64,000 nucleotides of DNA from Rhizomucor pusillus (taxonomy: Eukaryota; Mucoromycota; Mucoromycetes; Mucorales; Lichtheimiaceae). Of this stretch, positions 1-64,000 are shown piece by piece; positions within the stretch are counted from its first letter, which is position 1; every line of letters starts with the position of its first letter. The translations under genes were made by a program, and so were the position numbers. Below the pieces are notes generated by a model that was not told where the DNA came from, made no database searches, and worked only from the letters and a program-made list of their open reading frames with translations. The stretch spans positions 1 to 64,000 of the forward strand of contig FWWN02000184.1 of the NCBI GenBank assembly GCA_900175165.2. The letters run 5' to 3'.

Positions 1-92
1 TCGGCGGGGAGGAAAAACTGATTCCTGCTTCTCTTCGGCCTTTCACCCGCAGCACCAGGTACCACACACATTTTTTTCTACCTTCATCAGCA

Positions 93-904
93 ATGAGCTT
101 TTTGAGCTTTGGGTATGGCTTGACATACTTACACATTGGTGACGGTGAAGCTAATCTTACGTCGGTTTAATAGTCTCGGAAGCAAGCGCAAAGCAAGCAA
201 GCCGAAATCATCGCCATCTTTGCAATCCAAACCATTATTTCTATGCTACCCCTATGTGACGCACATGCTCGTAAAGGGCAATTTCAAAACGATCATTGAG
301 CTTCCCAAGTACGTCGATATCAATGAATGGCTTGCATTCAACAGTAAGTATGCAGAAAGTTTCTTTTTTTTTTGCGCGTGTGTGCGTATGTAAGTTGGTC
401 ACTGTAGTACTTACTTTATAACTGCCATAATTAGCTTTTGAATTCTTTAACTATATCAACATGTTTTACGGATCCATAACCGACTTTTGCACTTCACAGA
501 CCTGCCCGACCATGTCTGCCGGACCTGGTGTCGAGTACACGTGGTCAGATGCACAGTCCAAAAAGATCAAGCTGCCAGCACCTCAGTACATTGACTACAT
601 GGCAACGAGTATACAAAACATGCTGAACGACGAGGCTGTATTCCCAACCAAAGGAGGACGAGAATTCCCAAGAGAGTTTCCAACCATCGTGAGACAGATA
701 TTTGGACAGCTGTTCCGACTGTTTGCTCATATTTATCACCATCACTATGATAAAATCTTGTCCCTCAACGAAGAACCGCACTTTAACTCTCTGTTTGCAC
801 ATTTCATTTCGTTTTCCCGAGAATTCAACCTCCTCGACAAAAAGGACACTCAACCGTTGCAGGAATTGATTGACATTATGATCAAGAACGGCGTGATATC
901 CTAA
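93..904 (+). CDS. MOB2: Mob2, NDR-kinase activator (Mob1/phocein family)
   Basis: Mob2 binds and activates NDR/LATS-type kinases (Cbk1/Orb6) that control polarised growth and cell separation. I read three exons, 93-112, 174-343 and 435-904, giving 219 residues; all phases agree and the splice sites are GT-AG. The start MSFLSFG is the ATG that splices in frame to the conserved part. The family signature is continuous across the second intron: LVKGNF, LPKYVDINEW, then FFNYIN, CPTMSAGP, LPAPQYIDY, VFPTK, FAHIYHHHYD and LLDKKD. The Cys and His zinc ligands of the fold are present. LVKGNF and LPKYVD fit Mob2 better than Mob1, which has GSGNLR at this place. The gene is convergent with GCN1. The start is less certain than the body. 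Confidence 0.9.
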
Positions 905-1375
905 TGATATATACCTTTGATTACACAATCTGTAAAGATCCCATACACACAAACTCGCAACCAACAAGATGCACCAACGTACGAAACAACAAAAACCCAC
1001 ACACACATATATATACTCACAAACTTAACCTTTTTCTTTCTTTTCTTTTTCTTTTCTCTTCTGGTCTCTCTAACTGTGCTTTCTTGCTACCTACTTTATT
1101 CAAATGTCAGTCACACACAACACACAAACACACTCTCCATCCGCACCTGTGTTCTGCTGCTTTTTTGCAAAGGAAAAGAAATAAAGTATCATCAAAGCAC
1201 GCTTTCTTGTATGAGACTTGCTTCATAGATCTCAATAATCCAGATACCGTTACTGGGAGGATAGCACAGGTTAAATCCACTTGGGGTTCATGCTTAATTG
1301 CGCCAAGATGCTTTCTAAGTATTTCAATTTATTTATGGTACATTACAACAACAACAAAAGGGGTGTCATCATCAT
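905..1375. other. Convergent intergenic region, Mob2 and GCN1 3' ends
   Basis: This stretch separates two stop codons facing each other. It is rich in CA/AC runs and pyrimidine tracts (around 965-1060 and 1100-1150) and contains AATAAA at 1180-1185, which could serve Mob2 polyadenylation. The open frames here are low-complexity and show no family resemblance. Confidence 0.6.
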
Positions 1376-4300
1376 CTAATCCTCTTCCTCTTCGAACTTT
1401 GCAATCGAGCCTACTTGCCAGACTTCGGAATCCTCCTCTTCCGCCTCCTCATCCGGTCCACCGTGCAGTATGCTTACACGCTGTTGCTCTTGCTGCGCCA
1501 GCTTTGTGAGAATACGTCGGTGGTAATCCGATACTTGCTTTTGCGTGGTGCTATCCACAGATGCTAGATATCTCTCGTACACGGCAGTGCCAGCGTGGAG
1601 CTGCAGTGTGTACAGCAAAGCTCGCTCGGCTGTGAGCTTGACAGGGATGTTGCGGTCGCGAACGCACACCATCATGACAGGCACAAGCTTGTCCAGGTAG
1701 GGCTCCAAGAGCTACAGATTTCCCAACAATTAATCCAATTTTTCTCCAAATGTAAAAGGATGTCTACACTTACATCGGCATTCTTTCTGCCTACGGCACG
1801 GAGAACAACCAACGCCATGCGTTTGGCTTCTCCGAGACCAGCATTGTTGTTACCAATGACTTGAATGAGACCCTCCACCAGTCGCTTGATGATATCTTCG
1901 TTCTGGTAGTACTCGGTGAGCAAGAACTTGCCGGCAGCAGTGATTGCAGCTTCGGGGATGCCGGCTTTTCCGCTATCCATGTTGTTCAGGATACGTTCGA
2001 GTACAGGTTCCACGAAATCCAGGTCTTCCAACAATGTAGGCGCGTCTACAAGGATAGCATTGACTGCAAGGAGAGCACCGTATGTCGGTGCCGTCTCAGA
2101 TACGACGTGCTCTTGCACAATAGGTTTGGCATCCTCCAACGCGAGTGCCTTTGAAATGCTGCCGAGTAGGCGACCTGCGCTAACCATCATACCAGATTCT
2201 GCATTATCTGCTAATCCTTCTGCAACAACAGACATGACTCCGCGCTTGGAAACATCGCTCATGTCTGCGCCGGCCTTAGCTACAACGTTCTGCAAAGCAT
2301 CCATCATCGTCTCCTTCACGCCAGGTTCGCTCGTGCGGATACCAGACACGAGCTCCGACACAAGAGGATCAACGCGAGTTTGCAGCGTGATGAGGATACC
2401 GAGCGCCGCAGCTGCTCTCGATCGGACGACAGCGCTGGTTTGGTCGGAAAGAGACTTGATAAACGTGCGTTGGAGTTGAGGAAGGAATGGTTTGAGATGC
2501 ATAGGCACCTTGGTAAGCAGCTGGCTCAAGGTCTGCAAAATAGCGGCTTTCACTTGAGGCGGGTATCGATCACCGACAATGCGGATAAGAGGACCCGTGA
2601 TTTGCGTAACAAATGGCTTAAGCGCATCTGCAGAAGTTCGGCTGATCAAATCACCCACACCCAACGCAGATTGTTCGCGGTTGGCAGTCGAACCAAACAT
2701 GAGTCCTTGCAAAAAGATCGGCAAAAGCGGGCTGATGCCCTTGGGCAGGCAGAAGCCAGGAACGTCCGTGCCAGCAACGCCAACGCTGCGTACTGCGCGG
2801 CGAACGGGGACGACCAATTCTTCGAAATCGTCCTTCTTGACAGACTTGCTGAGTGCACTGAGTGCATTCCACGCGGCCTTGACAACCGAGTCGGTGCGAT
2901 CGCCTAAAAGTGATACAAGGATACCGAACCAGTCTGCCACATAGGCGGATGCATCCAATTTAGTCTCGGAATACAACGTTGCCGTGATGTCGCATGCAAC
3001 TGCACGCTTCTCGGGTCTGTCGCTGCGAGCGTACTCTTGCAGAGTCGCAATCAAGGTGTGCATACCATCATCCTCGTCAACAGATAACAGAAGCGCCTCA
3101 GTCGTGTTAGCCAATTCTTTCTGCGTGTCTTCGTCTTGTACCACAATGCGCGATTCCACAATGGCTGAAAGGATACCCGTGAGACGTCGGTTCAATGCAG
3201 AGCCCGCGACGGTGACAAGCGATGCTAGCGCACGTGCATTGAAGGCGCTGATAGGTACAGTGATTAGAGTAGGGATAAGGACAGGGAAAACCACGTTGGC
3301 GCGGACAGCCATGATTTCCTTGAGTGCAGACAACGCATACACGGAGGACTCGTCAGATGACTGAAGCTGGTTGAGCAGAGCCGGCAGGATTTCGTCGATG
3401 GCTCGCGAGCCAACGTTTTGGTGCAAGGTATCGAATGCTTGCGCAGCAGCTTCTCGAACTTCTTCAGAAGAATCGCCGAGAGCTTTGCGGATAACAGGAA
3501 TAATTTCGTCGGCAAAGTCCAAGATTTGTACCTTGCCAGCTGTAGTCATGATCTCGCTGAAAGCAACAGTGACACCCTGTCGAGTATCCTCATCAGGCGA
3601 GGACATGCCATCCTCCAGAATAGGCAGGATTTCCGCAAGAATACCGTCTCCTAATTTGCGTACCAGTTCGCCCAAGGTACGTGCAGCAACGGTTCGTTGC
3701 TCGTAACTGTTGCTGGCCAAGTTTTTGATGATCAAAGACATCATGACAGGAAGAATTTCCTTGAGAGTGCGAGGAGTGTTGGAGACCAATGTCTTCCAGA
3801 CCTGCAAAGAAGCATGTCGTACGATACCAGAAGCTTAACGTTTACAAGTTAGCAAATGTACACAGAAATATAAGTAAATAAAGGATAAGCAAATGAATAC
3901 TTACTGTCCTGGCGAATGATGTAAAGAGCCGCGAGGATGCGATCTCTTCTTTCTTTGCCAAGAATATCCACTAATTGCTTCTTCTTGGCCTCGCCGGTGC
4001 TGTAATCTTCTTCCACGACGTCTTCGTCTTTGATTTCTTCCATGTTGCCAAGTGCTTGCAAGGTGTTCTTGGGACTGGCGATACCTGTAATGCGGTAAAG
4101 AAGATCACCGACCAACTGGACTGAGCTCTGTCGAATACGCCAGTTGTTGTCAAATAATCCCTTTTCAAGTTCAGGCAGCAAGAGATCGACGGCCTTGGTA
4201 GCATAGTTGGTGACGATCATGCGACCAGCACGCAAAGAGGCATCGCGCACAAATTCTGACTCGTCCGCGAGACCCATGAGGATAGGTGGAATGATGCGGC

Positions 4301-7300
4301 CAAGATAGGGCTGGAAACGGCCGCCAAAGGTGGCCGGCAAGTAGATAAGCAAGGAAATGAAACCTTCTCTGACATACGAGCGAGGAGAGTCTGCATTGGC
4401 AATGATTTCTGGCAGGAGAGCATCGAGACGTTCCAAACCAAGACCTGCGAGTACTTCAGACAGACCTTGAGCAGCACCCTGTCGATCAACACCACCCATT
4501 TCGGACTTGAGCGTACCGAGCAATTCATCCACAAGTTCAGGGAAGTTCTCTTCTCCCAGTTTCTCAACAAGGCCACCCAATGCTTTAGCAGCTGTGCCGC
4601 GAGCTTCAGGGACAGGGTCGACGAGAACTTGCTTGACGCCGGGGAGCAGCACGGGAAGATAGGGAATCAAGTCTCGTTGGTCGGTCAGTGAAGCCATGTT
4701 ACCAACGATCTGTGTAGCTTTTGTCTTGATATCAGTACCACGCTCTCTGAGACCGCGTTCAAGGATAGGCATAACGAGAGCCAAGGAGGGTGGATCAATG
4801 TAGTGTACAAAGGATGTATGCAAAAGGGCTGTCAATGCGGTCATTGTCTTGCGGTTAGGATCACTCAAAGCATCGAGAAGTACAGGAACAAGTTTCTGGA
4901 TTTCAGGGTTGCTGATAACCTCTCCAAAGAGCTGAAGAGAGCGGTTCGCTGCAGCTTGAACCTGGGAGTGCGTGTCGGCCAGGACTTCAGTGATGCGAGG
5001 GATAATAGTTGGAAGGGAAACAGACAATTGCTTGGGAGCACAGTAAGCTGTTGCACCGAGCAATTCCACGGATGCTTTCTTGGTACGCCACTGACGCTCT
5101 TCCAGACCAGCCAGGATAGAAGGAAGAATAAGCTTGACACAGTGTCCACTGATCTTGCTCATGATAACTCTTGCGGCATCGGCAGCGGCTTCTCGAACCT
5201 CAGCGTTGGAGTCGCTAAAGCAGACGAGCAAAAGTGGGATGATCTGGATAATGTATGGTTCGAACAATCGACCCAAAGCTGCTGAGAAGGTTTCAAAAGC
5301 AAACAATGCACCCTGTCTGTGCTGATACATCTTTTTGTTATCCACAGCATCCTTGAGTGATGCCATGACGTTGCATTCTTTCAATGCAGTGATACCGCGG
5401 CCCTTGACAACACCGGCGAGACCGTAAGCAGCACCTCGACGATGTGCGTATTTCTCTCCGTTGACAAGCTTGTCCAGCAATGATTCAATGTATTGCGGAA
5501 CTGCATCCTTGTTCTTCTTGATAAGTGGAGGCAAGCAATCCGCTACAGCGCTTTGGACGACTTCAGAGGGCGTATCCAGAGTTCCGATCAACTTATCGAT
5601 GGCTGTCTGCATCTTAGGATCACCCTCTTCAAGATAGCCTGCCGCGGCACCGTATAGAATGACTACGCTCTGGCGGATGTAATCGTGGGTTTCGTTGTCA
5701 GGTGCTTGCTTGTTCAGATATGATTCAAAGATTGTCAAGAGCGCATCGACGCTCTGTCCTTCACCACAATATTCCTTTACAAGAGCGAGGCCAGCTTCCA
5801 GCATTTCTTTGCGAACGTTTTCGTGGCGGTCACCCAATGCCTCTTCGGTAATCAAAAAGTCGAACACACCGGGGAAGTGCTTTAAAGAGAGCGATTTCGA
5901 AGCAGCCTTGAGCGTCAATGCTAGACCGACGCGAGCTTCCCATGGGTCCTTTCTGTTCACCGTTTCGGGGATAACCATACCAAATTGGTCATATTCAGGA
6001 TCCAAAGGACCAGCCTAGCAACTTCGTCAATACCACTGAGACTTTTAACCTCGCATATAAATTGAAAAATTTACCTTCTTCTTGTATAACTTGTAGATCG
6101 AATCAAGGGTGTCAAGAGGACCATCGCCTTCACCTTCGAGCAAGCTTGCGAGAGCTTTGCTGCCAGCAGTGCGTAGATACGTAGAATCGGCGACTTTAAA
6201 AACAATAAATGATTATGGTCAGTTCAAGTACAATCTCAATAAATGTAGAAATCAAGGAGTTACTTACCAACATAGGTGAGCATTTGCTGGGTGTACGAAG
6301 CATCCAATTCACGATCTCCAAAGCATTCGATAGCCAGGGCTGCATTTTCTTCATAGTCATCAAACTTGCCCAAGTATAGTTCATGCAATGTCTTTTGGTT
6401 GTCCAGATCAAAGTGAAGCAAGCATTCGAGAGCAGCGCTGCGGACTGCAGACTCGTCAGACAGTGTACCTTGAAGGAGCACCTTGATATCCCGTTCATCA
6501 TTTGAATCGTCTTGACCGGACGCCAAGACTTCCAAGGAAGACTTAGCATTCTTTCTGACTTGAGGATATTCCTTGATACAATGCAGCAACGAGGCAAACA
6601 TGGTTTTTGTGAGATTAAACAAAGAATCGCCCAAGGAACAATGGAAGCCAATAACATCCGTGGCCATGACAACTTGTTCAGTCTTACTCTCATCCTCACT
6701 GCCGAAACCTCCTTGTGTAATCACTTGCTCGAGAAGAGGCAAACAGTAGCTGAATGATGGAGGCGATAAGGATTGAGTTTCAGTCACGAAACGTAAACGG
6801 TAAAGGATACGAGTAACTAGGTCTGGCAGAGGTTCATCGAGCCATCTGGAGGGAATAGGAAAGATGTTGCTGGTTCGCAGAGTAGCGATACCAATGGCCT
6901 CGCGGATCGGATGGACGCTTTCATCCAGGCAAGAGCCAAGAGCAAGATAAGTGTCAACGTACTTGTCGCCCACCAAAACACCAGCTTTGCTGCGGCCAAT
7001 GTCGAGAACAAGCTCAATGTATTCTGCCAAAACGTTATCTTCAAACTCTTGGTTGCCCTTCATGACAGCACAGACGATATCCAAACCCATCACAACCTTG
7101 TCGTAGACGCCTTGCACTTGTTCTCGAATCTTGGATTCCTTCTTCAGCTGTGCATTCATTGCAGCTTGCTCCTCCTTAGTTAATTTCTGCGCAGTGGATA
7201 ATCCCTTCTTCTTTGCAAGTTCTTCGCGCACTTCTTGCTCCCACTTTTCGTCTTCGAAACCTTTTCTGTTCTTGCTTTGCACAACATTCTTCTTGTTCTT

Positions 7301-10231
7301 GTTAAGCACTGCAAAATTTTTACAATCCAGTAAGCCTTCAGCGAAAAACATAATAAAGGATCAGAGTGGGCACATACCGTCTACGCATAGTACACCTTCT
7401 GGAGTTTGCCAAATGATACGCTCCAGTTCTCCGATACCGCTCATCAATGCAGGATCCAAAAGTCCTCTCTTTTCGATGAAATCAACGAAATCTTGGATAG
7501 CTTCCGGGTTGATAAATGCAATGGTCGACACTGCAGAAATGGCTGCATCGTAAAACAAGGCAGACTATGAAGAAACAAGGTCAATAACTTGCGTCCACAT
7601 GGCGGAACCGATTGCTAATGCTTACTTTTTTCTTGTTAGAAAACACGTGTTCCAATGGTTCGACAACCTTCCAAAAATCTTTGCACACTTTTCCTGGGTC
7701 CACGCCAGCGAGTTGCATCAACGTGATCCAGTTATATTTGTCCGTTGGTGATGCTAGCGTATTTGATGTAAGTTATTTCCTTTTTGAAGGGGTGGTTCAA
7801 CAACAGTATCAATTACCTATATATTTGTGATGCGCAAGGACCATCAAGTCCAATACTTCCTTTTCTCTTGTTTCCAAAGGAACCTCGCTGTCGAAGCTCG
7901 TGATGGCCCGAAGGATACATGCTGTGCGATACACAGCAATGTTCTCCTTGTAAGTTTCGGCGTTCCTCGAAATCATTGCGGTGGAGTCCTTCGTTTGATG
8001 TTCCAGCTGCGACGTTATCAGTTAGCGAAACAAATGTATCTTCCTAAATTTGGGCATTGGAACCTACGTCAAGCAACCACTGTGTCAATGCGGGTTTCAC
8101 AAAGGAGCTTAACTTGACAGCATCAGCTTTTGCAAGCGCCGAGGTTTCACGATACGCAGCGTTTCGGACTGTATGTTCTGGATGGCTCGTCAATATATAG
8201 ATCAAAGCCTTTGCTACCAGATTTCCAGCGCCTGACTTCTTCAAGGATTCTGCAGACTCGCGCGCAAACAAGCTGGTCAAAGCGCGCACCAACCACAATC
8301 CTTCCGAAGCCGATTGAACCTTTGTGTAAATGCGGTCCCACAGCAAGAAGCTAGGTTTAGGTTCAGCAACGAGCAAAGACGATGGATAGCTGTGTTTCTT
8401 CAACAAATCCAAAACGCCTTGAGGAACTTGAGGCCATTGCTGGATGCGACCAGACAAAGTTCCAACCAGGATATAAGCTTCCAACGGGCCATCTTTCCAT
8501 ACAAGCGGTTTCTCTGCGATTTTGTCAAAGGTGGCGAACAAGTTTTGCAAATATCCCGTAACGTTGTTGCTCAAGGTCTGGCCAGGTTCACGTCGAGCCC
8601 AGACAGTGTCGCCAAAGGTCACAGCCCATCCCTTTCTGGCAGGAGCCTTTGCAGATTTCAATCCGTCTGCAGACGCCTTGATAATTTTGGTAACAGCATC
8701 CTGGTGTGAACCGCAGAAAGCGTCGTCGTATATGAGCACCATCAAGTGACGTCCGAAACCATCGATAGCCGATGTCATTGCTTGCTCGTTAGATTCTTTG
8801 GCGATCATCGTCAGATAGCCTTCCAATGCTTTTTCGCTAACTGCGGGTTTGGCTGTCTGAGCAAGCGAGGCAAGCGCATCAAAGGTAAGCACGCGATGCT
8901 CCCAGGAGCTCACTTTTCCAGTCGTCAACTGTTTTGCTACGTGAGCCGAGATATCCACGAGTGATTTTTCGTCTTTGCAAACTGCGGCCAAAGCGCGCCA
9001 TAAATCGAGAGCTGCAGCGCGCACGGTACCTGATGTTGATCGCAACTGGTTGAGCAACGTATCGACCCATTTTTCCGCAAATATCGGTGCAAGATCAAGC
9101 TTCAGGACGGGAACAATTCGAGCCAAAGCTGCAGGCTCCAGTTAGCCGTCGTAATCTCTCCCTATTCCAATAGAAAGTGCTCTTCTTTACCTCGCATAGC
9201 AACTTCAGGCGAACGAAGCATCATCTTTTCAATGACAGGGATGTACTCCTTTTTGAAATCCTCTTCTGTGATGTATTCATGCACAAAGTCTCGGAAAGCA
9301 TCCAAAACAGCAATTGGAGCAACGGTTTTGGCAGAAAGGATATTTTTGATGTAGTATTCTGACAACTTGCCCTTGTTGTCTGCAATGATTGCTCGTCCAT
9401 TAGGTTCTTTTCCTTTGTAGCGTATGCTCGAATCGATAATCGTTCCAATGAGGACCGCGTTGCGGTAGGATGGGTTGCAAGTCTGAGCATTCAATAATGC
9501 AATATCCAATAAATCAGGAATAGCTGATGCATTCTGTCGTACGGTGCGTCTAGCTTCGGAAAATGCGCTGCGCTTGATTGTTTTACGCTCGTTTGTGGCC
9601 AATGAATCCAGCAACAAAGCCTGTGCGTTAACAAGTGACTTCAGCGGGAGTGAATTCTTTGCATCCTCGGTGTGCTTGAGCGCTCTGCTGATGAGCAGGT
9701 CAACCCAAGTCAGTAGCACGAATCTGTCACCGTCAGGCGTAATGCAATTGCTGAGAAGAAGAGCACTTAGCGCGCGCAAACATAAAGGACCGTTTTGTTA
9801 TCGATCAAAAGCATACCCTGTTGCCGCAGAGCGTTTCCCAATCTTTTCAGCTTCTCTGACAACGATTGGTACAAATGTCTTTTGGAAGAGTTCCGGGTTC
9901 CAGTTATCCAGTTCTCTCAATACGTCGAGGATAGCGAAGCGCGACGCTCTATCCCGGTAGCGGTTGTAAGTCAAGAATACGAGATGCAGAAGCATCGGCA
10001 ATGCCTCCGGAGGCAAGTCTACACATGTTAACCGTCAACCGCTGCATCCTTTCAATAGGTTCTTTCGAGATCTTGAGCTGTACCTTTCCGACGCAACCGG
10101 ATCAGCAGCGAGTGGCGCAAGAACTCGAGCCGATCTGAGACGCGGGCGGTCGTTATGGTTGAAACAACCCTGGTTTTGATGTACTCTGGCCAGGACGTGT
10201 CCCCTCTTTGCTCTTGTTGCGTTTCAGCCAT
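1376..10231 (-). CDS. GCN1: GCN1, ribosome-bound activator of the eIF2alpha kinase Gcn2
   Basis: Gcn1 is a giant HEAT-repeat protein that sits on stalled or collided ribosomes with Gcn20 and passes the uncharged-tRNA signal to Gcn2. I resolve 12 exons on the minus strand: 10231-10084, 10018-9817, 9765-9191, 9128-8068, 8006-7817, 7753-7626, 7564-7378, 7308-6268, 6193-6075, 6014-3905, 3833-1774 and 1711-1376. Every junction keeps phase and the total is 8,157 nt, 2,718 residues plus stop, close to the usual 2,670. The ATG at 10231 gives MAETQQEQ followed by a typical Gcn1 N-terminus (LPPEALP, NRYRDRASRFA). HEAT repeats fill the protein. The eEF3-like central part (EERQWRTKKASVELLG) and the C-terminal RWD-binding region (LQTRVDPLVSELVSGIRTSEPGVK split by family-conserved spacing) are clear. 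The tail is very acidic (EEEED). Confidence 0.96.
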
Positions 10232-10475
10232 TGGTGGACACCGCAGTGGTTTCGAGTCACTCTCTCTCTCTTTGGCACCTTTTGGCTCTTTTTCAAGAAT
10301 CCGAAATTTCTGCGGCTCCGTCGCGACCGCAGCGAAAAAGCAAGTCACTACGGAGTGCCGCGCCGTATGACACGCGCATTGTTGTCGAGAACATTTGCAT
10401 TGTCATCAACCACAAAATGATCATCTGTGACATAAAATGTACTTTTATTATGCACAACATTTCGCGGAAAATTAG

Positions 10476-12660
10476 TTATGATGGTCGATGTAATTCGCTG
10501 AATACGAACATTGAAAGCAACAGTGACATTGCAAGAAGCATGTCCCACCGCGAAGTAACGAAATGCCAGATATCTGGATGCTTTGGTTCCTCCAATTGAT
10601 CCAACCAATACACATGCGTTTCTTGGTTTTTGAGTGATACGGCTATCGTTGCAACCATTAACAATTCTTGCGTTGCATATTTAACGTAAAAGAACTCACC
10701 CATGTAGTTTCTCTGTTCCGTATTGTCATCGACAGTGGTATTCCAAAAGGTGACTGCGCTGATAGGCTACATAAAGCATAGCAGAGTTTAGATAAATCAT
10801 TCACAGAGTGAAAATGTGTGCAATGTAATTACAGAAGAGCTTAACCGAGTTTCCACCATTGCAAGTTCCCACGTCAAGGGCGAAACACGATTGTGTGGGT
10901 TCGTATCGCGTTTCTCCCCACGCATGAAAACGTACAAGGCATTGATCTGCGTCCACATTGCAAGCAAATTTCCTCGCTCGTTGATTTCCATGCCTACTAT
11001 ATCCGTCTCATCCAGCGCCATCAAGTCTTCTTCAAACCAAAAGTAGTACTCGGGCAAAAACTCGCCATTCTCCTTGTATAAATGCTTTCTTTCGTCCCGA
11101 TCGTGCTGCAAGATATCCACTCGATCTGTGTAATCAAACGTCAGGAATCCGTTCTGGATGTAGGCTACAACTATCGTCTTGGCATCCTCGGTGCGAGCTA
11201 CTGTAACTGTCAGTCTTGATCATTTTCTAGTTGTGATCGTTAACTTTAACATACCGAAGACGGCTTTGGGCATACTCTTTTCCACTCGATCGTGACGGAA
11301 ATGGGCACCGTCAGCAAAAGTCATGTATTGCACATTGTCCGCGCTGTATACACTCGGCTGCAAATAACGGTCAGGGATCTTTCTTTAGTCTTGCTATATA
11401 ATGTAGCTTACAGTAAACGTTCCCCGGTCTCTGACTTTCCATTCCACATTGTTGCTAGCCAGGTTGCCATCCGTCAGAGCGACATTGATGTGGAAAATTG
11501 ACGGTGTTTTGTACACATCAAAGGAAAGAACCCGGAAAGTATCAGGACTTTAAGCACCGTGCCTCTTCATTGAGAACTTAGAAATATATACAATATTTGT
11601 ATTAAAACTTACTTTGGAGAATGCATCTTTGCTAGAATTGATTTATGCTTCTGCGCGGATCTCGGTTGATGGCCTTCTACATATGCATTGGAGGTTAATA
11701 CTAGATATGAACTCAAAAAAGAGCATGCGATTGTCGTGGCCTACTTTTGATAGGATCTCCTGGCATTGTATTTTCCAGTTGTATCATCGAGTGAGGCGAT
11801 CGTAAAAGGTCGGATGGCAGCTCTGCGATCCGGAATTTGTATTGATCAGGATCTCTAACATAAATGAGGCAAAGGTGTAAATACAGAAAACCTCTCTTCT
11901 CTCAATGTCCATGCTTGACTACTTTACCGAGAATACAGGATATGATCTTGCTCCAGCGTGAAGGCATCGATCCAGGTTGATCCTGGAAGGACGACATCTT
12001 TGAATAGGAATGGTGCGTGAGGTGTTGACTGATAGTAAATTCTCACAATATGCTGAATATCTTCGTCGTTAAGGATATGGTACATGGCACCAAAGTGGCG
12101 TCGTTCCTGTCGTCGCTTCTTCGATGATGGCGGAGGAGCGCGTGAGATTTTGGAGATCGGTCCCTGAACATAATGCTCAAACGCTATTGTCCACGCTGCA
12201 AAATGATGTCAGACATATTCAGTCTAGTGGCATATCCCATGTATAGCTTAGCACGTATTCTTACTGCCGTCGGTAGAATTGCTGTGTATCGAATCCAATG
12301 CAATTTGCTTCTGTTCAATTTTGCCTGAGTTGGATGTGTGTGTTAGTTGCGCGCGTTTCCATGTATACACTTCATGACTTTTATGCAGATAACTGTACCC
12401 GCTACTCCCGTCTTTATCGGCCCAATTCCATGCTTTATACGGTTTGGAGAAGGTATCTCGTACCAAAAGGTGGTCTGTACGAGGTTGTTACCCGCAACCG
12501 TCAAGATTAATTCGCTGGATTCCGATCGGCTTGTTGCAGAAGGATCAGGATACGAGGCAAATATATGCATCGGCCGCGGGAGAGGTGGATTAGACACAAG
12601 ACTGACCAAGTAGATGGTCGCGATGCCAACGAGTAGCATCACGAGAGCGCGCCATTGCAT
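10476..12660 (-). CDS. Unrecognised membrane-anchored, propeller-like protein; possible frameshift
   Basis: I do not recognise this family. The ATG at 12660 starts MQWRALVMLL, a short basic end plus one hydrophobic helix (signal anchor). A second hydrophobic helix (MLLAMSLLLSMFVF) lies just before the stop at 10476. Between them at least eight exons can be followed, with blocks such as TWTIAFEHYVQG, DPDQYKFRIAELP, PDTFRVLSFDVYKTP, TFADGAHFRHDRVEK, ARTEDAKTIVVAYIQNG, EYYFWFEEDLMALDE, NLLAMWTQINALYVF and YWLDQLEEPKHPD. The repeated short hydrophobic/aromatic strands suggest a lumenal beta-propeller. Around 12464-12467 the reading frame changes inside a T4 run (minus strand) and both sides look coding; see findings. 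Exact exon limits in the middle are approximate. Confidence 0.6.
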
Positions 12661-12770
12661 AGTTATACTCTTTTGTCAGTCCGTGGGTGGGACAAGAAAG
12701 GAATGGATGATAAGGAGCTATCTTCCGCAACACCGAGTATAGGAATACTTTATTTATTGCTGCTGCTGCA

Positions 12771-15700
12771 TTAACACACGACGGTTTGTTGTAATAACCC
12801 CATCTCTTTGCAAATATTATCCAAAGCTTGCTGCCATGGCAGCGCAGAAGCCAATGCAGACGAGCGCTGCTGGCAAATAACCGAAAGCCGACTCTTGCAT
12901 TCGCTTTCGAGAGCTTGCTTCTCCTCCTCTGTTGTTCTTGAAGTAGCGGTGGCTGCAAGGCCGGGAATATCCATGACTATCAGTTGACTACGTACACATG
13001 GCCAGATTGCTTTGTAAAGAATATCACCAACGTTTTGAGCAGACATGAAAGGCAGCAGGCGACTGCAGTCGACAATCGCATTCGGAAGCACCGGTCGCAG
13101 CAAGTTCACCAAACGCATCGTCTCTTCCAACTGGGTTGCATACTTGAGCGCTGTGAACGCTTGGTTGACTTGAGCCATGTGCCAGAAAGCAATGGCGTAC
13201 ACAAGGATGCTTCGCGTAATGTCGCTTACAGAAATATTGGATTCGCTGGCGCAATATTCTAGTACTAGGAAGAGTGCTGGATGATCTTTGAAGGCATTCC
13301 CTATAGCGATGTCCCTACAATGGAAAATATATTAGCATTTATGATTCCAAACTGATCTTCTCCAGTATCTCACCTTGGATTTGGGATGTCTGTTGGTAAC
13401 GCAGCATCATATGCTTCCACCGAAGTCGTTGTAGCAGCCCATCTGGATGATAGGTACTTTATGACGTTAGAATGTAGAGTATGCCAATTTTCTGTTATTG
13501 AACATTAGATGTTGTGAGGTTCCCTTCATTTGTTCGCCAACTCTCACTACTTGCCATCTGGAATTTTCCCGGATAAACGCCTTGAAAATAACCTTGCAGT
13601 TCTCGTAATGTTTTCAATGTATATTTTATCCTGGATATCTCTGAAAAGGATTGTTGAGTGATTATAAATATAAACGTTTCGTCCTATTTAGGAAGAACTC
13701 ACAACTCTTTTTCAATAAAATCGATAGAGACAATGAATTGCGGCGGTCTCAATTGCTTCGCATTGGTGTATCCCTGGATAATGCTCAACCCATTTTCGTG
13801 CTCCTCGCCGAGCCCTTGCCGTATTTTTGATAGTAGGTCCACCTTTTCTTGCTGGAGGCTTTCAAGGTTCACACTCGGGAAAATCTCCAAAGCGCCTTCC
13901 AGAAGCCCGTCAATGGCTGCGTTTAGCATACATCCTGCTAGCTCCAAATTATGGAAGCAGCTGCAAACTACACGGATATCGTTAACAATCGAGAACTGGG
14001 CAGTCGGGTCATGTGTCTACTTGCTCAAGCTTTCAAGTTCATCCAAAACAGATTTTTCATCTTCTTGCGAGAATAATAAATACCGGGCTTTCATTTGCCG
14101 GAACCATGCATCCATCATGAGCTTCGAAACGGCAGCTGGATCGCCCCGGTTGTCATAGTTCCACAATTCTGAAAGTAAAAGCACCTTGTATCCCAGTGTT
14201 CTACATTCCATTGATGGATGATTCACGAATAATAAAAGTATCTGGCGCCAGTGAGCGGCAACGTAAGCCTTGAAAGTATTGTACGTTGCTGCATGTGAAT
14301 CGGACGGGTTCTCAAACAAAATAGACAAATTTGTGAGTATTTTCTTGACGCTTGCTGATCCTTCAGTATCTGCAATGTGCATCGCCATAGCCTTGGAGAA
14401 AATTTGCTGCAATGTTGTTCTATATTATACAGCAAAGTGTTAACAACTTTTGGTAAAATTCAAGGTGATGTTTACTTTACTGGAAGACGCCTGGCCATTT
14501 GCTTTCTGCAGCCGAGACCAAGTTAAGAATCAAGTATCGAGCATTTTCTTTCGATGCTTCGCTTGCATCAAGCTGAGTGATAAGCTGCACCAGAGTGTCA
14601 GCTGCTCCATCGATGTTTGCGCTTCGCATGACACTCAATTCCATTAGCAACGTTGGGATTTTCAATCCATCCACCGTCCTCGATGCATTTTTAGCTGAAA
14701 GTGTAGATAACGTCCATTCTACCAGATCAATGGATGGCGGTAAAAGATCTAGTTGCTCGAACGATGGACGCAAAACATCAATGATAGACCTATCCCCAGA
14801 CTGAGCAAAAGTTAGATAATAATTAGGCTTGGTAATTGTATCTTTCGGGTACATACCGGAATTAAAGTGGAAAGTTCTAGCTCGGGGTCATGACCCAGTC
14901 TATCCATTAACATGCATACATCTAATGCATGCTTCATTATTAGCCCATTCGAGTCGAACGCCACGCTATATAACCATGAAGCGAACACATCCAGCATATG
15001 TTTTCTCTCGCTATCATGGTAGATACTGTAAGTCACTTTTGGATGATCAATGTAAACATGGATACGTACCCTGGGGGCAAATGTACGAGGGAGTAGCGTT
15101 TATCTCGTTCGAATCTAATTGCCCTGCTGAAATTGTTTTCCTCGAATAATGATTTGAAGAGATCGCCCCAGCACTCTGAAAATAGGAGAATCAGCCATCG
15201 TTGCAACCACGTTCTTTTCGTGATTATGCAGCCTCTCACCGTTAAAAAGTTTTGGAGCCAATTGAGGCAGGGACATCAAGTAGCTCAGCTGATATTTGAG
15301 AAGGTCTTCTGTAGTATTCAAGATGAATATACTAAGTCATGGTAGCATATTAGTCTTTTCAAAATACCATTATCAGCTTCATCCGAGCATGGCAAGTCCA
15401 AATTAATGCAATCAATATATAGCTGGAATACAGCTAGCAACGATTGCCTAGAGACTTCAGGCTGTTCTTGAAGCATATAATCCAACAACCGAGTTCCAAA
15501 CTGCAAGATGTATGATTGTTGATCGTTTTCCAGCGATGCGCTGTAGCCATTAGTATGTTAGCAATGGCCTTTAAGTGTGAGATAGCATTCAATACTTGCA
15601 TGGGATTTGTAAGCAACGGGTTCCCCACCTCTGCAAAGGTTCGTATGAGGAATCGATGGATATGCGGCATTGCAACAGCTGCCAATTCATTGATGATGAG

Positions 15701-16340
15701 AATAAGAAAATCCACGATAGCTTGCGACACGCGTATAGATTCCAGACCAAGCTATCCTTAAGTAAGTCTACATAGCCCTCTAATAAATGCATTGAAAGGA
15801 TGGTCCCGACCTGTAAAAATATCTCGTATAGACTAAAACATTGGTAAGTTGGAAGATTATAACGATTTTTCCTGCTAGTTTTACCTGTCATTAATTTTCT
15901 CATGGAATGCTAGGCATTCGACGATAAGCTCGATCAATGCACCATTCAAACTATCGTTCATCAGCGAGGAAGAACGATTTTGCGCGACTAGTAGTAGGCA
16001 ATTCATTCAAAAGTTTGAATAAGGATTATGAGGTCTTTTTTCACTTTACTGCATCCATTCTTCCGCAAGTTACCCATGTAATCTACCCTTTTCCTCAAAG
16101 TTTCAAATGTCCACTGCTCAAAAGGATGCGTGGATCAGTAAAACAAATCTCAGTGGGCGATCAGCATCATTTCTTTACTTTTATAATCTTCCTTCCATCA
16201 GAGAACAAATATATCTTTAGGTTCTCTGTGGACCGAACAAGCACTTTGTCGTCATTGTCCAGCTCAAAAGGTAACTTTACAGGGCTAGACACGATCGCGT
16301 CAGCTAGTGTATCCAGATCGTTGTCAGGACACTGCACCAT
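12771..16340 (-). CDS. Unrecognised large alpha-helical (HEAT/ARM-like) protein, many introns
   Basis: I cannot assign a function. The proposed start is the ATG at 16340 (MVQCPDNDLDTLADAI) and the stop is at 12771. More than ten short exons are joined by GT-AG introns. Long leucine-rich amphipathic helices run through: SQAIVDFLILIINELAAVA, RLLDYMLQEQPEVSRQSLLA, HMLDVFASWLYSVAFDSN, TLVQLITQLDASEASKEN, KKILTNLSILFENPSDSH and LVNLLRPVLPNAIVDCS. No catalytic motif, zinc site, signal peptide or membrane helix is evident. The pattern suggests a scaffold subunit of a large nuclear or cytosolic complex; a named complex would be a guess. It lies tandem with and 141 bp downstream of the fructosamine kinase. 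The existence of a gene is firm; the first exons (15.8-16.34 kb) are the least certain. Confidence 0.6.
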
Positions 16341-16481
16341 TCAAGCCAGTGGTGGAAAAAATCATGCCCTCTTCTGTTCCGCTGCTTTTCAATGCCCTCA
16401 GAATATCTCCACTTGTATGCATCAGCAAGATATACAGCAAATGGTATACAATGAAAAATGGTTAGAGAATGTTTAGAGACT

Positions 16482-17408
16482 TCATTCGAGAACTTTTGAT
16501 AGATAAGACATGGAGGTTCCAAGATAGGAAGAGCCAAACATGTTGAGGTGATTGAGAGCATGGTACAATGCATACATGTTAACTCTCTTTTCATAGCCTG
16601 GAGCCTTCGGGATCTTTGCATGGTATGCATCGTAAAATTCAGAGTTTAATCCGCCAAACAGTCTCATTATACCCAGGTCAGCTTCTGAGTGACCATAGTA
16701 GGTTGCGGGGTCCATGATAACTGGATTACCTTCCTCATCCACGGACCAGTTGCCGCTCCAGAGGTCTCCGTGGAGCAAGCTCGGTTTAATGTCTAGGCCC
16801 TCAAAGTAAGTGTCAAGACGGCTCAGGAGCTCCTGGCCTGCAGCTGCTAATTGCTTGTGTCGTTTGGCCAGTTCAAACTGGTACTCCAGCCTTCGACGCC
16901 AGAAGCTCACCCAATCGGATGACCAGGTATTGTCCTGAGGCGTGCTGCCGATCGTGTTGTTTACCTCAAACCCAAATTTATCAGGGCCCTTGGCAAGATG
17001 AAGATCAGCAAGTTGTTCGCCCAGCTTGCGTTGAACGCTGCTTGTTCCACCATATTTGGTTCCAAATTTTATGAACTCGAGCGCAAGGTAGCCCGCGCTT
17101 CCGTCATCCAACGCGCCGTAAGCGTAAGGAGTCGGTACACGAATGGTTTTCGTGTCATCGATTGCCTTGAGTCCCTTTGCTTCAGCTTTGAACATATCGA
17201 CAATCTCGTCGAGCGACTGGCCACCACGTGTAGGTCGGCACACTTTGACAAAAAAGGTCTTGCCCGAGGAGGTTGACGTGCAGCAGAAGGCCTCGCTAAC
17301 ATCGCCGCTGCCAATTTCGCGAACACGGTCAATAACTTCCGTTTCGTTCAAAACCTTGCATTCCTGCAAGCGAGGCGTCACTGTCTTGATGATGGAGTCT
17401 GCGATCAT
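16482..17408 (-). CDS. Fructosamine/ketosamine 3-kinase (FN3K family)
   Basis: FN3K-type kinases phosphorylate the sugar of glycated lysines on proteins (Amadori products), making the adduct unstable and so repairing the protein. The gene is a single exon of 308 residues, matching the family length of about 309. The ATG at 17408 is the first in frame. Visible motifs: the ATP-site lysine in FFVKVCRP, KLGEQLADLHL, DKFGFE, the W-S-S-DWVSFW block, catalytic LLHGDLWSGNW near residue 215, and metal-binding MDPATYYGHSEAD, followed by IPKAPGYEKRV. The WSSDW and DKFGF blocks distinguish it from aminoglycoside phosphotransferases. It has no targeting signal and is probably cytosolic. Confidence 0.95.
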   Translation of the reverse strand: MIADSIIKTVTPRLQECKVLNETEVIDRVREIGSGDVSEAFCCTSTSSGKTFFVKVCRPTRGGQSLDEIVDMFKAEAKGLKAIDDTKTIRVPTPYAYGALDDGSAGYLALEFIKFGTKYGGTSSVQRKLGEQLADLHLAKGPDKFGFEVNNTIGSTPQDNTWSSDWVSFWRRRLEYQFELAKRHKQLAAAGQELLSRLDTYFEGLDIKPSLLHGDLWSGNWSVDEEGNPVIMDPATYYGHSEADLGIMRLFGGLNSEFYDAYHAKIPKAPGYEKRVNMYALYHALNHLNMFGSSYLGTSMSYLSKVLE

Positions 17409-19622
17409 ATTGCCCAACAAAAACCCTCAAGTTTATGCACTAAAGCGCGAAAAAGCTGAGTTCTAATGAGGAGGAGAATTAATGTCATTATTCTAGCCAT
17501 CCTTTCTCTTGTGTTCTACCAGATGGCACTTCCATTTAAGATGATCTATAGAGGAGGAGAAGATGATGGAAAGAGCAGCGTGCGATGTATTCACATATAT
17601 TATCAAAGCATATAGTCACGGAGTTGTCGAAATCGGGAAACAGAGCGCGGTGATGTTTGATTTCTGCAACCGCACGGCAGTTGACCCCAATTAAGGATTT
17701 GGGAATGCACTCTCCGAATCAACGCCTTCTCCGAAAACCAGGTGCTGCTGCTGCTATATACAGACGACCAGCGTGACCTTGTGTCGTCTGACAGAGTTAA
17801 TGAGATTCTCAGAAAGCAATCAATTCGTTGTTGTACTTTCCCTTAGTACAACTTGGATAATAGGAGCTTGCCCTACACTCATTGGATCCCTTGCAAACGA
17901 TAACTTTCTTTCGTTGCTGTGATCTCGCAGCGAAAGAGAGGGAAACGTCGCAATAATAGGAGAACAAGATGTGGTCCTGAAAACTTTTTTTGTACACACG
18001 ATATGCAGAAAACTCGCCTGCCCTTACATCTTTTTCGTCAATTGAAAATAACTGAAACAAGGATGACTGGGAGACAAAAATAAATAATCATTTGGCATAT
18101 CATTACTTTAGCTGTAAAGAGAAAAAGCTGGAAAAAATGGTGGTTGCAATGTAGAGCGACTCACATTAAGCATAGTTTTTCAGTCAATCCGGCATTTTCA
18201 TGCATTCCTTTGACATTTTTAAGCGAAGAAGTCGCCTAATAAAAATGCCAAAAATAAAAGATATAGGATCAGGGTGTGTCTGGTATTCAACATATGATAA
18301 GGAAAAAAAGAGGGCGCTCCTTCAGGAAATGTTGAAATTGCAAGCTCAATTATCCCTGAACGTCGTATACTCATGGGCATATGAGCAGCTGCTCGGTCTG
18401 ACATGGAACAAGATTGTATGCAATGATAGACCAAAAGAAGATCGATCTTTCAATCTGTCTCGCTCAGCCGTGTTCGACATTGGTGTCACATTCGGCAAAG
18501 TAAGATCGTCCTTTGTTCTTGATAAATAAGGGTCATGCAAACATTGTTGTGGCACGACACGTTTGATATTTATACTCAACATAGAAAAGTACTGAGGTAC
18601 CTGAGGTGATCAGCATGCATATGTAAAACGACAGGTATATTTACGTGGGTGGGCGCGCTTATAAATTTCAAAACAGCTATAATTACTATGCAAATTACGT
18701 CGAACTACATTGAACAAGGAGGAACGAGGGGCAAGGAGCTGATATGCAATGGAAGTTTGGACGAATTTTGCTGTGATACTCGTGCTTAGTGTGTAGAGGA
18801 TAAGCGAGATATATAGTCAGAAACACCGTGGGTGACACTGCATCGGTATAGTAAGAACGAGCGCGCCGTTGGCTGGATGGATGAGAGAGCTGTGGGCGTA
18901 GCGGACGATCAGCTGCGGAGTAGAAGGTGTTATGTATAGAAGGGTGCAACAACCTGACTGCAATAGGCGTTTTGCGCATGTTGTGGAATAGACGTTCTTC
19001 GCCACCACGCGTGCACATGCACACCACGAGATGCAATTGATGAGCACAAGCGCTGTTGCCTCATATGGATGCTTTCATTGAATCCCATCTATCTAACGAT
19101 TTGTCGAGTCATGTCCCTATGGATATCCTGTTTCTCCTCTGAAGCTCCTAGCATAGGCCCTTCGAAACATCCCCTCGGCGGACAAGAGCGCGCGCGCAGA
19201 AGGTTGTTGTTGTTGGCAATTGACAAGGTGTTGCTATGGGGGCAAGCGCCAAGGCCCAGCTGACCGACGATTCAATTGGAGCATCAAATTTGCCCTTCTT
19301 TTTTGGGAGCTCCGCTCACAATTTGGCTCCCCCCTTCTTCCTCATCATTACAGCGGAAAAGCACATCTGGTTTTCACTCCCCCATCCTCCGTTCACTCTT
19401 CTCTTCTCAGCATACCCCCCTTTGTTCCGCTGCCTTGCCCCTCGTTTTTCCACTTTTGTTATTTAGATTGCTTCTTTTTGCCTGAACGCCCCCTTCTATC
19501 TTTTGCTTCTCGGGTCTTCCTTGCTCCCTTCGCTCTAGCTGCTCCGTACCTTTTTATTGTTCTCTTATTCCAGAGCTGCAGCAGTTTCTTTTCCTCTGCT
19601 TTCCTTTGCATCGATCGACCTC
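17409..19622. other. Gene-free region upstream of FN3K and the PCL cyclin
   Basis: This 2.2 kb stretch separates two divergent genes and probably contains both promoters. The open frames (for example 18200-18529 plus, 17809-18060 minus) show no family resemblance, no convincing splice partners and no consistent codon bias. The last 350 bases before the cyclin ATG are strongly C/T-rich on the plus strand, as in a long fungal 5' leader. I see no tRNA gene or repeat array. Confidence 0.55.
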
Positions 19623-21223
19623 ATGACATCTGTACAAGCGTCCGGCCCACGCATCGCTGTGCCGTTCCACATTATGCCTCCCGCACCTTCTTCTTGTCGG
19701 TATCATGAGGGTTATCGATCGGCCGCCAACCCACCACCACCTCTTATGCCAATTTCGTACTGCAACTCTTATGGCTCATGCACTGCCATTCCTACCCAGT
19801 GCGCACACTGTCCTTCAGGCACAACCTTTGAAAGCATGGAAAAGATCGTCCCTCCTTCGGACAGCGCCTTGTCGCTGCAAACCGATCCTGAAATGTATGC
19901 CCTGCGAAACGTAATGTCCACCCACGCTGCAAAGCTGGTAGATTCAGCAGAGTATCGCCACTACAGCTATCCTTCTCTTCAGACTATCCCTCCTATGGCG
20001 CTAAAGCGAAACGACCGTCTGGCGTATGTTGAGGCGCTAGTTGGTACGTGCGTTTGTTTAACGGCGCAAAAAGCCATGTCTTCTAAACGCCCATGTGACA
20101 AATAGATACGAACGCCCATGTCATTGAAACAATCTGGTCCCCAACTGCGTCACGTTACGTAAAGTCGGCTGTGGTCCCCCTGCGGATGTTTATTCAAGAA
20201 GTATTGAAACGGTCTCGTACGACGTATTCGACATTGCAGACGGCATTGTTTTACCTGTTTCGTGCTCGACCAGCGCTCCTTGCACAGTTGTACGGCACAG
20301 GTGCAGATAGAAAACAGGAACAGTGGCAAGACGCTTACATCAACTGCGGAAGACGCATGTTTCTGGCCAGCTTGGTAGTTGCGTCGAAGTTCGTGCAGGA
20401 TAAAACATACCGAAACTCAGCTTGGGCGAAAATAGCAGGCCTCCCCGTGGCCGAGATCAATGCGGCCGAACGAATCTTTTTGGAATTGATAGACTACCGA
20501 CTTTACATTGCTCAGTCGACTTTTGAGCAGTGGCATCATTTGTTACACATGCATGTCGAGGCTAGAGCTCGCAGCGAGCCGGTCTCGTACCTGCAAGATC
20601 TCTCGTATTTGCCCATCGGCATGCAACTTCCACCTCCACCACCTCCACCACCTACTCGCCTTCAACAACCGTCGCTTCCTTCACCGACCAGCCCTCAGCA
20701 TACTGAGCACATTGCATCCACCAATACTCACTCTTTTGGCTCGCCATGCAATATCTTGCATTGTTTGCCCGACCCTTACGGCTACATGTCACATCATGCA
20801 CATACCGGAAGGAAGCGAAGATTGCGAGAGACATCCTGGACAGACGAGAAGCAGCACTCGACAGTGTTTAACCCAATTTCTCCTGTATCTCCAAATTACG
20901 CTAATGTTGCAACTGCAGTCTCGCCAATTCACAGCGGCAGCGTTCCTCCCATGCTTTCATTATCTTTGCCTAGTTCAATCTCATCATCGCCCATGCATAC
21001 ACCTACTCAAGTCTCACCAATGCGGATGAATATCGGTAATTGGAAGACTGGCACTTCACCTACGGTAAAGCATGCCGTCGCCGCTCACTGCGATCTGCAA
21101 CACAATCTCGTATTAAAAAAGCGACGAATCGCAGATAACGAGTATCCTAGCCATCAGGGTTACGCTGTGAGTCATGTTCGTGGTTTATCAAAGAGAAGGC
21201 AGCAGCGCAAGGATCGACAATAG
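19623..21223 (+). CDS. PCL-type cyclin (Pho85 cyclin, Pcl1/Pcl5-like)
   Basis: PCL cyclins bind the CDK Pho85 and direct it to substrates in cell-cycle entry or nutrient signalling. Two exons, 19623-20043 and 20106-21223, give 512 residues; the codon for Asp is split by the intron (ALV-D-TNAHVIETIW). The cyclin box runs at about residues 130-290: VVPLRMFIQEVLKRSRT, YSTLQTALFYLFRARP, CGRRMFLASLVVASKF, YRNSAWAKIAGLP, INAAERIFLELIDYRLY and STFEQWHHLL. RRS-T-YSTLQ and KF-QD-YRN are typical of the Pcl1/Pcl5 branch. The C-terminal half is low-complexity (an eight-proline run, SP motifs, basic KKRR stretches), probably phosphorylated and unstable. The ATG at 19623 is the first in frame after a long C/T-rich leader. 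Confidence 0.9.
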
Positions 21224-22548
21224 ACCATCTTTGATTTCTCTCTCTTTCTCTCTCTCTCGTTTTCCTCCTTCTTTTGTCAAACAACCAACCCATCGTTTTC
21301 TTAACGGGCCACTATATGACAACATTGTACGCATGTCTCTCTCTCCCTCTCTCTCTCACAATCTCTGTCCTTTCCTCTGCCGCGCAACGCAGCTCGCCAG
21401 GTTTGCAATTCTACCATTCCTTTTGTCTTTTCTTGTTTTTACTTTTTTTTCTTTTCTTTTCTCGTGTGTTAGTGTTATTTTATGCCTTTCCCCTCTGCAT
21501 TTTTTTCCCTTCTTTCCCTTCTCTAGAGCTCTATTCCTGGGCTCGCATGCAGCTCTACCCTTTCTTCTGTTTGCAAAGCGTCCTCCCTTCTTTTTTATCT
21601 TGCTCCCATTGTTATACATATCATCTGTTATTTATATATCATATCATATCCTGTTATTGTCACAGCATCGATGCTATCTCCCATCCTTTCTAAAAAAAGA
21701 AACTATACAAAAAATTGGATGAAGATCAATATATTGACTTAGCCAACTGTAACTCTCTTCTTGACAACTTTTTTGTGAACCTCCGATGCTGCTTGCTGGA
21801 GATAATACCTGTGCCAATTGATTTCAAGTATACAGTACATGTAATTATCTCCTCCCTTTTACATAGTCAATCCAGACTCTCTCCAGCAGCGTGTCTGTAA
21901 CTTGATTACTGACATCGGTCAACAATTTGACATATTCGTATGCACGCCACTTACGTAGCAATTGTCAGTATCTACAAGCATAAGAATAACATCGTTAGAA
22001 AATATGCGCATATCAGACAATGGCATGAGTACATTATTTTGATAGACTTGCCCTGGCAACTTACGGCACTGTCGGAATATATCATCGGATTAAACGATGC
22101 ATATTGAAAGAAAAATGTGGGAAAACTAAGCTCCTGCAGTGTCGTCCTTATCCCATTAAATCAGGGTTTTGTTTTTCAAAGAAGTTCTTTGATGCCAAGG
22201 ACTTTACATCTGCATGAATACGTAAATCCATTCCTTGTAAACAGTAATTATTCACATCGGCATCCAGTAGATGATGCAGATTTGTGTAATACATATCTTA
22301 GGGCCCAAGAAATGTATACACTCTGATGCACAATGCAACCTTTCTACAACTAATCAATAGTAACCAGGTATTTTAAATCGACCGCTCAATTGGGCTATGT
22401 GCATAAACAAGTTTCCAGTTTACTTTTAACGTGGAGCAAGCATAGATGATTGGGCTGACCTTCAATTCCCAAACTCCCAGCCAAAGTTCAGCCTTCCCTT
22501 TTCCACAGACCTTCTCTTTTGTATGGTTGAACCGGCAACGTATTGTAC
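21224..22548. other. Intergenic region with pyrimidine-rich 3' leader of the cyclin
   Basis: Directly after the cyclin stop there are CT/TTTC runs (21236-21260, 21330-21360, 21420-21520), most likely its 3' UTR. From about 21.7 to 22.5 kb the sequence is A/T-rich with no supported exon. An upstream non-coding exon of the chitin synthase-like gene could lie here. Confidence 0.5.
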
Positions 22549-25500
22549 ATGAGAGTTGCCGGAAACTTCTCATACATGCGTACACCTTCTTGCAGACGCA
22601 TAGTCTGGGTCTTGTTCTCCCGGCTATGTACACTTATCTTTCCTGATTTCATACTCCATTATATCTTTGGTTTGAAGACTGCAGGCACGTTACAGTTAAC
22701 GACAGCAGTGTCAGTGCAAAAGAAATCCTAACAGTTGCATTCACTCTCTTTATAGCCGCTCGTCAAGCATGGCGTGAAAAGATTGCACTGTGCATTTTAT
22801 ACTTGGGATTGTCGGCATTGTTTCTATTTTGGCTGGAATATATTTCGACTCTTTTTTGCGACAGCGAGCATGCATATTCCTACAGTTTAGTATTCCAAAA
22901 CGACTCGAAATACGCAGCTATCAACGGCAAAGCAGTCGAGTGGTCGAAATACGCCGATTCTTCGCCTATCGCGAACGATGTCAGTCAATACAACAGTCTG
23001 GATGTATCTCCCATGTTTCCGTCATTTATGATGCTTGATCGAAAAGGGGCGGATACATATTCCAACCCAAAGTTGCAACAATGCATTGGAGATACAGGCA
23101 AGTCTGAATTAGCAGATAACTGGCTTTCATATAAATTGTCCAACGACCCCGGATACACGTACCGCAACGGTGAACTCGTTTCCTGTCCATACCCCAACGC
23201 AACAAATGTAACGGGCGAGCACTGTTATACCAGTCAGCTTTCACAGATCCCTTTACCTGTCAAAGGAGGTTCGTACTACGCACACCCTGATATATTTATT
23301 TTCAGAGCACTGAGACCAACGCGTTGCAGATATTTTATACACCATGGACGATATACAGAATTTCACAACCTTGTCGTCACCCAACGGTCCAGGGAAAGCT
23401 TTTGTTGCTCTGGATGGCGCTATATTGGATGTCACTGCTTACCTCGAAGCGGCAACAAACGTGATTGAAGTCTCGGCTGGCGTTTACTCACGCGCATTCG
23501 CACTCGATCGAATGTTTCTACCTCTCGACGTGACGAAATATCTTTTCATCAATCTCGGCGAAGATATTACAGAGTACTTTGAAGGCAACGTGTCAAACGC
23601 TCAAGTTTACAAGGACTGCTTGTTGGAATTGTTCCACAAAGGCATCACCCCTGACAAGGCTCCCACAGGGTGTTCAAGGATTAATCCTGCATTGTGGGCC
23701 ACCATGGGTGCTGGATTGCTATATTTCCTGCTCAAAATGAACCTTGCTCACTTGTGCCGAATGCGATTCATGCAACGATTACTGTTTTCGTCTGCACCAG
23801 AACTATCCTCCGCTCCAAATCACTCCTGCCCGTACACGATTATGATGGTACCTTGCTATTCCGAACCAAGTGAGACGTTAAAGCAATCCTTTGAATCACT
23901 GGCGCGATCTATTTATGAGGACTCGAGGAAATTATTGCTTTTTGTCTGCGACGGCGTTACTAGAAGTAAATACGATTCAAAAGAGACCTATCTGTGTCTC
24001 CTGGAAGCTCTCGGATACAGTGGCACAGAGGATCCTACACCTCAGCCTTACATTTCACTGGGTCAAAACCGTCGAAGAATCAACTATGCAAAAGTGTTCG
24101 CTGGATATTACGAAACCGGTCGCAATCGTGTCCCTTACCTCGTCGTTGTCAAGATCGGCAACCCCAAAGAAATATCACTAGGTTGCGTTCCTGGAAATAG
24201 GGGCAAGCGCGATTCAATGGTTCTCATCTTTGGTTTTCTTGAACGGTGTCTCAATCTTGCAAACAACCGCATGACTCCTCTGGAATATGAATTGTTCAAT
24301 CAGTGTTACAGCGTACTCGGGATCGACCCTCGAAAATTCAAATATATGATGGTGACTGACGCAGATCTGCAAGTTCAAGGAGACGTTGTGCAGACTCTTG
24401 TGTCAAGACTGGAGAAGGACAGAAAGATGCTAGCCATCAGTGGTCACGTACGACCTGCAAATCCAGAGCAAAATATTACAACGATGCTGCAAATCTTCCC
24501 TCTGTATCTGACGTTTTACTCAGGCCTTGCGTACGAAGCTTTCCTCGGGACGGTCCTTTCCATTAACGGAGGTTTCATGATGTACAAGCTCTGGACGGAA
24601 AACGTGCCCGCCCTGGATGAAAAAAGGCCTCCTACGCGCTCGTTCTGGTCACGACGCTCCAAGAGCCTTTCCACTTCGCAGCAAACTATCCAGAGCAAAT
24701 GGCCAAAAGTAAGCGACGAGATAGTTCCAGGACAGGATACTTGGGGAGACAGTGTCTTCAGCAACAACAGCGACAACAGACCTGACTCCATGGCCACTGA
24801 CAAGGAATCGCGCTTGTCACTTGCGCCTTGCCCTGGCATTCGACCGTGCTGCATCCACCCAACTGTCTTACGGAATTTTGCCAACACACGTGCGGATACA
24901 ATGCATATGAAAAATGTGCTGCTACTTGGAGAAGAACAGTACCTCGGCATAGTACTGTTACGATCGCATCCACAGCATCGACTTGGATTTGAACCGGAAG
25001 CGATCGGATATGCGACGTTGCCTACAAACATCTTTACGCTGCAGGCTCTCCAATCCAGGAATTTGCGAGCAGCTTTCCACAATCAGATCGAAGTGCAGCG
25101 AGCGGCGTGGGATCTTGGTCTAGGCTGCTGGATTGTATCCTTTACCAAGCTTCTGGATATGATCTTTTCTATGCCTATCATAGTCTATCTCTACGGTGTC
25201 TACTTTCGCTTGTTCATCTACGGAGATTTGGCGTATGGAATTATTGCTGTCAGCTTTGCCAGTCTAGTCGCCTTGCATATCCTTTACTTTATTGTTCGCC
25301 GTCAATTCAAATACGTGATCTGGTTCATTTTGTACTGCCTCTGCTCGGTACCGCTGTTTGCCGTTTGGTTTCCTCTTGTAGCAATCTGGTGCAGCGACTA
25401 TGCAGAACGCTGGTACGACGTTTGGCCGGCAGCAGACGGGCATAGAGGCCGCATCCACGGTGCTGTCGACACTGAAGACGATTCCCATCCGCAGCAGAAG

Positions 25501-26883
25501 GATGGAGATAGCACCAGCGGTGAAAGCAAGGTCGAAAACGAAGAAGAGCTAGTTCCGCGCATGCGATTAGGAGAGTTCGAAGCGGTTGAAGCAGAAAGAG
25601 CGTACCAAAGAGCGGTTGAAGAAGCAGCAGCGCTCGATTCGAACTTTACGGGCTTTACGGGCTTTGTCAGTGGTCGAGCCAGCATCCACTCGGTCGGTTC
25701 TCGTCTCTCTGGATCGTTCGGTGAGCAAATATTGTCGACACCTCCGGTGGCACAGCTTCGAGGCGGGCAGCAGCAGTCGTTGCGTGTACGCAGCACTGCT
25801 ACTAGTGGTTACAAACTTACCGCGGCTGTTATGGGCATGTATGGTACGACGATGCGACCTATGGACGGCCAACGGAAATCGCCTCAAAGAGCGAACGGAA
25901 AGGATGACATGGAACTCTTGCCGACAGCGTCGCCAACTAGCAGCATAAGATCGGGGTCTTTTGCCAATCCTTTTGTCTCTTCGCTAGACAATCCGTTTGA
26001 TGACGGATACGCCGTTCCATCCGTTCAAGGTGGAGATTTGAAAATGCAAAATCGACGCAGCCGTTCACAGTTTGCTGGAAAGCACAAGCAGAGTCATTCA
26101 CAGTCATCCTATTTTACGTATTCCTCTCGCAATACCGGCGAAGATTACCCGACTGCATTCTATCCATCCAGAAACGATGTTACTACTACTGCATCTGGGT
26201 TTACCAGATTGCCACCGTCCAACGATATATTGGTACGCGGACGTTCTTACTCTACCGAATCGGCTATTCCATCTGACCGTGCGTCGATACGATCGAATTT
26301 ATCGGCAGCGTACTCCCTCGCCAGCTCCAGTCTCAGCATGGATCCCGAGGCAGCTTTGGAGTCGACTAGACATGGTGGCTACAATGCAACTCCGAGTGGA
26401 TCTGCAGCAGATGGCATTGAAGGAGTGACTGAAGAAGGTCGTAGCGCCGCTCTTCACGGCAAAGTGGGTCTGACAATACCAGGTGTCCGGAACGCTGCTT
26501 TGGCGGCAGCAGCAGCGCCGGCGCCACCGCCTTCCCTTTCCCGAATCCGTTCCACTGGCGGTGGCGGCAGGCGTCGACCGCCGCCACCACCACCAGCAGT
26601 ACCACCGGCAGCAGCACCCACGCATCGCAGAGATAGAAGCGATGCAAGTAGTTCAAGACGCACGGGCGGCGATGCAAAGCAGTCAATACGACAAGAAATA
26701 CAGTCGTACCTGCTGAATGCGGACCTCGATGCTGTCACCCGCGCTCAAGTCAAACAGCACTTGTATCGTCTGTTTGGCGACTCTGTCGAACACGACGATG
26801 ACTTGGAAGAGTTTATCAATAACTGTATCGAGGAAATTACCCTTGAACTACTTTCCAAGTCAACAACGTCAGCTGAAGCCTAG
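22549..26883 (+). CDS. Division-2 chitin synthase-like protein with altered catalytic motifs
   Basis: Three exons, 22549-22684, 22756-23268 and 23330-26883, give about 1,400 residues. Order: an N-terminal membrane block (PDFILHYIFGLK, AARQAWREK, then a helix), a cytochrome-b5-like segment (YAAINGK, FVALDGAILDVTAYLE), the glycosyltransferase-2 domain, a membrane cluster near 810-890, a long disordered tail, and a DEK_C-type C-terminus (about 1337-1394). This order matches class V/VII chitin synthases without a myosin head. Kept motifs are PCYSE, GNRGKRD and TDAD (about 558). The active-site EDR is GEEQ (about 750) and QRRRW is QSRNL (about 791), so chitin synthesis is doubtful. Intron 1 has a GC donor. 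The start is the first ATG in the exon; a further upstream exon is possible. Confidence 0.85.
22685..22755 (+). other. GC-AG intron in the chitin synthase-like gene
   Basis: The exon ends in CTGCAG, followed by GCACGT instead of a GT donor. The intron ends TTTATAG and has a CTAAC branch site about 24 nt before the acceptor. Phase 1 on both sides joins GLKT to AARQAWREK exactly as in the family. Confidence 0.7.
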
Positions 26884-27077
26884 TCAAGTTTTACCTCCAC
26901 CATCTTTATTATTTTTCTAGCATGTCTTTTACTGCATCACTCCTACTACTACTCCCTGTATTTCCCCCTCTTCTTCTTCTCTGTAAATACATTTTCCTTT
27001 CAAACTTTTCCAACTCTGCAAGCTTACATCAATTTAATTCCATCCGCGCCGTTACAAATTTAGCACCCTTTGCCACC

Positions 27078-28199
27078 ATGTTTCCTGCCGTTAATGCAAG
27101 CCGTGGTTCATCGTTATCTGCTGTGGCCCGATATCATTATTCCACTATCTACACGACAACCCAGCTATCCAGACGTTTCATGTCGACATCGGTAAAGCCT
27201 CCGTCTTCATTGACCGCAGCATGTTGCATGATCGGTGACGAGATCCTGAACGGCAAGACTCGCGATTCCAACGCCCATTTCCTTGGTGAGGAGTCGTTTT
27301 ATTCTATATGAAAAGCTAAAGCTATTATATTCATCAATCTGAACTTGACAAAGCACGCTACTTGTTTGAACTCGGTGTTGACTTGAAGCGAGTGGAAATG
27401 ATACCTGACGAGTATGAAGCTATAGGGGATACAGTACGGAGACTTTCAAAACAGCATGATCTCGTCTTCACAAGCGGTGGTATTGGTAACAATCAAGGCA
27501 TAGAAATAGGGAAAAATTGTACGATTTCTCTGATGATTTAGTGTTATCTAGGTCCCACCCATGATGATATCAGGTATAACGACGTGAAATAAAGGACAGA
27601 AAATATCGAGGAATTAACTTAACACTCGTCTATGTAGCTACGAAGCAATTGCGCGTGCCTACTCATTGGACCTAAAGTTGGACGACGAAACATGCCGAGA
27701 AATGCAAAAGACGATGCGTGCCAAATATGCAGATTGGGAGTTGACAGAGGCGCGAAAACGAATGGCCTTGTTTCCCTCACCGGCCGAAATCCTGCGCGTT
27801 GCGCCGCGCGATGAGCTGTGGGTACCTGTCGTGGTCGTTAACAAGAACATCCATATACTTCCTGGTATTCCAAAACTGTTTGAACGACTGCTCACGCATC
27901 TTCGACCTCATTTTGAAAAGATGGTGCTGGATCGGGGTGCTGGCGGTCGATATTTCCGCGTGCAGATAGCAACGAGGCTGCAAGAAGGTGAAATTGCACC
28001 TAACTTGACATCTATTCAGCAACGTGTAGTGAACCAGCATATCAAGATCGGCAGCTATCCTCGATGGGGCACAGATCCGGACGGCATCAGGGTCGTTTTA
28101 AGTGTAGTGGGTAGAGATGAAGAGGCTGTCAAGGATATCGGCAGTCAAGTAGCTTCCTCTGTAGATGGATGGCTGTATGAACCAGTAAAACGTATGTAA
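27078..28199 (+). CDS. MoaB/MoCF-domain protein related to the N-terminal half of FLAD1
   Basis: The fold is the molybdopterin-binding (MoaB/Mog) domain that forms the N-terminal half of animal FAD synthase FLAD1, where it has FAD-hydrolysing activity. Four exons, 27078-27285, 27354-27485, 27552-27573 and 27638-28199, give 307 residues. Motifs: MIGDEILNGKTRDSN, RVEMIPDE, TSGGIGPTHDD, YEAIARAY, INILPGIP-like HILPGIPKLFERLL. The PAPS-reductase-type FAD synthase half is absent. The N-terminus (about 40 residues, rich in Ser, Arg and Thr, with no acid) looks like a mitochondrial presequence. Exon 3 is only 22 nt. In vivo function is unproven; a FAD/NAD-related hydrolase is the likeliest role. Confidence 0.87.
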
Positions 28200-28355
28200 G
28201 AAACCTCATCGAACAGAAAAAAAAATGTATGTGTTGGGGACTTTCTCTTACTTACATGTGGCTACGGCGCGCATTGTGCCACCACCTGTCCTCCTCCCCT
28301 CCTACTTTCTGCCCCGCCGCAGACCAACCAACTTTTTATACACGGCACAGCGACA

Positions 28356-29504
28356 ATGACGAGTAACGCTCAAGAGTTCAATGTCGAAATGGTATGCCGG
28401 AATCAACTTGTGAAGCGCGCGATAACGATCTAAGTGGGGTCTTTTCATCCAGACTGCAGTGCCAAGGGATCTCGTCAAGGACGTGCTCCGAGGTATAGTG
28501 AGCTGCATAATCGCGGGGCAGCGGTAGCCGGTCCAACTTTTGAAATCTTCTAGCTTTGCTCCATGCCATCTTTTTCCATCGACTTCTCGTGAACGTAACT
28601 CCCCGAGAACTGCGCTTTTTGGATATTACTGTAGTAAGTATTTCTCTCTCCAAGTTTATTATCCCAGACTCCTAACAACCTTTTAAACTAGTCAGCTACA
28701 GATAGCCGCGAGGTTGAATCATTAATAGAGGAACGGATAGCTGATTTTCTGTACAATACATCTCCCAGTCACATTAGACAGGGCAAGGTAACGGATGATT
28801 AGATGTATATACGTTCGCACAATGTCACTCTGATAATTCGAGGGATAAAAAGAAGATAGCAGTTTTATTTTATGAGAAGCGGCTGAAAAAGAATTGGTTC
28901 CAGTTCTCAAAGTCTGAGGAGCTGGTCTGTTGGGAACAATGGGTTATCACTGTAGATTTCACACAACCGCAGAGCGAACAAGGTAAGAGAAGGAAGCTTA
29001 GTAGCTTTTTCTCTCGCAACAATCAGACTAAAAAACCATCAATGCTCTAGAACGGCAGAAAGCCATGCGATCTGTGGAGCGGCAATTGTCACAGAGGTTA
29101 ATGGATATTTTGAAACTCGCAAATGATAACAAGGAGCATATACCATCCATCACGACGACCGAAGGGAATCCTTTTCCGTACAAGGTAAATGATGATCAAG
29201 CAGCGGAGGAATGAATGTCATCATGCAAGGTACTGACGAGAATGTGACATAGATTGCGGTTCCTACACAGTCAGAGTCATGGGGTGCAATGATTAAGCGG
29301 CTGCTGGTGACAGATGCAGCACCTCCAGGTGACTACCAGCAAGGAGGAGGAGCGGATATCAATGCACCACCTTCATCTGGATTGCCCACCACCACCAGCA
29401 GCTCATCACGGCGGGGATCGAGCAGCGTAGGTAGACCGATACCAGCACCAAGCTCCAGCAGTAGCAGTAGCACCGCCGCACCGAGAAGTCCAACCAGAGA
29501 CTAG
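28356..29504 (+). CDS. ATG101: ATG101, HORMA-domain autophagy-initiation factor
   Basis: Atg101 is a HORMA-fold partner that stabilises Atg13 in the Atg1/ULK1 complex; budding yeast lacks it. Seven exons, 28356-28391, 28453-28492, 28554-28633, 28692-28787, 28856-28982, 29051-29184 and 29253-29504, give 254 residues with all phases consistent. Characteristic blocks: DVLRALLHAIFFHRLL, IADFLYN, VLFYEKRLKKNWFQF, CWEQWVITVDF, QPQSEQERQKAM and, near the end, ESWGAMIKRLLV, the counterpart of TTTMRRLIKDTL in human ATG101. The last 65 residues (Gly/Ser/Pro-rich) are an extension beyond the usual 218. I did not find the WF-finger pair with certainty. Confidence 0.9.
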
Positions 29505-30487
29505 TAGTAACCTTTCACGACAAATAGATTCCAAGAATTTTATAGTTTTGTAGACGCACTACGATACCGAGGCCTGTTTGTATATTAATTTTCGTTTCTA
29601 ATCATTCACCAAATGAAGTCTCTCTTTTGCCCTTCCCGTGTCGCGTCTCATCAGAGTAGTGAGACTTATATACCATGTCGCTCATTGCTATAGAAAAATG
29701 CGCTTGCATTTTTTTGTTCATCCTAGATAAAAGACACGCGAGACGAGGCAAATTGGATAGTATCATCCGTTCACAGCACCACTGCGCTGTCACAGGGCAG
29801 ACTGTTGTTCGATCGCGAAAGCGCCGGGGGGAGGTGTATGAAGGTAAAGAAGGGGCAAGCAGCAAGAGAGTACAGTAAGGATTACCCCGGGTAACGTCGG
29901 CTTGACCGGAGTTATGTGTCAAGAGAATGTGTGGAGAATTTAGGCTATTCCTTCCCTTTTCTTCCCGTCACATCACGTAAGCTGCAAAAGGGGTATGTGG
30001 CGGAGGACGAAGAGGTCGACTTTGGCTCTGGGGGGATGTGATGAGCATAACAATAAAGAAAACGAAAACCTTGTTGGTTTATCCATGTTCGCCTTCTTGT
30101 TGGAAAAAAAAGTTTTGCTGCTTACGCTTAGAACCGGAAGCAAGGAGCAACTCCGCACAGACATTTTCGTCGCAGCAGTCAATTCAAACGCATGCTTGAA
30201 GCATCGCATGTATACGAGTGCAGCGTGGAGCCTTTCCTGTAGAGAGATCAAAGCAATTGAGAGTTACAAGTTTAGTAGTTTTGAGAGAGAGTGGATTTGT
30301 TTAAATATTTACCCGAATTATCCACATGCAAACCAGGAAATTGTGACAATATCCGATTTTTACCGCTGCTTCAACGTCATCTGGGTGGGACCTGAAATAG
30401 GTTCATCCGATAAAAAATAATAAACTTACCTCGGCTAATCCTACGTAACCTTTTTCATACTCCTTTCACCCCTTTCTTCTAACCACC
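29505..30487. other. Intergenic region, ATG101 to OGDH
   Basis: About 980 bases with no supported exon. Open frames at 29602-29922 (minus) and 29995-30420 (plus) lack family resemblance and splice context. The last 70 bases before the OGDH ATG are C/T-rich, typical of a strong fungal promoter and leader. Confidence 0.55.
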
Positions 30488-33400
30488 ATGTATCGACTGT
30501 CGGCGCTGTCGCGTGCCGCCAAACCTTTCACCTTGTCCTCGGTGGGTCGTGTTCCTGTCGCTGCTAAGCGTCGCGCTGCCCCGGCCCTCGTCACCACCTT
30601 CCACACCCAACAAACCCGCCTCGCAAAGGCAGCACCCGAAAGTACCGATGGTTTCTTGCAAGGCAACGCTGCCAATTACATTGAGGAAATGTACGAGGCC
30701 TGGTTGAAGGATCCCTCGTCCGTGCACTTGTCCTGGCAAGTGTACTTTAAGAACATGGCAAACGGCGTCGCCCCTGGCCAGGCTTACACTCCTCCACCCA
30801 CTCTCGTCCCCTCGGCAAGTGCCCGTTTGCCCGCTTTGCCCGATGCTGTCATTCCCGGCGCTGCAAACGGCTCGTCCTCTGAAGTCATCGACCACATGAA
30901 GATCCAGCTTCTCGTGAGAGCCTATCAGGTGCGCGGTCACCACTTGGCAAAGTTGGATCCTCTCGGAATCCAGCACGCTGATATCCAGCACTCCACTCCT
31001 CCCGAGTTGTCCTACTCTTACTATGGATTCACCGAGAAGGATCTCGATCGCAAGTTCTCCCTTGGTCCCGGTATCCTTCCTGCATTCGTTGGCAACGGCA
31101 AGTCCTTGACTCTCCGAGAGATCATCGATAACTTGCAAAAGATCTACTGTAAGTCGTTATAGTCTTGGAGATGGTAGGATGAATAGTTAATCTACGGATA
31201 CAATAATAGGTGGTTCTATCGGTATTGAATACATTCACATTCCTGATCGTGCCCAGTGCGACTGGATCCGTGAGCGCATCGAGAACCCTCAACCTTACAA
31301 ATACAGCATCGATGAGAAGCGCGTCATCTTTGATCGCTTGACCTGGTCCGACAGCTTTGAACGTTTTGTCGCATCAAAGTACCCCTCCGAGAAGCGTTTC
31401 GGTCTCGAAGGTGGCGAAACCTTGATCCCTGGTATGAAGGCCTTGGTAAGTCTGGAGCAATTCAATGTCCTGTATAAAAGTTGGTGAAAAATTGTTGACA
31501 ATCCTTGGATAGATTGACCGCGCCGTCGACCTTGGTGTTGAATCTATCGTTATCGGTATGCCTCACCGTGGCCGTTTGAATGTCTTGAGCAACGTCGTCC
31601 GCAAGCCCAACGAATCCATCTTTTGCGAATTCAGCGGCTCTCTTGAACCTTCCGAGGAAGGCTCCGGTGATGTCAAGTACCATCTTGGTATGAACTACGT
31701 TCGTCCTACTCCCTCTGGCAAGCGTGTCCACCTTTCCCTTGTTGCGAACCCATCTCACTTGGAAGCTGTCAACCCCGTTGTCTTGGGTAAGACTCGCGCC
31801 CTCCAATTCTACAGCAAGGACACCGAGCGCAAGCACTCGATGGCTGTCTTGATGCACGGTGACGCTGCCTTTGCTGGTCAAGGTGTTGTCTACGAAACCA
31901 TGGGCTTCCATGATTTGCCTGCCTACGGCACTGGCGGTACTATCCACATTGTCGTCAACAACCAGATCGGTTTCACCACTGATCCTCGCTTCGGTCGCTC
32001 TACTCCTTACTGTACCGATATCGCCAAATCCATCAACGCACCCGTTTTCCACGTAAACGGCGATGACGCTGAAGCTGTCACTTTCGTCATGCAACTTGCT
32101 GCTGACTGGCGCCAGACCTTCCACAGAGACGTTGTTATCGATCTTGTCTGCTACCGCAAGCACGGTCACAACGAAACTGACCAGCCCAGCTTCACCCAGC
32201 CCAAGATGTACCAAGCTATTGCTAAGCAAACTCCCGTTGCTAAGCTGTACGCCGAACAACTTCAGAAGGAAGGAAGCTTGACCAAGGATGAAATTGAAGC
32301 CAACCAGAAGCGCGTCTGGCAGATTTTGGAGGAAAGCTATGCTCGCAGCAAGGACTACAAGCCTACCTCGCGTGAGTGGCTCTCCAGCTCTTGGCCTGGC
32401 TTCAAGTCTCCCAAGGAGTGCGCTGAAGAGATCCTGCCTCACCCGCACACCGGTGTTTCCATGGAAACTCTCCAGCAAGTCGGCAAGGCCTTGACCACTC
32501 TTCCCGAGAACTTCAACGTCCACCGCAACTTGAACAGAATCATCCAGAACCGTGGCAAGGCTCTTGCATCCGGCAAGGATATCGACTGGTCCACCGCCGA
32601 AGCTTTGGCGTGGGGCTCCCTCTTGCTTGAAGGAAAGCATGTCCGCTGCTCCGGTCAGGATGTCGAGCGTGGTACCTTCTCTCAACGCCACGCCGTCTTG
32701 CATGACCAAAAGATCGACAACACCTACACCCTCTTGAACCACATTTCTCCTGAACAGGGCATCTTGTCTATCAGCAACTCGTCTCTCTCCGAATACGGTG
32801 TCCTTGGTTTCGAGCTTGGTTACTCACTCGTTGATCCCAACTCTCTTGTTATTTGGGAAGCACAGTTTGGTGACTTTGCCAACAATGCCCAGTGTATCAT
32901 TGATCAGTTCCTCGCTGCGGGTGAGCAAAAATGGTTACAGCGAAGCGGCCTTGTTTTGAGCTTGCCGCATGGTTACGACGGTCAGGGTCCTGAACACTCT
33001 TCTTCAAGAATCGAACGGTACTTGCAACTCTGCGATGACAACCCATACATCTTCCCCTCCCCGGAGAAGTTGGCACGTCAGCACCAGGACTGCAACATGC
33101 AAGTCGTCTATGCCTCCACTCCCGCTCAGTTGTTCCACGTGTTGCGTCGCCAGATCAACCGTGAATTCCGTAAACCCGTAAGTACTGAAAATAATGATGA
33201 TGGAAAAGGATAATAGATTACTGACAACAAGATTAAATAGTTGATCTTGCCCTTCTCCAAGGCCATGCTTCGTCACCCTCTCGCTCGCTCCACTTTGGAA
33301 GAAATGACTGGCGATACCAGCTTCCAGCTCTACCTCCCCGAACCTCATCCCGAGCACCTCGAAGCGCCCGAAAAGATCACCAGACACATTCTCTGCTCTG

Positions 33401-33753
33401 GCCAAGTCTACTACACTCTTCTCAAGGCTCGCGAGGAGCACAAGGTCACTAACGTTGCCATCTCTCGCGTTGAACAGCTCAACCCCTTCCCGTACGAGCA
33501 GATCAAGGAGCACGCCGACAAGTACCCCAACGCAGAAATCATTTGGTGCCAAGAAGAACCTTTGAACATGGGTCCTTGGATGCACGTCCAGCCTAGAATC
33601 ACCACTGCATTGTCACAGACCACCCACCACGCTGGCAAGTCACCCAAGTACACTGGTCGTGAACCTTCTGCCTCCGTTGCCACTGGTAACAAGAAGAAGC
33701 ACTACCAGGAGGAGAAGGAGTTCGTAAGCGCTGCTCTCCAGATCGAGGCATAA
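30488..33753 (+). CDS. KGD1: 2-oxoglutarate dehydrogenase E1 component (mitochondrial)
   Basis: E1 of the 2-oxoglutarate dehydrogenase complex decarboxylates 2-oxoglutarate with thiamine diphosphate in the TCA cycle. Four exons, 30488-31148, 31210-31445, 31513-33177 and 33241-33753, give 1,024 residues (yeast about 1,014). The first 40 residues, with many Arg, Ser and Ala, form a mitochondrial presequence. Then come the lipoyl/E2-contact motif [66 protein letters not shown] and the C-terminal [14 protein letters not shown] and [11 protein letters not shown]. Codon use is strongly biased to C-ending and AAG codons, unlike its neighbours, so it is probably highly expressed. The bias also creates long antisense open frames, which I do not annotate. 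Confidence 0.97.
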
Positions 33754-34005
33754 AAACCAAAATGAAAAAGAAAATCAAAGCATTAGTTTTCATGCATGTA
33801 TTTTAATAATAAAATTAAAACGCCCCAACATATCATGATGATCGTACTAGACACAACTGAACTGTACTGGACTGTTTATAAATGGTTTGGCTTTTAATTT
33901 ATGGGAGTGAGCAAGGAAACAAAAATTTTCCATCGGTTTTTGCTAAGAGGAAAAAAGTATGTACTGCAAAATATAAAAAGAAAGAGAAACAAAAGGGTAT
34001 AATAT

Positions 34006-36803
34006 TTACAGGGAAGATATTTGTGCACTGTGCAGCTGGCGCTCGAGTTCCTCGAGCTTACGTTGCATACTGTCCATTTCCCGTCGGTTTTGTTGTTCGA
34101 TACGGTGCATTTCATCGCGAAGTGCGGCCATCTCGCGGTTCTTGGAATCCAATGCAACTGATTTCGCCTGCAACTGCGCTTGCAAGTGAGAATATATGCT
34201 CTCCTCCTACGTGGAAATTATTCAGTCATTTGCATAAACTATACACAGACTTTTGGCTTACAGTTGGGTTCGACGGTGCAAACAGTTCAAAATCCAGCAG
34301 CTGATCAGCAGATGGTCTGTGAGCTGGATTTTCGTCCATCATCCACAGGATCAATGCGGACTATAGAAAGACATTAGTCAGTAAACCTCATCGCATTAAG
34401 CAATCTTTTCATAGTTACTTGCCTCTTTTGGATATTTTTCCACAAATCCTTCAGGGAACACACCTTTCTTGAGTTGTTCGATGGCGTTTGCTCGTTCCAT
34501 GGCCGTGAAGAAAGGCTGATAAAGTTCAAACAAGATGATACCCAGGGAGTAAATATCAACCTTAGCGTCGTAGCCTCTAGGTGGATTTGCAAGCTGTTCC
34601 GGTGAAGCATACTATGAAGATATCAGAGATATCAGTATACACTTATAGCCAAAGCGCAATGATCGTTTTGAAACTTACAGTACGTGTGCCGACACCGGTA
34701 GTTGGCATCCTCTTGAGCTTTGGACGCGGCTTAAAGTATCCACCGCTGCTGCTTAGGCTGTTCGTGCTTTCCTGACGGCAATGCTGAGACGACGACGACG
34801 ACGACAAAGAAAACATGCTGCTCTGCTGATCAGCCGCCACGCAGCTGCTAGCAGAACCACTAGTGGAAAAGACGGTTGTTGGATAATAGCATTGATCTAC
34901 GACTTTATCGTCGTCCAAAATAGTGGAAGCCAAGCCAAAGTCACCAATCTTGGGCACCCAGTTTTCATCCCACATGCAGTCCCGCAAGGTACCAGCCGTC
35001 AGGACCGAATCGTAGGAGAACCCGTGCTCCTGCCAGTGATTGCTGAAACGACGTTGGTGCTGCCGCCGGTAGCCATCGCCACCTGTAGGCATGGCAAGGA
35101 ATATATTGCTCGGCTTGAGGTCCCGATGGATCAGCGCTTGCTCGTGGATATACGCAGTGCCCTCCAAAATCTGGGCGAAGATTTCAATGTTGCGAGCACT
35201 GTCGACACGCCGTTCTCCTGTTTCCTTGCATCGACGGTTGCGATATTTTATGTACCCGTGAAGTGTAGCTGCAACGTTAGGCATTTAGTTTTTCTTGGCG
35301 CTGCGTTGCTATGTAGTGATAGTAGCGACAATAAATTTACCTGGGCAAAGATACATTTGTATATACAAGGTCCAGCCATGGCTGAAGCTGCAACTACTTT
35401 TTCGTCGTCGTCTTTCTGATGTCCTATTATAGTGAATTTCTGGCCGCGGCGTTGCCGTCGTCGTCGTTTCCGCGGTATCTTTGGCTGCACCTCGGTCGAT
35501 CTCTGGCAGGCACATGCTAGCATCCTTGACAGAGTCCGGTTGCGATAACGGGCACTCCATTTTCTCGTCGGCCGGAGTCTCGATACCAAAATGGATATGC
35601 GACATGTCTTGCTCTGATAGACCTCTAAAGGAGAACGAGTGGTCATCCTCAAACGTGGGATCCTGGCCATTGAAGATACTGTCGTTCGAGTGCTCCTCCT
35701 CCAGCTCGTTGTCTTGACTGGATACCGAGGAGCTTGCATAGGCCTTGTCTTCTTCCCGGTAGTCTTCTTCTTCGTTGATAAAATAGTCTGGACCAGAATA
35801 CTCCAACCAAGACGAGTAATAGCGAACTACATTCCGATGTTCCAGTCTTGCGAGGTGCTTGATCTCGCGGAATATCTTCTCGTACGCGCCGTCCTGGTCA
35901 TCGTCCGTCTCTAGACTGCTCAGACGAATCTTTTTGATGGCATATTCAATACCATCTAATTTGTTACGCGCGCGGTACACGCTCGCAAATCCGCCTCTGC
36001 CGAGCATTGCAATCTCGACAAAATCGTTTCGATATCTCGAGTTTTGAATATTCAAATCAAAAAGAAGATCAGGAGGAGTCCCGTTATGCGACGAATTTGG
36101 CGGACTGGATGTTGTAGAGTGCCGCGACGGAGGAGCATGAGGCGGCGGCGGTGACGCATTGTCTGACAACGACGACGAGTCTTCACTGTAAGGAGTGGAT
36201 GCAATCATGCGAGGCTGTCCCTCCAGGCTGCGAAAGCCCTCGCTACGGACGGTCTGGACAGCAGTGTAAAGCAGTTTTTGAAACGCATTTTGGAAGGTTG
36301 ATCGGACGCTGGCAACCTCGTCCACAAACTCAGAATCAATGAAACCAAGAGAACTCAAAGTCTGGCAAATTAGGAAAAACACCTTGCGATTGGCTTCGGG
36401 TGAATCACCATGCATACGGCAAAAGGACTCGATCAAGGATACAAGCAGCATTTTGGTTTGTCGTCTTCTTTTGTGTGCACCGTCATCCTGCACAGTCGTG
36501 AGTCCAAACGAGACATCATCTTCCTTGCTGTCCGATTTTTTAGATGGTTCTGGAAAATGTTAAGTCAGTGCATTTGAGTTGGCATGTGTGGTACGTCCGA
36601 TAAAGTTATTCACCGTCGTGGTAAGATGCGTCAAAGCAATCGTCGTCTTCGGAGGATTGTTGGTTGTTAAGCGTAGACTCTGGGCTCTGCTCGGGCTTGA
36701 CCCAGAACTTGCTCAAGCGCTCTGACGATTCGTCAGTGTCAAAATGATCTTTGTCTTCATGGCGTGTGTTGTCGTCGTTGAGGGTTTTGGAATAAGGTGA
36801 CAT
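34006..36803 (-). CDS. HRI-like eIF2alpha kinase
   Basis: eIF2alpha kinases phosphorylate eIF2 to shut down bulk translation under stress; HRI-type kinases respond to haem, oxidative or mitochondrial stress. Six exons, 36803-36614, 36549-35341, 35268-34679, 34611-34423, 34360-34262 and 34206-34006, give 825 residues. The kinase domain starts near 240 with LGRGGFASVYRARN and the lysine in YAIKKI. It is split by a long acidic insert between the N-lobe (HRNVVRYYSSWLEY) and LYIQMYLC, the hallmark of the family. HRDLKPSNIF, KIGDFGLAST and the activation loop GVGTRTYASPEQL follow, then ELFAPS and a C-terminal coiled coil (QQNRREMDSMQRKLEELE). The absence of RWD or HisRS domains excludes Gcn2, and there is no lumenal domain. 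The fourth intron has a GC donor. Confidence 0.92.
34361..34422 (-). other. GC-AG intron in the HRI-like kinase
   Basis: On the minus strand the exon ends AAAGAG and the intron begins GCAAGTAAC, the consensus form of a GC donor. It ends TTTCTATAG. Both sides are in phase 0, joining EKYPKE to SALILWMM at the position expected in the kinase C-lobe. Confidence 0.8.
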
Positions 36804-36912
36804 TCAGAAAAGTTAGGTACAAGCAGGGAAAGGAACAAGTGACCAGGCAGACAGTAAAAAGTTAGTTAAGTTTGAAGTGTGCTCATTAAAGTAAAGGAAA
36901 AGAAACAAGAGG

Positions 36913-36933
36913 GGTGTGTATGTGTGTGTGTGT
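36913..36933. repeat. GT microsatellite
   Basis: A short GTGTGTATGTGTGTGTGTGT-type run in the 5' flank of the HRI-like kinase. Confidence 0.85.
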
Positions 36934-37307
36934 TAAAACAAGTTGCCAAGGGCAGCAGGCGGCTTCTCTCTTGTGGTGATGGGTATCAATGCCGCCCTTA
37001 ACATTGGGGTGACACGATGGTGAGCGGTTTCAGTTTCCGCTTGGCTTCAGAGCATCGTTGCTTGAACTCGCTAAAAATGATACAAAACCACTGCTGGCAA
37101 AAATCATTAAACCTTATGACATTTTATCTCTCACACTAGCAAACCGCACCACATTGTTGGTTTTGACGCGAGTTGATGATTTTTGCTGTTTCTTCGCAGT
37201 TCAGCCAAGTTGTGCGGTCATCTCAGGTCCTAAACACCAATTAAGTTACTCGACACCGAGACCCTAAAACCCTTCCTTCAATGAAAGATTTTGCAAACTG
37301 CGACTTC

Positions 37308-37337
37308 GCATATTATCCAATTGCATATTATCCAATT
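37308..37337. repeat. Two tandem copies of a 15-bp unit
   Basis: The unit GCATATTATCCAATT occurs twice, head to tail, in the region between the kinase and the GTPase. Each copy contains CCAAT, the motif bound by the Hap2/3/5 complex, whose Hap2 subunit is encoded at 58.5 kb. A regulatory role is only a suggestion. Confidence 0.8.
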
Positions 37338-38017
37338 GCATGCATCGGATGAAAAGGATTGCGAAATGTTCTAGGGGGGATTGCAGATATCCTGTTTCGC
37401 TTAATAGATTGGTATATATTCTTGGTGACGACGATGTGCAATTAACTACAACTACACTTCGTTTTTCCAAAAAAGGGATTATCTAAATTTCAGCTATGCA
37501 CCTTTGTCTCAGCTGTATCTAATTCTATCATTCGAAATGGCATATATACACTGCATTGTCATTGGACAAGGAGAAGCTAGCCTTTTGTAACGTATCGAGT
37601 GAAACCGAAGGAATCGTGATGATAGCAATGTGCTCATTGTCTGTACAAGATCATCATCTTGAATACATAGAACTAAATGCGTCCTATTTTGCGATAGCAG
37701 CAGCACTTTGTATGTTTACACCAAGAATTGCTATGTATTCCATCTTTAAATAATATAAGTACGCCGTTCGCTACAGTGATTACACTGGGCGTCTTAGAGG
37801 ACGGGTTATTACAATGAATTAGTCCTCCTGTTTGATAAGCATGCCGCATAGACATATGCATTTCGGCTTCTGACTGTCGAGAACAAACACCTGCGCGATC
37901 ACGCCGGTCGAAGCTCCGGGGGGAACTCGTGACCTTTCCATATAGAGATTCCAGCATAACAGCGGGAAGAGTGTTGAGCAATGTTGTTGCACGTTTCTTG
38001 TATTTCGACTGTTGTGG

Positions 38018-39363
38018 ATGGGCCAGGCTACATCAACGTCGATCCCACGAAAATCCAACGTGTTTTACAATTATGACGATTTCTCCAACAGGTTCACAAA
38101 GGTGACCTTATCTACCTTGGCTGTTCCTATGGTGGTCATCGCTTTCCCGCTGCTGAATGCTTATACTTTCACGGAAGAAGAGCTGACCGGTGTAAAAGTG
38201 ATGGATGGAATGATTGGAGGACTCCTGGGCATAATCGGATGTGGGTTTTCTTTTGTTTTTCTTTTGTGTTTATACATGTTATATACGGGGATGATATTAC
38301 TAACTTTTAAAACATCAGGGCCACTTGCACCGTTCCTAGCTTGCTGGGGTATGTTTGAGGTAATCTTCAAGGACGGGCCGCCAGAACCGTTGCCGATACC
38401 GCCCGAGCTCAAGAAGAAGGCCAAGCGAGAGATCGGATTGAATTGCGAGGATTTTTACAACGTCGCTGTTGTTGGTGTGTCAGGAACCGGTAAAGTAGGT
38501 TGTTGCGCTGCTAGACCGATGAGGAGAAGGAGATGGTGGATGTGGTGTATATTTTGCATGTGAGCTCAAACGCACCGTGCAACATTTCCTTAGAGTTCGA
38601 TGATCAATGGGATCATGGGATATCACGACAAAGACGCACGGGCCGCGGTCACGGGAGAAGTCGAAGCGACAACCAAGCCGAAAGGATACCAGCATCCAGA
38701 TCTCCGGACAATGATTGTGTGGGATATGCCAGGTGCAGGGACCATGAATCATCCGGCAGAAACTTATTTTGATGATAACTTTTTATACGCATTCGATACC
38801 CTCGTTATTGTTACTGCGGAGCGGCTGCAAGAGATCGATATTAACCTAGCCAAAAGAGCAAATGAACATCGGATACCGGTACTTTTCGTCCGCAACAAGG
38901 CTGACCAGGTACGTCGTGGAGTGCGTTCGCATCAACATCCTGTTACTCATCTGTTGAAGGCTGTGGATGCAAAGATGAGACGGTATACTGGAAAAAGCCA
39001 AGATCAGACGTATATATGGTCCTTGGCTGTTGGGGAGCTCGTTAACGAGGTACGTATGCCATCGATGCATAAGAGACCTTGGATACGTCATATATAACTG
39101 CTAATATTTTCTTGATGTAGGTTAAACAATCCATTTACAAGCAGCTCAAGGCTAATCACCTCAGTACAAAACGTCTTTTCATTGTATCCGCTTGGAACTT
39201 GCAAGAATTTGTATCTGTATTAAGCAATCAGGAAATGGAGCAGAGTTTACGTCTGATAGATGAGCAGCGCTTTCTAAGAAGACTCATTGAAGGAGTGCTA
39301 GTAAAACGTAAATATCGTGAAAAGCTAAAGAAAAAGAGTCAAAAGCAAAAGCTTGAAACATAG
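38018..39363 (+). CDS. IRG-family (immunity-related, IIGP-type) GTPase, membrane-anchored
   Basis: IRG proteins are dynamin-like GTPases; in mammals interferon induces them to attack pathogen vacuoles. Five exons, 38018-38240, 38319-38494, 38594-38908, 38960-39049 and 39121-39363, give 348 residues. G1 is GVSGTGKS (127-134), G3 WDMPGAGT (176-183) and G4 RNKAD (233-237). Between them, ETYFDDNFLYAFDTLVIV and RLQEIDINLAKRA align with the IRG pattern. The lysine and serine of G1 are present (GKS type). The start MGQATST is a classic N-myristoylation signal. Two hydrophobic stretches follow (about 30-50 and 65-85), so the protein should sit on a membrane. It is shorter than the mouse enzymes (about 410), with a basic C-terminus (KRKYREKLKKKSQKQK). 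Physiological role unknown. Confidence 0.88.
38241..38318 (+). other. Stop-free 78-nt intron of the IRG gene
   Basis: GT donor, a perfect TACTAAC branch site near 38299 and an AG acceptor mark this as an intron. Its length is a multiple of three and it has no in-frame stop. If retained it would encode about 26 mostly hydrophobic residues (FVFLLCLYMLYTGMILL). Confidence 0.8.
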
Positions 39364-39544
39364 TCTTCTTCTCCTTAATCAATATTCATTATTCTCCCCC
39401 ATTGTCCTTATGTATCTATTTCATAATATACCGTTCGTTCAACTGCAGCAATGAATTCTCACAGACAATTGCAGGTGAAGAAACAGTAGTCTTTGTACTT
39501 TAGGGATGGGGATAGAAGGTGACAGCAACTACGATGTTGGTTTA

Positions 39545-41753
39545 TCAATCTTTAATGCCGTGAAAACCAAGCTTCTTGAGTCGAACGAGGGTGCCCGGTT
39601 TGAGCTTTTCAGCATGCGACGCAATAACGCTTAAATCTCGATCGTCTTCTGTCTGCAAGGCATCCTTCACCTTCAAAATATTCTCACTTTATATGTTCTT
39701 GTTAGCAGGTGACTGAAATACCAGTCGGTGTATATAGAGACATACCAATCTATATTGTCCAGAAACTGTATTAAGGCGAACGATCGCCGTACAAGGAATC
39801 TTCGCCACTGGCGTACATATGCTTCTCTTAACCGCGAGGGAAGTCTTCTGGTTTCATCTAACAGTTTCTGAACTAGAGGAGCAACGCAGTCGGCTTTCTG
39901 GAGAACCGGTTTCCTATCCAGAAGTGACAACTGAGCTTTCAAGAGCAGCAGCAATTCCTCAGTTCCTTCCTTGGATCTTACTTCCACTCGGTAGATCGCG
40001 CAGCCGGTGCCGACGATAGTTCTGAAGGCCGAAGATGACTATTAAATTCATCTTCTAGCCGAGCAGAGTACCATTCTCGGTACTCTTTCTGTAACTGCTG
40101 ATAGGCTGGATTGAGGGGCGTTCGCTTCACTGTCAAATGTCGCATATCTACGATGGTTGTTGGTAAAGTTGACTCGAGCACTGCAGTCTCCCACTTTTTG
40201 GTATCGAGGTCCTGGATGAATAGACCTTGAAGGTACAAATCTGGCATGTATTTTGTGTTTTTCCGTGCGTGGCTCGATAAGCTATGTTCTTTGGATGACA
40301 AGAATAAGCCCAATGCATTGATCATCTATTTCCCGTTCATAAAATCGGTTAGGTAAAGATTATACAAGGTGCAAAGCTAGGTTACGCTTTACCATATTCA
40401 TCGCCGTCAAATTGCTGCCAAGGACTACGGTACAGCACTGAGTCTGCAAATGTGAAGTCACTACTCTAAAGTGCATCGTAGTTAGCAGTGAATCGCAGTT
40501 TCCATTTGCTTTGTGCTAACTGTACCTTGCAAAAAAGGGTGAATCAAAAAGCTGCCGAGATTCTTGATCAAAAATTGTACATGTGCTCTGGAGAGTTCAA
40601 CTTAGATAACCATTTACCCTTTTTTCCAAAGTTATGCATGATAATTACTTTTGTATATTCTAACGGTAAAGAAACGGAGTCAAGCTTCATTATAGATCTA
40701 ATAAACGGTGCAATGTGGCAATCTCCAAAATATTGCAAAGCATTTTGCCAGCACTGGGACGCTGTTAATCACTCAAAACATGCAACGGGAGCTTGGTGTT
40801 AAGTACGTACCACCGAGTGTCGTCTGGACCAGCTACGCAAGCGTACCAACTTTTCAACAAGCTCCCTTGGAACACGATCTCGGAGCACCTGCAGATACGG
40901 CGAGAAATTCCTCAAATATCGATCCGGGAGGACAAACACCAGGGCTGACAACAGCGCTCGATCGTTGTACAGGAACGCTAGGCATACAATAGCCTGACGA
41001 TGAAGTACCACCCATTTCACCTCAGTGTTCTTGATACTTCGGTCCATCTCGCCATTCAATATCTGCTGAGCTATCAATCGTTGCATATACTTTTCGTTCA
41101 AGGCATCATCTTTGGATGTCCAGACCTTTTCCACCTTGGGTCCCTCAACATTGGACCACTGCAGCAGCGAAACACCTGAGAAAAAGCAAGACTCAAATAG
41201 TTTATCCAACGTTTCTGGTTCTTCACTGTCGGATTTGCTGGCACTTGGGTTATTTGGTGATTCTATACTTTATCCAATTAATCTCACTTGCAAATCTTTG
41301 TAACCTATTTTCCTTCTTACCGTTGGCAGCATCTTGCAATGCCGCGATGGCTTCAGAGGATATCCTGTCTACAGGCGGTGGTAACTGCTCAAACATGATA
41401 GTTTCTGTGGTGGTCGAAGGTGTCACAACACCGGCGGAACTCAAGGGCGAGCCTAGGGGTGAAGTCGAGGACGGCTGGAAGACGGGCGACTTCATAAAGT
41501 GATGGTGCTGGTGCCTAGCTGGCTTACCGCCACTGCTGCGGCCTGCCTCTTCGTGCGGCTGCGAGTTGCCACCGTTGCTTTCCGTCTTCTTGTCGCGCTC
41601 GCCGGTGTCTAAACTAGATCTCGCTCCTCCTCCCTCATTGGGTCTTCCCACCACAGCTGTGGTTGTTATTTCTACCGGCTGCACCGCTGTTGTTGTTATC
41701 GTGGTAGTCGACTTTGTTACATGCGATCGGGGTGAGTCTGTGGGTCGCTTCAT
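39545..41753 (-). CDS. C9orf72 homologue (DENN-type guanine exchange/GAP-complex protein)
   Basis: C9orf72 is a DENN protein that works with SMCR8 and WDR41 as a GAP for small GTPases in lysosome and autophagy control. Eight exons, 41753-41321, 41262-40811, 40753-40649, 40587-40526, 40465-40393, 40325-39982, 39913-39746 and 39686-39545, give 592 residues in phase throughout. Aligning blocks: LLQWSNVEGPKVEKVW (human FAYWDNILGPRVRHIW), QILNGEM, APFIRSIMKL, SHLQTQCCTVVLGS (SHLQTCGCSVVVGS), INALGLFL, DLYLQGLF, SFALIQFLDNID and HAEKLKPG (LAEKIKPG). The first 145 residues are a low-complexity Ser/Thr/Pro extension. An ATG at 41807 would add 18 residues. The start lies 125 bp after the oligoribonuclease stop. 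Confidence 0.9.
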
Positions 41754-41878
41754 TGGAAGTGGGCAGAACTCGCGGAAACTGGTGAAACTGTTGCTGCACG
41801 TGAGCATACAGAACGACTGGCAAGATGACCGCGGCACAGGCGCATAAAAGTCGGATCTTGTTAGGTACGCAAACTTTA

Positions 41879-42741
41879 TTACTGCTGATGAGAGATGAAT
41901 ACATGATGACGATAGTATTTCAGTTCAGCAATACTTTCTTTAATGTCATCCAATGCACGGTGACAGTTCTTTTTGACGACACACTTTGCGATATCGGGAT
42001 ACCATCGTCGAGTCAGTTCTTTCACCGTGCTCACATCTAAGTCATATCAGAGTCACCAAACTAGTCCATGGTTTATTAATACTGAGTAACCCACTTACCG
42101 ACGATGCGGTAGTGAAGGTAATCCACGAGTTCCGGCATCTCTTTTTCAAGAAAACGTTTATCAGCATGCACCGAGTTTCCAGCGAGAGGAGCTTCGCCCT
42201 TTTCAATGTGAGCTTTTAGGAACTCCAGTATCTGTTTCTTTGCATCTTCTGTGGAGACTTTGGAATCAAGAACAGCCTGTGTCAGCCCGGACTAGAAAGG
42301 ACATGGTTTTAAATTCATCGTGAACGCTAGTTGATGTAGAAGATCGATAACTCACAGCACCGTGGTGCTCTTTGCACCAGTCTACTCTCGATATATCAAC
42401 ATCAAGCATTCACTCATTTGTAGTCCTTTCTTTCTCCTTCGTTTTACCGTTCATATTATCCATGACTTCCTTTGGTTGATGAATAACCAACTCTGGACCC
42501 TTTTTTCAATTCTCCCACAGTCAGAGCTTTATTTTGCCTTGCCTTAAGTCCCAATAGTCATTCACCTCTGCGACTATGTTGAGATCGCCGTCAGTGATCA
42601 AGACAGCAATCTCGATCAAGTGATCCTTGCTAATATCGAGACCTGTCATCTTGATCCTTGTCAAACCCAGTGCATCAGTTGTGCATAGCAGAGACTTTTA
42701 CTTACCTCGCAGTCGATCCAGACTAGTGGGTTCTTGATCAT
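41879..42741 (-). CDS. Oligoribonuclease (REXO2/Orn, DEDDh exonuclease)
   Basis: This 3'-5' exoribonuclease clears very short RNAs (nanoRNA), often in mitochondria. The ATG at 42741 opens [12 protein letters not shown], and the next exon gives [24 protein letters not shown]; together they supply the first two acidic metal ligands (D-x-E). Further exons carry [36 protein letters not shown] (third acid), [18 protein letters not shown] and [18 protein letters not shown] (His and final Asp). The DEDDh set is complete. The product is about 190 residues with no presequence in this model, so it may be the cytosolic form or have an unseen upstream start. It is tandem with the C9orf72 homologue. Confidence 0.93.
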
Positions 42742-42871
42742 TTTACGGTCAAGTCGAAGGGAGGGGAAGGCGAACTCGAATTAAATGTTAGAGACGCGCG
42801 CGGGTCGTTCCTGTAAAACGCAGCAGAAATTTTGACAGCAGGTTCCTCGATCACACTGCTGTCCACTCCCA

Positions 42872-44843
42872 ATGTCCACTACTTTCACGGACGACCCACC
42901 TGAACATGACGAAAATCCAATACCCAAGAGTGATTCAGATAATGAGTTTGAAGACTTCAGACCGCCACCAAATGTCGGCTTAAAACGAAGGAGGACGGAA
43001 GAAGAAGAAGAGGAGGAGCGCGCTACAGAATGCCCAATATGCTTGTGTGTCTGCGCGAGCAGTGGACCGCATAGGATCGTATCTCTAAAGTGTGGACACT
43101 TGTTGGGAGAAAGGCATGCAAAAAAGTCCTTTAAAATGTAAACGTTCAGCGCTGCTAACAGAGAAACGAATCGATTTACACAGCTGCCTTTTGCAATGGT
43201 TTAAAGAGAAAAAATCCAAAACCGTAACCTGCCCAAAGTGCAAGTAAGCACGATGTATTATCCTCTCAAAGTTGGCTGAACATTTAAACAATTGAATTTT
43301 AGCGATACGGTGCGAAAGCAGGATATCCGTCCTCTATATACTTCACATGTGATCGCTCAAGACACCTCGCTGATAGAAGATCTGAAGCGACAAATAGAGG
43401 ATCTGAAAAGCGAAAACCTTAAATTACTTAAAGACTATAAAAGCACTGAAATGGCGTTAAACATGAGTAAACGGTTTTTGCAAGAAGTGTCGGAAGAAAA
43501 TAAGCAGCTAGTGAACCAGTAAGTCCTGACATCCCAGCTTTTTGTAAATCAGTATTTAATGACGATTGTAATCCATAGGCTGAAAGCGGCTGGTTTGTAC
43601 AAGACGCTCGATTCTGAAGCTGCTGAGAAAAAAGAATTCAAGGAGGCGTTCACTTTGAGGTTGCCCAATGGGGTAAATATCTTGAAGTTTGCAAAGGATT
43701 ATCGCAACTGACTTGATTTGTAGCTGAAAGGCCGGAACATTGCTGTTAACGAGCGCGAAGAGATGTTGCTGCTTTCGGCAGGAAGTGCATCGCATGGACA
43801 TGGTTTGCAACGGCTAAGTCTGCGCGACTTTGAGACATCAGACTTTTTCAAGATCCACGAGCATCAAATCCGCGATGTTAAGGTTTCAATGCATAACAGT
43901 GAGCTTGTGCTGTCGACAAGCTTCGACAAAACGCTTTGTCTTAGCTCCATTACAGATAAATACATTTTCCAAACGTGAGTAAATATTTTGTAACCTCCCA
44001 GCGAGATCACTTGTACTGAGTAAATGTATTATAGATATATTCTGGAACGACCAGGCTGGTCCTGTTCGTTTGATCCGCGTAATCCGAGTCTCCTACATTG
44101 CGGTCAGGCTAACAATACCATATGCATTTTCGACATTCGAAATACCAACACTCATGTGCAATGCTTGCAAGCAAAAGATACCCGGTTTCCTATACATTCT
44201 ATGCAGATATTTTACACAGCATCAGGCCAGAAGGAGATTTTATACTCGACGCCCGTCGGGTCCTATGTCTGGAAACTCATGGACGGTCAGGAGCCAGAAC
44301 TGAGGCCCCTGCCGCAGCTGGAAAATGGTAAGGCAGTTAATATTTGAGAAGACGTTTTTTGCTCAAGTACTGACGACTGCCTAGGTTTTAAACCATATTC
44401 ATTAATGTACGATGAACAGTCAAACTCGTTGCTGATATCATCGAGAAGATCGGAAATTGGGACATATCCTGCATCCACCAAACATAGTATCTATCACATA
44501 AATGAGCTTGATTACGATAGACCTTGCTGGTCTTTCGAGAACTGCAATCCACAAATACCGCTCGCGAGAACACATCTCTACCGTGACGATGATGACATCG
44601 TCGTATGCTTTTCTGACGACAAGGACAAAAAGGTTACTGTACACTGCTCCAATCCCGGAAATCGGTGAGACTGACTATAAAGTGTTTGAAAATAATTAGA
44701 TAAACCTCAGGAACGCCAATGGAAACATCCAATCCATAGATGTCGAAGATTCAATTCTAGATATCAAAACCGCAAGAATTGGAAGCATTACCTATCTAGC
44801 GGGACTCAGCGAGTCACGATTTTACCTTTATCAACACAAGTAA
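42872..44843 (+). CDS. RFWD3-like E3 ubiquitin ligase (RING, coiled coil, WD40)
   Basis: RFWD3 ubiquitylates RPA and RAD51 at stalled forks and crosslinks. The gene begins MSTTFTDDPPEHDEN, has an acidic stretch (EEEEEEER), then the RING: CPICLC, RIVSLKCGHLLG and, after a 46-nt intron (43138-43183), CLLQWFKEKK and CPKC. The DTVRKQDIRPLY link and a coiled coil (LIEDLKRQIEDLKSEN) match the family, as do the WD40 repeats (SASHGHGLQRLSLRDF, HQIRDVKVSMHNS, GWSCSFDPRNPSLLHCG, FLYLYQHK-like C-end). Eight or so exons in all. In the RING, the position of the cysteine after CGHLxG is a histidine in this reading, or the spacing is longer than usual. Start and stop are clear. Confidence 0.87.
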
Positions 44844-45885
44844 TGCTTTGCATGACCTGCCAACGGCATTGCTATTTTTAAACTTGCACGGAGAGGCTGT
44901 CCTTGAAAATGTTTAAGCTATGCCGGACCATTTGGTTAAGAAATGGATCTCAGTCATATGATCCAGTAATTTAGAGTGACAGACTACAGGTAACCCCGAA
45001 CGGTTGCAACTGCAGCGGCGTGCTCCCTCTCTCAGCATCGCCGATTCAACGCATAGTAACGGATATGAACCCGCGGATTCGTCCATATTTGCTGGTTTTT
45101 CTCTGCGTCTTTATTCCATATCTATAATTAGATTTCATACCTTGAAGGATCCAGTGGACTTGCTGCTTTGTTTTCTGCTTGTTTCTAGAGGTTACTGATT
45201 TTTTACATACATCTAATGTTACTGCCTTGACTTACATTGAATATAAATAAATATATATATATATATATGTGTGTGTCCAGAGCATTCGAACATTGCTCGT
45301 CGTTTGCAGGAATGAGATAAATTTAGGAAAGCCTTGAGCCACGTTTGCTCGTGCAAGATAAAAAAAAGAAGCCAATGTAATTGGCTCGGTGTGTGGCGAG
45401 TGTCAAATCCGTCCTACATAGACAAAATGACGCGATTATTGCACTGGGCCCAAATTCTTCTTTTCCAACACATTCGTCGACAGATCGACGCTTTAGGCTC
45501 GACTAGAGTGGCGCGAATTATATTGTGGCTCGCACTTCCCTCCACGTCGCCGCTACAAAGCTGTGCTCTTCAAACTGTAATTTTTTTTGTGTCCTTGCAC
45601 CACACGCTCCCCGAGGGTGAGAGGCACATTGCCCGTTTCAGTCCAGCCGCTGCTGTTACCATTAATACTTTTTTTCTTCTTCCCTACTTTTTTGGGCCTT
45701 CTTTCCTTGTTCGTTTTTCCTTTACCCCCTCCTTCTTCCTGCCTCTACGAGCGTACTGTCTTTCGCCCTGGCAACCTTGCCATGTATCTTTGGACGCGCA
45801 CCGACATTACTGCTCATCAACAAAAGGAAACACAAAACTGATCTGATCGCCACCGATTCTGATCGCGCAGAATATATATACTATC
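44844..45885. other. Intergenic region, RFWD3-like to SH3 membrane protein
   Basis: One kilobase without a supported exon. It includes an (AT)n(GT)n microsatellite at about 45250-45276 and, from 45590, a C/T-rich leader in front of the next gene. The plus-strand frames 45334-45846 and 45587-45841 are leader artefacts. Confidence 0.55.
45250..45276. repeat. AT/GT compound microsatellite
   Basis: About ten AT units followed directly by GTGTGTG, in the intergenic region downstream of the RFWD3-like gene. Confidence 0.85.
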
Positions 45886-47683
45886 ATGCCCCGGTATATC
45901 TCCACGACCGTTGCAGCAGCGCTTGCTAGCTTGTCACTATATTTGACAGAAACTCGAGCGCAAGACTCGCCTGGCTGTCTCCAGCTCGAGTCGTCTTCAG
46001 CCTGCCGCGCGTTCAGTGGTTACTACATTGGCATATCACAGCTGGCGCAAACATACAGCTTCCTAGCAAACGTAACAGACGTTCAATCGTTTGATGCCAG
46101 CATGTACAACCACGTCCAGTCTTCTTCCCCTGATTATCTTACAAAATTCGGATGCCCATCAAATAATGATACCCAAACGAAGCTGCCTTATGCGCGGTAT
46201 TCCCTGACGCGCTTGTGCGCCTTCCTAGTGCAGGATGCTACCAGCTCGTTGCCATGCAACGCCGCAAACAACATCGCTCCAGAACCGCTCTGCCAGTCAA
46301 CTTGTTTGGAGTGGGCCTACAGTGCAAGCAACATCACATCCGGCAACTCTGACCTCTGCCCTAATCAAAACTCGCTCAATCATTATTTATCCACACTGCT
46401 CAATCAATGCCAGAGCTGGGCTGGATTGAGTGGTACTGGATCAACTTGCATATTAGGTTCCGACAATGAGCCAGATAACTGCGGTGAGAGACAGTTGCAT
46501 ATCCTATATTTTACTCAAGTTTGCTCATACGTTATCTTGTATAGGCTTTCAAGATGATACTGATAGTGCATGTGCCTACTGCAACTTGAACAGCTCCGAC
46601 GCGTGCTGTCAGACACTAAAATCTAATTCACTATCCGGCGGTGCTGTTGCGGGGATTGTCATTGGATCCTTGACAGGAGCTGCTTTAATTGCATTCTTGT
46701 TCTACATTTTCTATCGGCGCAGAAAGAATGATCAGAAGCTAAGATTTCTACCTGTGCCATACAGCCGAACATCTGCAGATAATGCCAGCTACAAGCACCC
46801 GCCATTGATAGTCCGGACACATGACGGTCGTCACAACAAGTCGTCTGAGACCAAAGAGAGTTTGATAGGTAACAACTACCACGGCGATGCGGCAGCGTCG
46901 CCGCAGCAATCGCCGCTGGTTGACTCATTTAACGACGACGTACGGCAAAGCCTGGTGGGCCCTAACTTCGAAGGTCGCGGAGCCGAAGAGAAGATACAGT
47001 TACCAACGACATCGCAGCAGCAGCAAGCTGAACCTCCAGAGCCACCGATGCATATGGTTGAAATGTTCTGCGAAGCAATACATTCGTACACGCCGCAAGT
47101 AGACGATGAACTGGCGCTGGAAAGAGGCGATATCGTATACCTGATATTCCAGCTGGATGACGGATGGGGTTACGGACACAATCTTCTGACATCCAAGACT
47201 GGTGTATTCCCTTTGATCTTTGTGATGGAGGCACGACAAGAATTGCTGGAACAATATTTCCTGCCACCCAACACAGATAACAATCAACAAGAATATCAGC
47301 AACCACAAGAGTTCCAAGAAAAAACGCTTGTAGAGGATCCGGCAATGTCGTACGATGCAGTAGCTTCCCGGCAACAGGCGCCAACTAGTGCTGCCGCAAG
47401 CGAGCGGAGTAATGCAAGTAGCCAGCGGATACTGCAAGAATGCATGCAACGTGTCCGAGACGACGTGCGGCGGTCAATCAGCCTCACGTCAATGCGGCGG
47501 ATCAGCCGGATACAACGATCGTCTCCTCCAGTGTGGGTCCAACACCATTCTACAGTCCCTAAACGTGCTGCAAGTATACTACACTCTCCAGATAATGATC
47601 CATCTATATCCACTCAACATAACATAAGCCCTACTATTCATGACAACAATGCAGAGTCGTATGAAATGCGGCGTGCGGAATAA
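45886..47683 (+). CDS. Type I membrane protein with cysteine-rich ectodomain and cytosolic SH3 domain
   Basis: Two exons, 45886-46483 and 46545-47683, give 578 residues. The ATG at 45886 opens a signal peptide (MPRYISTTVAAALASLSLYL, cleavage near Ala-Gln at 25). The ectodomain (about 26-225) has at least twelve cysteines and many NxS/T sites. One membrane helix follows (AVAGIVIGSLTGAALIAFLF) with a basic stop-transfer YRRRK. The cytosolic part holds an SH3 domain near 370-425: EAIHSYTPQVDDELALERGD, IVYLIFQLDDGWGYG, GVFPLIFV. The tail is Gln/Ser-rich. The layout resembles fungal membrane SH3 sensors such as Fus1 or Sho1 only in plan. A surface sensor or scaffold at the cell cortex is likely; the ligand is unknown. 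Confidence 0.85.
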
Positions 47684-47856
47684 ATTATGCAAAAAAAGGA
47701 CTCTACATTTAGACCTTGTTTATCGTAAATTGTAACATGCCAAGGATATCGATGCAAATGCAATGATGATCTGATTGTCTAAACTTCACATGGCTGCGGT
47801 TGTATAGTTGTTGAGGTTTTAATGTATATACAGTGGCAAGGAAGAATATGTTTGAT

Positions 47857-48390
47857 TCAATTAGGTGGCCTTTGTTTCGCTGATGCGTATTCTTCAGGTC
47901 CAACGAATTCTTTAAGTTGGATGGCCGTGTCTTCCTTTGCAGGCAGGATCACTGCGAGGTAGCCGGTCGTCAACGGCTGCTGGATCAAGAGTTCAGGTTC
48001 TTTATCCAGACGTGGATTGAGTTCTAGTAATCGGCCAAACATGTGTGCCTTTACAGGGTATCTAACGCATTCGTCGTCGCCGTTTGTCAGTTCACATAGG
48101 ACGGTATCTGGCTTGACGTTCTTGCCGCTCTCGAGCTTGCCAACGAGTTGGACTTGTGCATTGCCACTGTTCAGTGCCGGGTGGTTGGGCGTAACGCCAA
48201 CAACGCAAACTTTGTTGGGAGCTTGTCGGCAGTACACAGCCGCGTCGTAGTCATTGTCGTCCCAATGGTAATGCAGAGAAAAGTAGCGCGACAGGTATAG
48301 ATCGGGATCGTTCAGCCACGGCGTCACGAGTTCAGCGTGCTGTTGAACATTGTAGTCTCCCTCGTCACTTTCGCGGGCTGCTGCGTCCAT
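47857..48390 (-). CDS. ABITRAM/Simiate-like protein (FAM206 family)
   Basis: A single exon of 177 residues from the ATG at 48390. The family (human ABITRAM, Simiate) is described as an actin-binding, nuclear-speckle protein; the fold resembles lipoyl/GcvH domains. Matching blocks: DLYLSRYFSLHYHW (human VDRYFTRWY), NKVCVVGVTPNHPAL (NRICVITLAESHPVL), ELTNGDDECVRYPV, MFGRLLELNP (VRGRLMEVNE), ELLIQQPLTTGYLAVILP (SILQEKPSTEGYIAVVLP) and GPEEYASA. Length agrees with the family (about 181). It is divergent from the WWE gene, with about 210 bp of shared upstream sequence. Confidence 0.85.
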   Translation of the reverse strand: MDAAARESDEGDYNVQQHAELVTPWLNDPDLYLSRYFSLHYHWDDNDYDAAVYCRQAPNKVCVVGVTPNHPALNSGNAQVQLVGKLESGKNVKPDTVLCELTNGDDECVRYPVKAHMFGRLLELNPRLDKEPELLIQQPLTTGYLAVILPAKEDTAIQLKEFVGPEEYASAKQRPPN

Positions 48391-48598
48391 GCTGCTGGCT
48401 ATGGTTGTATTGTGCTATTAACAGACAAGGTTTCGCGGCAGAGTATGTAATGCAAAACTTTCGTTCGTGGCTGACAAATCGGGCGCACGCGCCACAACTT
48501 TGGCTGGGGAAAAATGGTTATACTTTGTCCACAACTCTAAACCTGCGCCACGCCGCTGCTGCTTTAAGAAAAATACAAGATCTCCAACCCGTATAAAT

Positions 48599-48898
48599 AT
48601 GCAGCAGACGGTCAAAGAAGAAGAAGAAACAAAACTCTCAATCAACATGACAGTCAGCGGCTTCGAATGGGTTTACAACGCCGGCTCCTCCTGGGCACCG
48701 CTGGATCAGTATACGCAGCATACCATTGAACGGCTCTGGTCTTGCAACGGTGCATCTTGGGTATCAAGCCCATCCTTTGGAGGCCAGCAGATTTACATTG
48801 ATACCTCTGAAATGTCCCTCGTTATTAGCGGCTATTCATACACAATTGCACGTCGACAACCTCGCCGACAACAACAAACACGTAAACGAAGAATGTAA
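48599..48898 (+). CDS. Small stand-alone WWE-domain protein
   Basis: WWE domains bind ADP-ribose or iso-ADP-ribose and usually occur in ubiquitin ligases or PARPs. This gene encodes only 99 residues. The ATG at 48599 gives MQQTVKEEEETK, then the WWE core: FEWVYNAGSSWAPLD, IERLW (YQQTIE-like helix), IYIDTSEMSLV (IDL-x-x-M) and ISGYSYTIARR (TG-x-x-x-x-V-R-R). A second ATG at 48647 would shorten it to 83 residues. The frame is open upstream to 48467 but with no ATG. A basic end (RRQPRRQQQTRKRRM) looks like a nuclear-localisation signal. No other domain or intron is visible. Splicing to a downstream exon cannot be excluded. Confidence 0.75.
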   Translation: MQQTVKEEEETKLSINMTVSGFEWVYNAGSSWAPLDQYTQHTIERLWSCNGASWVSSPSFGGQQIYIDTSEMSLVISGYSYTIARRQPRRQQQTRKRRM

Positions 48899-49307
48899 CC
48901 TTTGCAGATCAAGTTCTCTCTATCTCTTTCTCTCTCTTATTTTCAGGTATCATCACACATACATACACAAGTGTTTACACTAGCGGTTATTCACCCTTCA
49001 ATATTCCATCCACCAGCAACTTTTCATTCCACATATATCTCACCAAAGCGTCCTCCACCGTTTTCTCCTTTTCCCACTACACACATACGAGCCATTATGT
49101 TTATCAATACCTTTTGCTGCAGCAATTAACGTTTATACCTTTCTATGCCCATTTCAAATCATCGTCAATTACAATCAATAAACTTATAGTCTTCACATCG
49201 CACCTTGCTTGTTGTAAAATTATATATTAGATACCAGTTCGCGAGCTTCTGTCGGAGCGATATATGTACAAGCCAAAGTGTGTTTTCTTTAGCGTGAGTA
49301 AGCTATC
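48899..49307. other. Convergent intergenic region
   Basis: Between the WWE gene and the GID4 stop. C/T-rich and CA-rich tracts (48915-48975, 49030-49090) and AATAAA at 49178-49183 suggest 3' UTR and polyadenylation of the WWE transcript. No exon is supported. Confidence 0.5.
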
Positions 49308-50343
49308 CTAACGAAATTCGAAACTGCCAAAACAGCGATCTTTTGTCTGATGCCGTAGCTTGAGTTTTTGGTACCTACTAGTTCTATAAGTATCCCATGT
49401 CCCTTTTCTCTCCCTCCCCTTCTTGGACCATTGAAGCTCATGCTTACCATTCGAGGTGTTCATGAAAATAGTAAAATCCAGATATCTCGCCTGTTGATCT
49501 TTGGTAGCAGATGTAGTAGAATCCGGCAAAGCTTGCTCCTTGGACATTGATCAGGTGATGATCCGGTACCAGGAAATGTTCTTTCCATCGCATGTACACG
49601 AAATCCTCTTCCAGCGAGTTGTATACAAATCCGTCCTCGTGAAATTTGTCGGCGTAGGGTTTGAAGGAGGGAAATCGTTTCTGCACTTTAAGTCAGCGGC
49701 GGAATCACGGGATAACGTAGCAGCAGCCAACATACCCAGTGAACTGCATCGATCTGCCGTTGAGCCTGCCACTTTCGAGTCAAGAATGAGTACTTCGGTC
49801 CAATTATTTCACCTTGAAAGAATGTCTAGAAATCAGATCAGCCTCTTTCTTTTCTTCTATTGCAACGATATAAATCCACCGCAAGGTTACCGTAAGTTCC
49901 GGATACCGAACCGTCAAGCCTTTGATGTTAAGATAGCCAGTCAGCGTCCCCTCTCGAAGATCAACGTGCTGAAAGAGAAGTGTATATGTGAGACAAGACT
50001 GTTGCAACAGTAAAAAGCGATTAGATTATTCTAATCTAACCTGTATTTCAACGGTAACTTGGTAACTTTTCGCCTCGCACTCTTGGCTCCCTACAAACTT
50101 GGAGCCAGGATATAGTGCTCCGAGACGAGTGTTTGGCAGTCGACGATCGGAAATGTCGACCCAAGCCTCGTCTTGCGAACGACTGCTCAGTGATGGGCGC
50201 TGCTGTTTTTGTTGTGTGATAGCTTGTTGGGTATCTTGGTTGAGCTGCAGGGTATTGTGTGTCCGGCTCTTGTCCAGGATCTGCTTGGAACCTTTGCTGT
50301 TGCTGGCAGTGGCGGGTAAGGTTGTAGACGATGCACCTGGCAT
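49308..50343 (-). CDS. GID4: GID4/Vid24, substrate receptor of the GID (CTLH) ubiquitin ligase
   Basis: Gid4 recognises Pro/N-degrons and recruits gluconeogenic enzymes to the GID E3 ligase during glucose recovery. Five exons, 50343-50041, 49968-49891, 49825-49736, 49680-49448 and 49374-49308, give 256 residues with phases in agreement. The beta-barrel signatures are present: [95 protein letters not shown] and the terminal SFEFR (human YEFR). The first 70 residues are Gln/Ser-rich and less conserved. The reading frame is open upstream of the ATG into the MED6 3' region; see findings. Confidence 0.94.
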
Positions 50344-50704
50344 TGCGGGAAAGAAAAAGCGTGCACTCTTTGCGTGTGTATGTGCGTGTGTGTCCTGGGA
50401 ACTTAAAACGTATACATCCCAGTTTAGCTGCATGAACCAATGACAGCTGCTCAGACGTTTCTCCCATTTACAAAAATCGATTTTTCCATTTAATATTATC
50501 ATTATTTTATTTTGCCTTCTTTTTTCGCTTTGTACTGCTGCTATCCTCGGTCTTTTTGCGTTGTCGCTTGCCTGTTGTTTCGTCTGTAATTGGGTATCGT
50601 TAGTACTGCGAGAAAACAAGCTTATCAAACCTTAAATCACCTCTTTGTTGTGCCGCCTATCAAGTGGTACAAACACGTCAATCGAGGGTATACTCTCCTA
50701 TCTC

Positions 50705-51739
50705 TTACACTGAGTTTCTTACCATTGCAGCGGCCGCGACGCTTAAGCTTGAATCAGCGATGCCTTTTCCTGTTCCTCCTCCCGCGGCAGTTGCTGCTGC
50801 TGTATCAGTCTGTGAGAGTGCCTGCCGACTTTGAGCAATGCGCATTGCGGAAGTCTCGATGGCTCTATCCATCAGCAACCGAAACTCTTGGTTCTCTCGC
50901 GCTCGCAAAGTGCCTGGTTGAGCTAAGCAATTTACCATTAGCTGACAGTCTACGATAAGCTGACGTGATGTTTTTCAACCTTTGGTTTGCTCTGCTGATG
51001 TCGGTTTTGATGATTTCCAGCTGTATCCTTTGGCTGGATGGAAATCCATCCATTTTTGCGCATCTTTGAAAGCTCCGTTTACGTGGAATAAACTTGTCAG
51101 CTAGCATTAGAAAATATAAGTCCCCGTCCAGCAATCACTTAAAAATATTATTGGAACGTACAAGTCGGTTAGCGATGACCGAGTAAATACTTGGTGATTG
51201 GTAGACGTTGGCGCCCATGATATAGTACGTTGCAATTGGATTTACTGATCTCGGTGTTAGATCACATTCGCTTTTCAGTCGGTTGTACTCACCATCGTCT
51301 GGTGCGGGACCTCGCCGATATCTTTTCTGGATAACCCACACCGGCGGATGCTCGTGTATGACAGCGAATTCAATGCCTTTCAGGTTCCTAGACACGCAAA
51401 CAGTCGGTTACAATATCTTTATACTTTGCAAAAAGCGAACAAGCGCAGCACCTTAGGGCTTCTTGGGTGGCTTCATAGGTTCTTCGTAAATCATTGTATT
51501 GAGTTTGCATATACACTATCTGGTTGTTGCACTGGCGATCCCAGAAAGGAGACATTGAAAAGTAGTCCATGACCATCTGTTGATTCTGAAATCCTCCTAC
51601 ACGCTGTTATTCATGTTGGAAGGCTTAATAACTCTGTTCATTCACTCTCTCCGTGTAAACAATGTTGGCTCAATCGTACTTCTAACCAAGCTGTATCCCT
51701 CCATTCAACACTCGTGAGATCTTCAGTAGCAATATTCAT
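50705..51739 (-). CDS. MED6: MED6, Mediator head-module subunit
   Basis: Med6 is a core Mediator head subunit linking activators to RNA polymerase II. The ATG at 51739 gives MNIATEDLTSVEWRDTAW; splicing continues with MVMDYFSMSPFWDRQCNNQ, YEATQEALR, NLKGIEFAVIHEHPPVWVIQ, LTPRSVNPIATYYIMGANVY, SPSIYSVIANRL, FKDAQKWMDFHPAKGYSW and FRLLMDRAIET. These match DYFS-x-S-x-FYDR-x-CNNE, PLADYYIIAGVIYQAP and HPSKGYWW of the family. The C-terminus is uncertain. I give the stop at 50705; alternatively a donor after the Ala-rich block (AAAAM) splices across a TACTAAC site near 50610 to a basic exon (KRQRKK, KRKKKAK) ending at 50507, though the phase does not fit. Confidence 0.88.
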
Positions 51740-52374
51740 AGTAGGGCGAAAAATGATGTAAATGCGGACGCGGCTTCGGATTCGCCCTTTGAAACTAAGA
51801 AAGCATAATCACACAGTTGTGCGAGGTAAATGAATACACCAACCCTTTACTTTATTCATCTGAACATCGACATGGCGTTATCTCCTTCCAGTTCAGTGGT
51901 ATCCGGATCTTAAAAATAGACATCAAAATCTTAACAGTTCATTTATCCCTCAAACAACAATCCCTCTGACGGCAACAAACTGTAAAGTCAATGATGGAGC
52001 CCCTGGGAAACAAGGATTGTCGCACTATACTGTACATGTCTTGATGGCATTTATGCAAGATGCGACTCCTTTTTGCCACGGGATCTCAGAGAAGAAAGTA
52101 CTAATTATGCAACATTTGATTTTCGGGAAAACAAGGTCTTTTTACTTGTAAAAGTATTAATGTTACAAAATTGCGTTGTTGTCGAGTGGGTGGGTGTAAT
52201 GCCATGCTGTCAAAAATGGGTGAGGACAAAGGACAGGGGATTAAAGAAAAAAGAGGTGCATCTGCTTTAGGAACCAGTACATGTTTTGATGTTAAGAGAA
52301 TACTAAAACTGAGTCATGCGAGTTGCTGTTGTAATAACACAATTTGGTACAGATACACGAACGCATCCTCGTTT
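51740..52374. other. Intergenic region, MED6 to VTC4
   Basis: About 630 bases between the MED6 start and the VTC4 stop. AT-rich, no supported exon; presumably the MED6 promoter and the VTC4 3' UTR. Confidence 0.5.
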
Positions 52375-54824
52375 TTACTTGAAGCGTAGATAGAAATTGA
52401 TCTAAAGGAAAGTAGTGTGTGAATTAAGGTTCTCGACAAGGGGTCTTTTTCTTTCATAAACTTACGATGAGAGCAACCACAAGCAATGTGCAGAGCACTG
52501 CAGGACCCCATAGATCGTCGTAGCGACCGTCGATGCGGCGGTTGATCATCCTGGTAAGCGCACACGCAAATGTTTAGTGTTTCCTATTATTTTGTTGCAA
52601 GAAGAATGGCGATTTTCCTTACCATGCACGTTTTTCAAAACGATACAAGGCGTAGATAGCAACAACGGCGGATATCGCGATAAAGACACCGCCTATAATG
52701 CGAGCGGTTTGGTCACCAAAGTTCAGCAGACTTAGGGCGACTGTTAAAAGGAGGGCGCAGAATTGCAACCAAGAGATAAAAGTACGCTCGTTGGCAAAAA
52801 ACACTTTAGGTTCGACTCGGACCTTGACTCGTCTTTTGCCAGCAGGCTCGTCTTCGGCAACAGGGATACCGAGTGGGGTATTGTTGGCGGATTTTTCATT
52901 ATTATTATTCTTACCACCACGCATGCGTGCAATCCATTTGTTATCAAGGAATGGCTGGAGTGGACTGTTTGTCTTTGGAGGAGTGGGTTCGATGCTTTTG
53001 GGTGGGGTGGGCGGTTGCTCAACAACAGGAACAGGCACTGCAGAGTACTCCCTTTTGCTCGGAGTGCTGTAGCGCCAGCTCTCCTTTGCCGAGGCTGCGG
53101 CGGCTGTTGCTTTTTGGGAGTCAAATTCTACATCGGTTATGCTTGGATTATTATTATCCTGGCTGCTGCTGACAACAGCTTGTTGATTGGCTCGCTCGCG
53201 CTCTTCGATCATTGCACGACGGTAGCGACCATCAATGAGTGGTTTGAAACTCCGTGAACGCGTGAGGCCAATATTCTCGGCCCGAGGTTTCCGGATATCG
53301 ACATTGAGTTCGGATAGCCACCAGGGCAGAAGCGGGAGCCGCTCGCGATAAAAATGGCAAGCGCCATGCAGGTACTTTGAGAATCGCGGCACTTCGTGAA
53401 CCAAATGACTCTCCACGAGTGACGTCAACCAGGCAGGCGGTTCCTGGCCGAGGTGAGTCTGCAGTTTTGTTTCGAGAACAGCGTAGGGAAAGCGCAGAAT
53501 ATCGGCGGACTTGACATAATTGAATGGAAAGTCAATGCCGATATCGTTGCGGCGCCAATTGCTGGGAGGCTGGCGTCGGATTTGGCCATCCAAGTGGTCT
53601 TCTCTGATAAAAGTAAGGTCAGTGTCAAGTGAGATGCGAAGACGCTGGTCACCGGGCAGCTGGAAAGCCGTGCGATTGTAGAAAACACGAAGCATGGGCT
53701 CCAACTGCTTCTCTCTGAACGATGTCTGTATGCCTTGAGCGATAAAGTGCACGTTATCGACAGTTGGCGCATCAACACCTTTTGCACGATATTCATTCGC
53801 AATGGTAGCAGCGGTGTAAGTGCCGTCTACAAAATTATTGACCCTGTTCTCGTCAATTCGGAAACGATCCTTGACGGAAGTGCCATCAAGCCAGGGTGCA
53901 TGATGCGTCTTGCGTTCAATAAAGATGTTTGGGCTGGAAACGGGACCATACCTAAAATAGCGACCATTAAAAAATATATTGCTCAGCAACAAGAAAAAAG
54001 AGATTGTCAAGATGCTTCTGTTTTCTATAAAGGCATTACCATCGAAATCGAATGGCTTCTGCGCCTTCATCCCGCTGCAACCGACCAGTGTAGAGATCGT
54101 AGTTTGGATTGTCAAAGTATATGCTCGAGATTGCGGAATCGGAAGGCTCATATTTTTTATCTTTGTTGAAGATGAGGACAGGCAAATGTAACATGATGAT
54201 AGCCTTGACTTCGGTGATATTGTCAGGATGGATCCAGTACTTTGCAGTTGCTCGTTCGAATGCATTTTGATCGCCGCCTGCCGCTGAATTTCCAGTCGAT
54301 TGTTTGCCCCTGTTTCGGCAAATGTCATGCAGCGCAGAGATGTAAATAATGGCGACATCGAAACGTTGCTTATCTAGAGGCTTGTCTCGCAACTTTTTCA
54401 CATAGTCCTGCTTCAGATTAAGGCCTGTCCATTTATCGTGCTTTTTGAGAATCTTTTGGATGGCTGTAAAGTTAACGCGGGTGAATTTCGAAAGGTCATT
54501 CACGTCAAAAAGGATCTCGGTCAGGGCCTCGTCCATGATGCTGTAGTTGGCGTCGGAGGCCATATTGGGGTTCTTTTGCAGAGTCTGGATGGTCCGTTCA
54601 CAGTAGAGAATACGTGCATCAATTTCAGAGAGCTTGGCATTGACAAAGTCGTAGACTTTGGTCAATTCATTGTCGAGCAATTGAACAAAGTCCGTCTCGT
54701 CACGGTCGTTCCAAGGATGGTCCAGCTGTCGGGACTTGAGCTCTTGCTTGAGGACATCGTAGGCAATGTAAGAGAGTCGCCACGGTGCAAATATGTTTTG
54801 CTGGAGCTCAAGGCCGTATTTCAT
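52375..54824 (-). CDS. VTC4: VTC4-like vacuolar polyphosphate polymerase (SPX-VTC-DUF202)
   Basis: Vtc4 is the catalytic subunit that makes polyphosphate from ATP and moves it into the vacuole, gated by inositol pyrophosphates. Four exons, 54824-54040, 53951-52623, 52550-52466 and 52401-52375, give 741 residues (yeast 721). The SPX domain occupies about 1-150 (MKYGLELQ start; lysine cluster [12 protein letters not shown]). The tunnel domain follows: [78 protein letters not shown] and [12 protein letters not shown]. These Arg, Lys and Glu residues fit an active polymerase rather than Vtc2/3. After a disordered linker, [20 protein letters not shown] leads into three membrane helices. The last exon is nine codons including the stop. 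Confidence 0.95.
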
Positions 54825-57287
54825 TGAAAACTAGGTGGGGAAGAGGAGGAGGGAAAAAATTGCAAGCGAAAGATGGCAAAGGAAGGAAAAATAGAAAAGA
54901 AATTGCAGAGACGAATATAAAGAGGAGATGGGGGGACAGCAAGGGGGTCCCACTGCTGCAATTGGGCACAAAAGCGAGGAGGAGAAAAAAAAAGACGATG
55001 TCGGAAAAGGGGAAGGCGTGCAAGGCAATGACTCTGATGTTTGTGTACGCTGCCGGTGATGCCGCTGTTGCTTGCTACTGTCTTAATTCTCAGGCGCTCG
55101 GCCAAGGGTTCTCCTGACACTTTACACATCAATCTGGTCTCCATTAAATCCATTGAATGATCCAACGGCATGTCTCTTGTTGATCACATTAATCTTCTTT
55201 CTTCAGGGCAGTTCGATCTTTATTTTTGTCTGCATTGTAATGATAATTTTTCCCCAGGGAACACCTAGTGGAACCCATTTTTTTGCGCGCATTGCTTTGT
55301 ACGACTGGTATAACGCCAGATCTATATTCGAATTACCCAGTTTGTCTCAGCAGCTTAGTACGCTGCAATCTTGCCCGCCCATTTAGCTGCGCTGCTTGGC
55401 ACCGACTTGGCATCAAAGTAATGAGTCAGCAACGAATAATTCGCTTCAGCTTGTCAAAGGGAAATGCTTCTGCACAGCGGCAATCACCGTCCTAACTATG
55501 TTTAGATATTTTCTTGTTTTATGCGAGCCGTCGGACAACGGAGGATGCACGAAAAACTTGTACACAGCTAATGGGATATCCCTGGGAATGTCCGGCCGGC
55601 TATTGGTTTGAACGCTGTTGCATGGCGAATCTTGATTTCGTCAGTGTAAATGTGACGCGTATGTATGTGCATGCACTTTTGATGTGCCTTCTTTTAGAAA
55701 CAACTACAGCGTGGCTGAAAAGGTCACGAGACCCGCATGCACAGAAGTATCTGTTGTTTACTTGTTCCGAAGAAGCGCCATTGTGGCCTTCTGCGAAGCC
55801 TCAGTCTTTCCACACAGTATCAGGCGAGACCACATGTCGTCTGGTCGGCCAATAATCTAGCTCGGATCTACATACTTCCATTCCGCGCAGTGTCCTAACA
55901 GGATGGTAACTGTGTATATGTGGGGTGGCAGGGGCATCATCCCAACTCCCTCCTCCTCCGCTCACACCATCGTGACAGAATTCAGCGTGATGCTTCACGT
56001 GCTGCAAGCGAGTGCCACCCAGAAAGAATGATCTGGACAAGCTCAGCATCCAAATTTGACACGACGATGCTGTTCCCAGACCAACTTGTCGTCGTCCTTT
56101 TCATTTAGAATACCCGGGTTCTACTTGGCGTCCACGGAAAGTGTATACGACTGCACAGGGCAAGGCGCGTCACAAGGTTCCACGCACTCGGATATCCTTG
56201 CTTTTCGTTATTGACAACAACAACAACAATGATACATTGTAATACTCGGTGTTTGTATTGGTCGTCGTGCTGTTTCCGGCATCCCCATTACTATTACCGC
56301 CCCGCTTTCGGCAAAAAAATCGTTTTCGGGTGACACGTTTTACCGCAAACTCATCATTTTTCTAAAAAAGTTCCCTCAAAATAGCAATTATGTGCTCACA
56401 TCATCATCCTTGCTGTTCTGTATCTCTCCCATGGCATCTTTGTCTCAGGTCATGGAATGTTCGACAATAGAAAGACTGGATTTAGACCTGCTAAGTAACA
56501 ACATTCCTCTTGCATTTGCGAAATTAGCAATTGCGGCATTTTTTTCTTCTTTCTTTCAATTGACAAAGGGGGAGCTGGGGCCTTCGATCTGACCAACATA
56601 CCCTAAGAATGCTATGCATTACATAGCCTCATACATGTATGCAAGAACGGCACCATTGGCATTTCTTTGCTAATAATAGTCTGCGAGAAAATCAGCAGCT
56701 TGTAATTACATGGGAAGTTTATTTTGTGGCACTCTGTTTTTAGGTTGATCATTGCGGACGGGCTCGAATCGTACTCTCGATCGCTGCATAGCTCAGACGC
56801 ACCAGTGATCCAAGAGATTACAAACAAAGCAATGAACCTGCGACCGCAGAGTAATTGTTTTGAAGGATATCTGCACAGCTCAGTTGCGTCTCAAGTAGAT
56901 AGACTCGTCTCAATCCATTCATTTTCGCGCTTCCTCTGGTTGCGCACACAAATAAACGAAATGAACGGATGAGTTTTCTTCGTGTGACAGACTCATCGTC
57001 TCCGGTGCCATTTGTCAAAAAAAGAGCTTCCCTGTGATACGCATTAATACATCTGTGTGTGAGACCGATCCAGTTTGCATGACCCTGATGAAGCGTTAAT
57101 ATAGAACTTGTTCACACGCTAAATAGAATGCTAAGTGTTATTCGAGCCCTTAGCGACAGGGACAAGTAACTACATTCTTTCTACAGCAGTAAAAATAGGA
57201 TAATATGCTCACTGGCTTGCGAGGATTAGAAGAAATTGATTAGTCAGAGGCATATGTAAGCTTTATAACATAAAAGAAATGACGAAG
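54825..57287. other. Long region without supported genes
   Basis: About 2.5 kb. The first 200 bases are purine-rich on the plus strand and probably the VTC4 5' leader and promoter. The remainder has only short open frames without family resemblance or convincing splice signals. No tRNA, transposon terminal repeat or array was noticed. Confidence 0.5.
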
Positions 57288-57880
57288 TTAAATTTCAAAG
57301 ACAGCAGTACAATCAAGAGCAAATACAATGCACCAGAAAGAAACGAAGGGAAGATATCGAAGAAACAAAAGACTTTCAGTACATTGTTTGATGTATCCAA
57401 CTGAACAACCATACATATTACTTACGCAAAAAGCATTCCCGAGTCCACGGGGACCTCCCACGCACCTTAGATATAATGATGTAATAGTATCTTTGTCATA
57501 TACAAGGACAGTAGGAAGAAATGGGGTTGATTCAAGAAATCAGTGCTTACGCCCGAAGGCGGCCTGTGGTGAAAGAGCTGCTCCTTTCGCACGAAATGAT
57601 ACATGCCGGGCTAAAAGAGTCCAACTGCTTAGAACTGAATATTCGATATTGGGCATTGGATCTTGAAGCAACTCATCGTCGATAATAAGCAAAGGTGATG
57701 TTAAGAGCAAAAATACGTTAAGCAAATGCACCAGGGTCAGGACAGAGGCTACTTCTGAGACAGCCAAATCAAGTACTGTGAGTGCCAGTGATTTCAATAA
57801 GCAAAAGTATAACAAGCTTACCAGGATGCAACAAAAACCGAAGCAGAGCCAAACGACGACAAACACGAATGCTTCATCTT
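57288..57880 (-). CDS. Candidate multi-exon membrane protein, unrecognised (5' end unresolved)
   Basis: Three strongly hydrophobic segments can be joined in phase on the minus strand: FVFVVVWLCFGFCCILVSLL and VLTLVHLLNVFLLLTSPLLI in the first exon, then a small exon (AWEVPVDSGMLFA, about 57430-57470), then LLFLRYLPFVSFWCIVFAL ending at a stop at 57288. Between the second and third helices lies a hydrophilic, protein-like stretch (DDELLQDPMPNIEYSV, FRAKGAALSPQAAFG). Donors are GTAAGC and GTAAGT. No ATG is in frame upstream, so the first exon is missing, perhaps in 57.9-58.4 kb. I do not recognise the family, and this may be a chance or decayed gene. Confidence 0.35.
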
Positions 57881-58529
57881 TTTATATATTTCATCTATGT
57901 ACTCATGATTATATGTTCTCACGCAATATGGTTTCACTGATGTACAGGTCATTACGTCTGAAGGCCGTCTGCGAAGTTTCGTATGTCAATCTGGTAGGGA
58001 GCTTATCACTAAAACATACAACCTAATCAGAGTCTTCTTATAGAAAAATACACAGCACACTTATGCATTCAAGCTAACACCATTGAATTGTACAGTTGTA
58101 CAAAAAGCCAGCTTTTGATAACGGTATGCATGGAGTATGAAGAAGATACTTCGGATGGGCAAGCATGGGTCTGGAACATGTAAACGACGTTGACAGTCTC
58201 TGGATGCATAAGAACAGGTCAATAATGGACCCTTTAACGCGTTGCATTGATGCAACTGTGCTGCTGAGAAGACCTTTGGACATATTGGTCTTCATACTCT
58301 CAGAATCCCAAATACGAAACGAAGAGATAGGACCACACTGTAAGAAACGATGGGGCCGGGACCAACAAATTGTTATATTTGCTCATGAGATTCTTTATGG
58401 TATATCATACAATACTAACGATGCTAGAAAGAGGATAAAAGGAAAAGAGAATCAAAGTAAAAACAGCGTAGCACAAGAAATGAAAGGCCAGTGATCAGCG
58501 GAAACGAAGATTAACAACTAGATCAAGAA
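57881..58529. other. Unassigned stretch before HAP2
   Basis: No clear exon. A minus-strand frame (58074-58295) has some protein-like content and could be a 5' exon of the candidate membrane protein; I could not connect it in phase. Confidence 0.35.
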
Positions 58530-59330
58530 CTATGCCTGCAGATGGGCATAGTTCTGAATCTGTTGATGACTCTGTCGCGCGTTTCCATTTTCCTTGCCAT
58601 TTTCTTGTTGAAGCTGTTGCTGCTCTTGGTTTTGCTGTTCTCCTTGCTGGCTCTGTTGCAGCTGTTGTTGATGTTGATTTTGCCCATTATTGAGCTTTCC
58701 ATTCTTCTCCAACTCTGCGATCTCGGCAGCAGCTATGAAAAAATTGCCAAGGTACGGATCAGTAACCACTCTGGGCAGACTTTATAAACATCACAAACTT
58801 ACTGAGGAAACGACCACCCGGTCCTCTAGGACGTCTCATGGCATGTCTGTGGCGACTTTCATGCAGATATGGCTTTCGAGAACGTCCAAACTTTGTCATC
58901 TCTTCAAGACGTAAACGAGCAGCTCTGCGTTTCAGGATTCGGTGATATTGCTTGGCGTTCACGTATAGCGGCTCCTCTTCAGCCGGCTGAGGAGCTGCCG
59001 GTGGGGCAACGATCATTTCACCGTTAGGACCACGATACAACGATGGATTCAGTACTTGCGCTTGCGCCGTCAACAACGCAGCAGCCGGCTAAAGACCACT
59101 GGTCAATCAACACGATAGTAATAACGTAATGATTACACATCCTTACCAGTGAAACCTGTGGCTGGCCGTAGCTGTATCCAAGTGGCGATCGTTGGCCGTC
59201 ACTCTACATTATTTACGTGAGATTTCAAAGCAACTTTGCATAAGTAAGCGCTTTTACGTCGTACGTTGGAGCCTTGGGCTGAAGATTGAGGGCTACTTGA
59301 ACCAGGGGAGGTGCTGCTTGGGTAGGACAT
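58530..59330 (-). CDS. HAP2: HAP2/NF-YA, CCAAT-binding factor subunit A
   Basis: Hap2 (NF-YA) inserts into the Hap3/Hap5 histone-fold pair and reads CCAAT boxes, in fungi controlling respiration and iron genes. The ATG at 59330 gives [17 protein letters not shown], followed by short exons ([16 protein letters not shown]) and the core: [20 protein letters not shown] (subunit-association helix), a linker, then [19 protein letters not shown] and GGRF (DNA-binding part). Both parts match the family almost residue for residue. After the core comes [11 protein letters not shown] and a Gln-rich tail ([19 protein letters not shown]) ending at 58530. Four exons in all. Total about 200 residues. Confidence 0.95.
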
Positions 59331-60161
59331 TGTTCGGTGCTTGATGAATCGCTACCATCGTTACCGTTTACTCAAATTGTTCAAGAAAAAGAGGTTTGCC
59401 GCTGTCAAGAACTCACTTTTTTCCTAGCGCGCGTTCCTAGCGGGGTACTTTAGGTTCGTATGTTATTGGCTAAAAGACGAAGAATTGTGATAGGGCGAAA
59501 CGGCTCTCCACTCCCATTGGAAGCGCCCGCTTTTTTCTTGATCAGAATTCGGGCAGTTACACAACGTCTCATGACTTTCGGGGCAATCAAATATGTCCGT
59601 GTTTTAATGTTACAAGTTACTTCATACACATAAAATCCTTTTTCTCGAATGGTGATAGCCTGTATGGTCTTGTTGACTTATCTACATGAAGTGATCGCAG
59701 AAAATGACTGATGCAACTTAAGATATTCAACCATTAAAAGCCGAGATCACCCTACTTGTCGTTGATCTTGCACTTTTATGATCTTGAGATCCGCGGAAGG
59801 ATAGCTACTTTCGATGTAGTCAATACTTAATTAATTATTATACGCTGCTGCTAATTTGTGCCTTGAAAACTTTACAGCAACAACGACGGTTTGATAGCTC
59901 TTAAAGGTTTAGTTACCATTATAATAATAATCTAGGATGGGATATCTCAGACGTAACCTCAATAATGTCAACCTTTTTGCCATCAGACACTTGTGAAGCT
60001 ATGAACCTATACACAAACAATAATGCTGTAGTTTTGCCTGATGAGTATCAGAGTGGTTTGTCGACCGCCGGCTATTCCTTTCGGGGTTTGAAACCTCACC
60101 TTGTCTTCAGTGGAGCAGTCGGGCCCGGTTGTCAAGCTTCAACACACATTTAAACAGCACA
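59331..60161. other. Divergent intergenic region HAP2 / mL41
   Basis: 830 bases, AT-rich in the middle, between divergent start codons, so probably both promoters. No supported exon; the plus frame at 59965-60153 is unconvincing. Confidence 0.5.
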
Positions 60162-60522
60162 ATGTTTGGCGTCCTACGAGCATTACCACGAGGAGCAAAG
60201 CGCTTTCCCATGAGCAGCAAACGAGGACACAACTACTACAAGGGTGCGATTATTGGTGGTGCTCACTTTGGTGTTTTGATTTTCTCAAAGTTGATTCAAT
60301 AGGTACCGGTAGCGGTGCTATGGGCCGACACACCAAGCGTGGTGGATACATTATCGACTGGAACAAAGTACGGACGTACGTCGTACCTGACCTCGAAGGA
60401 TTTACTGTAAGCTGTCACCAAAACATAAGCTGTATTTCGTTCTGGTTATTTACATATATGCCTTTTCGTAGCTCGGTCCTTACGTCTCTCGAAAGGCAGA
60501 CCTTGCAAAGAAAGAGAAATAA
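60162..60522 (+). CDS. Mitochondrial large-subunit ribosomal protein mL41 (Mrpl27-like)
   Basis: A structural protein of the mitochondrial 54S subunit. Three exons, 60162-60243, 60303-60406 and 60472-60522, give 78 residues. MFGVLRALPRGAKRFPMSSK is a basic mitochondrial leader. Then HNYYKG-GTGSGAMGRHTKRGG, YIIDWNKVRTYVVPDLEGF and LGPYVSRK match the family pattern (KGT-x-xGS-x-GRHTK, KVRTYVVPDL, LTPYVTR). Exon joins preserve phase. The protein is shorter than yeast Mrpl27 (146) but covers the conserved core. It was missed by long-frame searches because each exon is short. Confidence 0.92.
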
Positions 60523-60884
60523 TGTCCATATTCCCCTAACGTCCAACTTTTCACTGCAAAGAGCAAAAACTGTAATAAAGCAATGCACCATAGAGCATAT
60601 AATTTTGTGACAATTCGGTATGCTAAATTTCGACTGTTGTTATTCTCCTGCCGTTTTCCGACCATTGGAACCCGATGCATCGTCAAAAATTTCGCATTTG
60701 AACAAGTATCCTGTAAAGACGGTTGATGCAAAGCAGCTCGATGTGTATATAAGACATGTAAATTATATCATTTGTCCCTGGAAAGGGCTCGTCGCACAAC
60801 ATCATGCAAAATGGTCAAGAAATTTTGCTCACAAAAGCCACACACTCACTTCCCTGCATATCTTCTTCAAAAACCTGGAACAGA
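60523..60884. other. Intergenic region, mL41 to ZCCHC9
   Basis: 362 bases between two plus-strand genes. No exon is supported; the frame 60620-60925 overlaps the next gene's start but lacks family resemblance. Confidence 0.45.
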
Positions 60885-61787
60885 ATGACCAGATATACCA
60901 ATATGCGCAAAAAGACGCACGTTAAGGCGGACGATGCGATGGTCGTTAACCCTTTGAAACCTAAAGGAAAACAGTCAGCTGAAACGAACGGATCACAAGA
61001 TCCGATCGGTAAATGTCAAGGAGAGAGATCCTGTTGAATCAGTGAACTCGAGCTAATATTAGCACTACAGAGAAGCAAAGCAACTCAAGAAAGATGCAAA
61101 GAAAAGGAAGCAGAAAGGAAAAGAACAAAAAAGCACCATACTCGAATGCAGACAGAAAGAAAAGAAAGATGGTTAGCTTTTAGAGTTTGCAATTCATGCG
61201 TTGCTGCATTAGGCTAACCATGCGTTCCTATTTCCACAGAGATGTTTAAAGTGTAAACAAATGGGACATTCTGTCAATGAATGCCCGTCGCAAGCGAACG
61301 GTGCAGTGGGAATATGCTATAATTGCGGGTCCACAGAGCATGCACTGAAGCACTGTAAAAAACCACGGAATCCAGGTACGTGCATAAGTTGATGGCTGTA
61401 TGCGGTTAGAGGAATGCTGACGACAGATTAGATGAACCATTGCCGTATGCAAAGTGCTTTGTATGCAACGAGCAGGGTCACCTTTCGAAGCAATGCCCGA
61501 AAAATGAAAATGGTATCTATCCTAACGGCGGAGCATGCCACAAGTGCGGATCAAAAGCGCATTTGGCAAAAGACTGCAGCGTAAACGTCGATGAGGATGG
61601 CGAACCGTTAGCGGATGGTACAACTACGGTCGGCAAAATCGATTCAGAGCAGGGTGCCGACGACGACGACTACCATATCTTTGTCGACAAGAGCAAAAAC
61701 AGCAAAAAGAAGAGCGAATGCAACAACAACAAGGCACCAGTTGCTGCTGTCAATCCACCAAAAAAGAAGAAAATAGTAAAGTTTTAA
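60885..61787 (+). CDS. ZCCHC9-like zinc-knuckle protein
   Basis: CCHC zinc-knuckle protein of the ZCCHC9 family, thought to act in nucleolar RNA or ribosome-related processes. The ATG at 60885 gives MTRYTNMRKK (human MTRWARV), followed by a Lys-rich part. Exon 1 ends at 61008. Knuckles, in order: CLKCKQMGHSVNECP, CYNCGSTEHALKHC, CFVCNEQGHLSKQCP and CHKCGSKAHLAKDC, all with C-x2-C-x4-H-x4-C spacing. The joining motif LPYAKCFVCNEQGHL and NGIYPNGGACHKCG match the human protein (FPFAKCFVCGEMGHL, GLYADGGGCKLCG). It ends PKKKKIVKF (human PKVVNF). The stop overlaps that of the convergent gene. Confidence 0.92.
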
Positions 61788-62909
61788 TGACGTTCACGTT
61801 CATCAATGTACTCCTCCTCGTCAAAACCTTCATCTTCATCGTACACTCCATCATACTGTGCTTCATCAATCGAGTCCAAGTCATCGCTATCCTCTTCATA
61901 TTCTTCCGGATCATCATCCTGCGGGCGATGAGGTCCTGTCTCTGGGTTCAGTTTCATCCTTTCCATTGTCAGACTGGATCGAAGAACCGTATCAATAAAT
62001 GCATTGAACTATGTAAATGGGTAGCGCTGTACCTTAAATCATCAGCTAAACTTTCAGATGTTTGTGCCCGTGATTTTATAGATTCGGCCTTTCTGCGCAG
62101 TTGTTCGTCCTGATGTGCAACCGCTGTAAGTACGTCATTACATTCAGTTGCATCGTTTAAGCTTGCCTTTATGCGCTGCTGATTCTCATTTTGGAGCTTA
62201 ACAGATTCGTCCATACTCATCAGGCGTGTACGTTTCTGTCTCGTCGGTCGGAGGACCATTAATAGCGTGAAACCTACAAACTCGATCTGCGCAGTAATAC
62301 CTGATTATTTGAATCTCCAGATAGTGAACCTCGAGCTGCGAGCATCGTAGTATTTCCTGATCCTGCCTTCTTCTTTGCTGGCTCAAGTTTCATGGCTGCA
62401 ACTCTTTGAGTCATCTTGTCTTCCTGCCCACCGCTCTCTAATATTGAATTTATGCGTTCAAGGCTGTTTTTCAGCTTCGCTCCTTTATCCGGTAACGTGT
62501 CCACTAAAGATCTAGAGTAGCAGCGTTGGTGTGAGCAGAAGTCCAGTGAAGGGGGCTTTTCATGAGCAGATCTTACACGTTTTCTAACAATCGCTCGTTT
62601 TTCGCCTTTAAATCTAGTAGCTCGGACCGGGTCATAGTCTCGAGATCTCGTACCGACGATGACGAGAGACCACTTGTAAGCCTATTGTCGCTACCTCGTT
62701 GTTGCCGTGTTCTTGCACTTTGGAGCTGATTTAGTATATCTCTGTTCGTGATATCCTGCTGCATGGTTGCCCCGGAGAGTTGTTGCAGTAAAGTATGGCT
62801 GGAAAAGGTCAGCTCTGCTGCCAAAAATGTTTATGCAAACAATCCCGGGCCATCTATCTCCTCTTCTTCCTCCATTCCCACCCGCCTTTTGAAGCTGAGC
62901 TACCGCCAT
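61784..62909 (-). CDS. GRINL1A/POLR2M (Gdown1)-like protein
   Basis: The recognisable core is ERLLENV, then SLVDTLPDKGAKLKNSLERI, resembling human GRINL1A/Gdown1 ([20 protein letters not shown]), an RNA polymerase II-associated protein that blocks TFIIF. It is preceded by a helical part (TRSELLDLKAKNE) and followed by coiled-coil exons (NENQQRIKASLNDATE, DEQLRRKAESIKSRAQ) and a highly acidic tail (EEYEEDSDDLDSIDE) ending at 61784. The 5' end is unresolved: an ATG at 62909 would overlap the start codon of pyridoxal kinase, so the true start may be nearer 62.82 kb. The join before the acidic tail is also uncertain in phase. Confidence 0.5.
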
Positions 62910-64000
62910 GCAGGACTGGGATGAAGACGACAAGTCATTTCGGGTACTCAGTATACAGTCCCATATGGTAAGCACCGGAAAGCCCGAGTTGGAAGCGCGT
63001 TAAGTTGTCGTTGCTAAGGCTAAACACAGGTTTCTGGATACTGCGGTAATGAAGGACGATCGATCAGGCACAAAGCAGAGACCAGAAAGTAATCTGACGG
63101 TTCGCATTTCAAGGCAACAAGGCTGCCGTGTTTCCTTTGCAGACCTTAGGCTTCGATGTTGATATATTAAATACTGTGCAATTCTCGAACCACACAGGTA
63201 AAGCTTTGAATGTTCTAGAGAGAGATAAGAAGATCCGACTCGAGAGAACAATGTGATTAGGCTATCCTTCCTGGACGGGCAAACGTCTCAATGCCGAGGA
63301 AGTGCAAGAACTTTTTGATGGCATGGAACAGAATGGACTTTTCGGCGACTATACCCACGTCTTGACAGGTATTGCTTTTAATTTCGGATTAATAATTCGT
63401 ACATCACTGTTGATAGTACATTGTAGGTTACATTGGAAACTACGCTATTCTCGAAACGATCGAGAAGACTGTGAAGAAACTCAACGATCAAGGATCTAAG
63501 GTGATCTATGGTAAGTGTCTAACTTTTTTATTTTTTCGATCTGAATATGCATGACTTACATGTTCAGCATAGTGTGCGATCCTGTCATGGGCGATCTAGG
63601 TCGGATATACGTTGCACCAGAACTTATCCCGCTATATAGAAATATCCTTCGCATTACCAACGTTGTTACGCCAAACCAATTCGAAGCCGAGTAAGCATAA
63701 TCATAAGATTACGTGACAGCTTTTCTTTTCTTTTTTTTTAACGGCCCACGCTAGACTACTTTCAGATATCAAGATAGACTCACTTGCGTCCGCTAAATTG
63801 GCAGCCAACAAATTGCATGAATTAGGCGCACCCAACGTCATTATTACATCGTTGCACCTGTCAGTCCATGACATCCCTTCCGATATCATTCTTCCTGACG
63901 CTGATGAGAATTCGCTCTATTGCCTCACCAGTCAACAGGGTTCCGAGCAGCATCTCATCTCGTTCCCGACATATCAAGGCTACTTTACAGGCACGGGCGA
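62908..64000 (+). CDS. Pyridoxal kinase (PdxK/Bud16-like), 5' part; cut by window end
   Basis: Pyridoxal kinase makes pyridoxal 5'-phosphate, the active form of vitamin B6. Exon 1 (62908-62967) reads [20 protein letters not shown]; later exons give [71 protein letters not shown] and [35 protein letters not shown] and CDPVMGD are family signatures. At least six exons are visible. The window stops in frame at GYFTGTG, just before the catalytic GTGDLF motif, so the C-terminal part is missing here. Confidence 0.95.

Follow-up and report, generated by a model that had tools for sequence, protein, structure and literature searches.

A full-length C9orf72 homologue in the mould Rhizomucor pusillus and a separate SMCR8 gene in the same genome

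A common inherited form of ALS traces to the gene C9orf72. The normal function of the C9orf72 product is disputed, with activity as an ARF GAP, a Rab GAP or a Rab GEF under discussion. According to the accessible parts of two studies, the gene is absent from most fungi, Saccharomyces cerevisiae included (PMC3570213, PMC5822839). A gene in the Rhizomucor pusillus assembly GCA_900175165.2 (contig FWWN02000184.1, positions 1 to 64,000, the stretch of 64,000 nucleotides analyzed here and referred to below as the window) raises the question of whether this mould encodes an intact C9orf72 and, if so, with which partner the protein would act.

The coding span of the gene (39545..41753, minus strand) was rebuilt independently from the sequence and yielded 592 codons plus a stop in an unbroken frame, in exact agreement with the eight phased exons, 592 residues and both end coordinates of the first-pass annotation, all of whose quoted peptides are present in the rebuilt protein. 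Exon 1 (41321..41753, 144 codons plus one base) encodes an N-terminal extension with motifs that, judging from the aligned relatives, are common to Mucorales; the ATG at 41753 is supported as the start because the sequence close to it is conserved in these relatives. Alignment places the end of the extension and the longin domain, with LLQWSNVEGPKVEKVW, LNGE and the equivalent of human Trp33, in exon 2 (40811..41262). The linker and the beginning of the DENN domain (PFIRSIMKLDSVSLP) map to exon 3 (40649..40753), the frame of which is settled because the relatives have a PF..SIM...SVSLP stretch in common with it, and exon 4 (40526..40587, FDQESRQLFDSPFFA) is likewise backed by aligned relatives. 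The remaining exons were matched to human C9orf72, namely, exon 5 (40393..40465, DENN, SHLQTQCCTVVLGS), exon 6 (39982..40325, DENN, with the QGLF and LPTT blocks), exon 7 (39746..39913, dDENN helices) and exon 8 (39545..39686, the C-terminus with HAEKLKPG and the TGA stop). The seven introns (58, 57, 61, 60, 67, 68 and 59 nt) all have GT-AG boundaries. Two other models were ruled out by the aligned relatives: one of 567 residues, in which exon 3 is read in another frame with a non-consensus donor, and one of 557 residues, in which exon 3 is skipped. The 567-residue model served as the query in the PDB sequence and homologue searches described below and is also the first row of the relatives' alignment, which likewise underlies the profile alignment with the human protein.

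The only Pfam family matched by the protein was PF15019 (E 1.5e-40, 139.8 bits compared with a cut-off of 27), with no other family up to E 1, and the only PDB sequence matched up to E 1 was human C9orf72 (E 7.3e-19). The profile alignment extends over residues 26-464 of the 481 in the human protein, with the longin and DENN domains collinear. Residues 223-586 of the predicted model of a close relative (modest model confidence) matched the fold of the human protein (6lt0_C). Thus, the full-length C9orf72 identity claimed in the first-pass annotation holds by Pfam, PDB sequence, profile alignment and fold comparison. The next fold matches after C9orf72 were FNIP2 chains, which might suggest a member of another DENN family, FNIP or folliculin, that merely resembles C9orf72 (families missing from the fold-match list are not thereby excluded). 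This reading has next to no probability: PF15019 and C9orf72 are the sole Pfam and PDB sequence matches up to E 1, no other DENN family scored better, the FNIP profile (FNIP_N) did not match the protein up to E 1 in the Pfam search, and FNIP and folliculin exist as separate genes in the genome. The family search detected a single C9orf72 gene in the 24.45 Mb assembly.

Like human C9orf72 (PDB 6lt0, 6v4u, 7mge and 7o2w), the Rhizomucor protein consists of a longin domain followed by a DENN domain over the region equivalent to residues 26-464, and the two proteins have in common Trp33 and the LNGE, SHLQT, PTT and AEK.KPG blocks. The differences are the modest identity (24 percent), the long N-terminal extension, the Ser in place of human Asp34 and the failure to find WDR41 in the fungal genome.

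The homologue search, in which only candidates sharing most words were scored, retrieved 17 proteins, with names including Fennellomyces, Circinella, Mucor, Rhizopus and Absidia; we take these to represent 15 Mucorales and two Mortierellaceae-type fungi. Identity to the 15 Mucorales matches ranges from 40 to 61 percent, with some alignments confined to part of the query. In a tree of the window protein and 16 of the 17 homologues (one partial protein was left out), the window protein is placed on a long branch at the base of a group comprising Dichotomocladium, Fennellomyces, Zychaea, Circinella and Phascolomyces (96/100), although exact positions, here and in the longin tree discussed below, are unsure because of long-branch warnings for the window row, the Rhizomucor SMCR8 gene and the animal rows. 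The mucoralean C9orf72-like proteins have the same architecture as the window protein and, in most rows, the same N-terminal motifs; there is no difference in kind, and the window protein appears to diverge early, on a long branch, within the Circinella/Dichotomocladium group. The branch length (0.8 compared with a median of 0.17) could be taken as a sign of a decaying, functionless copy, but with 592 codons free of stops, seven consensus introns and the invariant blocks retained, such decay seems exceedingly improbable. We consider it likely that the window gene is an intact, vertically inherited mucoralean orthologue of C9orf72, the product of which would act as an ARF-family GAP paired with SMCR8. 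The novelty of a fungal C9orf72 that the first-pass annotation implied does not stand: the name C9orf72-like protein family-domain-containing is already attached to database entries for Fennellomyces and Halteromyces, and the accessible text of a 2012 paper reports a Rhizopus C9ORF72 as an exception (PMC3521125), beyond which our literature search for C9orf72 and Rhizopus found nothing. C9orf72 in Mucorales is thus already known, and what the present analysis adds is the SMCR8 partner in the same genome.

Description of the N-terminal extension as low-complexity is apt in part but insufficient on its own. Parts of it near the beginning, in the middle and towards the end are found again in the aligned Mucorales: in the alignment of the window protein with its 17 relatives, EITTTA is found in 12 of the 18 rows and SEA[IVM][VA]AL in 15, the latter motif being absent from the partial Zychaea protein and from both rows of Mortierellaceae-type fungi. 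A third pattern, a His run followed by SP, occurs in 13 of the 18 rows, the window row excluded, where Met occupies a position that requires I, F, L or V. An apparent kinship between human residues 1-26 and the fungal extension was rejected as chance (the score for the window protein was matched by 251 of 1000 shuffles, and those for two relatives by 286 and 451 of 1000). No direct repeats were found in exon 1 and its surroundings.

The first-pass annotation had suggested a search of the rest of the genome for SMCR8, and this search identified a full-length gene on another contig (C326, region 49500-57500), modeled with six exons and 851 residues. The armadillo SMCR8 query produced two collinear matches on this contig (E 1.2e-6 and 0.028) and a third, weak one on contig C218 (E 0.07). 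By itself, the Pfam folliculin profile, with its single match to the folliculin gene, had suggested that SMCR8 was absent, a conclusion overturned by the animal query. Among PDB sequences, the C326 protein matched human SMCR8 (E 1.8e-16 and 4.7e-16), the only further matches being FAM155A and a DPY30-domain protein (E 0.4 or worse), with no folliculin up to E 10. Its 32 homologues include 29 fungal proteins, among them an Apophysomyces entry already named smcr8, and three animal SMCR8s. For the Dichotomocladium SMCR8 (mean pLDDT 59.5), human SMCR8 chains were the first fold matches; because folliculin ranks close behind, the fold alone is not decisive. Separation of the two families is evident in the 11-row longin tree, where the C326 protein groups with fungal and animal SMCR8s and the folliculin of the same genome with human folliculin (100/100; the human folliculin row consists of residues 1-27 and 96-280 only). 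The C326 gene is a full-length SMCR8, distinct from folliculin. The C326 protein matched no family in the Pfam version used, and its relatives are labeled by a newer model, PF27109; older annotations would miss fungal SMCR8 because the older Pfam lacks a model that catches it. Our literature searches yielded no description of SMCR8 in Mucorales and, among the matches listed, no paper describing SMCR8 and C9orf72 together in a mucoralean genome. Because each of the fungal genes groups with its animal counterpart, the duplication that gave rise to folliculin and SMCR8 appears to precede the animal-fungal split; in the accessible part of their paper, Levine and colleagues placed it in an early animal or pre-animal ancestor (PMC3570213).

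The folliculin profile has one match in the assembly (contig C22, region 75000-82500), and sequence comparison identifies the encoded protein as a folliculin (E 9.4e-42 against the human protein). The model comprises 322 residues and ends after the longin part and a linker; a profile of the folliculin C-terminal region matched nothing anywhere, controls included, and is hence uninformative. The adjacent gene, by eye a dihydrolipoyl dehydrogenase, leaves hardly any space in which a DENN part could lie. Longin-only folliculin has been reported for other fungi, as far as the accessible text goes (PMC3521125). An FNIP gene is located on contig C200. The yeast Lst4-Lst7 (FNIP-folliculin) complex is also a longin-DENN pair, and the Rhizomucor genome has both genes, with folliculin modeled as longin-only; the family, however, differs from C9orf72, which S. 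cerevisiae lacks. The longin-only folliculin model invites the idea that the partner of C9orf72 is this DENN-less folliculin, in the manner of Lst4 and Lst7, and not SMCR8. We regard this as very improbable given that SMCR8 is present in the genome, that folliculin has a partner gene of its own in FNIP and that 6 of the 17 species with a listed C9orf72 homologue also appear among the SMCR8 homologues. The WDR41 query gave 16 matches at E <= 0.01, all inside query residues 14-174, and none was recognized as WDR41. The four that were inspected look by eye like other WD40 proteins; a divergent WDR41 could escape this search.

Another line of evidence on the role of the C9orf72-SMCR8 pair comes from the residues involved in catalysis. 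In the human complex, as described in the available portion of the cryo-EM study, SMCR8 inserts Arg147 into the active site of ARF1, and the C9orf72 W33G/D34K substitution nearly abolishes GAP activity (PMC8213707). Arg occupies the Arg147 position in all 34 aligned SMCR8 rows, including all 30 fungal ones, that of Rhizomucor among them. Trp is found at the position of Trp33, part of the ARF1 interface, in 17 of the 18 fungal C9orf72 rows including the window, the other row having a gap; the same 17 rows have Ser at the Asp34 position, which lies on the ARF-binding face and is not family-defining. At the Ile71 position, 14 fungal rows have Met, two Val and one Ile. By analogy with the human complex, fungal C9orf72 and SMCR8 would associate, longin with longin and DENN with DENN, into a heterodimeric GAP that acts at internal membranes on an ARF-family GTPase and in which SMCR8 would provide the arginine finger and C9orf72 would hold the GTPase, the contact surface being perhaps somewhat changed. 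Rab GEF activity is typical of DENN proteins, and two papers are presented, by their titles, as C9orf72 GEF studies (PMC10567733, PMC6195791), in line with C9orf72 acting mainly as a Rab exchange factor, with or without SMCR8. This is rather improbable, considering that none of the 30 fungal SMCR8 rows has lost the arginine finger, which fits a GAP, and that ARF GAP activity is supported by the cryo-EM work in its accessible part (PMC8213707).

For the ARF GAP preferred here, recruitment to the vacuole may differ from that in animals because WDR41 was not detected, and the N-terminal motifs conserved among the fungal C9orf72 proteins might be candidates for this function. Only tentatively, and as a scenario that we hold to be on the unlikely side, we propose that Mucorales possess a minimal, WDR41-free C9orf72-SMCR8 ARF GAP beside a separate folliculin-FNIP complex, with the N-terminal motifs of C9orf72 replacing WDR41. 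A mould that has one C9orf72, an SMCR8 with the arginine needed for GAP activity and, apart from these, folliculin and FNIP could offer a simple system in which the core complex would be open to study by gene removal, possibly without WDR41.

The genes around C9orf72 in the window include, tail to tail with it, a gene for an interferon-inducible-type (IRG/IIGP) GTPase (37946-39363, plus strand), one piece of which (38594-39049) matches PF05049 (E 2.3e-21), the two flanking pieces having no match. IRG GTPases are known chiefly for their part in animal immunity, and a literature search for them in Mucoromycota returned no paper. A reading-frame start at 42836-43141 (plus strand) encodes an acidic, cysteine-containing stretch (CPICL) that is RING-like by eye, with no Pfam match. 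About 125 bp upstream of C9orf72 lies an exonuclease gene (41879-42740, minus strand), one piece of which matches RNase_T (PF00929, E 3.9e-7), a second piece being below the cut-off; by eye, this gene probably encodes an oligoribonuclease.
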